A DNA stretch of 64,000 nucleotides from Moorella sp. Hama-1. GTDB lineage: Bacteria; Bacillota; DSM-521; Neomoorellales; Neomoorellaceae. The number at the start of each line of letters is the position of its first letter. Position 1 is the first letter of the stretch. The stretch is taken from positions 988,501 through 1,052,500 of the forward strand of contig NZ_AP024620.1 of NCBI RefSeq assembly GCF_023734095.1, read 5' to 3'. A program made the position numbers and the translations under genes. Under the pieces are notes generated by a model. The model was not told the origin of the DNA and ran no database searches. It worked only from the letters and a program-made list of their open reading frames with translations. Shown one piece after another: positions 1 to 64,000 of this stretch.

Positions 1-160
1 TTTCCTGACGGGTTTTTTCTCCAATACCTTGCTGGCAGCCTTTCTGGCCTACATCGGCGACCAGCTGGGGGTGGAACTCTACCTGGCGGCGGTTCTGGTT
101 TTTGGGGTCCGCCTTTTCCAGAACCTGGCCATCATCCGGCGGCACCTCTTAAAAAGATAA
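1..160 (+). CDS. Small basic family protein (DUF1290), C-terminal part
   Basis: This is a 52-codon open frame, cut by the window edge and ending in TAA at 158-160. The visible part has two hydrophobic stretches and the motif FFSNTLLAAFLAYIGD, then VRLFQNLAIIRRHLLKR with a basic tail. This matches the end of the small basic membrane proteins (DUF1290) that precede ftsA/ftsZ in many Clostridia. About 100 nt separate it from ftsA. The family has no established biochemical function. Its link to division is inferred from this constant position. Confidence 0.8.
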   Translation, partial: FLTGFFSNTLLAAFLAYIGDQLGVELYLAAVLVFGVRLFQNLAIIRRHLLKR

Positions 161-261
161 GAAAAAACGCCTGTAAAAAAAGGGAAAGGGAAAGTTGTGT
201 TGAATTCTCCTTCATAAATAATAGCCGGAAAGAACCGGGGGAAACCTGGAGGTGCCGGAGT

Positions 262-1494
262 TTGCCCAAAGACAATATAGTTGTCGGTCTCGATATTGGC
301 ACCACCAAGGTGGTCGCGATCGTGGCGGAGGTTACGCCTGAGGGCCGCCTGAATATCATTGGCCTGGGGGAAACCCCGTCCGGCGGCCTGCGTAAAGGGA
401 TTATTGTTGATATTGAGAATACAGCCCGGGCTATAGCCGGGGCAGTGCAGCAGGCCGAGCGTATGAGCGGCTGCCAGGTCCATTCCGCCTATGTCGGCCT
501 GACGGGACCCCATATTAGTTCCATTAACAACCGGGGGGTTGTCGCCGTCGCCGGTGAGGACGGGGAGATCAGCGTCGAAGACGTGGACAGGGTCCTTCAG
601 GCGGCCCGGGTGATCCCTTTGCCGGCGGAACGGCGTATCATTCATGTCCTGCCCCGCCAGTACATAGTCGACGGCTATGATGGCGTGATGGATCCCATTG
701 GCATGTGTGGCTCCCGCCTGGAGGTGGAGACCCAGATTGTTACCGCCGCCGGGGCCGCCGTCCAGAATATCATGAAGAGTGTTCAGCGGGCCGGCCTGGG
801 GGTGGACGAACTGGTTTTAAGCCCCCTGGCTTCAGCCGGGGCCGTCCTCCAGCAGGCCGAAAAGGAGCTGGGGGCCGTGGTGGTAGATATCGGCGGCGGG
901 ACTACGGAAATCGCCATCATCGCCCAGGGCGGTTTATGGTTTGCTTCGGTCTTGCCCATTGGCAGCGAGCATATAACCAGCGACCTGGCCGTTGGCCTGC
1001 GGACGCCCATTGTCCAGGCTGAAATCATCAAGAAAGAGCATGGCTGTGTCCTAGCGGATAACGTCCCTGATAATCAGGTTGTGGAAGTGCCCCCCGTCGG
1101 CGGCAAGGAGAAGCGCCGGATTGCCAGGAAAATGCTTGCTGCCATTATTGAACCACGGGTAGAAGAGATCTTTACCCTGGTGCGCCGGGAGATAAATGCT
1201 GCCCAGTTCCAGGGACTATTGCCGGGCGGGGTGATCCTGACCGGTGGTGGCGCCTTATTAGAAGGGATTACCCGCATGGGGTCCGAAATCCTGGCCATGC
1301 CGGTACGCCTGGGCTGGCCGGAAGGCAGCGGCGGGCTGGCGGATATGGTAGCCGCGCCGGCCTATGCCACCGCCGCCGGATTGGTGAACTATGGTGCCCG
1401 TCGCCTGGCCCACCCCCAGGCGGCAGCTACCAGAGAGACAGGGTGGGAGAATTTTTGGTCACGGCTAAAAAGCTGGTGGCATGAACTCTTTTAA
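262..1494 (+). CDS. ftsA: Cell division protein FtsA
   Basis: FtsA is an actin-like ATPase that tethers FtsZ filaments to the membrane and recruits late division proteins. The 410-aa product opens with the phosphate-1 motif GLDIGTTKVVAIV, has the FtsA-specific 1C/SHS2 region around residues 85-165, phosphate-2 VVDIGGGTTEIAI near 207-220 and the adenosine motif ILTGGGALLEG near 325-335. The C-terminus is a Trp-rich amphipathic stretch (WENFWSRLKSWWHELF) typical of the membrane-targeting helix. The start is TTG, chosen because GGAGG at 249-253 precedes it and the protein opens as the family does. ftsZ follows after 21 nt. Confidence 0.97.
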   Translation: MPKDNIVVGLDIGTTKVVAIVAEVTPEGRLNIIGLGETPSGGLRKGIIVDIENTARAIAGAVQQAERMSGCQVHSAYVGLTGPHISSINNRGVVAVAGEDGEISVEDVDRVLQAARVIPLPAERRIIHVLPRQYIVDGYDGVMDPIGMCGSRLEVETQIVTAAGAAVQNIMKSVQRAGLGVDELVLSPLASAGAVLQQAEKELGAVVVDIGGGTTEIAIIAQGGLWFASVLPIGSEHITSDLAVGLRTPIVQAEIIKKEHGCVLADNVPDNQVVEVPPVGGKEKRRIARKMLAAIIEPRVEEIFTLVRREINAAQFQGLLPGGVILTGGGALLEGITRMGSEILAMPVRLGWPEGSGGLADMVAAPAYATAAGLVNYGARRLAHPQAAATRETGWENFWSRLKSWWHELF

Positions 1495-1515
1495 GAATAA
1501 AAGGAGGAGTACCGG

Positions 1516-2583
1516 GTGCTGGAATTCGAGGACGGCGATCTCAACCAGTTTGCCGCCATTAAGGTGGTGGGAGTAGGTGGCGGCGGTAATAACGCCGTTA
1601 ACCGCATGATAGCTGCCGGCTTGCGCGGGGTCGAGTTTATCAGCGTCAATACCGATGCCCAGGCTCTGCGCCTTTGCCAGGCCGAGCAGAAGATCCAGAT
1701 CGGTGCCAAGCTGACCAAGGGCCTGGGTGCCGGGGCCAACCCCGAGATTGGTAAAAAAGCGGCCGAAGAGAGCCGGGAGGAGCTAGCCCAGCGTTTGCAG
1801 GGTGCGGATATGGTCTTTGTCACCGCCGGTATGGGTGGCGGTACGGGAACCGGTGCCGCCCCGGTGGTGGCCCAGATAGCCAAGGAGGCCGGCGCCCTGA
1901 CAGTGGGGGTTGTCACCCGCCCCTTCAGTTTTGAGGGGCGCAAACGGGCCAACCAGGCGGAATCCGGGGTCGCCGAGTTAAAGACCAAGGTCGATACCCT
2001 GATCATCATTCCCAACGACCGCCTGCTCCAGGTAGCCGATAAACAGACCTCCATCATTGAAGCCTTTCGGATTGCCGATGACGTCCTGCGCCAGGGTGTC
2101 CAGGGGATTTCCGATCTCATTGCCGTGCCGGGATTGATTAACCTGGACTTCGCCGACGTTAAGACTATTATGACGGACACCGGCTCGGCGTTGATGGGCA
2201 TCGGCCGGGCCACCGGGGAAAAGCGGGCGGTGGAAGCGGCGCGGATGGCCATCTCCAGCCCCCTGCTGGAGACCTCCATTGAGGGAGCTCGCGGCGTACT
2301 GCTGAACATTACCGGCGGCAGCAACCTGGGCCTCCTCGAAGTGAATGAGGCGGCGGAGATTGTGGCCGCGGCGGCCGACCCGGAAGCCAATATTATCTTC
2401 GGCGCCGTTATTGACGAGAGTCTCAAGGACGAGATCCGGGTGACGGTTATCGCCACTGGTTTTGAAGGGAAGGCGGCCGAGGCCGCCGCCGACCAGGCGG
2501 CGGCTACCCGGGAACCGGAACTGGACATTAAGACCTTTAACATTGATGACTTAGATATACCGGCCTTCCTCCGCCGGCGTTAG
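1516..2583 (+). CDS. ftsZ: Cell division protein FtsZ
   Basis: FtsZ is the tubulin-like GTPase that polymerises into the Z-ring. The 355-aa product shows the N-terminal Rossmann motif [14 protein letters not shown], the tubulin signature [10 protein letters not shown] at about residues 106-115, and the T7 synergy-loop region [11 protein letters not shown]. The C-terminus ends with the peptide [11 protein letters not shown], the conserved docking site for FtsA and SepF, both also encoded in this window. GTG start with AAGGAGGAG upstream. It is co-directional and probably co-transcribed with ftsA. A repeat copy and a strong terminator follow. Confidence 0.98.
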
Positions 2584-2677
2584 AACGTTAGCTTTGCTCC
2601 ATAAGGGCGCAAGATTCTATTGGGGGAACTGTGAAAAAGACTTCTGCTAACTTAGGCGATTATTGGTAGCTTACTGG

Positions 2678-2828
2678 GGTCTGGAGGTACAGCCTTCAGG
2701 CTCCGGTGGTTCTCGGCTAGCAAACTTGGCGCTCAGCCTTGCTTAGCGGCGGGGGTGGCTTGGGTGCGGCTTCGCTGAGTTTGCTTACGCCTCGAACCAA
2801 GTCGCCCTCCGGCTGTAACCTCCAGACC
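2678..2828 (-). repeat. Dispersed palindromic repeat, copy 1 (short form)
   Basis: This 151-bp copy lies in reverse orientation relative to copies 2, 3 and 5. Its ends are near-perfect inverted repeats of about 17 bp (GGTCTGGAGGTACAGCC against the complement of GGCTGTAACCTCCAGACC). It shares the arms AGCAAACT, GGTTCGAGGCG and GGCTGAGCGCCAAGTTTGC with the other copies. It lacks about 90 bp of the central loop, consistent with internal deletion. It sits between ftsZ and spoIIGA and has no plausible coding role. Confidence 0.85.
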
Positions 2829-2858
2829 TTGCTTTTTGTTATAGACGTCGTGAAGTAT

Positions 2859-2886
2859 AAACTGTTACTTAAGTAACAGTTTTTTT
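2859..2886. terminator. Rho-independent terminator after ftsZ
   Basis: A perfect 24-bp palindrome (12-bp stem, AAACTGTTACTT arm) runs into a T tract. It should end ftsAZ transcription and insulate the sporulation operon that follows. Confidence 0.85.
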
Positions 2887-2896
2887 GCGGCCATCA

Positions 2897-2930
2897 TCTG
2901 ACAAATTTTTCCTGTAGGAAGTAATATAAT
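2897..2930 (+). promoter_or_regulatory. spoIIG-type promoter with overlapping Spo0A-box-like site
   Basis: TCTGACAAA (2897-2905) matches the 0A box TTYGACAAA at 8 of 9 positions and overlaps a -35-like CTGACA (2898-2903). A perfect TATAAT lies at 2925-2930, giving a 21-bp spacer instead of about 17. In Bacillus the spoIIG promoter is known for exactly this: a sigma-A promoter with an overlong spacer activated by Spo0A~P bound at the -35 region. The assignment is by pattern. Confidence 0.6.
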
Positions 2931-2994
2931 AACTGTAGTTATGAAACTGGCATAAAGCTCATATCATGGTAATAATTAGGCCTGCCAACCCGGG

Positions 2995-3924
2995 GTGATG
3001 CCTGTGCCGGTGGTTTATCTTGACGTGGTTCTGGTAGTCAACCTGATCATGGACTTTTTGATTCTCTGGGCGACGGCCAGGCTGGGGCAATTGCCGGCTT
3101 CACCCTGGCGCTTGCTGGCCGGAGCCGCCATCGGCGCGGTTTATTCCCTGGCTATCCTTTTTCCCGCCGGGGCACCCCTACTGGTCCTGGGAATCAAGGT
3201 CCTTTTTTCCCTACTGATGGTGCTGGTGACTTTTTATCCCCTCAGCTGGCGGCGCTTCTTCCAGGCCCTGGTCTATTTTTACCTGGTGGCCTTTGCCATG
3301 GGTGGGGCCATGCTGGGGGGTATCTACCTGACCGGCGGCGGTAGTAGCCTGCCGGTCATGGGCGGGGCCCTGGCCGCTGATCCCGGGGTGCACTATACCT
3401 GGCTCCTGGCGGCCGTGGCGGCCGCCGAGATATTGGTTCGCTGGGGGACTGGCTGGCTGAAGAAGAATATCTGGCAGCAAATGCTGCGCCTGCCGGTGGT
3501 CATCTCCTTCGGCGGTCGGCCCCGGGCCGTCAAGGCCATGGTAGATACTGGAAACAGCCTGCGGGACCCCCTTTCCCAGCGGCCGGTAATTGTCGTCGAG
3601 TACAGCGCCCTGCAGGGGATCCTGCCGCCGGAGATTACCAGAGCCTATAACAGCCAGGGGGGGCTGGATCTGGAAAACCTGGCGGTTTCCCTGGCGGCCT
3701 CGCCCTGGGCCGCCCGGTTGCGCTTGATTCCCTTCCACTCCCTGGGGCAGGACCGGGGGATGCTCCTGGCTTTACGCCCTGATGAAGTGGTCATTGTGAC
3801 AGGCGAGCGGATGATTAAAATTAAGGAAGTCTTGATCGGTCTCTACCGGGAACGGTTATCGCCGGAGGGTAGTTACCGGGCCCTGCTGCATCCGGATTTG
3901 CTGGAATGGAGTATGAGCTACTGA
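2995..3924 (+). CDS. spoIIGA: Sporulation sigma-E processing peptidase SpoIIGA
   Basis: SpoIIGA is the membrane aspartic protease that removes the pro-sequence of sigma-E in the mother cell after a signal from SpoIIR. The 309-aa product has about five hydrophobic segments in residues 1-150, then a soluble C-terminal half with the catalytic motif [10 protein letters not shown] near residues 182-191, as expected for the retropepsin-like family. The start is GTG at 2995, with ATG one codon later equally possible. The substrate gene sigE starts 13 nt downstream. Confidence 0.95.
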
Positions 3925-3937
3925 GGGGGATAAACTG

Positions 3938-4669
3938 GTGGTCCAGCGCCTGTTGCACATCGCCAAAATAAAACTCCAATCCCTGTACTACCGCCTGGCC
4001 CTCAGGTTCAGGTGGCTGGCAGAGATTTTTTATGTGGGTAGCAGCGAGGCCCTGCCGCCCCCCCTTTCCAGCGATGAGGAATCCGATCTCCTCCTGCGCC
4101 TGGAAGACGGCGATGCCGCCGTAAAAAAGGTCCTCATTGAACGCAACCTGCGCCTGGTGGTCTATATCGCCCGCAAGTTTGAAAACACCGGTGTAGGCAT
4201 TGAGGACCTGGTTTCCATTGGTACCATCGGCCTGATCAAGGCCGTGAACACCTTTGACCCGAAAAAGAGGATCAAGCTGGCTACCTATGCCTCCCGGTGT
4301 ATTGAGAATGAAATTCTCATGTACCTGCGCCGGAATAACAAGACCCGGGCCGAGGTTTCCTTTGACGAACCCCTGAACATCGACTGGGACGGCAACGAAC
4401 TCCTCCTCTCCGATGTCCTGGGTACGGATAATGACGTTATTTATAAGTCCATTGAGGAAGAAGTGGATCACAAGTTGCTGCAGATAGCCATGCGCAAGCT
4501 TTCGTCCCGGGAACGCAAGATCATGGAATTCCGTTTCGGTCTCCTGGACGGGGTGGAGAAGACCCAGAAGGAGGTCGCCGACATCCTGGGCATCTCCCAG
4601 TCTTACATCTCCCGCCTGGAAAAACGCATCATCAAACGCCTGCGCAAAGAGATCGCCCGGATGGAGTGA
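3938..4669 (+). CDS. sigE: RNA polymerase sporulation sigma factor SigE
   Basis: This is the mother-cell sigma factor of early sporulation. The 243-aa product begins with a hydrophobic/amphipathic pro-sequence (about residues 1-28, [21 protein letters not shown]). Region 2 follows ([34 protein letters not shown]) and region 4 with a helix-turn-helix near the end ([30 protein letters not shown]). GTG start. It is co-transcribed with its protease gene spoIIGA. Repeat copy 2 separates it from sigG, whereas spoIIGA-sigE-sigG are closely spaced in Bacillus. Confidence 0.97.
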
Positions 4670-4684
4670 TCAGATAGACGAGAA

Positions 4685-4918
4685 GGCGGGTACAGACGGA
4701 AGGCGACTTGGTTCGAGGCGTCAGCAAACTCAGCGAAGCCGCGGCGAGGCGGCGGTGAACGGGATGGGGATCGTAACGTTGGTTTAGAATCTAAGAGTTC
4801 CGCTCCCAGCTGCGATTATGCAAAGAGATAAAGCCAAGCCACCCCCGCCGCCGAGGAAGGCTGAGCGCCAAGTTTGCTAGCCGAGAACCACGGAGCCTGG
4901 AGCTGTACCTGCCAGCCC
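4685..4918 (+). repeat. Dispersed palindromic repeat, copy 2
   Basis: This is a 234-bp full-length copy in the sigE-sigG gap. The ends are inverted repeats (GGCGGGTACAG and CTGTACCTGCC). Internal arms GAGGCGGCGGTG and CCACCCCCGCCGCC, and AGCAAACTCAGCGAAGCC and GGCTGAGCGCCAAGTTTGCT, can pair to extend a long imperfect hairpin. The apical region carries GAACGGGATGGGGATCG and AGAGTTCCGCTCC, shared with copies 3 and 4 and in part with copy 5. Confidence 0.88.
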
Positions 4919-5001
4919 TTAGCAAAGGGATTGCCAATTGTGTCATCAAGTATCTTCTTACGAGCCTATCAGGGCTCTTTTATTATGCCCTTTGCCAGGC
5001 A

Positions 5002-5031
5002 GTATAAAAACAGGTAGCCAGGGCAATAATT
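5002..5031 (+). promoter_or_regulatory. Sigma-F/sigma-G-type promoter of sigG
   Basis: GTATA at 5002-5006 and GGCAATAATT at 5022-5031 are separated by 15 bp. They fit the forespore sigma consensus (GYATA, about 15-16 bp, GGnnAnAnT) closely. The predicted start near 5037 is about 10 nt upstream of AGGAGG at 5048, so the leader would be very short. This fits forespore expression of sigG by sigma-F and then by itself. Confidence 0.6.
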
Positions 5032-5066
5032 ATCCCAGAACCAAGGTAGGAGGTATCGCGCAAGTC

Positions 5067-5837
5067 TTGCTTAACAAAGTAGAAATCTGCGGTGTGAATA
5101 CCTCCAAGTTACCCCTGCTGAAGAGCGAGGAAATCCGCCAGCTCTTCCAGCGGATGCAGGCTGGAGAAGCCGGAGCCCGGGAGAAACTCATAACCGGCAA
5201 TTTGCGCCTGGTCCTGAGTGTCATCCAGCGCTTCACCAACCGGGGCGAGCATGTGGATGACCTTTTTCAGGTTGGTTGTATCGGCCTCATGAAGGCCATC
5301 GACAATTTTGATCTCAGCCAGAATGTCAAGTTCTCTACCTACGCCGTACCCATGATCATCGGTGAGATCCGGCGTTACCTGCGGGACAATAACCCCATCC
5401 GGGTCAGCCGCTCCCTGCGGGATGTGGCCTACAAGGCCCTGCAGATCCGGGATACCCTGGTCAACCAGCTTGCCCGGGAACCATCCCTGGCCGAGGTGGC
5501 CCAGCACCTGAATGTCTCCCAGGAGGACGTAATCTTCGCCCTGGACGCCATCCAGGAACCGGTATCCCTGTTCGAACCGATTTACCATGACGGCGGCGAC
5601 CCTATCTTTGTCATGGACCAGATCGGGGATGAGAAGAACCAGGACATTAACTGGCTGGAGAATATCGCCATTAAAGAGGCCATGAACAAACTGAATCCCC
5701 GGGAGCGCTTGATTCTCTCCCTGCGGTTTTTTGAGGGCAAGACCCAGATGGAGGTCGCCGACGAGATCGGTATTTCCCAGGCCCAGGTTTCCCGGCTGGA
5801 AAAAGCCGCCCTGCAACATATGCGGAAGTATATTTAG
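5067..5837 (+). CDS. sigG: RNA polymerase sporulation sigma factor SigG
   Basis: This is the late forespore sigma factor. The product is nearly superposable on Bacillus SigG: NKVEICGVNTSKLPLL at the N-terminus (the region contacted by anti-sigma factors), region 2 LVLSVIQRF...DDLFQVGCIGLMKAIDNFD, region 3 NPIRVSRSLRDVAYKAL and region 4 EVADEIGISQAQVSRLEKAALQHM. The frame is open back to 4938, but similarity begins at NKVEICG. TTG at 5067, 13 nt after AGGAGG, gives 256 aa, the family length. spoIIR follows in the same orientation. Confidence 0.95.
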   Translation: MLNKVEICGVNTSKLPLLKSEEIRQLFQRMQAGEAGAREKLITGNLRLVLSVIQRFTNRGEHVDDLFQVGCIGLMKAIDNFDLSQNVKFSTYAVPMIIGEIRRYLRDNNPIRVSRSLRDVAYKALQIRDTLVNQLAREPSLAEVAQHLNVSQEDVIFALDAIQEPVSLFEPIYHDGGDPIFVMDQIGDEKNQDINWLENIAIKEAMNKLNPRERLILSLRFFEGKTQMEVADEIGISQAQVSRLEKAALQHMRKYI

Positions 5838-5868
5838 AAGTTTATTTAAAGGTGAGGAGTGTCAAGGA

Positions 5869-6531
5869 GTGTCTACGCTAAGAAGAACTCTGCTGGCGCT
5901 GGTGCTGGCGGGGGCAGTAATCCTGACGGGAGGGTCGACGTGGCAACGCCCGCAGGCCATTCCAGCTTATAACTCGCATAATTTAATCAGGTTACATGTA
6001 ATCGCTAACAGCGATACACCGGGCGACCAGGAGTTAAAACGTCACGTCCGGGATGCCGTCCTGGCCAGGGTCGGCGAGAACCTGGCCCGGGCCGGGGATA
6101 TAACTGCCGCCCGGCAACTGGTGAGCCTCAACCTGGCGGCTATAACAGCGGCCGCCGAAGACCAGATCCAGCGGGAGGGCCAGAGTTATCCTGTTCGGGC
6201 GGAATTCGGGGATTTTGATTTTCCGACCCGGGCCTACGGCAACGTCACCCTGCCGGCCGGAAAATACGAGGCCGTCCGCCTGGTTATTGGCTCCGGTAAA
6301 GGGCAGAACTGGTGGTGCGTCCTTTTCCCACCCTTGTGCCTGGTTGATATTGCCGGTAAGATTGATCCTGCTCCCGCAGCCCCTGCTCCGGTGACCACGG
6401 CCCATCCAGTTTTAATGCTCAACCCGGCGCCGGTTACCCAACCAGCCCTGGAACACCCCTTTGCCGTACGCTGGAAGATAGTGGACCTATTTAAAACCTC
6501 GCGCCAGTACCTGGCCAGCCTGTGGCCCTGA
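5869..6531 (+). CDS. spoIIR: Stage II sporulation protein R (SpoIIR)
   Basis: SpoIIR is the forespore signal, exported to the intermembrane space, that activates SpoIIGA and hence sigma-E. The 220-aa product has an N-terminal signal/anchor (RRTLLALVLAGAVILTGGS), then the family motifs NLIRLHVIANSDTPGDQELKRHVRDAVL and QNWWCVLFPPLC. The start is GTG at 5869, because the longer frame upstream overlaps sigG and adds non-family sequence. It lies 31 nt after sigG, so the forespore promoter there should also express it. The C-terminal tail is Pro/Ala-rich. Confidence 0.93.
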   Translation: MSTLRRTLLALVLAGAVILTGGSTWQRPQAIPAYNSHNLIRLHVIANSDTPGDQELKRHVRDAVLARVGENLARAGDITAARQLVSLNLAAITAAAEDQIQREGQSYPVRAEFGDFDFPTRAYGNVTLPAGKYEAVRLVIGSGKGQNWWCVLFPPLCLVDIAGKIDPAPAAPAPVTTAHPVLMLNPAPVTQPALEHPFAVRWKIVDLFKTSRQYLASLWP

Positions 6532-6617
6532 GCCAGCCGCCGCTGGTTTTTTTCTTTTTTAAGGACCGCCCATCATATACTGGAATTAACAGGACCCTTT
6601 TCCCGGAGGTGGGGGCG

Positions 6618-6887
6618 GTGATCCGGGTAGCTGAATTGCGCCAGCGAGAAGTAATCAATGTTATTGACGGGCGGCGTCTGGGTATAATTAAGGATATTGA
6701 CCTGGATCTGGAGGAGGGGCGGGTCAAGGCGTTAATTGTTCCCGGTTCAGGGGGTAAATTTCTTTTCTTTTTTGGCCGGGATGAAGACCTGATAATTCCC
6801 TGGGAGAATGTGATTAAAATAGGTGTGGACGTGATCCTGGTCGAAAGCTATAGCAGTACGTCACCGGTGCACCGGGACAGGGCTTAA
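6618..6887 (+). CDS. PRC-barrel protein, YlmC/YmxH family
   Basis: This 89-aa protein has the pattern IRVAELRQREVINVIDGRRLGIIKDIDLDLEEGRVKALIVP, typical of the YlmC/YmxH sporulation-associated PRC-barrel family, whose molecular role is unknown. The start is GTG at 6618 with GGAGGT 7 nt upstream. The open frame extends back to 6522, but that extension is not family-like. It lies between spoIIR and the ylm division cluster. Confidence 0.85.
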   Translation: MIRVAELRQREVINVIDGRRLGIIKDIDLDLEEGRVKALIVPGSGGKFLFFFGRDEDLIIPWENVIKIGVDVILVESYSSTSPVHRDRA

Positions 6888-6922
6888 GATCCCCGGCCTT
6901 TATGTTATAATAAGGTTCGGGG

Positions 6923-7750
6923 GTGGTTTCCTTGGCAGGCTTCACCTGGGAGGATAAAGGGGGGCTCTCTTACCTGCGGGTCGAGTTTTTGGAGGCCCGG
7001 GCTCCGGTAAGGGCTGTCTTTACCAGTCGCCGGGGTGGGGTGAGTAAAGCCCCTTATAACGGTTTAAACCTGGGCCTGCATGTTGGTGATGACCCGCAGG
7101 CGGTCCTGGCCAACAGGGTCTTGCTGGCCGGGGTCCTGGATCGGCCCCTGGAAAGCTGGGTCATCGGTGCCCAGGTCCACGGGAACGAAGTCGCCCGGGT
7201 GGGCCGGGAGGAAACCGGAAGCGGGGTCAGGGAACTGGCCTCCGCCCTGGCGGATATTGATGCCCTGGTAACCGCCACACCGGGGGTGACCCTGGTGGCC
7301 TTTTATGCCGATTGCGTTCCCCTTTACCTGGTGGACCCGGTAAACCGGGCCCTGGGCCTGGCCCATGCGGGCTGGCAGGGGACCGTCCTCAAGGTAGGGG
7401 CCCGGACGGTAGCCCGGATGGTAACTGAATTCGGCAGCCGGCCGGCTGACCTCCTGGCAGCCATCGGACCGGCGGTGGGCCCCTGTTGTTACCAGGTGGA
7501 CGCCCGGGTGGCCGGTGCAGTTCGGGAACAGCTGCCCTCCTCCGGGGAGTTCCTGGTACCCGACAGCCCCTACCACTGGCGCCTGGACCTGCCCCGGGCC
7601 AACTACTTAGGCTTACTGGAAGCGGGGCTCCGGCCTGATCATATAGTTACAGCGGGTATCTGTACCTGTTGCCGCCCGGAAACCTTTTTTTCCTACCGCG
7701 CCTCCGGCGGTCTTACCGGGCGCCAGGCAGCCCTGCTGGCCTTGAGGTAG
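6923..7750 (+). CDS. pgeF: Multicopper-oxidase-like purine nucleoside phosphorylase (PgeF/YlmD)
   Basis: The YfiH/PgeF (DUF152, 'laccase domain') family acts on purine nucleosides and helps correct peptidoglycan precursor errors in E. coli. Metal-site motifs are present: QVHGNEV with its His, YADCVPLYLVD with its Cys, AHAGWQGTV with its His, then the IGPAVGPCCYQV loop and GICTCCRPETFFSYR. The length of 275 aa is slightly above the norm because of a short N-terminal extension. TTG at 6932 is an alternative start with better spacing to the G-rich site. It is the first gene of the ylmD-ylmE-sepF-ylmG-divIVA type cluster. Confidence 0.9.
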   Translation: MVSLAGFTWEDKGGLSYLRVEFLEARAPVRAVFTSRRGGVSKAPYNGLNLGLHVGDDPQAVLANRVLLAGVLDRPLESWVIGAQVHGNEVARVGREETGSGVRELASALADIDALVTATPGVTLVAFYADCVPLYLVDPVNRALGLAHAGWQGTVLKVGARTVARMVTEFGSRPADLLAAIGPAVGPCCYQVDARVAGAVREQLPSSGEFLVPDSPYHWRLDLPRANYLGLLEAGLRPDHIVTAGICTCCRPETFFSYRASGGLTGRQAALLALR

Positions 7751-7755
7751 TAGCT

Positions 7756-8724
7756 ATGAAGACGGCTTATAATCCTTTGCCGCCCCCGGCCCGCTCCCGG
7801 CCGCGACGCCGGCGCGCAGGTCCCTGGCTCCTGCGGGGGGTGGTCCTGGCAATACTACTCCTGGTGGCCTGGTCGGGCGCCAGGGCGGCGACCAGGGCCA
7901 TTGCCTGGCATTTTTTACTTATCCAGCAGGTAGATAGTGGCACCCTGGAGGATAACCTCCCCCTGGAGGTCTATATTGCCCGGGAGGAGCAGGTCCTGAC
8001 GGCGCCGGCAACCGGTAACTTGACCCCCGTGGTCCCGGAGGGAGAACGGGTGCCGGTGGGGGCTACCATTGCCCGCCTACTCCCGGTGGCGGCCGGTGCT
8101 CATCCTGTGGATTTAAAAGCACCTTATCCGGGCCAGGTTTCCTATGAGACGGATGGCCTGGAAGGGAGCCTGCAGCCGGCCAAACTGGGTAATACCAGCT
8201 ATCAGGATTTAAAACGCCTGGTAAACCTGGCCCGGCCGGTGACGGCCCGCGGTCAGGTCCGGGAAGGGGATCCCGTGGTTCGCCTGGTTAACAACCTGGC
8301 TCCTTTACGCCTGTATGCCCGCCTGAAGGAGCGGCCGGCGGGCTGGCAGGAGGGTCGGGAGGTAACCCTGAAGGTACCTGGCAGTGATGGCGATATCCGG
8401 GCGCGCCTCCTGCGCCTCCAGGATGAAGGCAACCAGCAGGCGGCAATTCTGGAGGTGGCTACCTGGGACAGCAACTGGCTTTTGCCCCGCCAGATGCAGG
8501 TGGTAGCCGTTTTGCATCGCTACCGGGGGATCATAATCCCGGCGTCAGCCCTGGCCGACGGGCCGGGGGGGAAGCAGGGGGTCTACCTCCTGGGAGCCAG
8601 GGAGCTGCAGTGGCAACCCGTTGAGGTACTGGGGCAGGTGGGGGATCAGGTGGCCGTCCAGGGCCTGACAGATGGGTCCGAGGTAGTCCTGCGGCCCCGG
8701 GTGGCCAGGTGGTTGATGAATTAG
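7756..8724 (+). CDS. HlyD-like single-span membrane protein
   Basis: This 322-aa protein has a basic N-terminus ([12 protein letters not shown]), one transmembrane segment at about residues 23-45 and an extracytoplasmic part. That part has two lipoyl/barrel-sandwich-like halves (VLTAPATGNLTPVVPEGERVPVGATIA; DLKAPYPGQVSYE) and a C-terminal IIIPASAL...GVYLL strand typical of HlyD/membrane-fusion proteins. ATG at 7756 is chosen. Upstream codons overlap pgeF. No transporter partner is adjacent, and proteins of this type recur in clostridial ylm clusters, so a division or envelope role is inferred only from position. Confidence 0.7.
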   Translation: MKTAYNPLPPPARSRPRRRRAGPWLLRGVVLAILLLVAWSGARAATRAIAWHFLLIQQVDSGTLEDNLPLEVYIAREEQVLTAPATGNLTPVVPEGERVPVGATIARLLPVAAGAHPVDLKAPYPGQVSYETDGLEGSLQPAKLGNTSYQDLKRLVNLARPVTARGQVREGDPVVRLVNNLAPLRLYARLKERPAGWQEGREVTLKVPGSDGDIRARLLRLQDEGNQQAAILEVATWDSNWLLPRQMQVVAVLHRYRGIIIPASALADGPGGKQGVYLLGARELQWQPVEVLGQVGDQVAVQGLTDGSEVVLRPRVARWLMN

Positions 8725-8789
8725 AACCCGCGAAAGCAGGATTTACAATAAATATGTAGAAAGTATAAAGAATTACGTGGGGGAAAAAC

Positions 8790-9500
8790 ATGGTTAATGT
8801 GAGGGAAAATATCGCCCGGGTGCAGGAGAGGATTGCTGCCGCTTCCCGGCGCAGCGGGCGCCGGCCGGAGGATATTACCCTGGTGGCGGTGACGAAAACG
8901 GTCCCTGTGGAACATATCCAGGAGGCTGTGGATTGCGGCCTCCGGGACCTGGGCGAGAACCGGGTCCAAGAACTCCTGGCCAAACAACCCCACCTCAAGG
9001 GGGTCAAGTGGCACCTTATCGGCCACCTGCAGCGGAATAAGGTACGCCAGGTGTGGGATCGGGTGACACTCATTCACTCGGTGGACAGCCTGGAGCTGGC
9101 CCGGGAGATCGACAAGCGGGCGGCCACTGCCGGGCGCCGGGTAGACATCCTCCTGGAGGTCAATGTAGCCGGGGAGGAGAGTAAATTCGGCCTTACACCC
9201 GAGGCCGTCCTGCCCCTGGTGCGGGATGTTGCCGGCCTGCCGGGGGTGCATATCTGTGGCCTGATGACGGTGGCGCCCCTGGTAAAAGATCCGGAAGAGG
9301 TACGGCCGGTCTTCCAGCGTCTGGCGTCTTTGCGGTGGGAGATTGACGCCCTGCGTCTTCCCGGGGTGGACATGGTTTACCTGTCCATGGGTATGACCAA
9401 CGATTTTGAGGTGGCTATTGAAGCCGGGGCCAACATGGTGCGTATCGGCTCGGCCATTTTTGGTGCCCGGGATTACAGTAAGAATGCGGAGGTGCAATAA
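8790..9500 (+). CDS. YggS family pyridoxal phosphate homeostasis protein
   Basis: This 236-aa PLP-binding protein of the COG0325 family has the fold of alanine racemase N-domains. The PLP lysine lies in LVAVTKTVP (about residue 36). [25 protein letters not shown] and [29 protein letters not shown] are family blocks, the last forming the phosphate-binding site. ATG start with GGGGG upstream. It is ylmE in Bacillus naming, directly before sepF. Confidence 0.93.
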
Positions 9501-9502
9501 GG

Positions 9503-9943
9503 GTGGCATTTTGGCATGGTTTAATCAACTGGCTGGGCTACGGCCACGAAGAAGAAGAGCCGGTGGTGGAGAAACCACTACCCGAACTGGAGACGGCCCC
9601 GGTGGCCCCGGCTAGAGGGAAGCTGGTGGGCCTGCCGACGGCGCGCAATGCTGTCCGCTTGGTTATCTCCCGGCCCCAGTCCTTTGAACAGGCCGCCGGG
9701 TTGGCCGAAAACCTGAAGAACTACCGGCCCTTGATTGTCAACGTCGAGGGCATACCCCTGGAAGAAGCGCGGCGGATTATCGATTTTTTGAGCGGTGCCG
9801 TTTACGCCCTGGGGGGACGGGTGCGCAAGGTAACCAGCGGTATCTTTTTATTTACCACCAGCAATGTCGACTTAAGCGGTGATCTGGAAGAACAAGTACC
9901 GGCGAACCTCAACTGGTTGGAAGCAGCCGGCCGGGGTAAATAG
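9503..9943 (+). CDS. sepF: Cell division protein SepF
   Basis: SepF forms rings that bundle FtsZ and anchor it to membrane. The 146-aa product starts with the amphipathic membrane-binding helix [12 protein letters not shown], has an acidic/Pro linker, then the DUF552 core ([30 protein letters not shown]...[16 protein letters not shown]). GTG start 2 nt after yggS. The C-terminal peptide of FtsZ in this window is the expected partner. Confidence 0.93.
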
Positions 9944-9957
9944 CAGGGGGTTAAAGA

Positions 9958-10752
9958 GTGGACGCAAATATCGGTTTCCTCGGTGCCGGGGCCATGGGTG
10001 AAGCCCTGATCCGGGGTATCCTCCAGGCCGGCCTGGTCCGGCCCGGGCAGATCAAGGCCTATGACATCCGGTCGTCACGATTAAAAGAACTCGAGTTACG
10101 CTACGGCCTGAAAACGGTGCCCGGCCGGGAAGAGTTAGTATCGACCGCGGATATAATAATCCTGGCCATTAAACCCCAGAATCTGGCGGAGGCTTTAACC
10201 GGCTTGCCAGTTACGAAGGACAAGCTAATTATTTCCATCGTGGCGGGGGTCAGTCTCTCCAGCCTGGCAGGATACCTGGGGGATGTGCCCCTGGTCAGGG
10301 TGGTGCCCAATACACCAGCCCTGGTAGGGGAAGGGATCTCCGCCCTGGCAGCCGGCGACCGCGTAGATAAGGAGGCCCTGGAGCAAGCCCTGGCCATCTT
10401 TCGTTCCGTTGGTGCGGCCATGATCCTGCCGGAAGAACATCTCAACGCCGTCACCGGTCTGAGCGGCAGTGGACCGGCTTATGTTTATATGATCATTGAA
10501 GCCCTGGCCGACGGTGGCGTGCGCCAGGGATTGGCCAGGCCGGTAGCCCTGGAACTGGCGGCCCGGACCCTCCTGGGGAGCGCGCGCATGGTCCTGGCCA
10601 CCGGCGAGCACCCTGGGGTCCTGAAGGACAGGGTAACCTCCCCAGCCGGGACTACCATCGCCGGCCTGGCTGTACTGGAAGACCGGGGCGTACGGGGGGC
10701 CCTCATCCGGGCTGTCGAGGCTGCTACCCTGCGGGCCGGTGAACTTGAATAA
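9958..10752 (+). CDS. proC: Pyrroline-5-carboxylate reductase
   Basis: ProC catalyses the last step of proline synthesis (P5C plus NAD(P)H to proline). The 264-aa product has the N-terminal dinucleotide motif IGFLGAGAMGEALIRG, the VRVVPNTPALVGEG block and the signature loop TGLSGSGPAYVYMIIEALADGGVRQGL, followed by SPAGTTIAGL. GTG start. It is embedded between sepF and yggT, where proC is also found in several other bacteria (yggS-proC-yggT). Confidence 0.95.
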   Translation: MDANIGFLGAGAMGEALIRGILQAGLVRPGQIKAYDIRSSRLKELELRYGLKTVPGREELVSTADIIILAIKPQNLAEALTGLPVTKDKLIISIVAGVSLSSLAGYLGDVPLVRVVPNTPALVGEGISALAAGDRVDKEALEQALAIFRSVGAAMILPEEHLNAVTGLSGSGPAYVYMIIEALADGGVRQGLARPVALELAARTLLGSARMVLATGEHPGVLKDRVTSPAGTTIAGLAVLEDRGVRGALIRAVEAATLRAGELE

Positions 10753-10764
10753 GGAGTAGATGGC

Positions 10765-11031
10765 ATGCAGACCCTGGCAGTCCTGGTCCGGGTGGCCTTT
10801 GAGGTCTTAAACTGGCTGATTATCGCCCGGATCCTCATATCCTGGTTTCCCCACGATCCCAACAACCCGATTATGCGGTTTATCTATGAGATTACAGAGC
10901 CGGTGCTGGCTCCCTTTCGCCGCCTGATGCCGCGTACAACCATGCCCATTGATTTTTCACCCATTATCGCCGTCCTGGTTTTGCAACTGGTGGAGCGCCT
11001 GCTGATCAGTTTTATCCTGCATATGGGTTAG
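10765..11031 (+). CDS. YggT family membrane protein
   Basis: This 88-aa protein has two transmembrane segments (about 5-25 and 60-82) flanking the YggT motif ILISWFPHDPNNPIMRFIYEITEPVLAPFRRLMP. The family (YlmG in Bacillus) is linked with cell division and osmotic or chloroplast division phenotypes in other organisms. AAGGAG lies before the ATG. ylmH, which often follows, is absent. divIVA starts 12 nt downstream. Confidence 0.9.
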   Translation: MQTLAVLVRVAFEVLNWLIIARILISWFPHDPNNPIMRFIYEITEPVLAPFRRLMPRTTMPIDFSPIIAVLVLQLVERLLISFILHMG

Positions 11032-11043
11032 GAGGCCGCCAAG

Positions 11044-11520
11044 GTGCTGACTCCCCTGGATATTAACAAAAAAGAGTTCCACCGCAGTTTTCGCGGTTAC
11101 AGCTGTGAAGAGGTAGATGAATTCCTGGAGCAGATCCTGCGCGATTACGGCCAGGTTTACCGGGAGAACCAGGAACTACGGGAAAAAAACCAGCGCCTCG
11201 TTGAAGAAATGGAGCGCTACACTAACCTGGAACAAACCTTGAAAGATGCCCTGGTCATGGCCCAGCAGACGGCCGATGAGATGCGCCGGAACGCCCAGCG
11301 GGAGGCAGAATTAAAGATCCAGGAAGCGGAGAGCCAGGCCCGGGAGATTTTAAACCAGGCCCGGCTCCAGGCGGAAAAGACCGAACGCTACCGGCGGGAC
11401 CTGGAGGCCGGCACCAGGGCCTTTAAAATGCGCCTGCGTTCCCTCCTCCAGGCCCAGCTGGAACTTCTGGAGAATGAAGACCGGGTAGACGCCGAGGCCG
11501 CAGCGACGGCGGAGGCATAA
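11044..11520 (+). CDS. divIVA: Cell division initiation protein DivIVA
   Basis: DivIVA is a negative-curvature-sensing coiled-coil protein of poles and septa. The 158-aa product starts with the conserved lipid-binding domain (LTPLDINKKEFHRSFRGYSCEEVDEFLEQI), followed by a long coiled coil rich in Glu/Gln/Arg and an Ala/Glu tail. GTG start. It is the last gene of the cluster. The ileS promoter follows. Confidence 0.95.
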   Translation: MLTPLDINKKEFHRSFRGYSCEEVDEFLEQILRDYGQVYRENQELREKNQRLVEEMERYTNLEQTLKDALVMAQQTADEMRRNAQREAELKIQEAESQAREILNQARLQAEKTERYRRDLEAGTRAFKMRLRSLLQAQLELLENEDRVDAEAAATAEA

Positions 11521-11542
11521 CAGTACCAGGTAACGGCTTAAC

Positions 11543-11572
11543 TTGACCCCCGCCGGCAGAAAAAGGTATAAT
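11543..11572 (+). promoter_or_regulatory. Sigma-A-type promoter of ileS
   Basis: TTGACC (11543-11548) and TATAAT (11567-11572) are separated by 18 bp. The leader to the ileS start is only about 35 nt, so there is no room for the T-box riboswitch that often controls ileS in Firmicutes. Confidence 0.7.
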
Positions 11573-11613
11573 TTGTAGGATAATCAAGGCCATTAGAGGA
11601 GTTGCGAGCGCAA

Positions 11614-14454
11614 GTGGATTATAGTAAAACCCTGAATTTACCTCGAACTGATTTTCCCATGCGGGCCAACCTGCCCCAGCGGGAACCGGAGATCCTCAAG
11701 TTCTGGGAGGAAAATGACATCTACGGCAAGGTCCAGGAGGCCAACAAGGGCAAGCCCAGGTTTATCCTCCACGACGGCCCGCCCTATGCCAACGGTCACC
11801 TGCATCTGGGACATACCCTGAATAAAATCCTCAAGGACATGATCGTTAAGTACCATTCCATGAACGGTTACGATGCCCCTTACGTGCCCGGGTGGGATAC
11901 CCATGGCCTCCCCATAGAGCAACAGGCTATCAAAAACCTGGGCCTTAACCGGCATGCCGTCAATGTAGTGGAATTCCGTAACTGCTGCCGGGATTACGCC
12001 TTGAAATATGTCAACATCCAGCGGGAAGAGTTTAAACGCCTGGGGGTACGCGGGGACTGGGAGCACCCCTATCTTACCCTGGAGCCGGAGTATGAAGCCA
12101 TCCAGATCGGCGTTTTTGGCGAGATGGCCAAAAAGGGCTATATCTACAAAGGCTTGAAGCCCGTTTACTGGTGTACCGACTGTGAGACGGCCCTGGCGGA
12201 AGCCGAAGTGGAGTACGGCGAGGAGCGCTCGCCCTCGATTTATGTTAAATTTCCAGTAGTCGACGCTAAAGGCCTGTTTGAGACTACGGGTAGTTTTATC
12301 GTTATCTGGACCACTACCCCCTGGACCCTGCCGGCCAACGTGGCCATCGCCCTGCACCCGGAGTTCAAGTATGTCCTGCTCCAGGTGGGAGAAGAGCGGC
12401 TGCTCATGGCTGCCGAACTTCACCGCCAGGTCATGGAGTTACTCGGGGTACAGGATTATCAGGTAATAGCCACCTTTACCGGGAGCGAGCTGGAAGGGGT
12501 CAGGTGCCGCAACCCCCTCATGGACCGGGATTCCGTAGTTATTCTGGGCGAACACGTTACCCTGGAACAGGGCACCGGCTGCGTGCATACCGCCCCGGGC
12601 CATGGCCTGGAGGACTATGAGGTAGGTATGCGCTACCACCTGCCGGTATTATCCCCCCTGGACGATCAGGGCCGCTTTACCGAGGAAGGGGGCCAGTTCG
12701 CCGGGCTTTTTGTTGATGACGCCAACAAGGCCGTGGTCAAAGAACTGGAAAGCCGGGGGGCCCTCCTCCATTTCGGTTTCATCAAACACCAGTACCCCCA
12801 CTGCTGGCGTTGCAAGCACCCTATTATCTTCCGGGCTACGGAACAGTGGTTTGCCTCCATTGAGGGTTTCCGGCAGGAGGCCCTGGAGGCCATTAAGGGG
12901 GTTAAATGGATCCCGGCCTGGGGTGAAGACCGGATTTACAACATGGTAGCCGACCGCAGCGACTGGTGTATCTCGCGCCAGCGTACCTGGGGGGTACCTA
13001 TCCCCATTTTTTATTGTGCCGGCTGCGGCCGGGAGATAATCAACGACGCTACCATCAGCCACCTGCAGGAACTCTTCCGGGAATACGGCTCCAACGTCTG
13101 GTTTGCCCGGGAAGCCGGGGGACTGGTGCCGCCGGGGTTGAAGTGCCCGGAGTGCGGCAGCAAAGAATTCCGCAAAGAAACGGATATTATGGATGTCTGG
13201 TTCGATTCCGGCTCCAGCCACGCCGCTGTGCTGACCACCCGGCCGGAGCTCGCCTGGCCGGCCGACCTCTACCTGGAGGGTAGCGATCAGCACCGGGGCT
13301 GGTTTAATTCATCCCTGTCCACAGCGGTGGCCACCAGGGGCCGCGCCCCCTACCGCCAGGTCCTGACCCACGGTTTTCTGGTGGATGAGGAGGGCCGTAA
13401 GATGTCCAAGTCCCTGGGCAACGGCATTGACCCGGCAGAAGTTATCCGCCAGAAGGGGGCCGATGTCCTGCGCCTCTGGGTGGCCTCGGCCGACTACCGG
13501 CGCGATGTGGCGGCTTCCGAGAATATCATGCGCCAGATTACCGAGGCCTACCGGAAGATCCGCAATACCTGCCGGTTCCTCCTGGCCAACCTGGCCGATT
13601 TTGAACCAGGCAAGGACCGGGTAGCCAGGGAAGATATGCTGGAGCTGGATCGCTGGGCCATGGACCGCCTGCAGCGCCTGGTGGCCAGGGTTACCAGGGC
13701 CTACGACGATTATGAATTCCATGTGGTTTATCACAGCATCCATAACTTCTGTGCCGTAGATTTAAGCGCCGTCTACCTGGATATAATTAAAGATCGCCTG
13801 TATACCTGGCCGGCGGCTTCCCGGGGACGGCGTTCGGCCCAGACGGTGCTTTATGAAGCCATTAACGTCCTGGTGCGGCTCCTCACCCCCATCCTGGCCT
13901 TTACGACGGAAGAGATCTGGCGGTACCTGCCTGCAGCCGGCGACAAGCCCTTCAGCGTCCAGCTGGCCGGTTGGCCCCGGGTTAAAACCGAGTTCCTGGA
14001 TGATGAGCTGGCGGAAAAATGGGAGCGGATCCTCCAGGTGCGGGATGGCGTCGCCCGGGCCCTGGAACGCGCCCGCCAGGAGCAGGACCTGGGCAACTCC
14101 CTGAATGCCGCCGTTCACCTTTATCCTGACGCCGGCCTGTACCAGTTCCTGCAACCAATGGCAGCGGAACTGGCAACTATTTTTATTGTCTCCCAGGCAA
14201 CCCTGCACCGGCCGGAGGAGGAAGCCCCGGCCCGCAGCCTGGAGATACCGGAGGTCCCGGGCCTCCGGGTGGACGTTACCCGGGCGCCGGGGGAGAAGTG
14301 CGAACGCTGCTGGATGGTCAGCGAAACGGTAGGTCAGGACCACAGCCACCCCACCCTCTGTCACCGCTGCGCCACCGTCCTGGAGGAGGCGCCCATGGCC
14401 TCGGCCCCTCACCACGGCGTACCTCCAGCCTATGAGAAGCTAAAACAGCGTTAA
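11614..14454 (+). CDS. ileS: Isoleucyl-tRNA synthetase
   Basis: This class Ia synthetase charges tRNA-Ile. The 946-aa product has HIGH as HLGH at about residues 64-67, an editing (CP1) domain including IVIWTTTPWTLPANVAIALHP, and KMSKS at residues 596-600. It has the C-terminal zinc finger CERCW...CHRC typical of the bacterial eubacterial-type enzyme. GTG at 11614 is preferred over the in-frame TTG at 11602. It begins DYSKTLNLP as in other Firmicutes and has correct spacing from the G-rich site, whereas the TTG lies directly against it. Confidence 0.97.
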   Translation: MDYSKTLNLPRTDFPMRANLPQREPEILKFWEENDIYGKVQEANKGKPRFILHDGPPYANGHLHLGHTLNKILKDMIVKYHSMNGYDAPYVPGWDTHGLPIEQQAIKNLGLNRHAVNVVEFRNCCRDYALKYVNIQREEFKRLGVRGDWEHPYLTLEPEYEAIQIGVFGEMAKKGYIYKGLKPVYWCTDCETALAEAEVEYGEERSPSIYVKFPVVDAKGLFETTGSFIVIWTTTPWTLPANVAIALHPEFKYVLLQVGEERLLMAAELHRQVMELLGVQDYQVIATFTGSELEGVRCRNPLMDRDSVVILGEHVTLEQGTGCVHTAPGHGLEDYEVGMRYHLPVLSPLDDQGRFTEEGGQFAGLFVDDANKAVVKELESRGALLHFGFIKHQYPHCWRCKHPIIFRATEQWFASIEGFRQEALEAIKGVKWIPAWGEDRIYNMVADRSDWCISRQRTWGVPIPIFYCAGCGREIINDATISHLQELFREYGSNVWFAREAGGLVPPGLKCPECGSKEFRKETDIMDVWFDSGSSHAAVLTTRPELAWPADLYLEGSDQHRGWFNSSLSTAVATRGRAPYRQVLTHGFLVDEEGRKMSKSLGNGIDPAEVIRQKGADVLRLWVASADYRRDVAASENIMRQITEAYRKIRNTCRFLLANLADFEPGKDRVAREDMLELDRWAMDRLQRLVARVTRAYDDYEFHVVYHSIHNFCAVDLSAVYLDIIKDRLYTWPAASRGRRSAQTVLYEAINVLVRLLTPILAFTTEEIWRYLPAAGDKPFSVQLAGWPRVKTEFLDDELAEKWERILQVRDGVARALERARQEQDLGNSLNAAVHLYPDAGLYQFLQPMAAELATIFIVSQATLHRPEEEAPARSLEIPEVPGLRVDVTRAPGEKCERCWMVSETVGQDHSHPTLCHRCATVLEEAPMASAPHHGVPPAYEKLKQR

Positions 14455-14458
14455 ACTG

Positions 14459-14487
14459 TTTCTGGTAGAACCCGATTTCGGAGGGGG
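14459..14487 (+). repeat. Short dispersed motif, isolated copy
   Basis: This ~29-bp stretch (TTTCTGGTAGAACCC, then GATTTCGGAGG) resembles the motif found at the edges of the larger dispersed repeats at 29562, 37952, 38306, 42292 and 42644. Here it stands alone between ileS and pduL. Confidence 0.55.
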
Positions 14488-14580
14488 TAATCTCTCCGGG
14501 TAAAAACAACCTGAGGGGCTTATAATAAGACCAGGCAACTCTTATCAGGTAACATTCAGGCGAAAGGATGGGCCGGTCCA

Positions 14581-15183
14581 GTGCTAACTTTTCGCGAGGC
14601 GGACTTTTTGCCTGTCGAGGTACCCGTGGGCATCTCCAATCGCCATATTCACCTCTGCCGGGAGGACCTGGATGTCCTTTTTGGGCCTGGTTATGAGCTG
14701 ACCGTCTACCGGGACCTCAGCCAGCCAGGGGAGTATGCCGCCCGGGAAACGGTCACCATTGTCGGTCCCCGGGGCGTGCTGGAGGGAGTGCGGGTCCTGG
14801 GACCGGTACGTTCCCATTCCCAGGTGGAGATATCCATGACCGACGGCTTCCACCTGGGACTGAAGCCCCCGGTCAGGGAGTCCGGCGATCTGGAGGGCAC
14901 CCCCGGTATAGCTGTCGTTGGCCCGGCCGGGGCCCTGAATTTGCCCCGGGGGGTTATCCTGGCCGCCCGCCACATCCACATGGAGGCCGACCGGGCTGCC
15001 GCCCTGCACCTCCAGGACGACCAGCGGGTCCAGGTCCTGGTGCCGGGTATCCGGGAGTTAATCCTGAGTAACGTAATCGTCCGGGTGCGGACTGACTTCC
15101 GCCTGGAACTACATCTGGATACCGACGAAGCCAACGCCGCCCTGCTGGCCAACGGCTCGAAAGTAAAAATCCTGCGTCCCTGA
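14581..15183 (+). CDS. pduL: Phosphate propanoyl/acetyltransferase PduL
   Basis: PduL-type phosphotransacylases interconvert acyl-CoA and acyl-phosphate. In Moorella, PduL enzymes replace Pta in making acetyl-phosphate for ATP generation during acetogenesis (known from published work on M. thermoacetica). The 200-aa product carries the duplicated PduL domain with zinc-ligand motifs VGISNRHIHL and LAARHIHM. No N-terminal encapsulation peptide or microcompartment genes are nearby, supporting a free cytosolic, catabolic enzyme. GTG start. It has its own terminator. Confidence 0.93.
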   Translation: MLTFREADFLPVEVPVGISNRHIHLCREDLDVLFGPGYELTVYRDLSQPGEYAARETVTIVGPRGVLEGVRVLGPVRSHSQVEISMTDGFHLGLKPPVRESGDLEGTPGIAVVGPAGALNLPRGVILAARHIHMEADRAAALHLQDDQRVQVLVPGIRELILSNVIVRVRTDFRLELHLDTDEANAALLANGSKVKILRP

Positions 15184-15196
15184 TGCAGGATTTTTT
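15166..15196 (+). terminator. Rho-independent terminator overlapping the pduL stop
   Basis: The AAAATCCTGC arm (15166-15175) pairs with GCAGGATTTT (15185-15194), followed by T residues. The left arm lies inside the last codons of pduL. Confidence 0.85.
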
Positions 15197-15317
15197 GTTT
15201 TAAGGCCATGGGGACGGGGAAGGATATAGGTTAAAGGAATAGCCCATGGTTAGCCGGCAGAGGGCTGGCGGCGATGGGCTACTATAATCCCGTGTTATTT
15301 TTCGGGGTGCAATATTA

Positions 15318-15611
15318 TTGAATGAAGTTGATCGCGGGGTTACTTACCTCGCCGAGAAGATCCAGGAACTAATAACTACCATGGAAAAGGCCAATGTGGC
15401 CGAGTGGCTGGAACTCTACCGCCGGCCGGGCCGGCTCCTATACCTGAATTTTGCTGCCGGCATCGCCCGGGGACTAGGTATCGCCATTGGTTTCACCATC
15501 CTGGGGGCCATTGTCATCTATATCATTCGCGAACTGGCCCTCTTGAACCTGCCGGTAATCGGCAAACTCATCGCCGAAATCGTGCGCATGGTACAGCAGG
15601 AAGTATATTAA
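15318..15611 (+). CDS. Small membrane protein, DUF5665-like
   Basis: This 97-aa protein has one strong transmembrane segment (GIARGLGIAIGFTILGAIVIYIIREL, about residues 47-72) flanked by amphipathic sequence. YLNFAAGIARGLGIAIGFTILGA resembles the DUF5665 family of Firmicutes, which has no known function. TTG start after GGGG. It is 21 nt upstream of the DksA-like gene and probably co-transcribed. Confidence 0.65.
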   Translation: MNEVDRGVTYLAEKIQELITTMEKANVAEWLELYRRPGRLLYLNFAAGIARGLGIAIGFTILGAIVIYIIRELALLNLPVIGKLIAEIVRMVQQEVY

Positions 15612-15632
15612 ATGCGAGGAGCAACGATCACT

Positions 15633-16388
15633 ATGGACCAACACTCCCTGGAGCACTTCCGCCAGAAGCTCCTGGCTGAAAAGGCGCAACTGGAAGAGCA
15701 GCTCGATTCCCTCAATAGCGGCGGTTTGCGCGAATCCCTTTTCGATTCCACCCAAGAACTTTCCCGCTACGACAATCACCCCGGGGACCTGGGCACCGAG
15801 GTCTTTGAGCGCAGTAAAGACCTGGCCTTGCGGAATAACGTCCAGATCCAGCTGGGCAAGGTGGCGGGCGCCCTCCGGAGTATGGAGGAAGGGACCTACG
15901 GCTACTGCCGCCGCTGTGGCCGCGAGATACCCCGGGAGCGTCTGGAGGCTATCCCGGAAACTACCCTCTGCCTGGAATGCCGCCAGGAGATGGAAGGGGA
16001 GGGGGATAAGGACTCCCGCCCGGTGGAGGAGGCTGTTATCCTGCCGCCCTTTGGCGGCCAGACCACAGATCCCCACCAGAAGCACCCCGATGAAGAGGAG
16101 GCAGTGGAGTATGATGGGGAAGACGTATGGCAGGAACTGGGCCGGACCATTGAACACGCCTCAGAAGCCCGGAGTGGCTCCTATTTTGGCCCCCTGGACC
16201 TAGATGAGGACCAGGGCGCCGTCGAAGCAGTAGATAATATCCCCTATTTCCGGGGCGCCGACGGCGTGCTTTATGAAGATACCGGGGCCTATATCGATGA
16301 CGAGGGGGCCCCGGAGGAAAAAGTCATCGGTGACGCCGGCTGGGACCGGGTGCGGCGGAAAAAGGGGGGTCGGGAACCTCAGTCATAG
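15633..16388 (+). CDS. TraR/DksA-type zinc finger protein (YteA family)
   Basis: This 251-aa protein has an N-terminal coiled coil (HFRQKLLAEKAQLEEQLDSL), the YteA-like block DLGTEVFERSKDLALRNN and a C4 zinc finger CRRCGREIPRERLEAIPETTLCLEC at about 91-115. A long acidic C-terminal region follows. DksA relatives bind the RNA polymerase secondary channel. The YteA subgroup is sporulation-associated with unclear mechanism. ATG at 15633 is preferred over 15612 because GAGGAG sits between them. The stop overlaps the convergent DUF1540 gene by 10 nt. Confidence 0.8.
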   Translation: MDQHSLEHFRQKLLAEKAQLEEQLDSLNSGGLRESLFDSTQELSRYDNHPGDLGTEVFERSKDLALRNNVQIQLGKVAGALRSMEEGTYGYCRRCGREIPRERLEAIPETTLCLECRQEMEGEGDKDSRPVEEAVILPPFGGQTTDPHQKHPDEEEAVEYDGEDVWQELGRTIEHASEARSGSYFGPLDLDEDQGAVEAVDNIPYFRGADGVLYEDTGAYIDDEGAPEEKVIGDAGWDRVRRKKGGREPQS

Positions 16389-16582
16389 GGCATGGTTTCC
16401 AGGGAATCATTGGCTTTGCCATAGGAGAAAATGGTAGTCGTATCTTCCTCCGGCAACTGGCGCTCGAAGTCACCGCAATTGGTGTCCAGGCCGTTCCGGG
16501 TAACGTGGATGGTATCCAGCTGGCAGAAGCCGCTGCCATCATGATGGGTACAGAAATCGACCTCACAGGGTATCCTGGGCAT
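16379..16582 (-). CDS. DUF1540 domain protein
   Basis: This 67-aa Cys-containing protein has the DUF1540 pattern MPRIPCEVDFCTHHDGSGFC, with a further Cys in TNCGDF, suggesting metal binding. The family is widespread in spore-forming Firmicutes with unknown role. ATG at 16582 has GGAGG 7 nt upstream on the minus strand. The longer open frame to 16633 is not family-like. It is divergent from thiD and convergent with the YteA-like gene. Confidence 0.85.
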   Translation of the reverse strand: MPRIPCEVDFCTHHDGSGFCQLDTIHVTRNGLDTNCGDFERQLPEEDTTTIFSYGKANDSLETMPYD

Positions 16583-16622
16583 AAGCAATCGCCTCCAGGG
16601 TGATAGTTGTTGCAAAATATAG

Positions 16623-16651
16623 TTTACCCCCACAGGTTATCGTGGTATGAT
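16623..16651 (+). promoter_or_regulatory. Sigma-A-type promoter of thiD-lspA-rluD
   Basis: TTTACC (16623-16628), a 17-bp spacer and TATGAT (16646-16651) lie 25 nt upstream of the thiD start. Confidence 0.5.
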
Positions 16652-16676
16652 AAGAAAATGAATGGGGGTAAAGCTG

Positions 16677-17471
16677 ATGGATAAAGCCCTGACCATTGCC
16701 GGTTCCGATTCCGGCGGCGGTGCCGGCATCGAGGCCGACCTGAAGACCTTTGCCGCCCTGCGGGTCTATGGTACCTGTGTCATAACCTCGGTAACGGCCC
16801 AGAATACCCTGGGGGTGCAGGGGGCCTTTGACCTGCCGCCGGAGTTTGTCGGCCGCCAGCTGGACTCCGTCTTAAGTGATATCGGCGCCGACGCCGTTAA
16901 AACCGGCATGCTGGCCAACAGCGGTATTATTGAAGTAGTGGCTGCTAAAATCCGGGAGTATGGCATCAAAAAGCTGGTCATTGACCCGGTTATGGTAGCG
17001 AAAAGCGGCGACCTCCTCCTGGCCCGGGAAGCCCGCCAGGCCCTGAAGGATAAGCTGCTGCCCCTGGCCCTGGTCATTACACCCAACCTGGACGAGGCCA
17101 GGGTATTAACCGGGAGGAAAATAAGCAACGAGGATGAGATGGCCGCTGCCGCCAGGGAACTCCATGACCTGGGTGTTCCCTATGTAGTGATTAAGGGCGG
17201 CCACCTGGCCGGAGCGGCGACGGATATTCTTTTTGACGGTAAGGAAATCCGGACCTTTACCACCCCGCGGTTGGACAACCGTCATACCCATGGCACTGGC
17301 TGTACCTTCTCGGCGGCCCTGGCGGCATTCCTGGCCCGGGGACTGGGGGTGCCAGAGGCGATAGCTGGAGCCAAGGATTATATTACCCGGGCTATCAGGC
17401 AAGCCCGGGCCATTGGCCAGGGTTACGGTCCGGTCCATCACCTGGTGGATTATTATTCCTGGGGGGATTAG
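16677..17471 (+). CDS. thiD: Hydroxymethylpyrimidine (phosphate) kinase
   Basis: ThiD phosphorylates HMP and HMP-P in thiamine biosynthesis. The 264-aa ribokinase-like product shows TIAGSDSGGGAGIEADLKTF, VIDPVMVAKSGD, ITPNLDEARVLTG and the anion-hole signature NRHTHGTGCTFSAALAAFLARG. ATG at 16677 is chosen over 16662 since GGGGG lies between them. No other thiamine genes are adjacent. It is co-directional with lspA, and their ends nearly touch. Confidence 0.93.
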   Translation: MDKALTIAGSDSGGGAGIEADLKTFAALRVYGTCVITSVTAQNTLGVQGAFDLPPEFVGRQLDSVLSDIGADAVKTGMLANSGIIEVVAAKIREYGIKKLVIDPVMVAKSGDLLLAREARQALKDKLLPLALVITPNLDEARVLTGRKISNEDEMAAAARELHDLGVPYVVIKGGHLAGAATDILFDGKEIRTFTTPRLDNRHTHGTGCTFSAALAAFLARGLGVPEAIAGAKDYITRAIRQARAIGQGYGPVHHLVDYYSWGD

Positions 17472-17472
17472 C

Positions 17473-17925
17473 TTGCCCTTTTTGCTGCTGGTAGCGCTGG
17501 TCCTGGCCGTCGACCAGGTGAGCAAGTACCTGATTCGCACTAATTTCCAGCCCAATGAAAGCCTACCCGTAATCGGTTCTATTTTTCACCTGACTTACGT
17601 CCACAACCCGGGGGCAGCCTTTGGCCTGTTAGCCCATAAGACCCAGGTCTTTATAGGAGTCACCGTGCTGGTGGCTATCATCATCCTGGCTGCTTATCGT
17701 TATCTGCCGCCGGGCAGGCCCTTGCTGCGCCTGGCCCTGGCCCTGATGCTCGGGGGCGCCCTGGGTAACCTGCTGGACCGCCTGCGTTTTGGTTATGTGG
17801 TGGATTTTCTGGACCTGCGCATTTGGCCGGTCTTTAACCTGGCCGATATGGCCATTGTCGCCGGGGTCATTATCCTTTGCTGGCAGCTCCTGGTGCCGGC
17901 CGGGGAGCAGGGAAGGGAACCGTGA
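17473..17925 (+). CDS. lspA: Lipoprotein signal peptidase
   Basis: This membrane aspartyl protease removes signal peptides from prolipoproteins. The 150-aa product has four transmembrane segments and the catalytic-box motifs DQVSKYL, HNPGAAFG, GNLLDRLRFGYVVDFLD and FNLADMAIV, the last two carrying the aspartate dyad. TTG at 17473 follows GGGGGG with 6 nt spacing. The longer frame from 17413 overlaps thiD. It overlaps rluD by 4 nt. Confidence 0.94.
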   Translation: MPFLLLVALVLAVDQVSKYLIRTNFQPNESLPVIGSIFHLTYVHNPGAAFGLLAHKTQVFIGVTVLVAIIILAAYRYLPPGRPLLRLALALMLGGALGNLLDRLRFGYVVDFLDLRIWPVFNLADMAIVAGVIILCWQLLVPAGEQGREP

Positions 17926-18857
17926 CCGAGGAACGGGAAGTAGTGGTGCCCCTGGAGGCCAGGGGCGAGCGCCTGGATGCCTGGTTGGCCGGGGTGCTGC
18001 CGGAGGTATCTCGTTCCCGGGTGCAACAGCTCCTGGAGGCCGGGGAGATAACCCTGGTCGAAGGGAAGCCTTTAAAGGCCAACTATCGCCTGCGCGGCGG
18101 CGAGAGGGTCCAGGTGCGGCTACCGAAACCGGCTCGGTTGGAGGTTAAGCCGGAAGCTATTCCTTTAGACATCCTCTATGAAGACGAGGATATCATCGTC
18201 GTCAACAAACCCCAGGGCATGGTCGTCCACCCGGCGCCGGGGAGTGCGAGGGGCACCCTGGTGAACGCCCTTTTATATCACTGCCGGGACCTGTCGGGGA
18301 TTAACGGCGTCCTGCGTCCGGGCATCGTCCACCGCCTGGACAAGGATACCTCCGGCATCCTGGTGGCGGCCAAAAACGACGCTGCCCACCGCGGCCTGGC
18401 AGCCCAGATCAAAGACCACAGCGTGAAAAGGGTCTACCTAGCCCTGGTTCACGGGACGGTGGCGGAACCAGCAGGCCGGGTCGAGGCGCCCATTGGGCGT
18501 CACCCCGTCGACCGGCAGCGGATGGCTGTTACCCTGAAAAACTCCCGCCCGGCCGTTACCCATTACCGGGTAGTAGAGCATTTTCCCAGGTATACACTCC
18601 TGGAGGCGCGCCTGGAAACAGGACGTACCCACCAGATCCGCGTTCATATGGCCTTCATCGGCCACCCGGTGGTCGGCGACCCCAAATACGGCCCTCGTCG
18701 GTGCCCCTTTACTGTGCCCGGGCAACTCCTCCATGCCGGTTGTCTGGGTTTTGTTCACCCTGTACGTGGCGATTACCTGGAATTTACCACACCACCGCCG
18801 GCGATTTTTTTACAGGTCCTGGACCAGCTGCGCCGGGAGAAAACGGGGGAGGGATAG
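17922..18857 (+). CDS. 23S rRNA pseudouridine synthase, RluD/RluA family
   Basis: This 311-aa enzyme has an N-terminal S4 RNA-binding domain (RLDAWLAGVLPEVSRSRVQQLLEAGEITL) and the RluA catalytic core, with the Asp in HRLDKDTSGILVAAK. It ends with the GRTHQIRVHMAFIGHPVVGDPKYG block. GTG at 17922 overlaps the lspA stop by 4 nt, suggesting translational coupling. The lspA-rluD order is common in Firmicutes (YlyB in Bacillus). Confidence 0.93.
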   Translation: MTEEREVVVPLEARGERLDAWLAGVLPEVSRSRVQQLLEAGEITLVEGKPLKANYRLRGGERVQVRLPKPARLEVKPEAIPLDILYEDEDIIVVNKPQGMVVHPAPGSARGTLVNALLYHCRDLSGINGVLRPGIVHRLDKDTSGILVAAKNDAAHRGLAAQIKDHSVKRVYLALVHGTVAEPAGRVEAPIGRHPVDRQRMAVTLKNSRPAVTHYRVVEHFPRYTLLEARLETGRTHQIRVHMAFIGHPVVGDPKYGPRRCPFTVPGQLLHAGCLGFVHPVRGDYLEFTTPPPAIFLQVLDQLRREKTGEG

Positions 18858-18863
18858 CTAGCT

Positions 18864-19103
18864 ATGACAGGGGAATGGGTAACTATTGCCATCCGGGACG
18901 CCATCGAGGCCCAGTTGATTAAAGGCCTACTCGAATCTTCGGGCTTTCTGGTCCGCTTGCAGGCCGAACCCCTGGGCAAGGTTTATGGTTTAACTGTAAG
19001 TCCCATGGGTATGGTCCTGGTCCAGGTGCCGGCGCCGGTAGCTAAACAGGCCCGGTCCCTCCTGGCGGCTGAGAGCGGGGATGCTTCTCCAGAGGGATAC
19101 TAG
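18864..19103 (+). CDS. DUF2007-like small protein
   Basis: This 79-aa protein (WVTIAIRDAIEAQLIKGLLESSGFLVRLQAEPLGKVYGL...GMVLVQVPAPVAKQARSLL) has the alternating strand-helix pattern of DUF2007 'putative signal transducing' proteins. ATG start 6 nt after rluD. No specific function can be assigned. Confidence 0.65.
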   Translation: MTGEWVTIAIRDAIEAQLIKGLLESSGFLVRLQAEPLGKVYGLTVSPMGMVLVQVPAPVAKQARSLLAAESGDASPEGY

Positions 19104-19202
19104 CACCCCCCCGCCTGGCGCTACGGTTAAGTCAACCCGGTGCTAATTTTATAGCTTTTTTAACGGATTTAACGGAACTCGATTTGTGGGAGAGGACACC
19201 CT

Positions 19203-20063
19203 GTGGCGGGTAAACTCCAGAACAGGCTGAATGACTTGGACGGCCGGGAGTGGCTCTACTGGACCGACACCCTCTATATCACCGCCTACCCTCCTGATGC
19301 CACCCATCCTTTGCGTAAAAAACACGGCGCCATGAAACCCCCGGAGGTCATGGCGGAGATTATCCGTTTTTTTACCAAGAAGGGAGAATTAGTTCTTGAT
19401 CCCTTCGCCGGGGTGGGGGGAACCCTCCTGGGAGCGGCCCTGACTGGCCGGCCCAGCCTGGGCTTTGAACTGGATCCCCGCTGGGTGGATATCTACCGGA
19501 CCATTCAGAGGGATTTTGTCGTCGCTGATGGTATGTTCCGCCGCCGGGATGAAGTAATAACCGGTGGGGAGACCATCACCAGCAGGTCCATCGACGGGGA
19601 GATGCGCCAGGGTGATTGCCTGGAACTGCTGCGGCAGTTGGCGGCGGAATCGATAGCTGCAGTTATTACCGATCCACCTTATGGTATAAACCACGGGGCA
19701 CGAGGGTTTCCCGGCGAGACTAACTTTAATATGACTGCCAATGTCGCGGCTGCCGACCTGGGCCAGGCCCCGGACCTGGCTTCTTTTCTCCACCGCCTGC
19801 GGGAGATAGGAGACGAGATCCACCGGGTCCTCCAGCCCGGACGCTACCTGGTTATGCTGGTGGGGGACCGCTACCAGGAGGGAGAGTATGTGCCCCTGGG
19901 CTTCCTGGTAGCCCAGGCCCTGCGCCAGGTCGGGTTTAAATTTAAAGGAGTCAGGATCTGGTCCAACAAGGCCACCCGCCGGCCCCTGAAACCCTATGCC
20001 GTCAAATCCGTCTTTGTCCCCAACATCACCCACCAGAATATCCTCATCCTACGGAAGGAGTAA
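19203..20063 (+). CDS. Solitary DNA methyltransferase (N4/N6-adenine or cytosine type)
   Basis: This 286-aa SAM-dependent DNA methylase has motif I as LDPFAGVGGTLLGA at about residues 63-76 and the catalytic DPPYG at about 158-162. The motif order I then IV is the reverse of the beta class. No cognate nuclease is nearby, so an orphan regulatory or protective role is possible. GTG start at 19203 follows GGGAGAGG. Base composition is like its neighbours, so recent transfer is not suggested. Confidence 0.8.
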   Translation: MAGKLQNRLNDLDGREWLYWTDTLYITAYPPDATHPLRKKHGAMKPPEVMAEIIRFFTKKGELVLDPFAGVGGTLLGAALTGRPSLGFELDPRWVDIYRTIQRDFVVADGMFRRRDEVITGGETITSRSIDGEMRQGDCLELLRQLAAESIAAVITDPPYGINHGARGFPGETNFNMTANVAAADLGQAPDLASFLHRLREIGDEIHRVLQPGRYLVMLVGDRYQEGEYVPLGFLVAQALRQVGFKFKGVRIWSNKATRRPLKPYAVKSVFVPNITHQNILILRKE

Positions 20064-20065
20064 CT

Positions 20066-21007
20066 ATGCAGGAGCTATTATCTGTGGGGGCGCAGGTAGG
20101 AGCCCTCTTTTTCTTTGTGGCCCTGGGCTTCCTGGGCCGGCGCCGGCAAATCCTTAATACCCAGGGCGATAAGGTGATCTCGGACATTATCTTTTACTTC
20201 ACCATGCCGGCCCTGACTGTCACCTCCATGAATTTGAAGGTCTCATCGGCGGAATTGACCAATGCCTGGCTCATTCTGGCGGCCTCCCTGATCCTGGTTT
20301 TACTTTCCTACGTTTTGACCATCCTGGTGGCGGCCGCCCTGCACCTGTCCCCGCGGGCGGCTTATGCCTTTCAATTCGCCACCGCCTTTGGCAATGTGGC
20401 CTACCTGGGTTTCCCGGTAGCCTATATCCTCTTTGGCCGGCTGGGGGTTTTCTATGCCGCCATGTACGCCCTGGGCCATAACCTCCTTTTCTGGACCCTG
20501 GGGGTATGGCTGATGCAGGATCACGACCAGCAGAAGAGACTGGACTGGCGCCAGATTTTTAATATCAACGTCTTGGCCATTGTCCTGGGCTTCGCCCTGG
20601 CCCTCCTCCGCTGGCAGATACCGGAGCTAATCTTCCATCCCCTGGATAGCCTGGGCCAGGCCACGGTGCCCCTGGCCCTCCTCCTGGTAGGCTCCATGCT
20701 GGCCGAGTCACCCCTGGGCACCCTGGCGGGTAATAAGACCGTCTACCTGATGACTATTATCAGGTTGCTAATTTTCCCGGCCCTGGCCCTTCTGGTAATG
20801 GTTATGTTGCCATCCTGGGATAAAATGGCACGCTCCCTGATTATCATCCAGATGGCCATGCCGGCGGCAGCCATCGCCCCGGCGGTAGCTCGGAAGTATG
20901 ACGGCGACTACAATCTGGTTTCCGAAGGGGTAGTGGCCACTACCTTGCTTTCCCTGTTAACCATACCCCTGTGGGCCTGGTTAGCAAATTACCAAATAAT
21001 GACATAA
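20066..21007 (+). CDS. AEC (auxin efflux carrier-like) family transporter
   Basis: This 313-aa membrane protein has about ten hydrophobic segments in the two-half AEC pattern, including FGNVAYLGFPVAY and the C-terminal AMPAAAIAPAVARKYDGDYNLVSEGVVATTLLSLLTIPLW. Family members export or import small carboxylates. The substrate cannot be read from sequence. It starts 2 nt after the methylase gene, so the two share a transcript. Confidence 0.85.
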   Translation: MQELLSVGAQVGALFFFVALGFLGRRRQILNTQGDKVISDIIFYFTMPALTVTSMNLKVSSAELTNAWLILAASLILVLLSYVLTILVAAALHLSPRAAYAFQFATAFGNVAYLGFPVAYILFGRLGVFYAAMYALGHNLLFWTLGVWLMQDHDQQKRLDWRQIFNINVLAIVLGFALALLRWQIPELIFHPLDSLGQATVPLALLLVGSMLAESPLGTLAGNKTVYLMTIIRLLIFPALALLVMVMLPSWDKMARSLIIIQMAMPAAAIAPAVARKYDGDYNLVSEGVVATTLLSLLTIPLWAWLANYQIMT

Positions 21008-21101
21008 AAAACCATTTTTCTAGCAGGAAAAAGATGGATGGGTGTCAAATATTACCTGGTAATTAATGGTGAACCCTAAAAACCAGGAAGAGGTGACACC
21101 C

Positions 21102-22739
21102 GTGGCCAAAAAGCCGAAAAATGTACCGGCACCCAAGATAACCAAAGTTAAGGTAATGGGGAAAATAGATTCCCTCACGGACCTGCTGAAGCTGCGCCTG
21201 TTTGAGTACTCCCCCCAGGCTGTAGACGAACTGGTCGACGAAGCCAGGCAGCGTCTGCTCCCCAACCAGCTGCCGGCCAAGGTGCAAAAAAACGTCAACC
21301 GCTGTTTGACCAAGAACCCCTGCTTTCGCAGTGAGGGCAAGGGCCTCTGGTGCCTGCGCCTGGACGGCCTGAAGGATAACGACGCCGGCCACCGGGTCCT
21401 CCAGGCCCACGGCGATGCCCTACGCTTGCATGAGATCAACCAGGAATTAAAAGAAGCTGGGAAACCGGAGATACCGGGAGAGCAGAAGCTGGTATCCGAC
21501 GGGCGTTTTATCAGGCTTAAAGATGGCCGTTGGGGCTTGATTCACTGGTCTTATATCGAACCGGAAACGGCGGCGGAGGTGGAGAAGGGGCAGAAGGAAG
21601 TGGCAGCGACAGCCGGGGCGGTTACCGGGAAGAATGCCCCCGGAAATAATCAGGTGGCGGCGGCCGCACCGGCGGCCGCAACTAACGGTAAACCGGCTGC
21701 GGTAGCAGCAACAGCGGCGCCTGCCCCTAACGGTAAACTTACAGCCGTATCCCCCCACAGCAGTGAAGTTGATCTATCAGCATCGGGGGTGCCCTCTACC
21801 GGGGCTAAACCTTCTTTGACTGTCCCGGCGGCAACCCCTGCCAATGACAAAAAGGCCATGGCGGCCGCGACAACAAATTCTGCCAGTAGTAAATCCGGGT
21901 TTACCGCTCCGGCGCCGGTTTCCCTGTCGGCCGAAAAATCCGGCTCTAACCCGGCCATTACCGGAGCGTCCATCCTGCCCCTGGCCAAACCCGTCCCGGC
22001 CGGTGAACAGGAATCTAAAGATACCGATTTCTGGGACAAGCTCTTTCCCCTGAAACATACCGGCGAGAAAGTGACGCCGGCATCCCCGGCGAAGTTAACA
22101 CCGGCTACTGCCCGGGAAAACAGGGAAGGTCCGGCCTGGGAAGAGATAGCCGCCGGGGCCGAGGCGGCCAGCCTTTCCCTGGATACAGGCCGGTCGAGCT
22201 GGGCACCCAAGGAGTTCAGCCTGATTAACGGTGGTAAGTCTGGCTCCAGTCGCCCGGGGGAAGCCAGGGACGCCGAAAGGGAGAAACTGCAGCAGGAAAT
22301 CGCGGACCTACGACAGGAAAATAAAAACCTCCTGGGGGATCTGGAGAAGCTTCACCGGCGCAAAGAAGAGCTGCGCCAGGAATTGACCCAATTGGAGGAA
22401 CAGCTGGTCAACCTGCGGGTGGAACGGGATACCCTGAAGAAGCGGGTGAGCCACCTGGAGACGCGCTTGATGCAGCTCCAGGGTACTTTGAATAAAACCG
22501 TCAGCGACGCCCAGGCAGAGCAGTCGCGCCTGAAACAGCAGTTGCGGGAGCAGGAATACCGCCTCCAGACTACCCTCATCGCCAACGAGGACCTGGAAAG
22601 GACGGTGGCCGACCTGCAACAGGAACGCCAGGATTTAAAACGCCGGCTCTCTTTCTGGCCGGTGCGCCTGGCCCTGCGCCTGGCCGCCCTCCTGGGTTTC
22701 AGCCTACCCCGGGAAAAAGCCCGGGCTTATGGGCGCTAA
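21102..22739 (+). CDS. Unknown protein with winged-helix-like N-terminus and C-terminal coiled coil
   Basis: I do not recognise this 545-aa product as a named family. Residues about 20-75 and 95-145 look like two tandem winged-helix modules of HARE-HTH/RNA polymerase delta type, each ending in a Trp-containing strand (KGLWCLRL; DGRWGLIHW). A 250-residue low-complexity Ala/Pro/Ser/Thr linker follows. A heptad coiled coil (about 395-515) then leads to a basic, slightly hydrophobic tail. GTG at 21102 has AGGAAGAGG upstream, while ATG at 21066 in the same frame has no clear site. A DNA- or polymerase-binding scaffold is a guess. Confidence 0.55.
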   Translation: MAKKPKNVPAPKITKVKVMGKIDSLTDLLKLRLFEYSPQAVDELVDEARQRLLPNQLPAKVQKNVNRCLTKNPCFRSEGKGLWCLRLDGLKDNDAGHRVLQAHGDALRLHEINQELKEAGKPEIPGEQKLVSDGRFIRLKDGRWGLIHWSYIEPETAAEVEKGQKEVAATAGAVTGKNAPGNNQVAAAAPAAATNGKPAAVAATAAPAPNGKLTAVSPHSSEVDLSASGVPSTGAKPSLTVPAATPANDKKAMAAATTNSASSKSGFTAPAPVSLSAEKSGSNPAITGASILPLAKPVPAGEQESKDTDFWDKLFPLKHTGEKVTPASPAKLTPATARENREGPAWEEIAAGAEAASLSLDTGRSSWAPKEFSLINGGKSGSSRPGEARDAEREKLQQEIADLRQENKNLLGDLEKLHRRKEELRQELTQLEEQLVNLRVERDTLKKRVSHLETRLMQLQGTLNKTVSDAQAEQSRLKQQLREQEYRLQTTLIANEDLERTVADLQQERQDLKRRLSFWPVRLALRLAALLGFSLPREKARAYGR

Positions 22740-22742
22740 ATC

Positions 22743-22772
22743 TTGCTAACAGAGGCAGGCATAGCTTATAAT
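22743..22772 (+). promoter_or_regulatory. Sigma-A-type promoter of the ABC exporter operon
   Basis: TTGCTA (22743-22748), an 18-bp spacer and TATAAT (22767-22772). It starts immediately after the stop of the upstream unknown gene. Confidence 0.6.
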
Positions 22773-22785
22773 ATTGGTAAATCCT

Positions 22786-22810
22786 TACCCCGAGGCATCG
22801 GGGTATTTTT
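22786..22810 (+). terminator. Terminator-like hairpin just downstream of a promoter
   Basis: TACCCCGA pairs with TCGGGGTA across GGCA, followed by TTTTTG. It can end read-through from the upstream gene. Because the promoter at 22743-22772 lies before it, it would also sit at the very 5' end of the ABC operon mRNA. Confidence 0.75.
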
Positions 22811-22826
22811 GTGAGGGAGCGCACCA

Positions 22827-23747
22827 GTGACTGAGGTTGTCCGGGCCCGGGGCCTGATGAAAAGGTATAATGGTTTCCCAGCTGTTAAGGGGATAGACTT
22901 CGACGTACGGCCGGGGGAGTGCTTCGGTTTCCTGGGGCCCAACGGCGCCGGGAAGACTACGACTATTAAAATGATCTGCTGTTTCACCCCGGTTAGCGGG
23001 GGCAGCCTGGAGGTGCTGGGGTACGATGTCCGCCGCCAGCCGCGAGAGATTAAGGCCCGGCTGGGGGTGGTGCCCCAGGAGGACAACCTGGACCCGGAGC
23101 TGACGGTGGCCGAAAACCTGCTCCTCTACGCCGGCTACTTTGACCTGCCCAGGCTGGCGGCACGGCAGCGGGTGGAGGAGCTCCTAGCCTTTGCCAATTT
23201 GGAGGATAAGGCGGCGGTAGAAGTCGAGCACCTCTCCGGGGGGATGAAGAGGCGCCTGGCCATCGCCCGGGGTCTGATTAACAGGCCGCAACTCCTCATC
23301 CTGGACGAGCCCACTACCGGCCTGGACCCGGAGGCCCGGCGCCTGGTGTGGGAAAAGATGCGTCAGTTAAAGGCTGGCGGTGTGACCCTGATTCTCACCA
23401 CCCATTACCTGGAAGAGGCGGCCCAGCTCTGTGACCGTCTGGTGATTATGGATCAGGGAGTAATCCTGGAGGAAGGGGCGCCGCGGGAGCTAGTGGAGCA
23501 CCATGTCGGCCGGGAGGTCCTGGAACTGGCGCCGGTGAACGGCAAGGCCGGAGAGATTTTACCCCTGGTGGCCGGGGAAGTACTGGCCCACCACACCATT
23601 GGCCAGACCCTCTATTTATATACCAGCAACGGCCGCCGCCTCTGGCAGCAGGTACAGGGCCTCGACGGCAACTTCAGCCACCAGGCCCTGCGGCCGGCCA
23701 CCCTGGAGGATGTCTTTTTGAAACTGACAGGAAGAAATCTTTCCTAA
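22827..23747 (+). CDS. ABC-2 type exporter, ATP-binding subunit
   Basis: This 306-aa ATPase has Walker A GPNGAGKTTTIKM, a Q-loop, the signature HLSGGMKRRLAIARG and Walker B LLILDEPTTGLDPE, then the H-loop THYLEEA. The C-terminal ~80 residues resemble those of NodI/DrrA-type exporters. GTG start. The membrane partner follows 15 nt later. The substrate (drug, polysaccharide or lipid) is not evident. Confidence 0.9.
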   Translation: MTEVVRARGLMKRYNGFPAVKGIDFDVRPGECFGFLGPNGAGKTTTIKMICCFTPVSGGSLEVLGYDVRRQPREIKARLGVVPQEDNLDPELTVAENLLLYAGYFDLPRLAARQRVEELLAFANLEDKAAVEVEHLSGGMKRRLAIARGLINRPQLLILDEPTTGLDPEARRLVWEKMRQLKAGGVTLILTTHYLEEAAQLCDRLVIMDQGVILEEGAPRELVEHHVGREVLELAPVNGKAGEILPLVAGEVLAHHTIGQTLYLYTSNGRRLWQQVQGLDGNFSHQALRPATLEDVFLKLTGRNLS

Positions 23748-23762
23748 GGGGATCATGTGCAG

Positions 23763-24524
23763 ATGGATATCTCCTATCGTGCCTGGAAGGTTTTTTGGCG
23801 TGACTTTGTCGTCTTTCGTAAGACCTGGCTGACCAACATCATGTTCAATTTTCTGGAGCCCCTCCTCTACCTGGCAGCCATGGGCTACGGTATGGGTTAC
23901 TACGTCCCGGCCATCCAGGGAATGACCTACCTTCAGTTCCTGGCCCCGGGCCTGATCGCTTCCTCGGCCATGTGGGCCACGGCCTCTGAATGTACCTACG
24001 ATAGCTTTGTCCGGATGAAGTTCCAGAAGACCTACCATGCCATTGTCGCCACACCGGTGAACCTGGATGAAGTAGTGGTGGGTGAGATGCTCTTTGGAAC
24101 CTTTAAAAGCGTCCTCTACGGCTCAGTAATCCTGCTGGTTATTTTTCTCCTGGGCCTGGTGCCCTCGCCGGCAGCCCTGTTGGTATTGCCGGTTCTGGTC
24201 TTATGTGGCCTGGCTTTCGCCGAACTGGGGATGATCTGGACGGGCCTGGTGCCGAAGATAGATACCTTTAGCTACTTTTTCACCCTGATCATCACGCCCA
24301 TGTTCCTTTTTGCCGGGGTTTTCTTTCCCCTGGATGCCATGCCGGTGTTTGTCCAACGCCTGGCCTGGCTAATTCCCCTTTACCATGTAGTCGAACTGGT
24401 GCGGCCCCTGGTCCTGGGACAGTTGAGCTGGTCCCTTCTGGGGCATGTGGCCTGGTTGGTCGTCTTTATTGCTATTTTTTTCTATCCACCCATTTACCTC
24501 CTGCGTCGGCGGTTGAATGGCTGA
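23763..24524 (+). CDS. ABC-2 type exporter, permease subunit (NodJ-like)
   Basis: This 253-aa protein has about six transmembrane segments and the ABC-2 features FLEPLLYLAAMGYGMG, ITPMFLFAGVFFPLDAMP and RLAWLIPLYHVVELVRPL, as in NodJ/DrrB permeases. ATG at 23763 (10 nt after AAGGGG) is preferred. GTG at 23757 is an alternative. It forms an operon with the preceding ATPase. Confidence 0.88.
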   Translation: MDISYRAWKVFWRDFVVFRKTWLTNIMFNFLEPLLYLAAMGYGMGYYVPAIQGMTYLQFLAPGLIASSAMWATASECTYDSFVRMKFQKTYHAIVATPVNLDEVVVGEMLFGTFKSVLYGSVILLVIFLLGLVPSPAALLVLPVLVLCGLAFAELGMIWTGLVPKIDTFSYFFTLIITPMFLFAGVFFPLDAMPVFVQRLAWLIPLYHVVELVRPLVLGQLSWSLLGHVAWLVVFIAIFFYPPIYLLRRRLNG

Positions 24525-24711
24525 ACTGGTGCAACCGCGGTTTAACATGCCGGGAACCCTCGTCGCATCATTTCGGTGCAGTTTTCCGGTCCATCCCTGG
24601 ACCAGTAATTTGCCTTGCCTGGGATAAATCGCTATCCAGGGCAAAAACTTGTCCCAGGATGAAGGATGTGCTATCCTTGGTTTAGGGAAATTTAGATAGG
24701 GGGCAATCACT

Positions 24712-24879
24712 ATTATTACCTTCGGTACACTCTTCAGTCCCTACGCCTGGGTGCTAATTATCGGCGCCGCCCTGGTTATCTTTGGCCCGAAGAAGCTGCC
24801 GGAAATCGGTCGGGGCCTGGGCCGGACGGTCAAAGAGTTTAAGAAAGGCCTGGATCAGGACGAAAGGGATAAGAAATAA
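24712..24879 (+). CDS. tatA: Twin-arginine translocase subunit TatA/TatE, non-standard ATT start
   Basis: An open frame encodes [16 protein letters not shown], then [30 protein letters not shown] and an acidic/basic tail, 54-56 residues. It has the single TM helix, FGPKKLPE hinge and amphipathic helix of TatA. A TAG at 24697-24699 closes the frame and no ATG/GTG/TTG lies between it and the TM segment. The start must therefore be ATT at 24712 (9 nt after TAGGGGG) or ATT at 24715. tatC is not in the window. This gene would be missed by standard start rules. Confidence 0.85.
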
Positions 24880-25145
24880 TAGGCGACACAAAAGGTACTA
24901 GAAGGAACTACTCAGACCACCGCCGGTTTTAGCCGCTCCCGTTACATACCATTAGTATGGCGAAACCTGGCTAGCCGCATTGGTCTGCCGTGCTGCGCTG
25001 TAAGGCTGACCGGCCAGGCAGGCTAATTAGTTACCTAGAAGGTACTAGAAGGCAATAAAGGATGCTAAATAAGCAATATCACAGATAAGATTACCGAAGA
25101 TGATGGGAGATAGTAAGAAATAAGGGCTATGTGGGAGGCTTTGCC
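24880..25145 (+). other. Non-coding region with nested inverted repeats and CTAGAAGG direct repeats
   Basis: No gene is seen. CAGACCA (24913-24919) can pair with TGGTCTG (24981-24987), enclosing GGTTT/AAACC and an ATAC/GTAT hairpin. GGTACTAGAAGG occurs at 24894-24905 and again at 25041-25052, with a third CTAGAAGG at 25035. It could be a structured leader of the DUF1786 gene or a small insertion flanked by repeats. It matches no riboswitch I recognise. Confidence 0.45.
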
Positions 25146-26189
25146 GTGCTCAACCGACCCTTGCTGGCCATTGATATTGGCGGCGGTACCCAGGACATTC
25201 TTCTTTACCGCCCGGACCAGCCCCTGGAGAACTGCGTCCAGCTCATCCTGCCCTCACCGACGGTCATTTGCGGCCGCCAGGTGGAGGCGGCTACAGCCGC
25301 CCGCCGGGATGTTTTTCTCACCGGCCGCCTCATGGGCGGCGGTTACCTGGTGGGCGCCCTGCGCCGCCACCTGGCCGCCGGCTGCCAAGCCTATGCTACG
25401 GAGACAGCAGCCCGGACGGTCTATGACGACCTGGACCGGGTGCGCCAACTGGGGATAGTCATAACTGACCAGCCGCCGGAGGACGCTGTTACTATCAAAA
25501 CCGGCGACGTAGACCTGGCGGCCCTGGCCGGGAGCCTGGCACCCTACGGGGTTAAACTGCCGGCAGAGATAGCCGTCGCTGTCCTGGATCACGGTGAAGC
25601 GCCCAGGGGTACCAGCGACCGTGTTTTCCGCTTTAAACACTGGCAGCGCTTTGTCGCCGGGGGCGGGCGCCTGGAGGACCTCCTCTACCGGGAACCGCCG
25701 GCCTACCTCACCCGCATGCTGGCCGTCCGGGAGCAGGCCCCCGGTGCCTGGCTCATGGACACCGGGGCGGCCGCCCTGTGGGGCGCCCTGGAAGATGCCC
25801 GGGTGGCAGCCCACCGGGAGGAAGGCCTGGTTATCATCAACTGCGGCAACCAGCACACCATCGGCGTCCTGGTCCAGGGGCAGCGGGTGCTGGGGCTCTT
25901 TGAGCATCATACCAGCTGCCTCAGCGGCCACAAACTGGCTGCCTTTGTCGAAAAGCTGCGCTCCGGGGAGCTGACTAACGCCGAGATCTTTAACGACGGC
26001 GGCCACGGCTGTTATATTGACCCCTCTTACCGGCCGGGAGGCAGCTACCAGTTTGTAGCCGTGACGGGGCCGCAACGCCGCCTGACCATCCACCAGGATT
26101 ACTACTGGGCCGCTCCCCACGGCGATATGATGCTCAGCGGCTGCTTCGGCCTGATAGCAGCAGTGGCGGGGGCGAAAATTAACCCTTGA
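25146..26189 (+). CDS. DUF1786 family protein
   Basis: This 347-aa protein has an N-terminal actin/hexokinase-like phosphate motif (LLAIDIGGGTQDILLY) and the conserved blocks FLTGRLMGGGYLVGALRRHL, LDHGEAP, MDTGAAALWGAL, INCGNQHTIG and HHTSCLSGHKL. This is the DUF1786 (COG4012) family, best known in methanogens and anaerobes, with no established function. GTG at 25146 is 8 nt after GGGAGG. The longer start at 25131 lies across that site. The PyrR-controlled operon begins downstream. Confidence 0.8.
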   Translation: MLNRPLLAIDIGGGTQDILLYRPDQPLENCVQLILPSPTVICGRQVEAATAARRDVFLTGRLMGGGYLVGALRRHLAAGCQAYATETAARTVYDDLDRVRQLGIVITDQPPEDAVTIKTGDVDLAALAGSLAPYGVKLPAEIAVAVLDHGEAPRGTSDRVFRFKHWQRFVAGGGRLEDLLYREPPAYLTRMLAVREQAPGAWLMDTGAAALWGALEDARVAAHREEGLVIINCGNQHTIGVLVQGQRVLGLFEHHTSCLSGHKLAAFVEKLRSGELTNAEIFNDGGHGCYIDPSYRPGGSYQFVAVTGPQRRLTIHQDYYWAAPHGDMMLSGCFGLIAAVAGAKINP

Positions 26190-26238
26190 CAGGGGACAAG
26201 CTTTTGGACTAATATATCCCAGAAGGTCCTTTTAAGTT

Positions 26239-26911
<673 letters not shown>

Positions 26912-26915
26912 AATT

Positions 26916-26987
26916 AGTCCGGTGAGGCTGATAAGGATGACGGCGACGTTCTCCTTATTAGCCCGGCAAGCAATAAGGAGTTTTTTT
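26916..26987 (+). promoter_or_regulatory. PyrR-binding attenuator upstream of pyrB
   Basis: AGTCCGGTGAGGCT at 26916-26929 again fits the PyrR loop. The terminator is CTCCTTATT (26951-26959) pairing with AATAAGGAG (26972-26980), followed by seven T. The loop begins 5 nt after the pyrR stop codon. Confidence 0.9.
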
Positions 26988-27012
26988 ATGCCTGGAAAGG
27001 GAGGGACTTACT

Positions 27013-27936
27013 TTGCGCCTGCAGCGTAAAGACCTGCTGGGGTTAAAAGACCTTTCAGCCGAAGAGATCGAACTCATCCTGGAGACGGCGGCCCCCATGA
27101 AGGAGATCCTGGGCCGCGATATTAAAAAGGTTCCCACCCTGCGGGGCAAGCTGGTGGTGACCATGTTCTATGAGCCAAGTACCCGCACCAGAACTTCTTT
27201 TGAACTGGCGGCCAAGTACATGGGGGCCGACACCGTAAGCATTGCCACGGCTACCAGCAGCGTCCAGAAGGGGGAGTCTTTGCGGGACACCGCCCGCACC
27301 CTGGCAGCCATGGGGACCGACGCCGTCATTATCCGCCACAGTGCCGCCGGCAGCCCGGCTTTACTCGCCCGGACGGTTGAGGCCGCGGTGTTAAACGGCG
27401 GTGACGGTATGCACGAGCATCCCACCCAGGCCCTCCTGGACATGTTCACCATCAAGGAGAAGCTAGGCGGGTTTAAGGGCTTAAAAGTAGCTATCCTGGG
27501 AGATATCCTCCACAGCCGGGTAGCTCGTTCCAATATCTGGGGTCTGACGAAAATGGGGGCCGAGGTAAGGGTTGTCGGCCCGGCCACCCTGATGCCCCCG
27601 GAGATCGCCAGCCTGGGTGTCAAGGTTTACTATAACACCGAGGAGGCCCTGGCAGGCGTAGATGTAATCAACGTCCTGCGCATCCAGAAGGAACGGCAAA
27701 AGAAGGGCCTCTTCCCCTCCCTGCGGGAGTACGCCCGCCTCTATGAACTCACACCTCGGCGCCTGCAACTCGCCCGGCCCGGCGCCCTGGTCCTGCACCC
27801 CGGTCCCATGAATCGCGGTATTGAGATTGCCCCGGCGGTGGCCGACGGCCTGCAGGCAGCCATTAACGAACAGGTCACCAATGGTGTGGCCGTACGCATG
27901 GCCCTGCTCTACCTGCTGATTGGAGGTGCCAACTAA
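27013..27936 (+). CDS. pyrB: Aspartate carbamoyltransferase catalytic subunit
   Basis: PyrB condenses carbamoyl phosphate with aspartate. The 307-aa product has the carbamoyl-phosphate motif [15 protein letters not shown], the [12 protein letters not shown] block and the C-terminal [15 protein letters not shown] start after GGAGGG. There is no regulatory chain (pyrI) in the window, as usual for Firmicutes. Its last base overlaps the first of pyrC. Confidence 0.96.
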
Positions 27937-29228
27937 TGGCCATTTTAATTAAAGGCGGGCGGGTCATTGACCCGGCCCGGAACCTGGACGAACAGCTGGA
28001 TATTTTAATCGAAGGGGAAAAAATAGCCGCTATAGAGGCGGAAATCGAAGCCCCGGCAGGGGCCCGGGTAATTCCCGCTGGGGGCCGGATTGTGGCCCCC
28101 GGCCTGATTGATATGCACGTTCACCTGCGCGAGCCGGGCTACGAGCAGAAGGAGACCATCGCCACCGGCACCCGGGCGGCGGCAGCCGGCGGCTTTACGG
28201 CCGTGGCCTGCATGGCCAACACCAACCCGGTGGCTGACAGTGCCAGCGTCATTGCCTTTATTAAAGAAAAGGCCTGCCAGGAAGGGGCCGTCCGGGTTTA
28301 CCCCATCGGCGCCCTATCCAAGGGCCTGGAAGGCAAAGAAATAGCGGAGATCGGCGACCTGGCGGCGGCCGGAGTTGTGGCCCTTTCCGACGACGGCCAC
28401 CCGGTGATGAACGCCCTGGTCATGCGGCACGCCCTGGAGTATGCGAAGATGTTTAACCTGCCGGTTATCAGCCATTGCGAAGACGCCGACTTGGCCAACG
28501 ACGGCCTCATGCATGAAGGCCTGATGGCCACCATCCTGGGTCTCAGGGGCATCCCGGCGGCAGCCGAGGAGGTTATGGTAGCCCGGGACCTCATCCTGGC
28601 GGGGTTGACCGGGGGCCGGCTGCACCTGGCCCATGTCAGCACGGCCGGTTCTGTGCGGCTCCTCACGGAAGCCCGGACCCGGGGGATTCAGGTTACGGCT
28701 GAAGCCACGCCCCATCACCTCTGCCTGACGGATGAGCTGGTCCAGAGCTATGACACCAGCACCAAGGTCAACCCGCCCCTGCGCCCGGCACCGGATGTAG
28801 CGGCGGTGGTAGCGGCCCTGGCCGCCGGGGATATTGATACCATCGCCTCTGACCACGCCCCCCACGCCGACGAGGATAAGGACGTAGAATACGATTATGC
28901 ACCCTTCGGCATGGTCGGCCTGGAGACGGCCGTGCCCCTGGTGGTGACGGAGCTGATCCTGCCCGGCAAACTCACCTGGCAGCAGGCCATTAAGGCCTGG
29001 ACGGCCAACCCGGCCCGGATTCTCAACGTCGCCGGCGGCACCCTGGCGCCGGGAGGCGTCGCCGACGTGACCATCATTGACCCGGAGCTGGAGAAGGAAG
29101 TCAACGTCAATGATTTTTACTCCCTGGGCCACAACTCGCCCTTGCACGGGCGCAAACTGAAGGGATGGCCGGTGGCTACCATTGTCGGCGGCCGGTTAGT
29201 AATGGAGGATGGGAAGGTCATCGCGTAG
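27936..29228 (+). CDS. pyrC: Dihydroorotase
   Basis: This zinc amidohydrolase forms dihydroorotate. The 430-aa class I product has the metal motif DMHVHLREPG, a carboxylated-Lys region, HCEDADLAN, the LAHVSTAG His and ASDHAPHADEDK. ATG overlaps the pyrB TAA by one base. The operon is interrupted downstream by repeat copy 3 before carA. Confidence 0.96.
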   Translation: MAILIKGGRVIDPARNLDEQLDILIEGEKIAAIEAEIEAPAGARVIPAGGRIVAPGLIDMHVHLREPGYEQKETIATGTRAAAAGGFTAVACMANTNPVADSASVIAFIKEKACQEGAVRVYPIGALSKGLEGKEIAEIGDLAAAGVVALSDDGHPVMNALVMRHALEYAKMFNLPVISHCEDADLANDGLMHEGLMATILGLRGIPAAAEEVMVARDLILAGLTGGRLHLAHVSTAGSVRLLTEARTRGIQVTAEATPHHLCLTDELVQSYDTSTKVNPPLRPAPDVAAVVAALAAGDIDTIASDHAPHADEDKDVEYDYAPFGMVGLETAVPLVVTELILPGKLTWQQAIKAWTANPARILNVAGGTLAPGGVADVTIIDPELEKEVNVNDFYSLGHNSPLHGRKLKGWPVATIVGGRLVMEDGKVIA

Positions 29229-29295
29229 GGCTGCAGGAGCTCCCCACGTGGGCTGGCGCCCCCGCTAGCGAAGGCTGGAAATGTAGACTTTGCGG

Positions 29296-29535
29296 GGGCT
29301 GGCGAGTACAGGCGGAGGGCGACGTGGTTCGAGGCGTAAGCAAACTCAGCGAAGCCACAGGGAGGCGGCGGTGAACGGGATGGGGATCGGAACGTAAATT
29401 GAGGAACGAAGAGTTCCGCTCCCCGCTGCGTTTATTCTGATGAAATAATGTAAAGCCACCCCCGCCGCTTAAGCAACTGAGCGTCAAGTTTGCTCGCCGA
29501 GAACCACGGAGCCTGGAGACCTGTACCGCCAGCCC
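29296..29535 (+). repeat. Dispersed palindromic repeat, copy 3 (inside pyr operon)
   Basis: This 240-bp copy lies between pyrC and carA with terminal inverted repeats GGGCTGGCGAGTACAGG and the complement of its other end (CCTGTACCGCCAGCCC with small changes). The central part carries GAACGGGATGGGGATCG, GGAACGAAGAGTTCCGC and CCACCCCCGCCGC as in copies 2 and 4. It is preceded at 29238-29270 by a GC-rich hairpin-forming segment and followed at 29562 by the short motif. Confidence 0.88.
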
Positions 29536-29561
29536 CGCAGCGGTTACTATAAGTTACAACC

Positions 29562-29592
29562 ATTTTTGGTAGAAGTCTATTTTCGAAGGAGC
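29562..29592 (+). repeat. Short dispersed motif carrying a ribosome binding site
   Basis: TTTTTGGTAGAAGTCTATTT continues into CGAAGGAGCC. It is the same ~30-bp motif seen beside repeat copies 4 and 5. The AAGGAG is followed 7 nt later by ATG at 29598. Confidence 0.65.
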
Positions 29593-29597
29593 CGACC

Positions 29598-29657
29598 ATG
29601 GTGGCGGATCACCACCAACGAAGGAAAGAAATGAGAGGCGGGCAAGTTTTAATCTGA
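29598..29657 (+). CDS. Candidate 19-aa leader peptide upstream of carA
   Basis: ATG at 29598 has AAGGAG at good spacing and opens a 19-codon frame (MVADHHQRRKEMRGGQVLI) ending in TGA at 29655-29657. The stop overlaps the foot of a perfect hairpin (29656-29676). The peptide is rich in His, Arg and Gln. Translation is a prediction from the site only. It may be incidental to the repeat-borne ribosome binding site. Confidence 0.35.
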   Translation: MVADHHQRRKEMRGGQVLI

Positions 29658-29721
29658 AACTGGCGCAGCCAGTTTCGACAAGCCTCCCACCTCTCACCTC
29701 CAACCTCACACATCTCATTTC
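29628..29721 (+). promoter_or_regulatory. Structured leader of carA
   Basis: GAAATGAGA (29628-29636) is complementary to TCTCATTTC (29713-29721). Inside lies a perfect 9-bp hairpin GAAACTGGC-GCA-GCCAGTTTC (29656-29676), with further GAGG/CCTC complementarity. The outer stem ends exactly where the carA ribosome binding site GGAGGAG begins, so folding could influence carA translation. There is no T run, so it is not a standard terminator. Confidence 0.5.
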
Positions 29722-29731
29722 GGAGGAGTGA

Positions 29732-30817
29732 ATGCCGGTGCGCGGTTACCTGGTCCTGGCTGACGGAACAGTATATAGCGGCGAGGCCTTCGGCTACCCC
29801 GGCCGCTGTCACGGGGAGGTCGTTTTCAACACCAGTATGACCGGTTATCAAGAGATCCTGACCGACCCCTCCTACTGCGGCCAGATTGTCACCCTGACCT
29901 ACCCCCTAATCGGTAATTACGGCGTCAACGCCGAGGACTTCGAGTCGGAACGGCCCCGGGTAGCCGGTTTTATCGTCCATCAAGCCTGCTCCCACCCCAG
30001 CAACTGGCGGGCAACAGGTACTATAGAGCAATACCTGCAGGAGAACCATATCCCTGCCCTGCAGGGAGTGGATACCCGCGCCCTCACCCGGCACCTGCGC
30101 CGGCAGGGTACCATGCGGGGCATCCTGGCCACCGGCGAGGTCGATGTAGAAGGACTCAAGGCCTTAGCCGCCGCCGAACCGCCCCTGAGCGGTAACAGGC
30201 TGGTGCCGGCGGTGACCAATACGAAGCCCTTTACCGTCGATGGCGGTGAACGCCGCATTGCCCTTTATAATTTCGGCGTTAAAGAGAATATCATCCGCTG
30301 GCTGCACCGTGAGGGCTGTACGGTAACCGTCATGCCGGCCCGGAGTACCGCTGCTGACATTCTGGCCGTACACCCCGACGGCGTGGTCGTCTCTAACGGC
30401 CCGGGCGACCCCAAGGACGTCCCCTACGGTGTGGCCACCGTCCGGGAGCTCCTCGGCCGGGTGCCGGTAATGGGCATCTGCTTGGGCCACCAGCTCCTGG
30501 CCCTGGCCCTGGGGGGCGATACCTATAAACTCCCCTTTGGCCACCGGGGGGGCAACCACCCGGTAAAGGATTTAAACACCGGCCGGGTCTATATCACCTC
30601 CCAGAACCACGGCTACGCCGTGAAGGCTGTTTCTTTACCGGATACGGCCTTTGTCTCCCACATCAACCTCAACGATGGCACGGTGGAGGGCCTGCGCCTG
30701 CGGGAGTTGCCGGTTTTCTCCGTACAATATCATCCGGAATCCTCGCCGGGACCGACGGATTCGGAGTACCTCTTTCACGATTTTATTAAGCTGGTCGACG
30801 CACACCGGGGGCAATAA
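29732..30817 (+). CDS. carA: Carbamoyl-phosphate synthase small (glutaminase) subunit
   Basis: CarA supplies ammonia from glutamine to CarB. The 361-aa product has the N-terminal domain (GYLVLADGTVYSGEAFG, MTGYQEILTDPSY) and the class I amidotransferase domain with nucleophile Cys in VMGICLGHQLLALA and His/Glu in VQYHPESSPGP. ATG at 29732 follows GGAGGAG. carB follows 67 nt later. Confidence 0.96.
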   Translation: MPVRGYLVLADGTVYSGEAFGYPGRCHGEVVFNTSMTGYQEILTDPSYCGQIVTLTYPLIGNYGVNAEDFESERPRVAGFIVHQACSHPSNWRATGTIEQYLQENHIPALQGVDTRALTRHLRRQGTMRGILATGEVDVEGLKALAAAEPPLSGNRLVPAVTNTKPFTVDGGERRIALYNFGVKENIIRWLHREGCTVTVMPARSTAADILAVHPDGVVVSNGPGDPKDVPYGVATVRELLGRVPVMGICLGHQLLALALGGDTYKLPFGHRGGNHPVKDLNTGRVYITSQNHGYAVKAVSLPDTAFVSHINLNDGTVEGLRLRELPVFSVQYHPESSPGPTDSEYLFHDFIKLVDAHRGQ

Positions 30818-30884
30818 CTATAACGACGCCTGTTCGCAGTAGCCGTGGCTTAACGCTACCGGGAACTGAAAGGGGAGAAAGAAA

Positions 30885-34106
<3,222 letters not shown>

Positions 34107-34436
34107 CCCGGGGGGCCGCCGAATCGCTTCCGGCCCACCCCGGCAGGAGCAGCAGTCCGCGGCTCAACCGGCCGGCCGGGCGGTTCTCCGGCCGGCCCTT
34201 CAAGCACCAGGCGAGATGCCGGGCCGCCGCCATTTAGCATATCAAGAGCGCCGGGAGGAAAGGGCTTTTCCGGTTTTTACCGGTCGGGGTTAAGCCTGAT
34301 TTAAGGGCCGGCACCTGACCCTCCCCATATTCACTCCGCTTACACTCCGTTTTTTGAACTATAAGATCATAAAGCGGTATTTAAGGGCTTCTGGCCTGCT
34401 TGCCAACACTAATGTACCTATCAGGAGATGATCCGC
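34107..34436 (+). other. Gene-free gap where pyrK/pyrD are usually found
   Basis: No supported gene is seen. The first ~180 bp are extremely GC-rich with GGCCGGCCGGGCGG-type inverted repeats, and the last ~100 bp are AT-richer. The frame covering 34054-34293 overlaps the end of carB out of frame and has no recognisable motif. No dihydroorotate dehydrogenase or PyrK remnant could be recognised by eye. Confidence 0.6.
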
Positions 34437-35162
34437 ATGCTTGCCAAGGACAAAATAATCGTCGCCCTGGATGTTCCCGACCTGGCTGCCGGGGAAAAGC
34501 TGGTGGACCAGCTTTCCCCCTACGCCGGCATGTTTAAAGTCGGCCTGGAGTTTTTCACCGCCGCCGGGCCGGCGGCCGTCCGGATGGTCAAGGAGCGTGG
34601 TGGCCGGGTATTTGCCGACCTGAAGTTCCACGACATCCCCAACACCGTGGCCGGAGCGGCGCGGGCCCTGGTGCGCCTGGGCGTGGATATGCTCAACGTT
34701 CACGCCGCCGGCGGCAAGGCCATGCTGCAGGCGGCCGCCGCCGCCGTCCGGGAGGAGGCCGCGGCCTTAAACCGCCCGGCGCCGGTAATAATCGCGGTCA
34801 CTGTTTTGACCAGCCTGGATAGGGAAGCTTTACGGGAAGAAGTGGGCATCGAGAGGGAAGTAGAGGAGCAGGTGGCCCGCTGGGCTCTCCTGGCCCGGGA
34901 GGCCGGCCTGGACGGCGTGGTGGCTTCGCCCCGGGAGATCCGGGTCATCAGGGAGGCCTGCGGTCCGGAGTTCGTCATCGTAACCCCAGGCGTGCGCCCG
35001 GCCGGGTCCGACCGGGGCGACCAGCGCCGGGTCATGACCCCGACCGAGGCCCTGCGGGAGGGCGCCTCCTACCTGGTCATCGGCCGGCCCATCACCGCCG
35101 CCCCCGACCCCATCGCCGCCGCCCGGGCCATCGCAGCGGACATAGCCGGGGTGGGACGATAA
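34437..35162 (+). CDS. pyrF: Orotidine 5'-phosphate decarboxylase
   Basis: PyrF makes UMP. The 241-aa TIM-barrel enzyme has KIIVALDVPDL, the catalytic FADLKFHDIPNTVAGAAR (DxKxxD) and the phosphate-binding VTPGVRP and YLVIGRPITAA. ATG at 34437 (9 nt from AGGAG) is chosen over ATG at 34428, which abuts that site. It is the last gene of the pyr cluster here. pyrE is absent. Confidence 0.95.
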   Translation: MLAKDKIIVALDVPDLAAGEKLVDQLSPYAGMFKVGLEFFTAAGPAAVRMVKERGGRVFADLKFHDIPNTVAGAARALVRLGVDMLNVHAAGGKAMLQAAAAAVREEAAALNRPAPVIIAVTVLTSLDREALREEVGIEREVEEQVARWALLAREAGLDGVVASPREIRVIREACGPEFVIVTPGVRPAGSDRGDQRRVMTPTEALREGASYLVIGRPITAAPDPIAAARAIAADIAGVGR

Positions 35163-35179
35163 CGCTAGCCTGATTTTGC

Positions 35180-35207
35180 TTGACAAATTTTGTTATGTAG
35201 CTACAAT
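35180..35207 (+). promoter_or_regulatory. Sigma-A-type promoter of the nucleotidyltransferase pair
   Basis: TTGACA (35180-35185), 16 bp, TACAAT (35202-35207). It sits just after the pyrF stop, in DNA that turns AT-richer. Confidence 0.65.
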
Positions 35208-35299
35208 GATAATAACGGAGGTTCTGCTAAGGAATGGGGGTTCTAAAATTTTGCAGGAACTAATGGCAAAAGTTACCTATAAAAATGGAGTGAAACAGC

Positions 35300-35530
35300 A
35301 TGCGTGAGTGGAAGGCGGCAGAGATTGAAAAGCAAATTGCATTCCAAATGCCGGAAATCAACCGTAGAATTATTCGCTCTCGCAGCGAACGCGTAACCAG
35401 GAGAAGACCGCGGGACCCGGAAGAACAAGAAATACTGGACCGCCTTTGCATTTATAAATGGCAAAGGTCCGTTGCGGATGGTAAGGTAAAAATTTTAAGC
35501 AAACGAGAGTGGTATTATGAATTCGATTGA
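35300..35530 (+). CDS. Small hypothetical protein, partner of nucleotidyltransferase
   Basis: This 76-aa highly charged protein (MREWKAAEIEKQIAFQMPEINRRIIRSRSERVTRRRP...) has a basic middle and ends in EWYYEFD. No family is recognised. Its end overlaps the next gene by 14 nt, so the pair is co-translated, as in toxin-antitoxin or MNT-like modules. Base composition is lower in GC than the flanking pyr genes, suggesting acquisition. Confidence 0.6.
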   Translation: MREWKAAEIEKQIAFQMPEINRRIIRSRSERVTRRRPRDPEEQEILDRLCIYKWQRSVADGKVKILSKREWYYEFD

Positions 35531-36083
35531 AGAAGCCCGACAGGCCATAGCTCGTCTGGCTTCTAAAAATCGCTACGAAGTAATGATAGAAACAACCGCT
35601 ATCTTTACAGAATTAATGGAACCTTACGGCATAAAACCGGTAATTGTCGGGGGACTGGCGGTGGAAATTTACACCCGCGGTCAATATACTACGCAGGATA
35701 TCGATTTGATTTTAGGGCGCAGGGAATTAGCCAATGAAATCTTTTTACAATTAGGGTTTATAAAAGAAGGTAGGCACTGGTTTCATCCGGAAATAGATAT
35801 TGGTATAGAAATTCCCAATGATGTTCTAGAAGATGCTGATGAAGAAAAAATTATTAAACTTCACCTGCCGAGTGGTAGATATGTATACGTGATCGGGATA
35901 GAAGATATTATTTTAGATCGTCTACGGGCGTGCATTTACTGGCAGTCAACCTCAGATTGTGAATGGGGTCTCAGGATGTTAAAGGTACATCGTGACAGAT
36001 TAGATATAGATTATATGCTTTCAGCAGCGGGCCGGGATTATCCGGCCACCCTACAGAAACTAAAGGAATGGTTGAATGAATAA
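35517..36083 (+). CDS. Nucleotidyltransferase-fold protein (DUF6036/AbiEii-like)
   Basis: This 188-aa protein has the NTase motif VIVGGLAVEIYTRGQYTTQDIDLIL, with the GG and D-x-D residues of the polymerase-beta superfamily, at about residues 41-66. A helical C-terminal half contains LRMLKVHRDRLDIDYMLSAA. Related small NTases act in toxin-antitoxin systems or RNA/protein nucleotidylation. Which applies here is unknown. AT-richer than its surroundings. Confidence 0.65.
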   Translation: MNSIEEARQAIARLASKNRYEVMIETTAIFTELMEPYGIKPVIVGGLAVEIYTRGQYTTQDIDLILGRRELANEIFLQLGFIKEGRHWFHPEIDIGIEIPNDVLEDADEEKIIKLHLPSGRYVYVIGIEDIILDRLRACIYWQSTSDCEWGLRMLKVHRDRLDIDYMLSAAGRDYPATLQKLKEWLNE

Positions 36084-36108
36084 GCAAAAATGAATGTAAC
36101 AAAAAAGG

Positions 36109-36159
36109 GAAAAAGCCCCGGCCGGGGTTAAGTGCTCCTGCAACCGGCCGGGGCTTTTT
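36109..36159. terminator. Bidirectional terminator between convergent genes
   Basis: AAAAAGCCCCGGCCGG pairs perfectly with CCGGCCGGGGCTTTTT across a ~19-nt loop, with A and T tracts on the two sides. It serves the nucleotidyltransferase pair (+) and fbpA (-). Confidence 0.9.
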
Positions 36160-36189
36160 CATCCTGCCAGGGGCACTGCCGCCGGCATC

Positions 36190-37944
36190 CTACTCCGCCG
36201 GCGTGACATAAAGGGTACGCTGGTGGTCGTAGGTGACCATGCCCGGCCTGGCGCCGGGGGGCTTCCGGACGTGTTTCACCAGGGTGTAATCTACCGGCAC
36301 CCGGCTGGATTGGCCGGCGCGGCTGTAGCGGGCCGCCAGGCGGGCGGCCGTTTCCAGGGTGGTAGCGGGCACCTCCCGGCCCCCGGTGCGGATAATGACG
36401 TGGGAACCGGGGATATCCTTGGCGTGGAGCCAGAGGTCGTCATCCGCGGCCTGTTTCAGGGTCAGCCAGTCGTTCTGGCGGTTGTTTTTGCCCACCAGGA
36501 TCTTGAAACCGTCCGGGGAAGTAAACTCCAGGGGCCGGGAGGGCTTACGCCCTTCTGGTTTCGCGGCCTTTTTACCGGGTTTTTGTTTCTCCCTTTCCTC
36601 GGGCAGGTATCCGGCCTGGCGCAATTCCCGGCGGATCTCTTCCAGGTCGTCCCTGGTGGCGGCCATGCTGACGGCCTGGGCGATGCTCTCCAGGTAGGCT
36701 ATTTCGGCCCTGGTTTGTTCCAGTTGGGCGGCGGCCAGGCGGGCGGCGTGCTTGGCCTTGTTGTAACGGTTGAAGTACTGCTGGGCGTTTTCCGCCGGGG
36801 TGCGGGAAGGGTCGAGCTCGATGGTGACGGGCTCGCCGCCCGGGTCGTAGAAATTGGCTGCCGTCAGGCTGGCCTGGCCCTTTTCAAGGCGGTAGATATT
36901 GGCGGTGATGATCTCCCCGGCCAGGCGCAAATTTTCCGCCCCGGCGGCTTCGGCCACGGTGGCGGCCTGGAGGCCTTCCTTTTTGCGGCAGCGCTTTGAT
37001 TCCTTTTCCAGGACATGCTCCAGATTGCGCCGGGAGCCCTCCAGGAGCTGGCGCTCCCGGCGGCGGGAGTAGAAGTAATCACAGGCGGCGCCCGGAGTGG
37101 CCGGGTGCTCCCGGGGAAGCCCCTGGTACTGGTGGAGCTCAAAGGAGGCGAAGGCCAGGGGTTCCCCCTCCGGCCGGAGGATGACCTCCGGCTTCCAGGC
37201 GGCAGGATTGGTGGCCGCCAGCACCTCTCCCAGGGCCTGGTAGAGGCGGTTCACCTCATACGCGCCGCAGCCTTCCAGGGTCACCCCGGCCGGCAGACCG
37301 GCGCGGTGGATAATCTCCCGGGCCGTTTCCGGCCCCAGGCCGGCCAGCCTGTTTACCAGCAGGCGCTCCAGGGGATCGCCCCAGTTACCCTCATAGAGGA
37401 GGCAAGTGAAAGCCTCGTCGTCGAGTTTTCGGGGATCGGCCTTGTCCTGGGCCGGCGGCGGGACGTAGGGCCGGCCGGGCAGGACCTCCCGGTGGCGGCT
37501 GACGGCATGGGTGTAGCGGCGAGCGGCGTCGATGATACAGCCTTCCGGGTTGAGCAGGATGATGTTGGAGTGCTTGCCCATGATCTCGATTAACAACAGG
37601 CGGGGAGCCTGCCGTCCCAGCTCGTCGGTGGTGTTAAAGTGGAGTTTCAACACCCGCTCCAGGCCCGGCTGCTCGACGGCCGTCAAAATACCCCCTTCCA
37701 GGTGCTTGCGCAGGACCATGCAGAAAAGGGGCGGGGTGGGGGGATTGGTAAAACCGGCCGTCGTCAGGTGCACCCGGGCCTGGTCGGCCAGGCTGCAAAG
37801 AAGTAGCTTCCTGGTGTCGCGACCTTTACGCAGGTGGAGGATAACGGTCTCCTTTTCCGGTTGAAAGACGCGGTCCACCCGGCTGCCGGTAAGGCCGGAT
37901 AGTTCTGCGCTGATAGCTGCCAGGAAAAGGCCATCAAATGCCAT
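36190..37944 (-). CDS. Rqc2/FbpA (NFACT) ribosome quality control protein
   Basis: This 584-aa NFACT protein recruits tRNA-Ala to stalled 50S subunits and directs alanine tailing of nascent chains in bacteria. It is also described as a fibronectin-binding protein. It begins MAFDGLFLAAISAELSGLTGSRVDRVFQPEKETV (NFACT-N), has the central coiled coil with ANIYRLEKGQ and NRYNKAK, and ends with NFACT-R (ILVGKNNRQNDWLTLKQAADDDLWLHAKDIPGSHVII). ATG at 37944 is family-consistent. The 38-residue upstream extension is repeat-derived. Its ribosome binding site GGAGG lies in the short dispersed motif at 37952-37983. Confidence 0.93.
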   Translation of the reverse strand: MAFDGLFLAAISAELSGLTGSRVDRVFQPEKETVILHLRKGRDTRKLLLCSLADQARVHLTTAGFTNPPTPPLFCMVLRKHLEGGILTAVEQPGLERVLKLHFNTTDELGRQAPRLLLIEIMGKHSNIILLNPEGCIIDAARRYTHAVSRHREVLPGRPYVPPPAQDKADPRKLDDEAFTCLLYEGNWGDPLERLLVNRLAGLGPETAREIIHRAGLPAGVTLEGCGAYEVNRLYQALGEVLAATNPAAWKPEVILRPEGEPLAFASFELHQYQGLPREHPATPGAACDYFYSRRRERQLLEGSRRNLEHVLEKESKRCRKKEGLQAATVAEAAGAENLRLAGEIITANIYRLEKGQASLTAANFYDPGGEPVTIELDPSRTPAENAQQYFNRYNKAKHAARLAAAQLEQTRAEIAYLESIAQAVSMAATRDDLEEIRRELRQAGYLPEEREKQKPGKKAAKPEGRKPSRPLEFTSPDGFKILVGKNNRQNDWLTLKQAADDDLWLHAKDIPGSHVIIRTGGREVPATTLETAARLAARYSRAGQSSRVPVDYTLVKHVRKPPGARPGMVTYDHQRTLYVTPAE

Positions 37945-37951
37945 GGTTATA

Positions 37952-37983
37952 GGGCTCCTCCGAAAATAGGGTTCTGGCAAAAA
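37952..37983 (-). repeat. Short dispersed motif, supplies fbpA ribosome binding site
   Basis: Minus strand TTTTGCCAGAACCCTATTTT continues into CGGAGGAGCCC. It is the same ~30-bp motif as at 42292 and 42644. Confidence 0.7.
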
Positions 37984-38012
37984 TGGATTCTTGTGGTAAG
38001 TATTTGGCTCGG

Positions 38013-38252
38013 GGGCTGACGGTACAGGTCTCCAGGCTCCGTGGTTCTCGGCGAGCAAACTTGGCGCTCAGCCTTCCTCGGCGGCGGGGGTGGCTCCACT
38101 TTATCCCTTTGAATAAGCGCAGCGGGGAGCGGAACTCTTCGTTCCTCAATTTACGTTCCGATCCCCATCCCGTTCACCGCCGCCTCGGTTCGGCTTCGCG
38201 TAAGTATCTAGCGCCTCGAACCAAGTCGCCTTCCGCCTGTACTCGCCAGCCC
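38013..38252 (-). repeat. Dispersed palindromic repeat, copy 4
   Basis: This 240-bp copy lies in minus orientation between the divergent fbpA and P-ATPase genes. The terminal inverted repeats are GGGCTGACGGTACAGG on one side and, as complement, GGGCTGGCGAGTACAGG on the other. The apical sequence is nearly identical to copy 3 (including GGAACGAAGAGTTCCGC), so these two are probably the most recently separated. Confidence 0.88.
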
Positions 38253-38305
38253 TCTACTCAACCAGTATTTTCATATCTTTGTGGCGGGGGCGTCAGCCCC
38301 CATGA

Positions 38306-38336
38306 GGGGCTCCTCTAAAAATAGACTTCCGATTTA
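38306..38336 (-). repeat. Short dispersed motif, outer side of copy 4
   Basis: Minus strand AATCGGAAGTCTATTTTTAG continues into AGGAGCCCC. It is adjacent to a GC-rich segment (38289-38318) with two mutually exclusive hairpins (AGCCCC/GGGGCT or GGGGGC/GCCCCC). Confidence 0.65.
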
Positions 38337-38367
38337 CTATACCACATCACCAGGCCAGCTGGAAACT

Positions 38368-38441
38368 CCTCGCCCGGTTGTTCTTTTCTTCCAGGGACAG
38401 GCATAGACTGATGGTGATTCCGGAAGAAAGAAGGGGCGAGG
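38368..38441 (+). promoter_or_regulatory. Long inverted repeat over the P-ATPase ribosome binding site
   Basis: CCTCGCCC (38368-38375) plus TTTTCTTCCaGG pairs with CCGGAAGAAAGAAG and GGGCGAGG (38434-38441). The right arm contains the purine-rich ribosome binding site just before ATG at 38445, so the stem could sequester it. A regulatory role is inferred only from geometry. Confidence 0.45.
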
Positions 38442-38444
38442 GGA

Positions 38445-41243
38445 ATGCAGTCACGACCATGGTATCAGTTTAGTCCTGCTGAGGCCCTGGGGGAGCTAAA
38501 ATCCGATGCCAGGAAGGGCCTGGCCACGGCCGAGGCCCGGCGGCGCCTGGAAGAAAAGGGGCCCAACCAGCTTCAGGCCCGGCCGGGAGTCCCGCCGTAC
38601 ATGTTATTTCTGGCTCAATTTCAGGACCTCATGGTCCTGGTCCTCCTGGCGGCTACCGTTATCTCGGCCTTCCTGGGGGAAGTGGCCGATGCCATTACCA
38701 TAATAGCCATTGTCGTTATTAACGCCATCCTGGGCTTTATCCAGGAATACCGGGCTGAGCGTTCCCTGGAGGCCTTGAAGGAAATGGCGGCACCGGAGGC
38801 CCGGGTGCGGCGGGATGGCGAGGTACGCCGGGTGCCGGCGCGGGAGATAGTGCCCGGGGACATCCTGCTCCTGGAGAGCGGCGACCGGGTGGCCGCCGAT
38901 GCTCTGATCCTCAGTGCCACCGGCTTTCAGGCTGATGAAGCGGCCCTGACAGGAGAATCAACGCCGGTAACGAAAGAGCCCGGCCCCCTGGCGGGGCACG
39001 TCAATTTGGGCGACCGGCGCAATATGGTCCATCAGGGTACGGTCATTACCGGCGGCCGGGGGATAGCCTTGGTGGTGGCTACCGGCATGGCTACCGAATT
39101 CGGCAAGATCGCCGGCCTGCTCCAGGAGGTGGAGGCCGAAGAGACACCCCTGCAAAAACGCCTGGCCTCCCTGGGGCGCTGGCTGGTCCTGGCCTGCCTG
39201 GCCATCTGCGCGGCGGTGGTTGTCACCGGGACCCTGCGGGGCGAGGACCTCTACGGGATGTTCCTGGCCGGGGTCAGCCTGGCGGTGGCGGCCATACCCG
39301 AGGGCCTGCCGGCCATTGTCACCGTTTGCCTGGCTTTAGGAGTGCAAAAGATGGTCCAGCGCAGCGCCATCATCCGTAAGCTACCGGCGGTAGAAACCCT
39401 GGGTTGCGCTACGGTGATCTGCTCCGATAAAACCGGTACCCTGACCCAGAACCAGATGACCGTCCGCCAGGCCTGGGCCGGGGGACGTAGTTTCTCCGTC
39501 AGCGGGACAGGCTACAAGCCCCAGGGGGAATATAAAGAAAAGGGCCAGAGGGTAAATATCAAGGGCGACCTGCAGATGCTCCTAACGATAGCCGCCCAGT
39601 GCAATAACGCCCAACTGCAGAAAGCCGGGCTGGGCATCGGTGGCTGGCTGCGTGGTGGTAATGGCCGCTCCCCCAACGGGACCGGCGGGCGTAATGGTTT
39701 TTTGAGTCAGCTCTTTGGTAGCCGTGACGAAGATAGCTGGAGCATTAGCGGTGACCCGACGGAGGGCGCCCTGCTGGTGGCGGCCGCCAAGGGGGGCCTC
39801 TGGCGGGAAAGACTGGAACGGGAGGAACCCCGGCTGGCCGAAATCCCCTTTGATTCGGAGCGTAAACGGATGAGCGTCATCTGCCGGTCAGGCCAGGGTT
39901 TAAGGGCCTACGTTAAAGGCGCCCCGGACGTGATCCTCGACCTCTGCGGTGCCATCCTCCTGGACGGGCAGGTCGTGCCCCTGGACGCCGCCTGGCGCCA
40001 GGAAATCCGGGCGCAGAACGAGGCTATGGCCGGTCAGGCCCTGCGGGTGCTGGCCCTGGCTTACAGTGATCTGCCTGCGGGAACGGAGCTCCAACCGGAC
40101 AGGGTAGAAAGGGATCTGGTCCTGGTAGGGTTAATGGGTATGCTGGACCCGCCCCGGCCGGAAGCGGCGGCGGCGATTCAGCTCTGCCGCCAGGCGGGGA
40201 TCAAGGTGGTCATGATTACCGGCGACCACCAGATTACTGCTCGGGCTGTGGCCCGGGAGCTGGGTCTGCCGGCTGCAGAAGAGGGGGTTTTAAACGGCCG
40301 GCAGCTGGATGCCATGGATGATGCCGAACTCGCCCGGGTAGCACCAGGAGTGAATGTCTATGCCCGGGTCTCGCCCCACCATAAACTGCGCCTGGTGCGG
40401 GCCCTCAAGGCCAACGGCCAGATCGTCGCCATGACCGGGGACGGCGTTAACGACGCCCCGGCCGTTAAAGAGGCCGATATCGGCATCGCCATGGGTAAAA
40501 GCGGCACCGACGTCACCCGGGAGGCCGCGGCCATGATCCTGGCCGACGACAACTTCGCCACCATTGTGGCTGCCATTGAAGAAGGGCGCGGTATCTATGA
40601 CAACATCCGTAAATTTATCCGCTATCTCCTGTCCTGTAATATTGGCGAGGTCATGACCATGTTTGTTGCCGCCGTCAGTGGTTTGCCCCTGCCGCTGCTG
40701 CCCATCCAGATCCTCTGGATGAACCTGGTCACCGACGGTTTGCCGGCCATGGCCCTGGGGGTGGATAACAAGGAACCAGATCTTATGAAGCGGCCCCCCC
40801 ACCCGCCGGGAGAAAGCGTCTTTGCCCGGGGTTTGGGATGGAGTATGGCCATAATGGGTTTCGAGATCGGCCTGGCCACCCTGGCCGTCTTTATCCTGGG
40901 CCTGTACCTGGGGGACGGTGATTTGCCGACCGCCCGGACCCTGGCCTTTACTACCTTGGTAATGGCCCAGCTTTTTGCCGTCTTTGAATGCCGCTCCGAG
41001 CATCTTTCGCCCTTCGCAGTAGGTTATTTTTCCAACCCTTATCTGGTTGCGGCCGTAGCCATCTCTCTGACCATGCAGCTCCTGGTCCTCTACCTACCGC
41101 CTTTGCAGGCCGTATTTAAGACCGTTCCTTTGAATTTGTTCCAATGGGGGATTATCCTGCTGGCGGCCGGCTGGCGGACCCTTCTGGGGGGACTCAATTA
41201 CTACCTGGTGGCCCCGGTCCGGCGCCTGGTCTGGGAAAAATGA
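38445..41243 (+). CDS. Calcium-transporting P-type ATPase (P2A-like)
   Basis: This 932-aa P-type ATPase resembles SERCA/PMR1-type pumps. It has an N-terminal cation-ATPase domain ([16 protein letters not shown]), the actuator loop LTGEST at about residue 168, transmembrane PEGLP, phosphorylation site [15 protein letters not shown] (Asp about 327), KGAPD, and the hinge [22 protein letters not shown]. About ten transmembrane segments include [15 protein letters not shown]. The [10 protein letters not shown] and NxxxD-type residues favour Ca2+ over heavy metals. There is no N-terminal metal-binding domain. Confidence 0.92.
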
Positions 41244-41317
41244 AAAAGCGGGACCGGGGTGTGCGGCCGAGGCCCCCCGGTTCATTGCTTTTAGATACTG
41301 GAGCAGGAGGAGACTTC

Positions 41318-41374
41318 ATGGCGGAAAACGGGATGGAAATCGCTAACAGGGCGAAAAAAGGTGGTAAAAATTAA
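41318..41374 (+). CDS. Candidate 18-aa small protein upstream of dapF
   Basis: AGGAGGAG ends 5 nt before ATG at 41318, which opens MAENGMEIANRAKKGGKN and stops with TAA. This is one of the strongest ribosome binding sites in the window, yet it serves only 18 codons. It could be a translated leader or a small basic peptide. No homologue is recognised. Confidence 0.35.
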   Translation: MAENGMEIANRAKKGGKN

Positions 41375-41426
41375 AGGCTAATGTTAAAATAAAACAAGAT
41401 GCTTTACAGGGTAAGGGTGAACTGAT

Positions 41427-42266
41427 TTGCGTTTTGTTAAGATGCATGGCCTGGGCAATGACTTTGTCCTGGTAAACGCCATGAAGGAAGAGATGCCTGG
41501 GGATTTACCGTCCCTGGCCCGGAGGGTCTGTCACCGTCGTTTCGGCATCGGCGCCGATGGATTAATCCTCGTTTTACCTTCCACCCGGGCCCACCTGCGG
41601 ATGCGGATTTTCAACCCCGACGGCAGCGAAGCGGAGATGTGCGGTAACGGTATCCGCTGCTTCGCCCGCTACGCTTATGAATCCGGCCTGGTAGGAGGAG
41701 AAGAACTCCAGGTGGAGACCCTGGCCGGGATTATTAAACCCCGGCTGATCCTGGCAGGAGGCCGGGTGACCGGGGTCCGGGTGGATATGGGTGAACCACA
41801 CCTGGAGCGGGAAGAGATCCCCATGCACGGCACAGGTTCGCCGGTGTTGGATGAACCGGTAGAGGTGAACGGGGAAACCTGGTGGGGCACTTGTGTCTCC
41901 ATGGGCAATCCCCACTGTGTTTTTTTTGTAGAGGATGTTAACAGGGCGCCCGTGAAGACCATAGGCCCCCTGGTGGAGGAGCACGCCCTTTTCCCCCGGC
42001 GGACCAACGTGGAGTTTATCCAGGTTCGGAACCGGAATGAACTGCAGATGCGCGTCTGGGAGCGGGGGGCCGGGGAGACCATGGCCTGCGGTACCGGCGC
42101 CTGCGCCGCCGTCGTAGCCGGGGCCCTTACCGGCCGGAGCAATCGGAAGGTAACAGTACATCTTGCCGCCGGGGACCTGGAGATCGCATGGTCGCCGGCG
42201 GATAACCACGTCTACATGACCGGCCCGGCCGTGGAAGTATTCCGCGGCGATTTCCCCCTGGATTAA
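41427..42266 (+). CDS. dapF: Diaminopimelate epimerase
   Basis: DapF converts LL- to meso-diaminopimelate for lysine and peptidoglycan. The 279-aa product has VKMHGLGNDFVLVN at the N-terminus and the two catalytic cysteines in EMCGNGIRCFARY and MACGTGACAAV. TTG start after AAGGG. It is paired with dapL downstream, giving the aminotransferase variant of the DAP route. Confidence 0.95.
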   Translation: MRFVKMHGLGNDFVLVNAMKEEMPGDLPSLARRVCHRRFGIGADGLILVLPSTRAHLRMRIFNPDGSEAEMCGNGIRCFARYAYESGLVGGEELQVETLAGIIKPRLILAGGRVTGVRVDMGEPHLEREEIPMHGTGSPVLDEPVEVNGETWWGTCVSMGNPHCVFFVEDVNRAPVKTIGPLVEEHALFPRRTNVEFIQVRNRNELQMRVWERGAGETMACGTGACAAVVAGALTGRSNRKVTVHLAAGDLEIAWSPADNHVYMTGPAVEVFRGDFPLD

Positions 42267-42291
42267 ACGTCCGGCGGCAGCACGAGAATAC

Positions 42292-42322
42292 ATTTGGCAG
42301 AAACCTATTTCCGGAGGAGCCC
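42292..42322 (+). repeat. Short dispersed motif, outer side of copy 5
   Basis: ATTTGGCAGAAACCTATTTC continues into CGGAGGAGCCC. It is followed by the alternate-hairpin GC segment (42316-42346), as beside copy 4. Confidence 0.7.
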
Positions 42323-42378
42323 CTCATGGGGGCTGATGCCCCCGCTAGCGAACCATAAATAATGTAGGCTAAGGCAAA

Positions 42379-42618
42379 GGGCTGGAGGGTACAGGCGGAG
42401 GGCGACTTGGTTCGAGGCGTCAGCAAACTCAGCGAAGCCGAAGCGAGGCGGCGGTGAACGGGATGGGGATCGCAACGTGGCTTCAGGAACGAGAAGCACC
42501 ACGCCCCTTTATGAATGATCAAAGAGATAAAGCCGAGCCACCCCCGCCGCCGAGCAAGGCTGAGCGCTAAGTTTGCTAGCCGAGAACCACTGGAGCCAGG
42601 AGCTGTACCCTCCAGCCC
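42379..42618 (+). repeat. Dispersed palindromic repeat, copy 5
   Basis: This 240-bp copy between dapF and dapL has terminal inverted repeats GGGCTGGAGGGTACAGG and its near complement CTGTACCCTCCAGCCC. TIR bases changed in a compensated way relative to copies 3/4 (both sides now GGAGGGTAC-like), suggesting the pairing matters. The apical loop has diverged (AGGAACGAGAAGCACC). Confidence 0.88.
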
Positions 42619-42643
42619 CGAAGCTGAAGGGCATCAACGTCCG

Positions 42644-42674
42644 TTTTTGCCAGAACCCTATTTCCATAAGGAGG
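42644..42674 (+). repeat. Short dispersed motif, supplies dapL ribosome binding site
   Basis: TTTTTGCCAGAACCCTATTT continues into CCATAAGGAGG. The AAGGAGG lies 9 nt upstream of the dapL ATG. Confidence 0.7.
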
Positions 42675-42683
42675 ACGCGCACC

Positions 42684-43856
42684 ATGCAGGAAGCCCGAAG
42701 GATACGCGAGCTGCCACCATACTTATTCGCCCGCATTGAGAAAAAAATCGCTGCGGCCCGGGAACGGGGGGTCGATATCATCAGCCTGGGTATCGGCGAT
42801 CCTGATATGCCCACCCCGGCCCACGTTATAGACAAGCTGGTCGCCGCAGCCCATAACCCGGAGAACCACCGTTACCCTACCTCGGAAGGCCTGCTGGCCT
42901 TCCGCCAGGCAGTAGCCGGCTGGTACCAGCGGCTCTATGGTGTCGACCTCGATCCCCGGCGGGAGGTAGTCACCCTCATTGGTTCTAAAGAGGGCATAGC
43001 CCACATCTCCCTGTGTTACGTCGACCCGGGCGATATCAACCTGGTACCAGATCCCGGTTATCCCGTCTATAATATCGGCACCCTGCTGGCCGGTGGCGAG
43101 TCCTATTTTATGCCCTTGACAGCGGCTAACGGCTTTTTACCCGACCTGGGGGCCATACCCGGCGACGTAGCCCGCCGGGCGAAGCTGATGTTCATTAACT
43201 ACCCCAACAATCCCACCGGCGCTGTAGCCGACCTCAAATTTTTCCGGGAGGTCGTCGAGTTTGCCAAAAGCTATGATTTGATTGTCTGCCACGACGCCGC
43301 CTACAGCGAGATCACCTATGACGGTTACCACGCCCCCTCCTTCCTCCAGACCCCCGGCGCCAAAGAAGTGGGTATCGAGTTTAACTCGGTTTCCAAACCC
43401 TACAATATGACCGGCTGGCGCCTGGGTTGGGCCTGTGGCCGGGCCGACGTCATCGAAGCCCTGACCCGCATTAAGTCCAACGTCGATTCTGGGGCCTTCC
43501 AGGCGGTCCAGTATGCCGGCATCGCCGCCCTGACGGGACCCCAGGAGGGCCTGGCCGAAGTCCGGCGGGTTTATCAGGAGCGCCGGGATATCATCGTCGA
43601 TGGCTTTAATTCCCTGGGCTGGCACCTGGATAAACCGAAGGCTACCTTTTACGTCTGGGCGCCGGTGCCGAAGGGTTATACCTCAGCTAGCTTTGCCGAG
43701 ATGGTCCTGGAAAAGGCGGGAGTCATTATCACCCCCGGGAACGGTTACGGTAGCTACGGCGAGGGCTATTTCCGCATCGCCCTGACTATCAGTAAAGAAC
43801 GGATGCGGGAAGCCATCGAGCGCCTGGGCCGGGTCCTGGGTAAAGTGGAATTCTAA
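42684..43856 (+). CDS. dapL: LL-diaminopimelate aminotransferase
   Basis: DapL converts tetrahydrodipicolinate directly to LL-DAP with glutamate as donor. The 390-aa fold-type I aminotransferase has [38 protein letters not shown] and the PLP lysine in [22 protein letters not shown] at 42684 is chosen. The frame upstream to 42573 is repeat-derived. The neighbour dapF supplies the next step. Confidence 0.93.
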
Positions 43857-43975
43857 AGCCCTACCCCGGCATAACCGGAACCAACTTTATACCGTGTGAT
43901 TTCCTTTCCACTTTGCCAAGATGGGCGGAAGTAAGTTCCCAAGCCAGCGATTACGGACAAATTAGAGGGATCAGG

Positions 43976-44854
43976 ATGTTAAACAGCATGACCGGTTACG
44001 GCCGGGGTGAGGCCAGCGGGGCCGGCAAGGCAGTGACCGTTGAACTCAAGGCGGTCAATCAGCGTTTCCTGGATTTGGTACTGCGCCTGCCCCGGGCTTA
44101 CGGAGCCCTCGAAGAGAGGATCCGCCAGGAACTGAAAAAAAGCCTTAGCCGGGGCCGCGTTGAAGTATTAGTGACCATAAAGGAAGATAATCCGGAAAAA
44201 CGGCCCGTCAGCGTTGACACAGGCCTGGCAATGGCGTATTATAATGCCTTGAAGGAATTGGCGCAAAATCTGTCTATTTCGGCGGATATTACCGCTGCCG
44301 GGCTATTATCCCTGCCGGAAGTCATTACAGTGGCCGAACCGGAATGGGATGAGGTCACCCTGTGGCCGGTGGTCAATCAAGCCCTGGCAACAGCCCTGGC
44401 GGGTCTCCTGAAGATGCGGCAGGTTGAGGGGCAACGCCTGCAGGCCGACCTGGAAGCCCGGGCCGAGTTGGTACGCAGCCATTTGGAGGCCATTCGCGAG
44501 CGGGCGCCGGAAATACCGCGGGAGTATGCTGCCCGCCTGCGGGAACGGGTAGCCCAGTTGACCGGCGGCCTGGCCCTGGATCCCGGCCGGTTGGAGATGG
44601 AAGCGGCCCTCCTGGCCGACCGGGCCGATATCACCGAAGAAATAGTTCGTCTGGCCAGCCACCTGGAAGGGATGACGGCGGCCATGGCCGGAACGGAGCC
44701 GGCCGGGAGGCGATTGGATTTTATCCTGCAGGAGATGTGGCGGGAGATAAATACCATTGGTTCCAAGGCCGGGGATCTGGCTATCAGCCACTTAGTAGTA
44801 GCCGTCAAGGGCGAACTGGAAAAGATGCGCGAACAGGTCCAAAATATCGAGTAG
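43976..44854 (+). CDS. YicC/YloC family endoribonuclease
   Basis: This 292-aa YicC family protein, described in E. coli as an endoribonuclease, opens LNSMTGYGRGEA and has LKAVNQRFLDLVLRLPR, the YicC_N region. It ends with the DUF1732 block GRRLDFILQEMWREINTIGSKAGDLAISHLVVAVKGELEKMREQVQNIE. ATG at 43976 is family-consistent. It is first gene of the yicC-remA-rpoZ-coaBC run. Confidence 0.92.
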   Translation: MLNSMTGYGRGEASGAGKAVTVELKAVNQRFLDLVLRLPRAYGALEERIRQELKKSLSRGRVEVLVTIKEDNPEKRPVSVDTGLAMAYYNALKELAQNLSISADITAAGLLSLPEVITVAEPEWDEVTLWPVVNQALATALAGLLKMRQVEGQRLQADLEARAELVRSHLEAIRERAPEIPREYAARLRERVAQLTGGLALDPGRLEMEAALLADRADITEEIVRLASHLEGMTAAMAGTEPAGRRLDFILQEMWREINTIGSKAGDLAISHLVVAVKGELEKMREQVQNIE

Positions 44855-44870
44855 CTAAGGAGGGGAAGTT

Positions 44871-45146
44871 ATGGACATCAAGTTGATTAACATTGGCTTT
44901 GGCAACATTGTTTCCGCCCGGCGCATAGTAGCCATCGTCAGCCCGGAGTCGGCGCCCATCAAGCGGATCATCCAGGAAGCCCGCGACCGGGGCATGTTAA
45001 TTGATGCCACTTACGGCCGCCGGACCCGGGCGGTCATTATTACCGACAGCGATCATATTATCCTCTCGGCGGTCCAGCCGGAGACGGTGGCCCACCGTCT
45101 CTCTTCCCGGGAACCCCTGGCTGCCGGCGATGAACCCGTAGATTGA
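44871..45146 (+). CDS. RemA-like extracellular matrix/regulatory protein (DUF370)
   Basis: This 91-aa protein ([66 protein letters not shown]) is typical of RemA, a DNA-binding activator of matrix genes in Bacillus. Its role in Clostridia is less defined. ATG start with AGGAGG. gmk, which normally follows, is absent. rpoZ begins 44 nt later. Confidence 0.92.
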
Positions 45147-45190
45147 ACCCACATGAGCAAATGACAACTTAACCCTGGGGGGATTGGCCT

Positions 45191-45394
45191 TTGCAACAGC
45201 TATCAATCGATGAACTGGAAAAACAGGTAGGCAGTAAATACGCCCTGGCAGTCCTGGCGGCCAGGAGGGCGCGCATGTTGACGGAGGCGCAATTCGCCGC
45301 CCAGTACCCTAAAGGCACCAAACCGGTGACCATCGCCCTGATGGAGATCGCCGCCGGCAAGATTAAATATGAGTGGGGCAAGAAGAAGGCGTGA
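45191..45394 (+). CDS. rpoZ: DNA-directed RNA polymerase omega subunit
   Basis: This 67-aa omega subunit has SIDELEKQVGSKYALAVLAARRARML and KPVTIALMEIAAGKIKYEW. TTG start after a G-rich site. It overlaps the start of coaBC by 4 nt (GTGA). Confidence 0.93.
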   Translation: MQQLSIDELEKQVGSKYALAVLAARRARMLTEAQFAAQYPKGTKPVTIALMEIAAGKIKYEWGKKKA

Positions 45395-46629
45395 GGATCC
45401 TCGAGGGTAAAACCATAATTTTAGGTATCAGCGGGGGTATTGCCGCCTATAAGGGGGCGGAACTTTGCCGCCTGCTGGTCCAGGAAGGGGCAGCCGTGCG
45501 GGTCATTATGACCCGGGCCGCCCGGGAGTTTATCAATCCCCTGACCTTCAGTACCCTGACCGGTTTCCCGGCCCTGACGGAGATCTTCGGGGTGGACAGT
45601 GGTGGGACCCTGACCCATATTGACCTGGCCCGGGCAGCCGACCTTTTTCTGGTCGCCCCGGCCACGGCCAATATCCTGGGCAAGCTGGCCGCCGGCCTGG
45701 CAGATGACCTCTTAACCACTACCGCCCTGGCCGTTGATTGTCCCACCCTGGTGGCCCCAGCCATGAATGTTAATATGTTCGCCAAGGCCGTTGTGCAGGA
45801 CAACCTGGCCCTCTTGCAAAGGCGGGGCTGGGGCATCATTGAGCCGGAGGAGGGTTTCCTGGCCTGCGGTACCACAGGCAAAGGCCGCCTGGCGTCCCTG
45901 GAGCGGATCGTTGCCGCCTGCCGCCGGGCCCTGGCTCCCCGGGATTTCCAGGACCGGACGGTGCTGGTAACGGCCGGTGGTACCCGGGAACCCCTGGACC
46001 CGGTAAGGTACATAGGCAATTACAGCTCCGGCAAAATGGGTTACGCCCTGGCCCGGGCAGCCTGGGAACGGGGAGCCCGGGTGACCCTGATTAGCGCCAG
46101 CCAGCTGCCGCCTCCTCCGGGGGTAGAAGTAGTCCCGGTAGAAAGGGCGGCCGAGATGCTCGCCTGCCTCCAGGAGCATTTTGCTGCTGCTGATGTCGTG
46201 ATCATGGCCGCTGCCGTTGCTGATTTCCGGCCGGCCCGGGTGGCCGGGCGGAAAATAAAAAAAGAAGACCAGCAGGAATTAACCGTGCACCTGAAACCCA
46301 CGGAAGACATCCTGACTGCCCTGGCCCAGGCGCGCCGCAACCAGCTGCTAGTCGGTTTTGCCGCCGAGACGGAAGACCTCCTGGCCAACGCCGGGCATAA
46401 ACTGGCGGCCAAGGGCCTGGATTTAATTGTGGCCAATAATATTACCAGGCCCGGAGCGGGGTTCGGCAGCGAAACCAACATTGTTACCATAATTTACCCC
46501 GGAGGCCAGTACACGGAATTACCCCAATTACCCAAGTTAGAAGTAGCCTACCGCATCCTGGATGCCATTACCACCCTCCCGCGTTTCCAGAGGGGAGAAT
46601 CGGGCCGGAAAGGAAGGAATAGCGAATGA
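45391..46629 (+). CDS. coaBC: Phosphopantothenoylcysteine decarboxylase / phosphopantothenate-cysteine ligase
   Basis: This bifunctional coenzyme A enzyme has 412 aa. The N-terminal flavoprotein decarboxylase (CoaC) shows [15 protein letters not shown], the catalytic His in [20 protein letters not shown] and the lid Cys in [11 protein letters not shown]. The C-terminal CoaB domain has [29 protein letters not shown] and [11 protein letters not shown] at 45391 overlaps rpoZ. metK overlaps its end by 4 nt (ATGA). Confidence 0.95.
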
Positions 46630-47813
46630 CACGCAAGTTATTTACCTCGGAATCGGTTACCGAGGGTCATCCCGATAAAATCGCCGACCGGATAGCCGAC
46701 TCTGTACTGGACGCCATTTACCAGCATGACCCCCAGGCCAGGGTGGCCTGTGAATGCCTGGTGAGTACAGGCCTGGTACTGGTTTCCGGCCAGATAACCA
46801 CCGACTGCTATGTAGATATCCCCCGGGTAGCTCGGGAGGCTATCCGAGAGATTGGTTATACCCGAGCTAAGTTCGGCTTCGACTGCGATACCTGCGCTGT
46901 CCTCACCTCCATTGATGAGCAGTCACCGGATATCGCCCTGGGCGTCAACGAGGCCTGGGAAAAGAAGCAGGGTTTAGCCAGAGATGAGGTGGAAACCCTA
47001 GGGGCCGGCGATCAGGGTATGATGTTCGGCTATGCCACCCGGGAAACGCCGGAGTTCATGCCCATGCCCATATCTCTGGCCCATGCCCTGACCCGCAGGC
47101 TGGCGGCTGTGCGTAAAGAGCGGGTCCTGCCTTATCTACGACCGGACGGCAAATCCCAGGTAACGGTGGAATACGAAAACGACCAGCCCGTACGCATTGA
47201 TACGGTGGTTATCTCCACCCAGCACCGGCCGGATATTGATATGGCTACCCTGCGCGACGAGATCCTGGAGACGGTCATTAAACCGGTAGTTCCCGCCGGG
47301 ATGCTGGATAGTCGCACTCAATACTATATCAACCCCACCGGACGTTTTGTCATCGGCGGCCCCCAGGGCGACACCGGCCTGACCGGTCGCAAGCTGATTG
47401 TCGACACCTACGGCGGTATGGCCCGTCACGGCGGCGGCGCCCTGTCGGGTAAGGACCCCACCAAGGTTGACCGGTCGGCTGCCTATGCCGCCCGTTATGT
47501 GGCCAAAAATATAGTAGCCGCCGGCCTGGCTGACCGCTGTGAGGTCCAGGTGGCCTATGCCATCGGCGTGGCCCGGCCTGTATCCATTAGCGTGGAGACT
47601 TATGGCACGGGCAAAGTCAGTGATGATCGGATAGTGGAATTAATCCGGGCCCACTTTGATCTGCGACCGGGAGCGATTATCCACAACCTGGACCTGCGGC
47701 GGCCGATTTATAAACCCGTCTCCGTCTACGGTCACTTTGGTAGACCCGACCTGGATCTCCCCTGGGAGCGCCTGGACAAGGTCGAAGCCTTGCGGGCGGA
47801 CGCAGGTTTGTAA
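46626..47813 (+). CDS. metK: S-adenosylmethionine synthetase
   Basis: MetK makes SAM from methionine and ATP. The 395-aa product has [26 protein letters not shown], the ATP motif [12 protein letters not shown], the loop [21 protein letters not shown] and [20 protein letters not shown]. It is translationally coupled to coaBC. SAM is also the cofactor of the two DNA methylases in the window. The core gene block ends here with a strong terminator. Confidence 0.96.
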
Positions 47814-47853
47814 ACATGTTTGGAACAACCTAGCGGCATACTTATGCTTTTAT

Positions 47854-47895
47854 AAAAAAGAAGGAGCTGCAAACCCTGGCAACTCCTTCTTTTTT
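47854..47895. terminator. Terminator after metK
   Basis: AAAAAAGAAGGAG pairs with CTCCTTCTTTTTT across a ~16-nt loop, flanked by A and T tracts. It marks the boundary between core genes and the accessory island. Confidence 0.88.
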
Positions 47896-47930
47896 GAAGC
47901 TGAAGACAAAAGCATGGCCATTTTAGACCG

Positions 47931-47959
47931 TTGACAATACGTATTATACGTGTTATGTT
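47931..47959 (+). promoter_or_regulatory. hicAB promoter with operator palindrome in the spacer
   Basis: TTGACA (47931-47936), 17 bp, TATGTT (47954-47959). The spacer holds the palindrome ACGTAT-T-ATACGT (47939-47951). A protein bound there would block polymerase directly. The DNA-binding antitoxin HicB, encoded two genes down, is the obvious candidate. Confidence 0.65.
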
Positions 47960-47979
47960 ATAAGGAAGCAGGTGGGGCA

Positions 47980-48168
47980 ATGAAGAGACGGGACTTGATA
48001 CAAAAGCTGAAATCAGCCGGTTGGTATCTTAAACGACATGGAGATGAGCACGACATTTATAAGCATGATAGGCCAACCGGGAAGCGCGACCTGGTGCAGG
48101 TCCCAAGGCATCGAGAGATTAACGAAATAACCGCCAAACAAATCCTAAAAGACGCTGGGCTGAAATAG
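47980..48168 (+). CDS. hicA: HicA-type mRNA interferase toxin
   Basis: This 62-aa dsRBD-like toxin (MKRRDLIQKLKSAGWYLKRHGDEHDIYKHDRPTGKRDLVQVPRHREINEITAKQILKDAGLK) has the catalytic His in KRHGDEHDIY. ATG at 47980 follows AGGTGGGG. HicA cleaves mRNA when freed from HicB. AT-rich relative to the core genes. Confidence 0.9.
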   Translation: MKRRDLIQKLKSAGWYLKRHGDEHDIYKHDRPTGKRDLVQVPRHREINEITAKQILKDAGLK

Positions 48169-48221
48169 GCCCACGCTTTTAGTGCTTATGAAAAACCAAA
48201 ACAAGGAGATGAGATCAGAGC

Positions 48222-48614
48222 GTGGTTTACGTTTTTCCCGCGATCTTCACGCCATCACAAAATGGATACGCTGTTCGTTTCCCAGATTTACCCGGCACAA
48301 ATAGTCAGGGTAAAGATATGGCTAATGCTATTTATATGGCGCGTGACGCCCTAGCGATGTGGCTTGACTATCTAATGGACGAGGGCAGGGAAATCCCCCG
48401 GCCATCAGCCCCAGGTGATATAACCTTGGAACCCGGTCAGTTTGTGACAATGATAGATGCTGATATGACGGCTTACCGTCGCCGTAAAAATTCAAAAGCA
48501 GTTAAAAAGACGGTAACTATCCCCGCCTGGCTTAACGAAAAAGCTGAAGCCCATAAATTAAACTTTTCAGCCATTCTTCAAGAGGGATTGAAAAAGCATA
48601 TTGGTGACCGTTGA
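48222..48614 (+). CDS. hicB: HicB-type antitoxin
   Basis: This 130-aa antitoxin has a partial RNase H-like domain (YVFPAIFTPSQNGYAVRFPDLPGTNSQGKDMANAIYMARDAL) and a C-terminal ribbon-helix-helix-like DNA-binding segment (KTVTIPAWLNEKAEAHKLNFSAILQEGLKKHIG). GTG start. It follows hicA by 53 nt, the toxin-first order. The C-terminal DNA-binding part makes it the likely ligand of the palindrome in the promoter. Confidence 0.9.
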   Translation: MVYVFPAIFTPSQNGYAVRFPDLPGTNSQGKDMANAIYMARDALAMWLDYLMDEGREIPRPSAPGDITLEPGQFVTMIDADMTAYRRRKNSKAVKKTVTIPAWLNEKAEAHKLNFSAILQEGLKKHIGDR

Positions 48615-48802
48615 TAAGCTACCGACCTTTAACCCGGGCATAATCTTTTCCCTGAAAGGTAACTTGGTGGATATGAGGATAATATTAGGCACCCAATATA
48701 ACAGAATAGGGAAAAAGATGCAGCATTAAGAAAACCTGAACACAACGGCCAGGTATATCAGACGGGCAGGGCTGATCTGGAGGCGGCTGTGGAGAAGATT
48801 GC
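48615..48802 (+). other. Gene-free junction before truncated helicase
   Basis: No complete gene is seen. A TGA closes the helicase frame just before ATG 48803. The bases immediately before the recognisable helicase resemble a scrambled Walker A context, consistent with a deletion or rearrangement junction that removed the N-terminal part of the helicase. Confidence 0.5.
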
Positions 48803-51265
48803 ATGGGATTTTTTACTTTGACGTTGCCCAAGACCGGTAAAACCTTCAGCGCTCTGGGGATCATCAAGTATTACGAACTGCGTAACAAGTCTGTGCTGGT
48901 GCTCTGTCCCAAGAAGCTGGGAGAAAACTGGCTTACATTCCGGCAAAATGTCACTAACAACATCTTATACCGCGACCGGTTCCGCTATGATGTGCTTTAT
49001 CACACGGATCTGTCCCGGGAAAGCGGCTATACCAATGGTATTCCCTTAGACCGGATCAACTGGGGCAATTACGACCTTCTGGTTATCGACGAGTCTCACA
49101 ACTTCAGGAACAACGAAGCCAGAAAGGAAAAGGAGACACGTTACCAGAAGCTGATGCGCAAGGTAATTCAGGCTGGCGTTAAGACCAAAGTGCTCATGCT
49201 CTCGGCCACCCCGGTCAACAACCGTTTCAATGACCTGAAAAACCAGCTGGCCCTGGCCTACGAGGGAGATCCAAAAAATATCAACCCTTCCCTCAATACC
49301 GAAAAAGGTGTAGAAGAAATATTCCGCCGTGCCCAGGTGGCCTTTAACAGCTGGTCCAGGTTGCCTGTTGCCAGGAGAACGACGGAAACCCTGCTGGAAA
49401 TGCTGGACTTTGACTTTTTTGAACTGCTGGATAGCGTTACCATTGCCCGTTCCAGAAAACATATCCAGAATTATTATGATACAACAGAAATCGGCTCCTT
49501 CCCTAAGCGCTTAAAACCCCTTTCTTATTTCTGCGACCTCACCAGGCGCGAGGACGCGATCGGCTACAACGAGATATTTCGAGAGCTTTCCCGTCTGACC
49601 CTGGCCCTTTATGCGCCTTTTGATTACATATTACCCAGCAGGGTAAAATTTTACGAAGAACAGTATGATACTGTTGTGAAAAGCGGTGGAAGCCTGAAGC
49701 AACTAGACCGGGAGAGAAGCTTACAGGTCCTGATGCGGATCAATCTGCTCAAGAGGCTTGAAAGCTCCGTAGATGCTTTTCGGATCACCCTTTCCAAAAT
49801 GCTGGAAAAGATCAGTGCAACTTTAAAGCTCATAGATAGCTATAACGATTCTGCGACTTCCCAAACCTTCGGCCATACCGAATTCGATGCCGTGAACCTG
49901 GATGATGACGACTGGCTGGACGAGAACTACAACATAGGCGACAATATCAGGATCAACCTCTCAGATATGGATAGGCTCCGCTGGCGGGAGGACCTGGAAA
50001 GGGACCGGAAAGTTTTCGTCAGTTTGCTGGCGGAGATGGGGAAAATCACACCGGAACACGACGAGAAGCTGGCTACTCTGAAAAAAGTGATCGCCCACAA
50101 AATGAGCAACCCCGTTAATCCGGGTAACAAGAAAATATTAATCTTCACCGCCTTTGCGGATACTGCCGCCTACCTGTTTAAACAGGTTGCTCCTTATGTA
50201 AAAAATAACTTCGGGCTGGAGACCGCCAAAGTAGTGGGCAGCGACGAAAACAAGACCACCATCAAAATTAAAAACGATTTGCATACCATATTGACCTGCT
50301 TTTCCCCCAGAGCAAAGGAAAAGCATCTTACTATGCCCGACCTGGAAGGGGAGCTGGATATCCTCATTGCTACCGACTGCATTTCGGAGGGCCAGAATTT
50401 GCAGGACTGCGATTACCTAATTAATTATGATATCCACTGGAACCCAGTCAGGATTGTTCAGCGCTTCGGGCGCATTGACAGAATAGGCTCCCCCAACGAA
50501 GTCATTCAGTTGGTGAACTTCTGGCCCAACATGACTTTAGACGAGTATATTAACCTGAAAGAACGAGTGGAAAACAGAATGGTCATCGTGGATATGACCG
50601 CCACCGGGGAGGACAACGTCCTTTCCAACCAGTCCAACGACCTGGAGTACAGAAAGGAGCAGTTGAAAAAACTTCAGGAAGAGGCCATCGACTTTGATGA
50701 GATAAACACCGGGGTTTCCATTACCGACCTGGGGTTAAACGACTTCCGCATGGACCTGCTGGAATATGTAAAAAAAGAGGGCGATCTGAGCAAAGTCCCT
50801 CCAGGCCTGCATGCCGTTGTACCCGCTGCCGGGGAAAAAGGGGCTCCTAACGGTGTCATTTTCGTCTTACGCAATGTTAACAGCGAAGTAAACATCAATA
50901 ACCAGAACCGGCTGCACCCCTTTTACCTGGTCTATATCGGCAGCGACGGGCAGGTGGTTGCCAACCATCTGGAGGTAAAAAAGACCCTGGATTTATTAAG
51001 GTTATTATGTAAAGGGCGCAGGGAGCCTCTGGAAGAAGTCTATAAACCTTTTAACCGGGAAACCAGGGACGGTCGTAAAATGGACCGGTATTCCCGCCTT
51101 CTGGAAGCGGCTATAAAATCTATTATTGAGGTTAAGGAAGAAAGCGACCTGGACAGCCTTTTCAGCGCCGGCGGCACGACCGCCCTTCTGGATACCATCC
51201 GGGGCCTGGAAGACTTTGAGCTGTTCGCCTTCGTGGTGGTGAGGGAGAAGGATGCCCGTGTTTAA
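48803..51265 (+). CDS. SNF2-type helicase of a restriction-like system, N-terminally truncated
   Basis: This 820-aa superfamily 2 helicase has motif II LLVIDESHNF at about residue 96, motif III MLSATPVNN and the C-terminal helicase lobe with IATDCISEGQNLQDCDYLINYDIHWNPVRIVQRFGRIDRIGS. Walker A, expected as DEVGLGKT, reads LPKTGKTF at residues 8-15 with no domain before it. Relatives normally carry a further N-terminal region (often PLD-like), so the gene is probably 5'-truncated and may be inactive. It overlaps the DUF4391 gene by 14 nt. Confidence 0.75.
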   Translation: MGFFTLTLPKTGKTFSALGIIKYYELRNKSVLVLCPKKLGENWLTFRQNVTNNILYRDRFRYDVLYHTDLSRESGYTNGIPLDRINWGNYDLLVIDESHNFRNNEARKEKETRYQKLMRKVIQAGVKTKVLMLSATPVNNRFNDLKNQLALAYEGDPKNINPSLNTEKGVEEIFRRAQVAFNSWSRLPVARRTTETLLEMLDFDFFELLDSVTIARSRKHIQNYYDTTEIGSFPKRLKPLSYFCDLTRREDAIGYNEIFRELSRLTLALYAPFDYILPSRVKFYEEQYDTVVKSGGSLKQLDRERSLQVLMRINLLKRLESSVDAFRITLSKMLEKISATLKLIDSYNDSATSQTFGHTEFDAVNLDDDDWLDENYNIGDNIRINLSDMDRLRWREDLERDRKVFVSLLAEMGKITPEHDEKLATLKKVIAHKMSNPVNPGNKKILIFTAFADTAAYLFKQVAPYVKNNFGLETAKVVGSDENKTTIKIKNDLHTILTCFSPRAKEKHLTMPDLEGELDILIATDCISEGQNLQDCDYLINYDIHWNPVRIVQRFGRIDRIGSPNEVIQLVNFWPNMTLDEYINLKERVENRMVIVDMTATGEDNVLSNQSNDLEYRKEQLKKLQEEAIDFDEINTGVSITDLGLNDFRMDLLEYVKKEGDLSKVPPGLHAVVPAAGEKGAPNGVIFVLRNVNSEVNINNQNRLHPFYLVYIGSDGQVVANHLEVKKTLDLLRLLCKGRREPLEEVYKPFNRETRDGRKMDRYSRLLEAAIKSIIEVKEESDLDSLFSAGGTTALLDTIRGLEDFELFAFVVVREKDARV

Positions 51266-51911
51266 CCTGCCGGAAACAACCCTGATAAATAAAAAAATAC
51301 CCAAAAACAAATTTTATGAGAAGCTGCAAGCCGACAAAACCCTCAGGGGAAAGTTCGTCCGCCAGGTGGATTACATCTTGTGGAAGCACAAGCTTTCCGG
51401 GCATACCGTTAACCTTTCCCCGACCAAAGAAATAGAGGAGATAGAGGTTTTTGAGGTGCACCTGAAACAAAGGAACCTGTCCCGGGAAGTGCTGGAAAGT
51501 ATCGACCGGGCTATACCTTACCCCATCCTTTACGCCCTGGTTTACCATGATGAAGTTCAGCTGGCTGTGGCTTATAAAAAACGGAGCAAACAGTATGAGG
51601 ACCGCTTTGTGGTCGATTCTTATTATTACTCCCCATGGCAAAAGGCTGAAGAGATATCCCTGGACCTGCTGAAAGGCCTGGACCTGCAGGCCGTTTACGA
51701 AAATCTCATCAAAAGCCTGCTTCCGGGAAGCAAGGAAGGGATATCCAACCTGGAGCAGGCTATTGAAAAACAAAAGGCAGCCGACAGGTTGAAGCGGGAA
51801 ATTGCCGCTCTGGAGGCAAAGATGCACAGGGAGCCCCAGTTCAACCGGAAAGTAGAATACAACCTGAAACTGCTGGAAAAAAGAAAGGATCTGGAGAAAA
51901 TATTGGAGTAA
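51252..51911 (+). CDS. DUF4391 family protein
   Basis: This 219-aa protein has FNLPETTLINKKIPKNKFYEKLQADKTLRGKFVRQVDYILWKHKLS at the N-terminus, VYHDEVQLAVAYKKRSK in the middle and a C-terminal coiled coil (LEQAIEKQKAADRLKREIAALEAKM). The pattern fits DUF4391, a family of unknown function commonly coded beside helicases and DNA methylases of defence loci. It is translationally coupled on both sides, so it is an obligate component of this locus rather than a bystander. Confidence 0.75.
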   Translation: MPVFNLPETTLINKKIPKNKFYEKLQADKTLRGKFVRQVDYILWKHKLSGHTVNLSPTKEIEEIEVFEVHLKQRNLSREVLESIDRAIPYPILYALVYHDEVQLAVAYKKRSKQYEDRFVVDSYYYSPWQKAEEISLDLLKGLDLQAVYENLIKSLLPGSKEGISNLEQAIEKQKAADRLKREIAALEAKMHREPQFNRKVEYNLKLLEKRKDLEKILE

Positions 51912-51925
51912 TGGAGGTTTTGCTG

Positions 51926-53785
51926 ATGGAAAAGCTGAAAATGGAAACCCAAGACCTTCTTAAGGAGAACATAGAAAAATTGGCGGAAATATTTCCGGGC
52001 GTCATTACCGAGGTGAGGGACGAAAAGGGGAACCCGATCAAAGCCGTTGACTTTGAGCTATTAAAGCAGGAGCTGTCCGGCCGGGTGGTGGAAGGGGATA
52101 GGGAGCGCTATCAGCTCACCTGGCCCGGCAAAAAAGAAGCCATACTCCTGGCCAACATGCCCATCAATAAAACCCTGCGCCCGGTGAAGGAAGAAAGCGT
52201 GGACTGGGAGAATACCGGCAACCTGTATATTGAAGGGGATAACCTGGAGGCCCTCAAGATCCTGCAGGAATCCTACCTCAATAAGATTAAGTGCATCTAT
52301 ATCGATCCCCCTTACAACACGGGGAAGGACTTCATTTACAAAGATAATTTCAAACAGAGCAGGGAAGAATACCTGGCCGAATCGGGACAGGTGGACGGCG
52401 ACGGCAACCGTCTCTTCCAGAACACCGAGTCCAACGGGCGTTTCCACAGCGACTGGCTGAGCATGATGTATCCTAGGTTAAAGCTGGCCAGGAATTTGCT
52501 GCGGGAGGATGGGGTGATATTTATAAGTGTCGATGATAATGAAGTAGCAAACTTAAGGAAATTGTGTGATGTTGTTTTCGGAGAGAACAATTTTGTTGCA
52601 AATGCTATTTGGGAAAAAAAGTTTTCACCTCAAAATGACGCTAAGTGGTTTAGTGATAATCATGATCATATATTAATTTATGCAAAAACAAAAGAAATAT
52701 GGCGGCCTTTTAAGTTGCCTAGAAAATTTGAAAACAATAGATACCAAAATCCAGATAATGACCCTCGAGGACCTTGGGCCTCATCTGATTTAACAGTAAA
52801 AACATATAACGCTGATTATGATTATCCAATTAAGACTCCAAGTGGAAAAATAATTAGTCCTACCAAGGGTCGTTGTTGGGCGGTTCCTAGAGAACGTTTC
52901 GAAGAATTATTGAAGGATAATCGTATATGGTTTGGTAAGACAGGAAGTAATGTACCTCGAATAAAAACATTTTTGTCTGAGGTTAAAGATGGAATTGTTC
53001 CTTTAACAATATGGGAATATAGTGAGGTTGGTCACAATCAAGAGGCAAGGCAAGAAATTAAAATTTTGTTTGATGATAATGCATATTTTGATAATCCGAA
53101 ACCAGTTAGGCTATTAATGAGAATCTTAATGCTTTCTACTAAAGAAAATGATATAATTCTAGATTTTTTTTCTGGCTCCGCCACCACCGCCCACGCAGTC
53201 ATGCAGCTCAATGCCGAAGACGGGGGCAATCGGAAATATATTATGGTCCAACTTCCCGAACCTTGCCCTGAAGACTCCGAAGCTTACAAGGCAGGCTTTA
53301 AAAACATCTCCGAAATCGGTAAGGAGCGCATCAGAAGAGCGGCCAAAAAGATCAAAGAAGAAACCGGCGCCGATATCGACTATGGCTTCCGGGTGTTCAA
53401 AGTGGACTCCTCCAACATGAAGGATGTCTATTACCGCCCGGAGGAACTCTCTCAGCAGGATTTATTTGGTATGGTATCCAACATCAAAGAAGACCGGACG
53501 GGAGAAGACCTTTTAATCCAGGTGATGCTGGAATGGGGCCTGGAACTCTCCCTGCCCATGGAAAAAAGGGACATTTTGGGCAAGGAAGTCTATTTTGTGG
53601 CCGGCAACTCCCTGGTGGCCTGCTTTGATGAAGGCGTTTCCGAGGGGCTGGTCCGGGAGATTGCTAAGGAAAAGCCCTTGCGGGTGGTGTTCCGGGACAA
53701 CTCTTTTGCCGATGACGCGGCGCGGATTAACGTAGAGGAGCTTTTTAAGATGCTTTCCCCCACCACCGAGATAAAGGTTATTTAG
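51926..53785 (+). CDS. Type III restriction-modification DNA methylase (Mod)
   Basis: This 619-aa beta-class adenine methylase has an N-terminal coiled region, the YIDPPYNTGKDFIY motif IV at about residues 125-138 and DFFSGSATTAHAVMQL motif I at about 413-428. A long target-recognition domain lies between them, and then the Mod C-terminal part. ATG at 51926 is 8 nt from GGAGG. The recognition domain (about 52530-53170) is far AT-richer than the flanks, as if exchanged. The Res gene follows after 14 nt. Confidence 0.92.
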   Translation: MEKLKMETQDLLKENIEKLAEIFPGVITEVRDEKGNPIKAVDFELLKQELSGRVVEGDRERYQLTWPGKKEAILLANMPINKTLRPVKEESVDWENTGNLYIEGDNLEALKILQESYLNKIKCIYIDPPYNTGKDFIYKDNFKQSREEYLAESGQVDGDGNRLFQNTESNGRFHSDWLSMMYPRLKLARNLLREDGVIFISVDDNEVANLRKLCDVVFGENNFVANAIWEKKFSPQNDAKWFSDNHDHILIYAKTKEIWRPFKLPRKFENNRYQNPDNDPRGPWASSDLTVKTYNADYDYPIKTPSGKIISPTKGRCWAVPRERFEELLKDNRIWFGKTGSNVPRIKTFLSEVKDGIVPLTIWEYSEVGHNQEARQEIKILFDDNAYFDNPKPVRLLMRILMLSTKENDIILDFFSGSATTAHAVMQLNAEDGGNRKYIMVQLPEPCPEDSEAYKAGFKNISEIGKERIRRAAKKIKEETGADIDYGFRVFKVDSSNMKDVYYRPEELSQQDLFGMVSNIKEDRTGEDLLIQVMLEWGLELSLPMEKRDILGKEVYFVAGNSLVACFDEGVSEGLVREIAKEKPLRVVFRDNSFADDAARINVEELFKMLSPTTEIKVI

Positions 53786-53799
53786 GCAGGTGAAAGGTA

Positions 53800-56700
53800 T
53801 TGAAGCTAAAGTTTAAAATCCAGCAGTTCCAGACCGACGCGGTTAACGCCGCAGTAGACTGCTTTGCCGGGCAGCCCAACGAGCAGTCCCTATTCACTTT
53901 GGATATGGGACAGCTAAAATCCGGCCCGCAGATGGGTATTTCTTATGAAGTTACCGGGTTCAGGAACAGGCCCATCGAGCTCACGCCGGAGGAGGTCTTT
54001 GATAATATCAGAAAAGTACAAGCTAGAGACGGCCTGAAAATATCTCCTAAATTGGAAGGTAAATATAACCTGACAGTGGAGATGGAGACGGGAACGGGGA
54101 AGACCTACGTCTATATCAAGACCATGTTTGAGCTGTTTAAGAAATACGGCTGGGGCAAATATATCGTAGTGGTCCCCTCCATCGCCATCAGGGAAGGGGT
54201 CAAAAAGTCCTTTGAGATAACAGAAGAGCACTTCATGGAGCAGTACGGCCGTAAGGCCCGCTATTTCATCTACAATTCCCGGCAGCTCCACAAGATCGAC
54301 CAGTTTGCCAGCGATCCGGGGATCAACGTAATGATCATCAATACCCAGGCTTTTAACGCCCGCGGCAAAGACGCCCGCAGGATTTACATGGAGCTGGACG
54401 AGTTTCAGTCCCGGATGCCCATAGATGTCATTGCCCAGGCCAACCCCATTTTAATCATCGACGAACCCCAGTCAGTAGAGGGTGAAAAGACGGTAGAGGC
54501 CCTAAAGCTTTTTAAGCCTTTATTCACTGTCCGCTACTCGGCTACTCACCGGCACGAGTATAACAAGGTTTACCGGCTGGACGCCCTGGATGCCTACAAT
54601 AAAAAGCTGGTCAAGAAGATTAATGTTAAGGGCATCACCGTAAAAGGAACTACCGGGACCGACGGCTACCTTTATCTGGGAGAGATAAATGTCAGCCAGA
54701 AACACTATCCCCTGGCCCGCCTGGAGTTTGAAAGAAAGACCCGCTCCGGTATAAGGCGGGAATTGAGACGGGTTTCGATAAACGATAACCTGTACGAATT
54801 ATCCGGCGGTCTCGAACAATACAGGGGCTATATTGTATCCGAGATTAACGGGGCAAAAAATACCATCGAATTTGCCAATGGGGTTTCTTTGTCTGCCGGA
54901 GATGTCCAGGGGGACGTCAACGAGCTGACCCTGCGCCGGATCCAGATCCGGGAGACCATCAAGTCCCACCTGGAAAAAGAACGGAACTTATTTTACCGGG
55001 GCATCAAGGTGCTCTCCCTGTTCTTTATCGACGAGGTGGCCAAATACAGGCAGTACGACAAAAACGGAAACAAGCGCAATGGTGAATATGCCCGGATCTT
55101 TGAAGAAGAGTACCGGATGCTGGTGGAGGAATACTTGAGAAATACAGATGATCAAGACCGGTATGCTAACTATTTGAGGCAGATAGATGTAGAAAAGACC
55201 CATAACGGCTACTTTGCCATTGATAAACAGGGACGGATGACCAATCCAAAAGTAAAAGCCAGGGAGACTGATTCAGAAGACGAGGACGCCTACAATTTGA
55301 TTATGAAGGACAAGGAAGGGCTTTTAAGCTTTTCCGAGCCGACACGCTTTATCTTCTCCCATTCGGCTTTAAAGGAAGGTTGGGACAACCCCAATGTTTT
55401 TCAGATCTGTACCTTAAAGCACAGTGACTCCACCATTAAAAAACGGCAGGAAGTGGGAAGAGGCCTCCGGTTGTGCGTAAACCAGGATGGCGAAAGGATC
55501 GACGACTCGGTGCCGGGTATTGATGTGCACGAGGTCAATGTTCTCTCCGTTGTGGCCAGCGAATCCTACGAGACCTTTGCCAGGGAACTACAGAAGGAGA
55601 TCGCCGAGACCCTTTCCGATCGCCCCCACAAGGTGGATATTCAGTTTTTCCTGGATAAAGTCCTGACTAACGAAAGGGAAGAAGAGATCCGGATCGATGA
55701 GCGGCTGGCCCGGAAGCTTTATCAAACTTTTGTTAGAAACAACTATATTGACGAAGAGGATAACCTGACTGAGGGCTATCACCAGGCGGCAGAAAAAGGG
55801 GAAATCACCCTCCCGGAGGAGTTAAAGGAACATCAACAGGCCGTTATAGATCTGGTGAGCACTGTTTACAGCGAAACTGATTCTCGGCTGGTTCATAACG
55901 AGCGCAACAAAAATGTGGAGTTGAAGTTAAATGATAACTTTTATAAAGAAGAGTTTCAAAAACTGTGGCAGAAGATTAACGTCAAAACGGCTTACATAGT
56001 TAAGTTTGAAACAGAAGAGTTGGTTGAAAGGTGCATAAACGCCCTGGATACTCGTTTGAGGATAGCGGATATATCTTATCAAATAAAGGACGGAGTATTA
56101 GAAACCATTGACTCTAAAGAGCAATTAGAAAAGGGCGAGGGCTTTGTAGTTAGAGAAGCGGAAACAGGTAAGGTGCATGGGGAAGTTACTTCGGGTGTTC
56201 GTTACGACCTGGCAGGTAAGCTCATGAGTGAGACCGGATTGACCCGGAAGACCATCGTAAAAATCTTGACGGGGGTAAAACAGGAAACCTTTGATCTTTT
56301 TAAAAAGAACCCGGAAGAGTTTATTATAAAGGCTGCCAGAATCATTAACGAAGAAAAGGCCACTACCATCATCGAACGGACTACGTACGATCCTACCAAC
56401 GAGACTTATAACACGGATATTTTTACCCAAAACACCCTGAAGGGTATGCTTGGCGATAATGCCTTGCCGGTTAGCAAGCATGTCTATAATTATGTGATCA
56501 CAGATTCCAATACAGAAAAAAAGTTCGCCCGGGATCTGGATACCAGCAAGGAAGTCTGTGTCTATGCCAAGCTGCCCAGGGGCTTTTTCATCCCGACACC
56601 TGTAGGAAACTATAACCCCGACTGGGCCATTGTGTTTGAAGAAAATAAGGTAAAACATGTGTATTTTATTGCCGAAACCAAAGGCAGCATGGCTTCTCTG

Positions 56701-56826
56701 GAACTAAGAAAAATTGAAGAGGCCAAAATATACTGCGCCAGGAAACATTTTGAAAAAATCAGCAACAACAGCGTCAAGTATGACGTAGTCGAGAATTATG
56801 AAAAGTTATTGGAGATAGTAAGGTGA
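53800..56826 (+). CDS. Type III restriction endonuclease subunit (Res)
   Basis: This 1008-aa protein has a DEAD/DEAH-type translocase with Walker A VEMETGTGKTYVYIKT at about residues 93-108, motif II LIIDEPQSVEG near 217 and the arginine-finger block KKRQEVGRGLRLCVN. A C-terminal PD-(D/E)XK nuclease has NPDWAIVFE...IAETKG (about 938-963). All expected Res elements are present and the frame is intact. TTG start. It acts with Mod, which sets the site specificity. Confidence 0.92.
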   Translation: MKLKFKIQQFQTDAVNAAVDCFAGQPNEQSLFTLDMGQLKSGPQMGISYEVTGFRNRPIELTPEEVFDNIRKVQARDGLKISPKLEGKYNLTVEMETGTGKTYVYIKTMFELFKKYGWGKYIVVVPSIAIREGVKKSFEITEEHFMEQYGRKARYFIYNSRQLHKIDQFASDPGINVMIINTQAFNARGKDARRIYMELDEFQSRMPIDVIAQANPILIIDEPQSVEGEKTVEALKLFKPLFTVRYSATHRHEYNKVYRLDALDAYNKKLVKKINVKGITVKGTTGTDGYLYLGEINVSQKHYPLARLEFERKTRSGIRRELRRVSINDNLYELSGGLEQYRGYIVSEINGAKNTIEFANGVSLSAGDVQGDVNELTLRRIQIRETIKSHLEKERNLFYRGIKVLSLFFIDEVAKYRQYDKNGNKRNGEYARIFEEEYRMLVEEYLRNTDDQDRYANYLRQIDVEKTHNGYFAIDKQGRMTNPKVKARETDSEDEDAYNLIMKDKEGLLSFSEPTRFIFSHSALKEGWDNPNVFQICTLKHSDSTIKKRQEVGRGLRLCVNQDGERIDDSVPGIDVHEVNVLSVVASESYETFARELQKEIAETLSDRPHKVDIQFFLDKVLTNEREEEIRIDERLARKLYQTFVRNNYIDEEDNLTEGYHQAAEKGEITLPEELKEHQQAVIDLVSTVYSETDSRLVHNERNKNVELKLNDNFYKEEFQKLWQKINVKTAYIVKFETEELVERCINALDTRLRIADISYQIKDGVLETIDSKEQLEKGEGFVVREAETGKVHGEVTSGVRYDLAGKLMSETGLTRKTIVKILTGVKQETFDLFKKNPEEFIIKAARIINEEKATTIIERTTYDPTNETYNTDIFTQNTLKGMLGDNALPVSKHVYNYVITDSNTEKKFARDLDTSKEVCVYAKLPRGFFIPTPVGNYNPDWAIVFEENKVKHVYFIAETKGSMASLELRKIEEAKIYCARKHFEKISNNSVKYDVVENYEKLLEIVR

Positions 56827-57059
56827 ATGTCTAATCTAGAATCAAGGAAGGGCTGAATAGCAATGGCTGTCTCGGATTTCCGGAATTTAATGCTTCCTTT
56901 GAGCTAATGATGGAGAAGGAATACATCGCCGGATGGCGAATTATACCTTCAGAGTAAGTTTTAGCTATGCCTTGAGCTGCCATTTTTATTGGCACTGTGA
57001 ATAGATAACTTATAAGGTACCCAAAATATCATAAGCATAGTTGGGTGGGAGGTGACTGG

Positions 57060-58307
57060 ATGATCCATGCTATTGAAGCTTTGAACTTTCGCTGCCTGCA
57101 TTATGTACGGCAACAACTCCGTTCTTTCAATGTACTAGTCGGACCCAACGCCAGTGGTAAGACGACGTTTCTGGATACAGTAGCTTTCCTTGGCGATCTA
57201 CTTTCAAATGGATTAGAAGCTGCAGTCCAGCAACGTACCAGTAACTTTCGTGATTTGGTTTGGCTGCAGGGCGAGCGGCCCCTGGAAATCGCCGTCAATT
57301 TCATCATCCCTGAAAAACGGCGTCGGCTTACGCTCTACAAGGATTACGACGTGTGCCGCTATGAGATATCCGTTGGTCTAGACGGGGATACAGGTGAGAT
57401 ATCCATTTCAGGTGAAAAGGTACTACTGAAAAAATTAGAGCCTGCGACTCCTCTTCAACTGGAGTTTTTCCCCATGCAGCCACCAATACCAGATACCATT
57501 CTTACCCCCAGGTCCGCCAGGAATATTAAGATGGTGGTCAATAAAGTACCGGGAGGTAACGACAACTTTTACAGTGAAACCGACAAGGGTTGGGCCCCAT
57601 CCTTCAAGCTAGGGGCGAGAAAGTCGGCCCTGGCCAACCTGCCGGATGATGAGTCACGTTTTCCAGTTGCTACATGGCTGAAAGGCATGTTGATGGAAGG
57701 GATCCAAAGAATGGTCCTGAACAGCATGTTGATGCGCAAACCCAGCCCACCCGGTCAGCCAAGGAATTTTCGTCCTGATGGTTCCAACCTGCCCTGGGTA
57801 ATTGATAACCTGGCGAAAAGCGCTCCCAATCTGTTCCAGGATTGGATCATGCACTTGCGGACGGCTTTGCCCGACCTGGAAGACATCAAGACCATTGAAC
57901 GACCGGAAGACCGCCATCGGTATCTGGTTGTGCGATATCGGGGTGGATTGGAGGTTCCCTCCTGGATGGTATCCGATGGTACCTTGCGGCTGCTGGCCTT
58001 GACCCTCCCGGCATATATCCCGGATTTGTCGGGTATTTTTCTGATTGAGGAACCAGAAAATGGCATTCACCCCCGGGCCATTGAAACAGTCTTTCAATCT
58101 TTATCTTCAGTTTATAGCGCGCAAGTCCTTTTAGCCACGCATTCTCCGGTGATCTTGAGTGTGGCAGAGCCTGAGCAGGTTCTTTGCTTTGCCAAAACCG
58201 ATCAAGGGGAAACGTCTGTTGTACGTGGGACGGAACACCCGGCCCTCAAAGAGTGGCGCGGCGAGACCAACCTGGGGGTGTTATTTGCCGGGGGGGTGCT
58301 AGGGTGA
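57060..58307 (+). CDS. AAA family ATPase (OLD/RecF-like), first gene of a two-gene module
   Basis: This 415-aa ATPase of the ABC/SMC-like class has IHAIEALNFRCLHYVRQQLRSFNVLVGPNASGKTTFLDTV (Walker A about residues 29-37). A long insertion follows, then IFLIEEPENGIHPRA (Walker B) and LLATHSPVILSV near the end. ATG at 57060 follows GGGAGGTGA. No nuclease domain is fused. The partner gene overlaps its stop by 4 nt. Such ATPase plus Toprim-like pairs are common in anti-phage systems. The 230 bp before it hold no gene. Confidence 0.8.
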   Translation: MIHAIEALNFRCLHYVRQQLRSFNVLVGPNASGKTTFLDTVAFLGDLLSNGLEAAVQQRTSNFRDLVWLQGERPLEIAVNFIIPEKRRRLTLYKDYDVCRYEISVGLDGDTGEISISGEKVLLKKLEPATPLQLEFFPMQPPIPDTILTPRSARNIKMVVNKVPGGNDNFYSETDKGWAPSFKLGARKSALANLPDDESRFPVATWLKGMLMEGIQRMVLNSMLMRKPSPPGQPRNFRPDGSNLPWVIDNLAKSAPNLFQDWIMHLRTALPDLEDIKTIERPEDRHRYLVVRYRGGLEVPSWMVSDGTLRLLALTLPAYIPDLSGIFLIEEPENGIHPRAIETVFQSLSSVYSAQVLLATHSPVILSVAEPEQVLCFAKTDQGETSVVRGTEHPALKEWRGETNLGVLFAGGVLG

Positions 58308-58936
58308 CAGTGACCAGTACCTTTCAATATGACCTGGCTATACTTGTACCGGATAAGAATATGGAAGCAGCGGTAAAGGGTATCTTATCTCGTCCCCGGG
58401 CTCTGGGTATTAGAGATATCGCTTTTCGGGTCTACACCCATATGGAACATGATCCTGGATGCTATCACCGTGGCCATGATTTCCTGAGGTCCATGGTGAA
58501 AAGCCATCACTATGCTCTCATAGTTTTTGACAGGATGGGTTGCGGCCGGGAGGCTATGAATCGAAGGGACATCGAGAAAGTAGTCGAAAACAATTTGGTC
58601 AGCGGTGGATGGGATAATCGTGCAGCAGCGGTTGTTATTGATCCAGAACTGGAAGTTTGGGTCTGGAGCAACTCACCGGAAGTGGCAAACACCCTTGGCT
58701 GGCCTTCGGATATGCCAGATCTGAAGGACTGGCTAAAGACCAAAGGATATTGGACAGATAATAGTATTAAGCCTTCTGACCCGAAACTTGCTTTTGAACA
58801 GGTCCTATATCAGACTAGAAAACCGCGCTCGTCGGCTATCTATGAGCAACTGGGTCGGAGGGTCAGTTTTCAACGTTGTACGGACCCTGCTTTTGGAAAG
58901 TTTAAAAGAACCTTGCAAAGATGGTTCGGAAGGTAA
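58304..58936 (+). CDS. Toprim/DUF4276-like partner of the ATPase
   Basis: This 210-aa protein (YDLAILVPDKNMEAAVKGIL...YALIVFDRMGCG...RAAAVVIDPELEVWVWS) has the acidic-residue spacing of a Toprim-type fold: an early E, then DxxGC, then a DPELE strand. GTG overlaps the ATPase stop (GTGA), so the two are translationally coupled. The organisation resembles effector pairs such as PARIS or the MAD3-MAD4 pair of the methylation-associated system. I cannot assign it to a named family with certainty. Confidence 0.6.
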   Translation: MTVTSTFQYDLAILVPDKNMEAAVKGILSRPRALGIRDIAFRVYTHMEHDPGCYHRGHDFLRSMVKSHHYALIVFDRMGCGREAMNRRDIEKVVENNLVSGGWDNRAAAVVIDPELEVWVWSNSPEVANTLGWPSDMPDLKDWLKTKGYWTDNSIKPSDPKLAFEQVLYQTRKPRSSAIYEQLGRRVSFQRCTDPAFGKFKRTLQRWFGR

Positions 58937-59010
58937 GAAGCCGGTACTGGAAGCACAAAAAACTTTCTGAAGTTAGGGTTGTTCTGGTTGAATCAGCTGG
59001 TTATAATAAA

Positions 59011-60851
59011 CCTGAAATCGGCAAGTAAAAATTTGTATGAAGAAGAAACGTACCAAAACCCTGTTAATATACCATTGATTGCCAGAAATTAATAAGAATC
59101 ACCTTTTCAATCACTCACTTGAAGAATGGTAGCCTGAAAAATGGGTAACATCATCTAACCCCTGATTGACAGGGATTTTTAAGAAAGCGGTGCTTACTGT
59201 TGGCAGCTAAAGTTTAACCTTGGTTAAAGAAATACCTTTTCAGCATCGTAACGGATAAAGCTTCTCGACTACCACATACAAGAACTTTTCGAGGTTCGTT
59301 TTAATTGCGTTTACTACCATTCCCAACCATTTATTAGCCGCCAGGCGAATATGCCGGTAGCGGCCGTTACCGACAATGTTGCCTGGTATACAGAGGATTT
59401 TATGCCTGATGGTTTCCGCCTGGTATCTTTTGATGGCCTCAGGCAAGGTCACTTCTTTAAACCAGAGCAATAGATTGTAGGCAATTGCCTTGACCAGCAT
59501 ATAGGCTTCGTTACGTAAGAAGGTATGCTGGCTGGCTTCTTCGACCGCAAAACCATCTTTTAGTTCTTCGATCCATAGTTCACAGGTTCCTCGCTGATTG
59601 TAGAAGCGCCACACCTCGATGGTCGGCATATCTTCGGCCGGGATGTTAGTAACAATGGCCTGGTACTTGTAAAAATCGGGATGCTGGATATAGAGTTGCC
59701 CAGTTACCGGCTCTAAATCCTGGCGGATGAAAACAAAACGCCTGGCTTTAGCCCACTTGGGCAAGGGAATGGTTAATTCGGCGACGCTGTAGACGTCATC
59801 TATTCTTTGCCACAGGTTTTCACGGTCAAGATAAGCAATGACTTTTTGCAGTCCCCCACGCAAAGGGGCCTTGCAGACATAGAGGTAAGTCTGTTCCTCG
59901 AAGTAATCGAAGTTTTTTCGTCAAAGAAACCTTTATCCAGGCGTACTCCCTTTAAAACGTAATTCCTTGGCAATCTCTGCTCCGTATCCTGAAAGAAGTT
60001 TAGAAAACCACCGTTGCTATGGATTTTACCATTATAGGCCTTGAGATTAAGCAGTTCAGCGGTTTCGGCTATAAAGGCGACTTTAGCCTTCAGGGAAGGG
60101 CGGCCATGATAACGGGGATTGTAGCCTATCGCCCCGCCTTCCTGGGAACCATGCAAAGTGATAACGGTGTCGTCAATATCTAACCATATCTCCCTGGGTG
60201 GTACTGTTTTAGAGCGCATTTCCCGTAGCTGCTGATCAATAGAGCGTAGCTCTTCCAGGGAATTTTCCTGCATGGCAGCCAGCAGACGCCTAAAACCCGT
60301 TTCCTCAGGGAAATCGTCAATACCCTTGATTTTAGCGTAACCCTGTTCATTCCTTATACACTGCGTATGTTCAAAGCGGGATAACCCTAATATCTGGGCA
60401 TCGATCAGAAAATCCAGCATTTCCGGGGGCTGATATTTACTGTTAGGCGCTTTGCGCATCGTTAAGGTGTTACGGATTATGTTCTTAAAACCTATGGCCT
60501 GCTTAAAGGCTTCTATCAGACCAAAATTAGCAAACCTGGTGACTGTATGGTTATCAAAGGTTGTTGGCAGGTTATAACGGCTAATTTTCTTCTGTAATCG
60601 GCGTTTCTCAAGCTCAATCTTTCTTCTTTCACTTCTCAATAAAGGAGGCGCTTGACGGTGACTGCTTTCTTGTTGTACCATCATCTTGAAGACATCCTTT
60701 CTTTTGGATTCTCTTGACAAGTATCCAATTAGATTCGGAAAGGGTGTCTTCCTTCTTTTTCTGTAAAAAAATTTTCGGCTTTCTTTTTGAGGAAAGTAAC
60801 TTGTATCAATGGCTTTAAGCTTGGATGCCGGTGTTACTTGCCGGTTATAGG
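59011..60851 (-). mobile_element. IS1380-family insertion sequence
   Basis: Ends are inverted repeats: CCTGAAATCGGCAAGTAA at 59011 and, on the minus strand from 60851, CCTATAACCGGCAAGTAA. The 5-bp sequence ATAAA lies directly outside both ends (59006-59010 and 60852-60856), as target duplication. The single transposase gene fills most of its 1841 bp. Confidence 0.88.
59240..60684 (-). pseudogene. IS1380-family transposase, frameshifted
   Basis: The N-terminal part (60684 to about 59910) has RFANFGLIEAFKQAIGF and the DDE-type aspartate in IWLDIDDTVITLHGSQEGGAIGYNPRYHGRPSLK. The C-terminal part (to 59240) has the ELWIEELKDGFAVEEASQHTF block with the catalytic Glu. The two lie in different frames. 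At 59911-59916 an A6 run (minus strand) reads GACGAAAAAACTTCG, where one more A would restore FFDEKNFDYFEEQ. The gene is therefore either disrupted by a 1-bp loss or expressed by slippage on A6. Confidence 0.85.
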
Positions 60852-61037
60852 ATAAATTTTATGGGGCCGGGGGATACCAATGGCCTTTTTCAGTCAAGCT
60901 ACATGGAGGTAGAAACAGGGGGGCGATCGGGGTGCCATGAGGACGTAAAAAGTTTTGTGTAAAGTCAATATGGCGGCACCTAGTTTACTCTCAAATTGCT
61001 CCCAAAACGGTTTTCCTGCAGAATATGATTAAAAAGC

Positions 61038-61066
61038 AAAAAACCCGCAACCGTTGCGGGTTTTTT
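61038..61066. terminator. Terminator originally downstream of tRNA-Thr
   Basis: AAAAAACCCGCAAC and GTTGCGGGTTTTTT form a perfect stem. It lies just beyond the truncated tRNA copy, as expected if it once ended transcription of the tRNA-Thr gene on the minus strand before the element was inserted. Confidence 0.85.
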
Positions 61067-61073
61067 ACTTTTT

Positions 61074-61114
61074 CTGGAGCTGATGGAGGGATTCGAACCC
61101 TCGACCTGCGCATT
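61074..61114 (-). repeat. att direct repeat (tRNA-Thr 3' half copy)
   Basis: These 41 bp are identical to 63761-63801. They comprise the 3' part of tRNA-Thr (anticodon-stem 3' side, variable region, T arm, acceptor 3' strand, CCA) without the 5' half. This is the classic signature of tyrosine-recombinase integration at a tRNA 3' end. Confidence 0.92.
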
Positions 61115-61115
61115 T

Positions 61116-61498
61116 ATGAGGTCTCAAAACGAGGTGTTCAGCGCCCTGGCCATAAGGCTAAAGGGTTTAAGGCGCCAGAAGGGCAGCGACTATATCGCCT
61201 GCTGCCCGTGCCATGAGGACAAAAACCCCTCACTGTGCCCCGGGTAATCAAGGCCGTGGCCCGAAGGGAGCCGATTTTTGTAGTGGAGGGCGAGCGGGAT
61301 GCAGACAACCTTGCGGCTTTGGGGCTGACCGCCACGACCAACCCAGGGGGTGCCGGGAAATGGCGCCCGGAGTATGGTGGGCCCCTACGCGGCGCACAGG
61401 TGGTAATCCTATACCCCCCTCTCCTCCAAGAAACCGGGAACACCGGGAACACGACCCGTGGGCCTTACTCCCCCAACGGATTCGCCGTTCCCACCTAG
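61116..61498 (+). pseudogene. Phage/plasmid-type DNA primase remnant
   Basis: ATG at 61116 opens a frame with the CHC-like zinc finger (GSDYIACCPCHEDKNPSL) ending at a stop near 61236. In the next frame, 61235-61498 continues with a Toprim core (IFVVEGERDADNLAALGLTATTNPGGAGKW...GAQVVIL) and then loses homology. Family members have a longer linker between finger and Toprim and continue past it, so there is an internal deletion, a frame change and loss of the end. Confidence 0.8.
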
Positions 61499-61658
61499 TG
61501 GGAACGGCGTGGGAACATCGTCCAGTGGCTGTTCGTCTATTCATAGCTCAAGTAAATGTTCCCACTCCGAAGCGAAATGTTCCCGCATGTTCCCACAGGC
61601 TAGGAACGCGGAAAGCCTTGAGCCCCAAGGGATTGAGCCTTCTGTTCCCAGTGTTCCC
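61436..61658. repeat. Cluster of eight TGTTCCC motifs plus a perfect hairpin
   Basis: The 7-mer TGTTCCC (or its complement GGGAACA) occurs eight times in about 220 bp. Three are in one orientation before or around 61515 and five in the other after 61550. Between them is the perfect hairpin GCCGTTCCCAC-CTA-GTGGGAACGGC (61484-61508). It could be iteron-like, or a low-complexity coding remnant of the primase. Confidence 0.6.
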
Positions 61659-61731
61659 GCTTGCGCTTGAAGAGGGGGGGGTCTAGGTTTGTGGAAATTT
61701 AATGAACCCAATCGGCGAGGAGGACGGAAAA

Positions 61732-61917
61732 ATGAGACCACACAAGGAAAAATTGATAACCATAAAAGCTTTTTACGGAAAATTCCTTTTTACGCCGGGA
61801 GAGCTGGCCCATTTGTTCGCCAAAGATCCTGGACTTATGCTAACTGCCAGTAAGCGGGCGATAGAGCTTGAGCTTAGACAGAATTACAAGTTAAAGAAGA
61901 ACCGTCCTGGCGTGTAG
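61732..61917 (+). CDS. Small hypothetical protein of the element
   Basis: This 61-aa protein (MRPHKEKLITIKAFYGKFLFTPGELAHLFAKDPGLMLTASKRAIELELRQNYKLKKNRPGV) has no family I recognise. GAGGAGGA precedes ATG at 61732 by 7 nt. The upstream ATG at 61702 has none. It may be a small accessory DNA-binding protein by charge and size. The 180 bp after it hold GC-rich hairpins and no gene. Confidence 0.5.
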   Translation: MRPHKEKLITIKAFYGKFLFTPGELAHLFAKDPGLMLTASKRAIELELRQNYKLKKNRPGV

Positions 61918-62100
61918 TGGACACTATGGCACCGGATAGCGGTCATATGGCCGGCCGGCCGCTTCGCGGCCTTTGCGGGGCTGGAAAGAAAAATGGGAAC
62001 GCTGACCATCGCCCGGCGAGGTTTTCTTCCTCCAGCCCCGCCCTTTAAAGCGCCCGCGAAGCGGGCGCACAAGCTGGCCAACTTAAAGGTTTGGTAGTAG

Positions 62101-62325
62101 CTAAAGCAGCTCAATTAATTCCTCGACTGTAAGCCCTGCCTGCCTCAGGATACTTTTAAGGGTCTTGGGCGGTAATGTCTCTTTAGCGTGGACAGGAACA
62201 GTAACGAGCCCTTTTCCAGGGCGATACAGTTGGTAATGGCTGCCCTCAATATTTACCACTACAAACCCTGCTCTTTTTAGGGCAGCTACAACTTCTTTGC
62301 CTCCGATACGTGGTAGCCTGGTCAC
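62101..62325 (-). CDS. hicA: HicA-type mRNA interferase toxin (second module)
   Basis: This 74-aa HicA (LPRIGGKEVVAALKRAGFVVVNIEGSHYQLYRPGKGLVTVPVHAKETLPPKTLKSILRQAGL) has the catalytic His in EGSHYQLY. GTG start, overlapping hicB by 4 nt. Here the antitoxin precedes the toxin, opposite to the module at 47980. Confidence 0.9.
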   Translation of the reverse strand: MTRLPRIGGKEVVAALKRAGFVVVNIEGSHYQLYRPGKGLVTVPVHAKETLPPKTLKSILRQAGLTVEELIELL

Positions 62326-62549
62326 GGGATGTTCACCATTATTTCGTCAATATCCACATCTCCTTCCGGCACGGGCTCACCAATCAGCTTCAGGCCCTTG
62401 ATATGGCCCCGGATGGCCTCCTGCGCCCTCTCTAGCGCTACCACTCTGGTGTGACCATAGGTAAAGCACCCCGGTAGTGCCGGCACGGATACATGATAGG
62501 CATTGGCCTCCCTGTCCCACTCCAGGATGACCTTAAACCCACGTTGCAT
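62322..62549 (-). CDS. hicB: HicB-type antitoxin (second module)
   Basis: This 75-aa short HicB (FKVILEWDREANAYHVSVPALPGCFTYGHTRVVALERAQEAIRGHIKGLKLIGEPVPEGD) has no C-terminal DNA-binding domain, unlike the first module. ATG at 62549 has AGGAGGTG. Autoregulation, if any, would need another protein, possibly that coded at 62551-62835. Confidence 0.9.
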   Translation of the reverse strand: MQRGFKVILEWDREANAYHVSVPALPGCFTYGHTRVVALERAQEAIRGHIKGLKLIGEPVPEGDVDIDEIMVNIP

Positions 62550-62550
62550 A

Positions 62551-62835
62551 TTACGCACCTCCTCTCGCCCTGGCAGTACTACGGGTAGACGCCCCGTGAG
62601 GGCAGTTATTTTTACCAGAAAAGGACTGGAGTTCCTTCCACGTGGCAGCATAGCGGCGGAGGGAGTTACTGAAAGTTTGAGGGGATTGCGGGTCCCGGTA
62701 GTCTCGCAGAAGAAAACGGATCTCCCGCAGGGTGTACCCTTGCTCTAGGAGGGAGAAAACCTTCGACTTCAAACTCCCGGAGATGAGGTTGTATTTACGG
62801 GCTACCGCTAAAAGCTGCTCATCAGTAAACTCCAT
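62551..62835 (-). CDS. Hypothetical protein, first gene of the hicBA operon
   Basis: This 94-aa protein (MEFTDEQLLAVARKYNLISGSLKSKVFSLLEQGYTLREIRFLLRDYRDPQSPQTFSNSLRRYAATWKEL) has a helical, helix-turn-helix-like N-terminal two-thirds (GYTLREIRFLLRDY) and a Ser/Arg-rich tail. It stops 1 nt before the hicB start and carries its ribosome binding site. It could be the DNA-binding regulator of the operon (inference from position and the palindromes upstream). Confidence 0.5.
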   Translation of the reverse strand: MEFTDEQLLAVARKYNLISGSLKSKVFSLLEQGYTLREIRFLLRDYRDPQSPQTFSNSLRRYAATWKELQSFSGKNNCPHGASTRSTARARGGA

Positions 62836-62872
62836 ACTATATATGCCCCTTTTTCTATAGAAACCGGACATA

Positions 62873-62900
62873 ATCCCGGATACAATATCGGGATATCCCG
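62873..62900. promoter_or_regulatory. Palindrome cluster upstream of orf-hicBA
   Basis: ATCCCGGAT at 62873-62881 and the perfect 12-bp palindrome CGGGATATCCCG at 62889-62900 share the ATCCCG half-site, giving a repeated operator-like array. They lie 38 nt upstream of the minus-strand operon start and before the integrase remnant. Confidence 0.5.
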
Positions 62901-62970
62901 GACGCATATCGCCTTACCCTGATTCTAAGCGAATTCGACCGGGACTGCAAGTGGGATACGAACGAACCGG

Positions 62971-63670
62971 GTGGTCTACCGGAACGTGGCCGACGCGGTA
63001 GACTCTCCAAGGGTGACCCGGCAGGAGATGGTGCCGCTTACCGAGGAGGAGCTTGATCGCCTATTTGCGGCGGTAAAGGAGACCTACCTGTACATCCCCA
63101 CCTGCATAGTCGTGGCCACGGGCCTGCGGCTGGGAGAAGTGCTGGGTCTGCGTTGGCAGGACGTGGATCTGGAGCGTGGCATTATCACGGTGAGGCAGTC
63201 CCAGCAGATCAAGCGCAAGCGGGAGGGAGACCGCATTACCTACCAGTTAGCCGATGGCCCGCCCAAAAGCAAGACAGCAGGCGTAGTGTGGACATATCGC
63301 CCGCCCTAGTGGAACTTTTGAAGAGGCACAAGCTGGAGCAAAAAAAAGAAAAGATTGCCTTTGGTCCCGGTTATGAGGACAGTGGCCTGGTGTGCTGCCT
63401 TCAGGACGGCAGGCCAATAAGAAACGAAAGCTTCGACTCCTACTTCCTTAGCGTGGCAAGGCGGGCCGGGCTTGAAGTTTCCTTCCACGACTTGCGCCAC
63501 TGTCATGCCTCGTGGCTCGTCCGCATGGGCGAAAGCCTTAAGGTGGTCTCCGCCCGTCTGGGGCACAGCGGCATTGGTATAACCGCCGACTACAACGCCC
63601 ACCTGTTCCCCGACGCCCAAAAGAAGCGGCCAGGAAGATCGATTCCCTCCTGGCCAACAAGCTGACCTAA
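62971..63670 (+). pseudogene. Tyrosine recombinase (integrase) remnant
   Basis: The catalytic domain is recognisable: TGLRLGEVLGLRWQDVDL (Arg I), HDLRHCHASWLVRMGESLKVVSARLGHS (HxxR and His). Lesions: the N-terminal SAM-like domain is missing; a 1-bp loss near 63285 shifts KSKTAG into SVDISPALVELL; the nucleophile region reads GITADYNAHLF instead of the usual DTY-x-H; and a second frame change near 63630 precedes the true end KIDSLLANKLT. It lies beside the intact tRNA, as for the integrase of an integrated element. Confidence 0.85.
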
Positions 63671-63760
63671 AAACATTTTCTCAAGTTTTTCTCAAACAGA
63701 CCCTTCACGGGCTAAATGGCAAGATCTTCCAACCCCGAAGCCTTGCCACATCTTATTTTC

Positions 63761-63801
63761 CTGGAGCTGATGGAGGGATTCGAACCCTCGACCTGCGCAT
63801 T
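63761..63801 (-). repeat. att direct repeat within intact tRNA-Thr
   Basis: Identical 41 bp to 61074-61114. It forms the 3' half of the functional tRNA. Confidence 0.92.
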
Positions 63802-63836
63802 ACGAGTGCGCTGCTCTACCCCTGAGCCACATCAGC
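63762..63836 (-). tRNA. tRNA-Thr (anticodon CGT)
   Basis: This 75-nt tRNA including encoded CCA has the acceptor stem GCTGATG/CATCAGC, D-arm GCTCAGGGGTAGAGC, anticodon loop with CGT at plus positions 63802-63804, T-arm GAGGGTTCGAATCCCTC and discriminator T, as for bacterial tRNA-Thr. Integration preserved it because the element supplied an identical 3' end. Confidence 0.95.
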
Positions 63837-63852
63837 ATTGATCACAAGTGAT

Positions 63853-63881
63853 ATTATAGCACCCTTAGAACCTGGAATCAA
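63853..63881 (-). promoter_or_regulatory. Promoter of tRNA-Thr
   Basis: On the minus strand TTGATT (63881-63876), 17 bp, TATAAT (63858-63853), 17 nt before the tRNA 5' end. Confidence 0.7.
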
Positions 63882-64000
63882 CTGCTTACATGCAGGTGAT
63901 GACACGCGCAGGCCCGGCGGCTATGCCGGGGCGCCGACCCATTGAAAAGGTTGACTCCTTGCCATCAAACCATCTTTTCAGCGTGTCCGGCGCCCGTTTT

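Follow-up and report, generated by a model that had tools for sequence, protein, structure and literature searches.

Exchange of an AT-rich recognition domain in a type III DNA methyltransferase gene of Moorella sp. Hama-1

Does a sharp fall in GC content in the middle of a gene betray a piece of imported DNA, or is it a property of the domain encoded there? The question is raised by a mod gene of Moorella sp. Hama-1, found in a stretch of 64,000 nucleotides, here called the window, of a complete genome of 3.32 Mb. An initial annotation noticed an AT-rich island at 52530-53170 of this gene, identified it with the target-recognition domain (TRD), and pointed out that domain exchange by recombination would switch the specificity of the whole system. 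We consider it very probable that an AT-rich block containing the TRD was imported into this Mod by recombination in the conserved motifs that flank it, and that the catalytic domains, the C-terminal domain and the res gene belong to an older, more GC-rich resident.

A type III system and its methyltransferase

The mod gene is part of an operon-like series, at 48803-56826, composed of genes for a Snf2-type helicase, a DUF4391 protein, Mod and Res (Table 1). The Mod protein presents the motif order of type III methyltransferases: DPPYNTG at residues 132-138, then the TRD, then LDFFSGSA at residues 417-424, in addition to a PF01555 match. Its predicted model, of mean pLDDT 81, has the Mod subunit of EcoP15I as best structural match in Foldseek (4zcf_A, TM 0.69/0.70), and also matches 6k0w and 7dsu. 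The two Mods have in common their fold and the order motif IV, TRD, motif I, but they are 27% identical, and their TRDs are too diverged for a continuous sequence match. The adjacent Res carries helicase and endonuclease domains (ResIII, RE_endonuc and REase_III), which places the system in type III. Systems of this type methylate one strand of an asymmetric site of 5-6 bp, and their Res cuts only with Mod, which supplies the recognition of the site.

Table 1. Coordinates in the window of the genes, motifs and segments discussed in the text.
Feature	Position	Strand	Evidence
Snf2-type helicase, N-terminally truncated relative to its L109 homologue (1084 aa)	48803..51265	+	
DUF4391 protein, co-oriented with mod	51252..51911	+	PF14335 8.9e-59; same order in L073, L109
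mod, type III beta-class DNA N6-adenine methyltransferase subunit, 624 aa	51911..53785	+	Pfam PF01555 2.4e-40; PADLOC MTase_III 3e-255, residues 6-624; model vs EcoP15I Mod 4zcf, Foldseek E 1.2e-42
Catalytic motif IV DPPYNTG, upstream of block	52304..52324	+	Sequence; invariant in 25 homologues
Conserved DGVIFISVDDNE, 5' junction of block (codon 203)	52508..52543	+	Recurrent GC3 step in other homologues, aa 190-209
AT-rich replaced block (TRD and conserved shoulders), codons 203-421	52517..53171	+	Maximum-likelihood change points; GC3 far below expectation
TRD variable core, residues 229-375	52595..53035	+	Identity to L039, L148-L151 and L115 (see text)
Motif I LDFFSGSA, 3' junction at codon 421/422	53159..53182	+	Third-position A/T run turns to G/C at 53171-53174; L039 alignment resumes at 53174
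res, type III restriction subunit, 1008 aa, not exchanged	53800..56826	+	PADLOC REase_III E 0; PF19778 RE_endonuc; continuous 86% DNA identity with L039

The neighbourhood of these genes deserves a few remarks. The open frame of the helicase starts just before Walker A, and the homologue of locus L109 aligns only from residue 12 of the window helicase, so that about 260 N-terminal residues are missing; according to the PADLOC HKD+Snf2 model, the absent part is an HKD nuclease. Judging from these alignments, the helicase gene is probably truncated at its 5' end. A gene for a HicB-like antitoxin (PF15919) lies directly upstream of it, at 48222-48614. Beyond the type III locus, two genes at 57045-58936 match NCBIfam MADS3 and MADS4, of the methylation-associated defence system, above cut-off, and the remaining MADS components were not found among the adjacent open frames examined. 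At the edge of this defence island, at 59240-60720 on the minus strand, an IS1380-family transposase is split in two open frames.

The AT-rich block and its edges

Evaluated over segments of 200 bp, the GC content of mod lies mostly between 0.46 and 0.56, falls to 0.32-0.39 at 52500-53200, and returns to 0.45-0.56 afterwards; the lowest value outside the block is 0.43, at the first codons. The maximum-likelihood block on plain GC is 655 bases long, with a GC content of 0.322 inside and 0.517 in the rest of mod, and its ends agree with those of the annotated island within about 13 bases. Most of the fall sits at third codon positions: third-position GC (GC3) is 0.17 in the block and 0.67 elsewhere in the gene. 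The initial annotation was thus right in describing mod as GC-balanced on both sides of the island, with a different codon choice inside. The log-likelihood gain of the GC3 step is about 70-72, against at most 8.9 in 100 codon shuffles, and the next steepest step among the 26 long open frames of the window has a gain of 20.3, which makes that of mod the largest intragenic codon shift.

A protein rich in certain amino acids could have produced a low GC content by itself. However, the GC3 predicted from the amino acids of the block and the local codon usage is 0.615 ± 0.033 over 10,000 simulations, with a minimum of 0.483, and the observed value is 0.172. The low GC content is consequently a matter of synonymous codon choice, and amino-acid composition is ruled out as its cause.

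Alignment to relatives indicates that the block consists of the TRD and short conserved shoulders, in agreement with the proposed identity of island and TRD. Its placement between motifs IV and I is right at one end: the block ends in motif I, but at the other end it begins at DGVIFISVDDNE, some 190 bases after motif IV. The codon step maps the 3' edge to about one codon: the sequence reads ATA ATT CTA GAT TTT TTT TCT, then GGC TCC GCC ACC ACC GCC. In the nearest relative by backbone, Firmicutes bacterium UBA2203 (locus L039), the residues ILDFF are GC-coded, as ATC CTC GAC TTC TTC, whereas they are AT-coded in the window. The same residues being coded in opposite ways, codon choice appears to track the origin of the DNA and not the protein, and the 3' junctions to differ: the junction is inside motif I in the window, and slightly upstream of it in L039. 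The 5' edge is less sharp, and is found at codon 203 in both sequences; given this common step, the 5' junction may predate the 3' junction.

Exchange of the centre on conserved flanks

The initial annotation had opposed two possible outcomes of an alignment of Mod relatives: conserved flanks with a variable centre, which would speak for exchange, and uniform divergence along Mod, which would speak against it. The comparison with L039 rejects the second. The two DNA sequences are 86.8% identical over 51915-52603, and 86.1% identical in one unbroken stretch from 53174 to 56826, which takes in the last part of mod and the complete res; nothing aligns between these segments. In the Mod proteins, identity is 0.89 for the backbone and 0.25 for the recognition core. 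Two close relatives thus have conserved flanks and a non-homologous centre. A milder dip in GC content, to 0.36-0.41, is seen within res at 55800-56200: since DNA identity with L039 is unbroken across it, this dip is not a block exchanged between the two. Locus L039 has peculiarities of its own: upstream of its intact mod, at 4927-5142, a remnant fuses the end of the DUF4391 gene to an internal piece of mod, and its res, at 8022-10998, is split by a frameshift or by an assembly error.

The reverse arrangement, in which similar centres sit on divergent backbones, is also found. The TRD core of the window is 62-70% identical in amino acids to the cores of L148-L151 and of the viral contig L115, which are Mods of other architecture: L148 and L149 are open frames of about 950 aa that match the window Mod only at residues 100-448, and L150, L151 and L115, of 561, 569 and 635 aa, are, when compared end to end with the window Mod, 47-53% identical in the N part and 11-18% in the C-terminal part. 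Similarly, loci L062 and L064 have TRDs that are 91% identical and backbones that are 59% identical. Over 102 homologues, the identities of the N and C parts are correlated with a rho of 0.575, against 0.21 between TRD and N part and 0.08 between TRD and C part; and in 57 of the 74 pairs whose backbones are more than 80% identical, the TRDs are less than 40% identical. We take these alignments to show that the centre of mod was exchanged as a block on conserved flanks.

Such an exchange would have proceeded as follows. A fragment of an AT-rich mod, most likely from another lineage given the block GC3 of about 0.17, would have entered the resident gene by recombination at the conserved motifs DGVIFISVDD and LDFFSG; the older, more GC-rich resident system would have kept its own catalytic domains, C-terminal domain and entire res, and the imported block would not yet have adapted to the codon usage of its host. 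Both homologous recombination as the route and the AT-rich donor are what we infer from the position and the codons of the block. Since in type III systems Res depends on Mod to find its sites, restriction would be redirected along with modification; from established knowledge of these systems, the recognition motif would have changed, with Res following the new motif.

Low GC3 in recognition domains and the source of the block

If all members of the family had the same low-GC centre, the initial annotation held, the case for domain exchange would suffer. This turns out to be partly so: GC3 is lower in the centre than in the backbone in 89% of the 102 homologues, with a mean difference of -0.14 (Wilcoxon 6e-16, a nominal value, the sequences being related), but not in all of them, and the window Mod is the extreme, with the largest TRD drop of the set, -0.48. 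In AT-rich hosts TRD and backbone are equal and there is no drop; in GC-rich ones it is about -0.2. In type I systems of the same phylum, all of the 17 HsdS loci that were measurable, out of 30 and with flanks of 1500 bp, have a TRD GC3 below that of the neighbouring open frame. With a low-GC3 centre as widespread as this, AT-richness alone neither dates nor sources an import, and it is the discordant alignment that decides: the AT-rich centre of mod was indeed exchanged, but its AT-richness is no private mark of the event.

These figures open the way to an alternative, in which AT-richness is mainly intrinsic to TRDs: lacking homologous partners, and thereby GC-biased gene conversion, or being under weak codon selection, TRDs would drift to an AT-biased mutational equilibrium, and swapping would occur without creating the island. 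The breadth of the trend, in Mod and in HsdS, is in its favour, and so are the pooled means of GC3, 0.38 for TRDs and 0.52 for backbones, which would be beyond the reach of exchange within the sampled family. Exchange within one pool cannot by itself bring down the mean GC3 of the pooled centres, and therefore either the donors are mainly AT-rich, or another factor keeps TRDs AT-rich. Moreover, in the 57 swapped pairs with backbones above 80%, the GC3 residuals of the TRDs are closer than permuted ones, 0.063 vs 0.126, an effect that is gone at a cut-off of 75%; this likeness hints at a host- or locus-level share in AT-richness. No signal of inheritance of the residuals was seen among nearest TRD neighbours in the 102 homologues.

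Drift, however, fits poorly with edges that are step-like and fall inside conserved motifs, in the window and in several homologues, with the opposite coding of identical motif I residues in the window and L039, and with the equality of TRD and backbone in AT-rich hosts. Codon by codon, too, the picture is unfavourable to it: inside the block, codons conserved in the family (GC3 0.34-0.45) and variable codons (0.34-0.37) hardly differ in AT-richness, and variable codons outside are at 0.46-0.54. Finally, the TRDs of L062 and L064 stay at 0.24 and 0.25 on backbones of 0.61 and 0.42. As the main cause of the island, we regard intrinsic drift as unlikely, and retain the import of an AT-rich block.

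In the homologues, GC3 steps are concentrated around aa 130-149, 190-209 and 410-420. Sequence conservation at the 5' steps exceeds that at random positions (0.770 vs 0.723, p 0.0005), and the 3' steps show no such excess (p 0.36). That the position of the block recurs in many homologues would suit a fixed functional codon pattern, with slow or AT-rich TRD codons selected for folding or mRNA structure and no recombination. Yet the edges differ among homologues, being near aa 130-149 or 190-209 on one side and 410-420 or 450-495 on the other, several GC-rich hosts have little or no drop (L037 0.72, L103 0.62, L018 0.73), and the exchanged sequence is left unexplained: we hold this explanation to be very improbable.

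Exchange of recognition domains in type III mod genes is already known. In the modA genes of Neisseria and Haemophilus, DRDs are transferred en bloc between species, and the Neisseria allele modA12 has a GC content of 40/28/40% in its 5' part, DRD and 3' part (Gawthorne et al. 2012, PMC3311624). The window locus adds a case of the modA kind, with conserved ends, an exchanged central recognition domain, and a GC drop of the same sign, from 0.52 to 0.32. It differs in that the phase variation of modA genes depends on repeats and their exchange takes place within naturally transformable pathogens, whereas the window mod is without repeat tract and is accompanied by DUF4391 and helicase genes. It is a clean case outside well-studied pathogens, one block being imported and the rest, from methylase core and C-terminal domain to nuclease subunit, kept.

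The survey of 102 homologues widens a remark on a single allele, the low GC of modA12, into a broad and testable tendency, whose breadth is not stated in the literature searched, most subscription journals lying outside its reach. The TRDs of type I HsdS share with that of Mod both exchangeability and low GC3, the latter relative to the neighbouring gene; they differ in belonging, two at a time, to a separate specificity subunit, and homology to the Mod TRD is not expected. It is conceivable, if somewhat doubtful, that AT-richness is a general rule of exchangeable specificity modules in restriction-modification systems, in type III Mod as in type I HsdS, resulting from an AT-rich donor pool or from escape from GC-raising recombination. 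Were the escape true, the GC3 of TRDs versus backbones would offer a natural test of bacterial GC-biased gene conversion.

Where does the block come from? It is present in a single copy, and neither a second copy of the TRD nor another close Mod was found in the complete genome, so that its source is outside DNA. In the same genome, 18 genomes of the family, 398 of the phylum, plasmids, phages and IMG/VR, the best DNA match to the block is 68-70%, and no protein exceeds about 70% over the TRD core except L036, at 71%. Local inversion or cassette switching of the TRD, on the model of shufflon-like HsdS loci, would find precedent in relatives such as L066, with tandem mods, near-identical backbones and different TRDs; for this genome it is refuted by the single copy of the block, unless other strains carry silent cassettes, and both the absence of another close Mod and that of a tandem repeat tract in mod tell against it as well. 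We deem it exceedingly improbable. Nor does this mod show the simple repeat tract of a phasevarion gene: no tandem repeat was found in it or just upstream; the only repeat in 48000-57500 is a weak one of 11 bases at 49990.

Loci L037, L044, L066, L092, L094, L111 and L112 carry two or three mod genes of one general type. Their recognition domains mostly differ, as in L066, where identity is 92% for the backbone and 23% for the core, and two copies of L112 are close (95% and 80%). Loci with several mod genes could possibly constitute a local reservoir of recognition domains.
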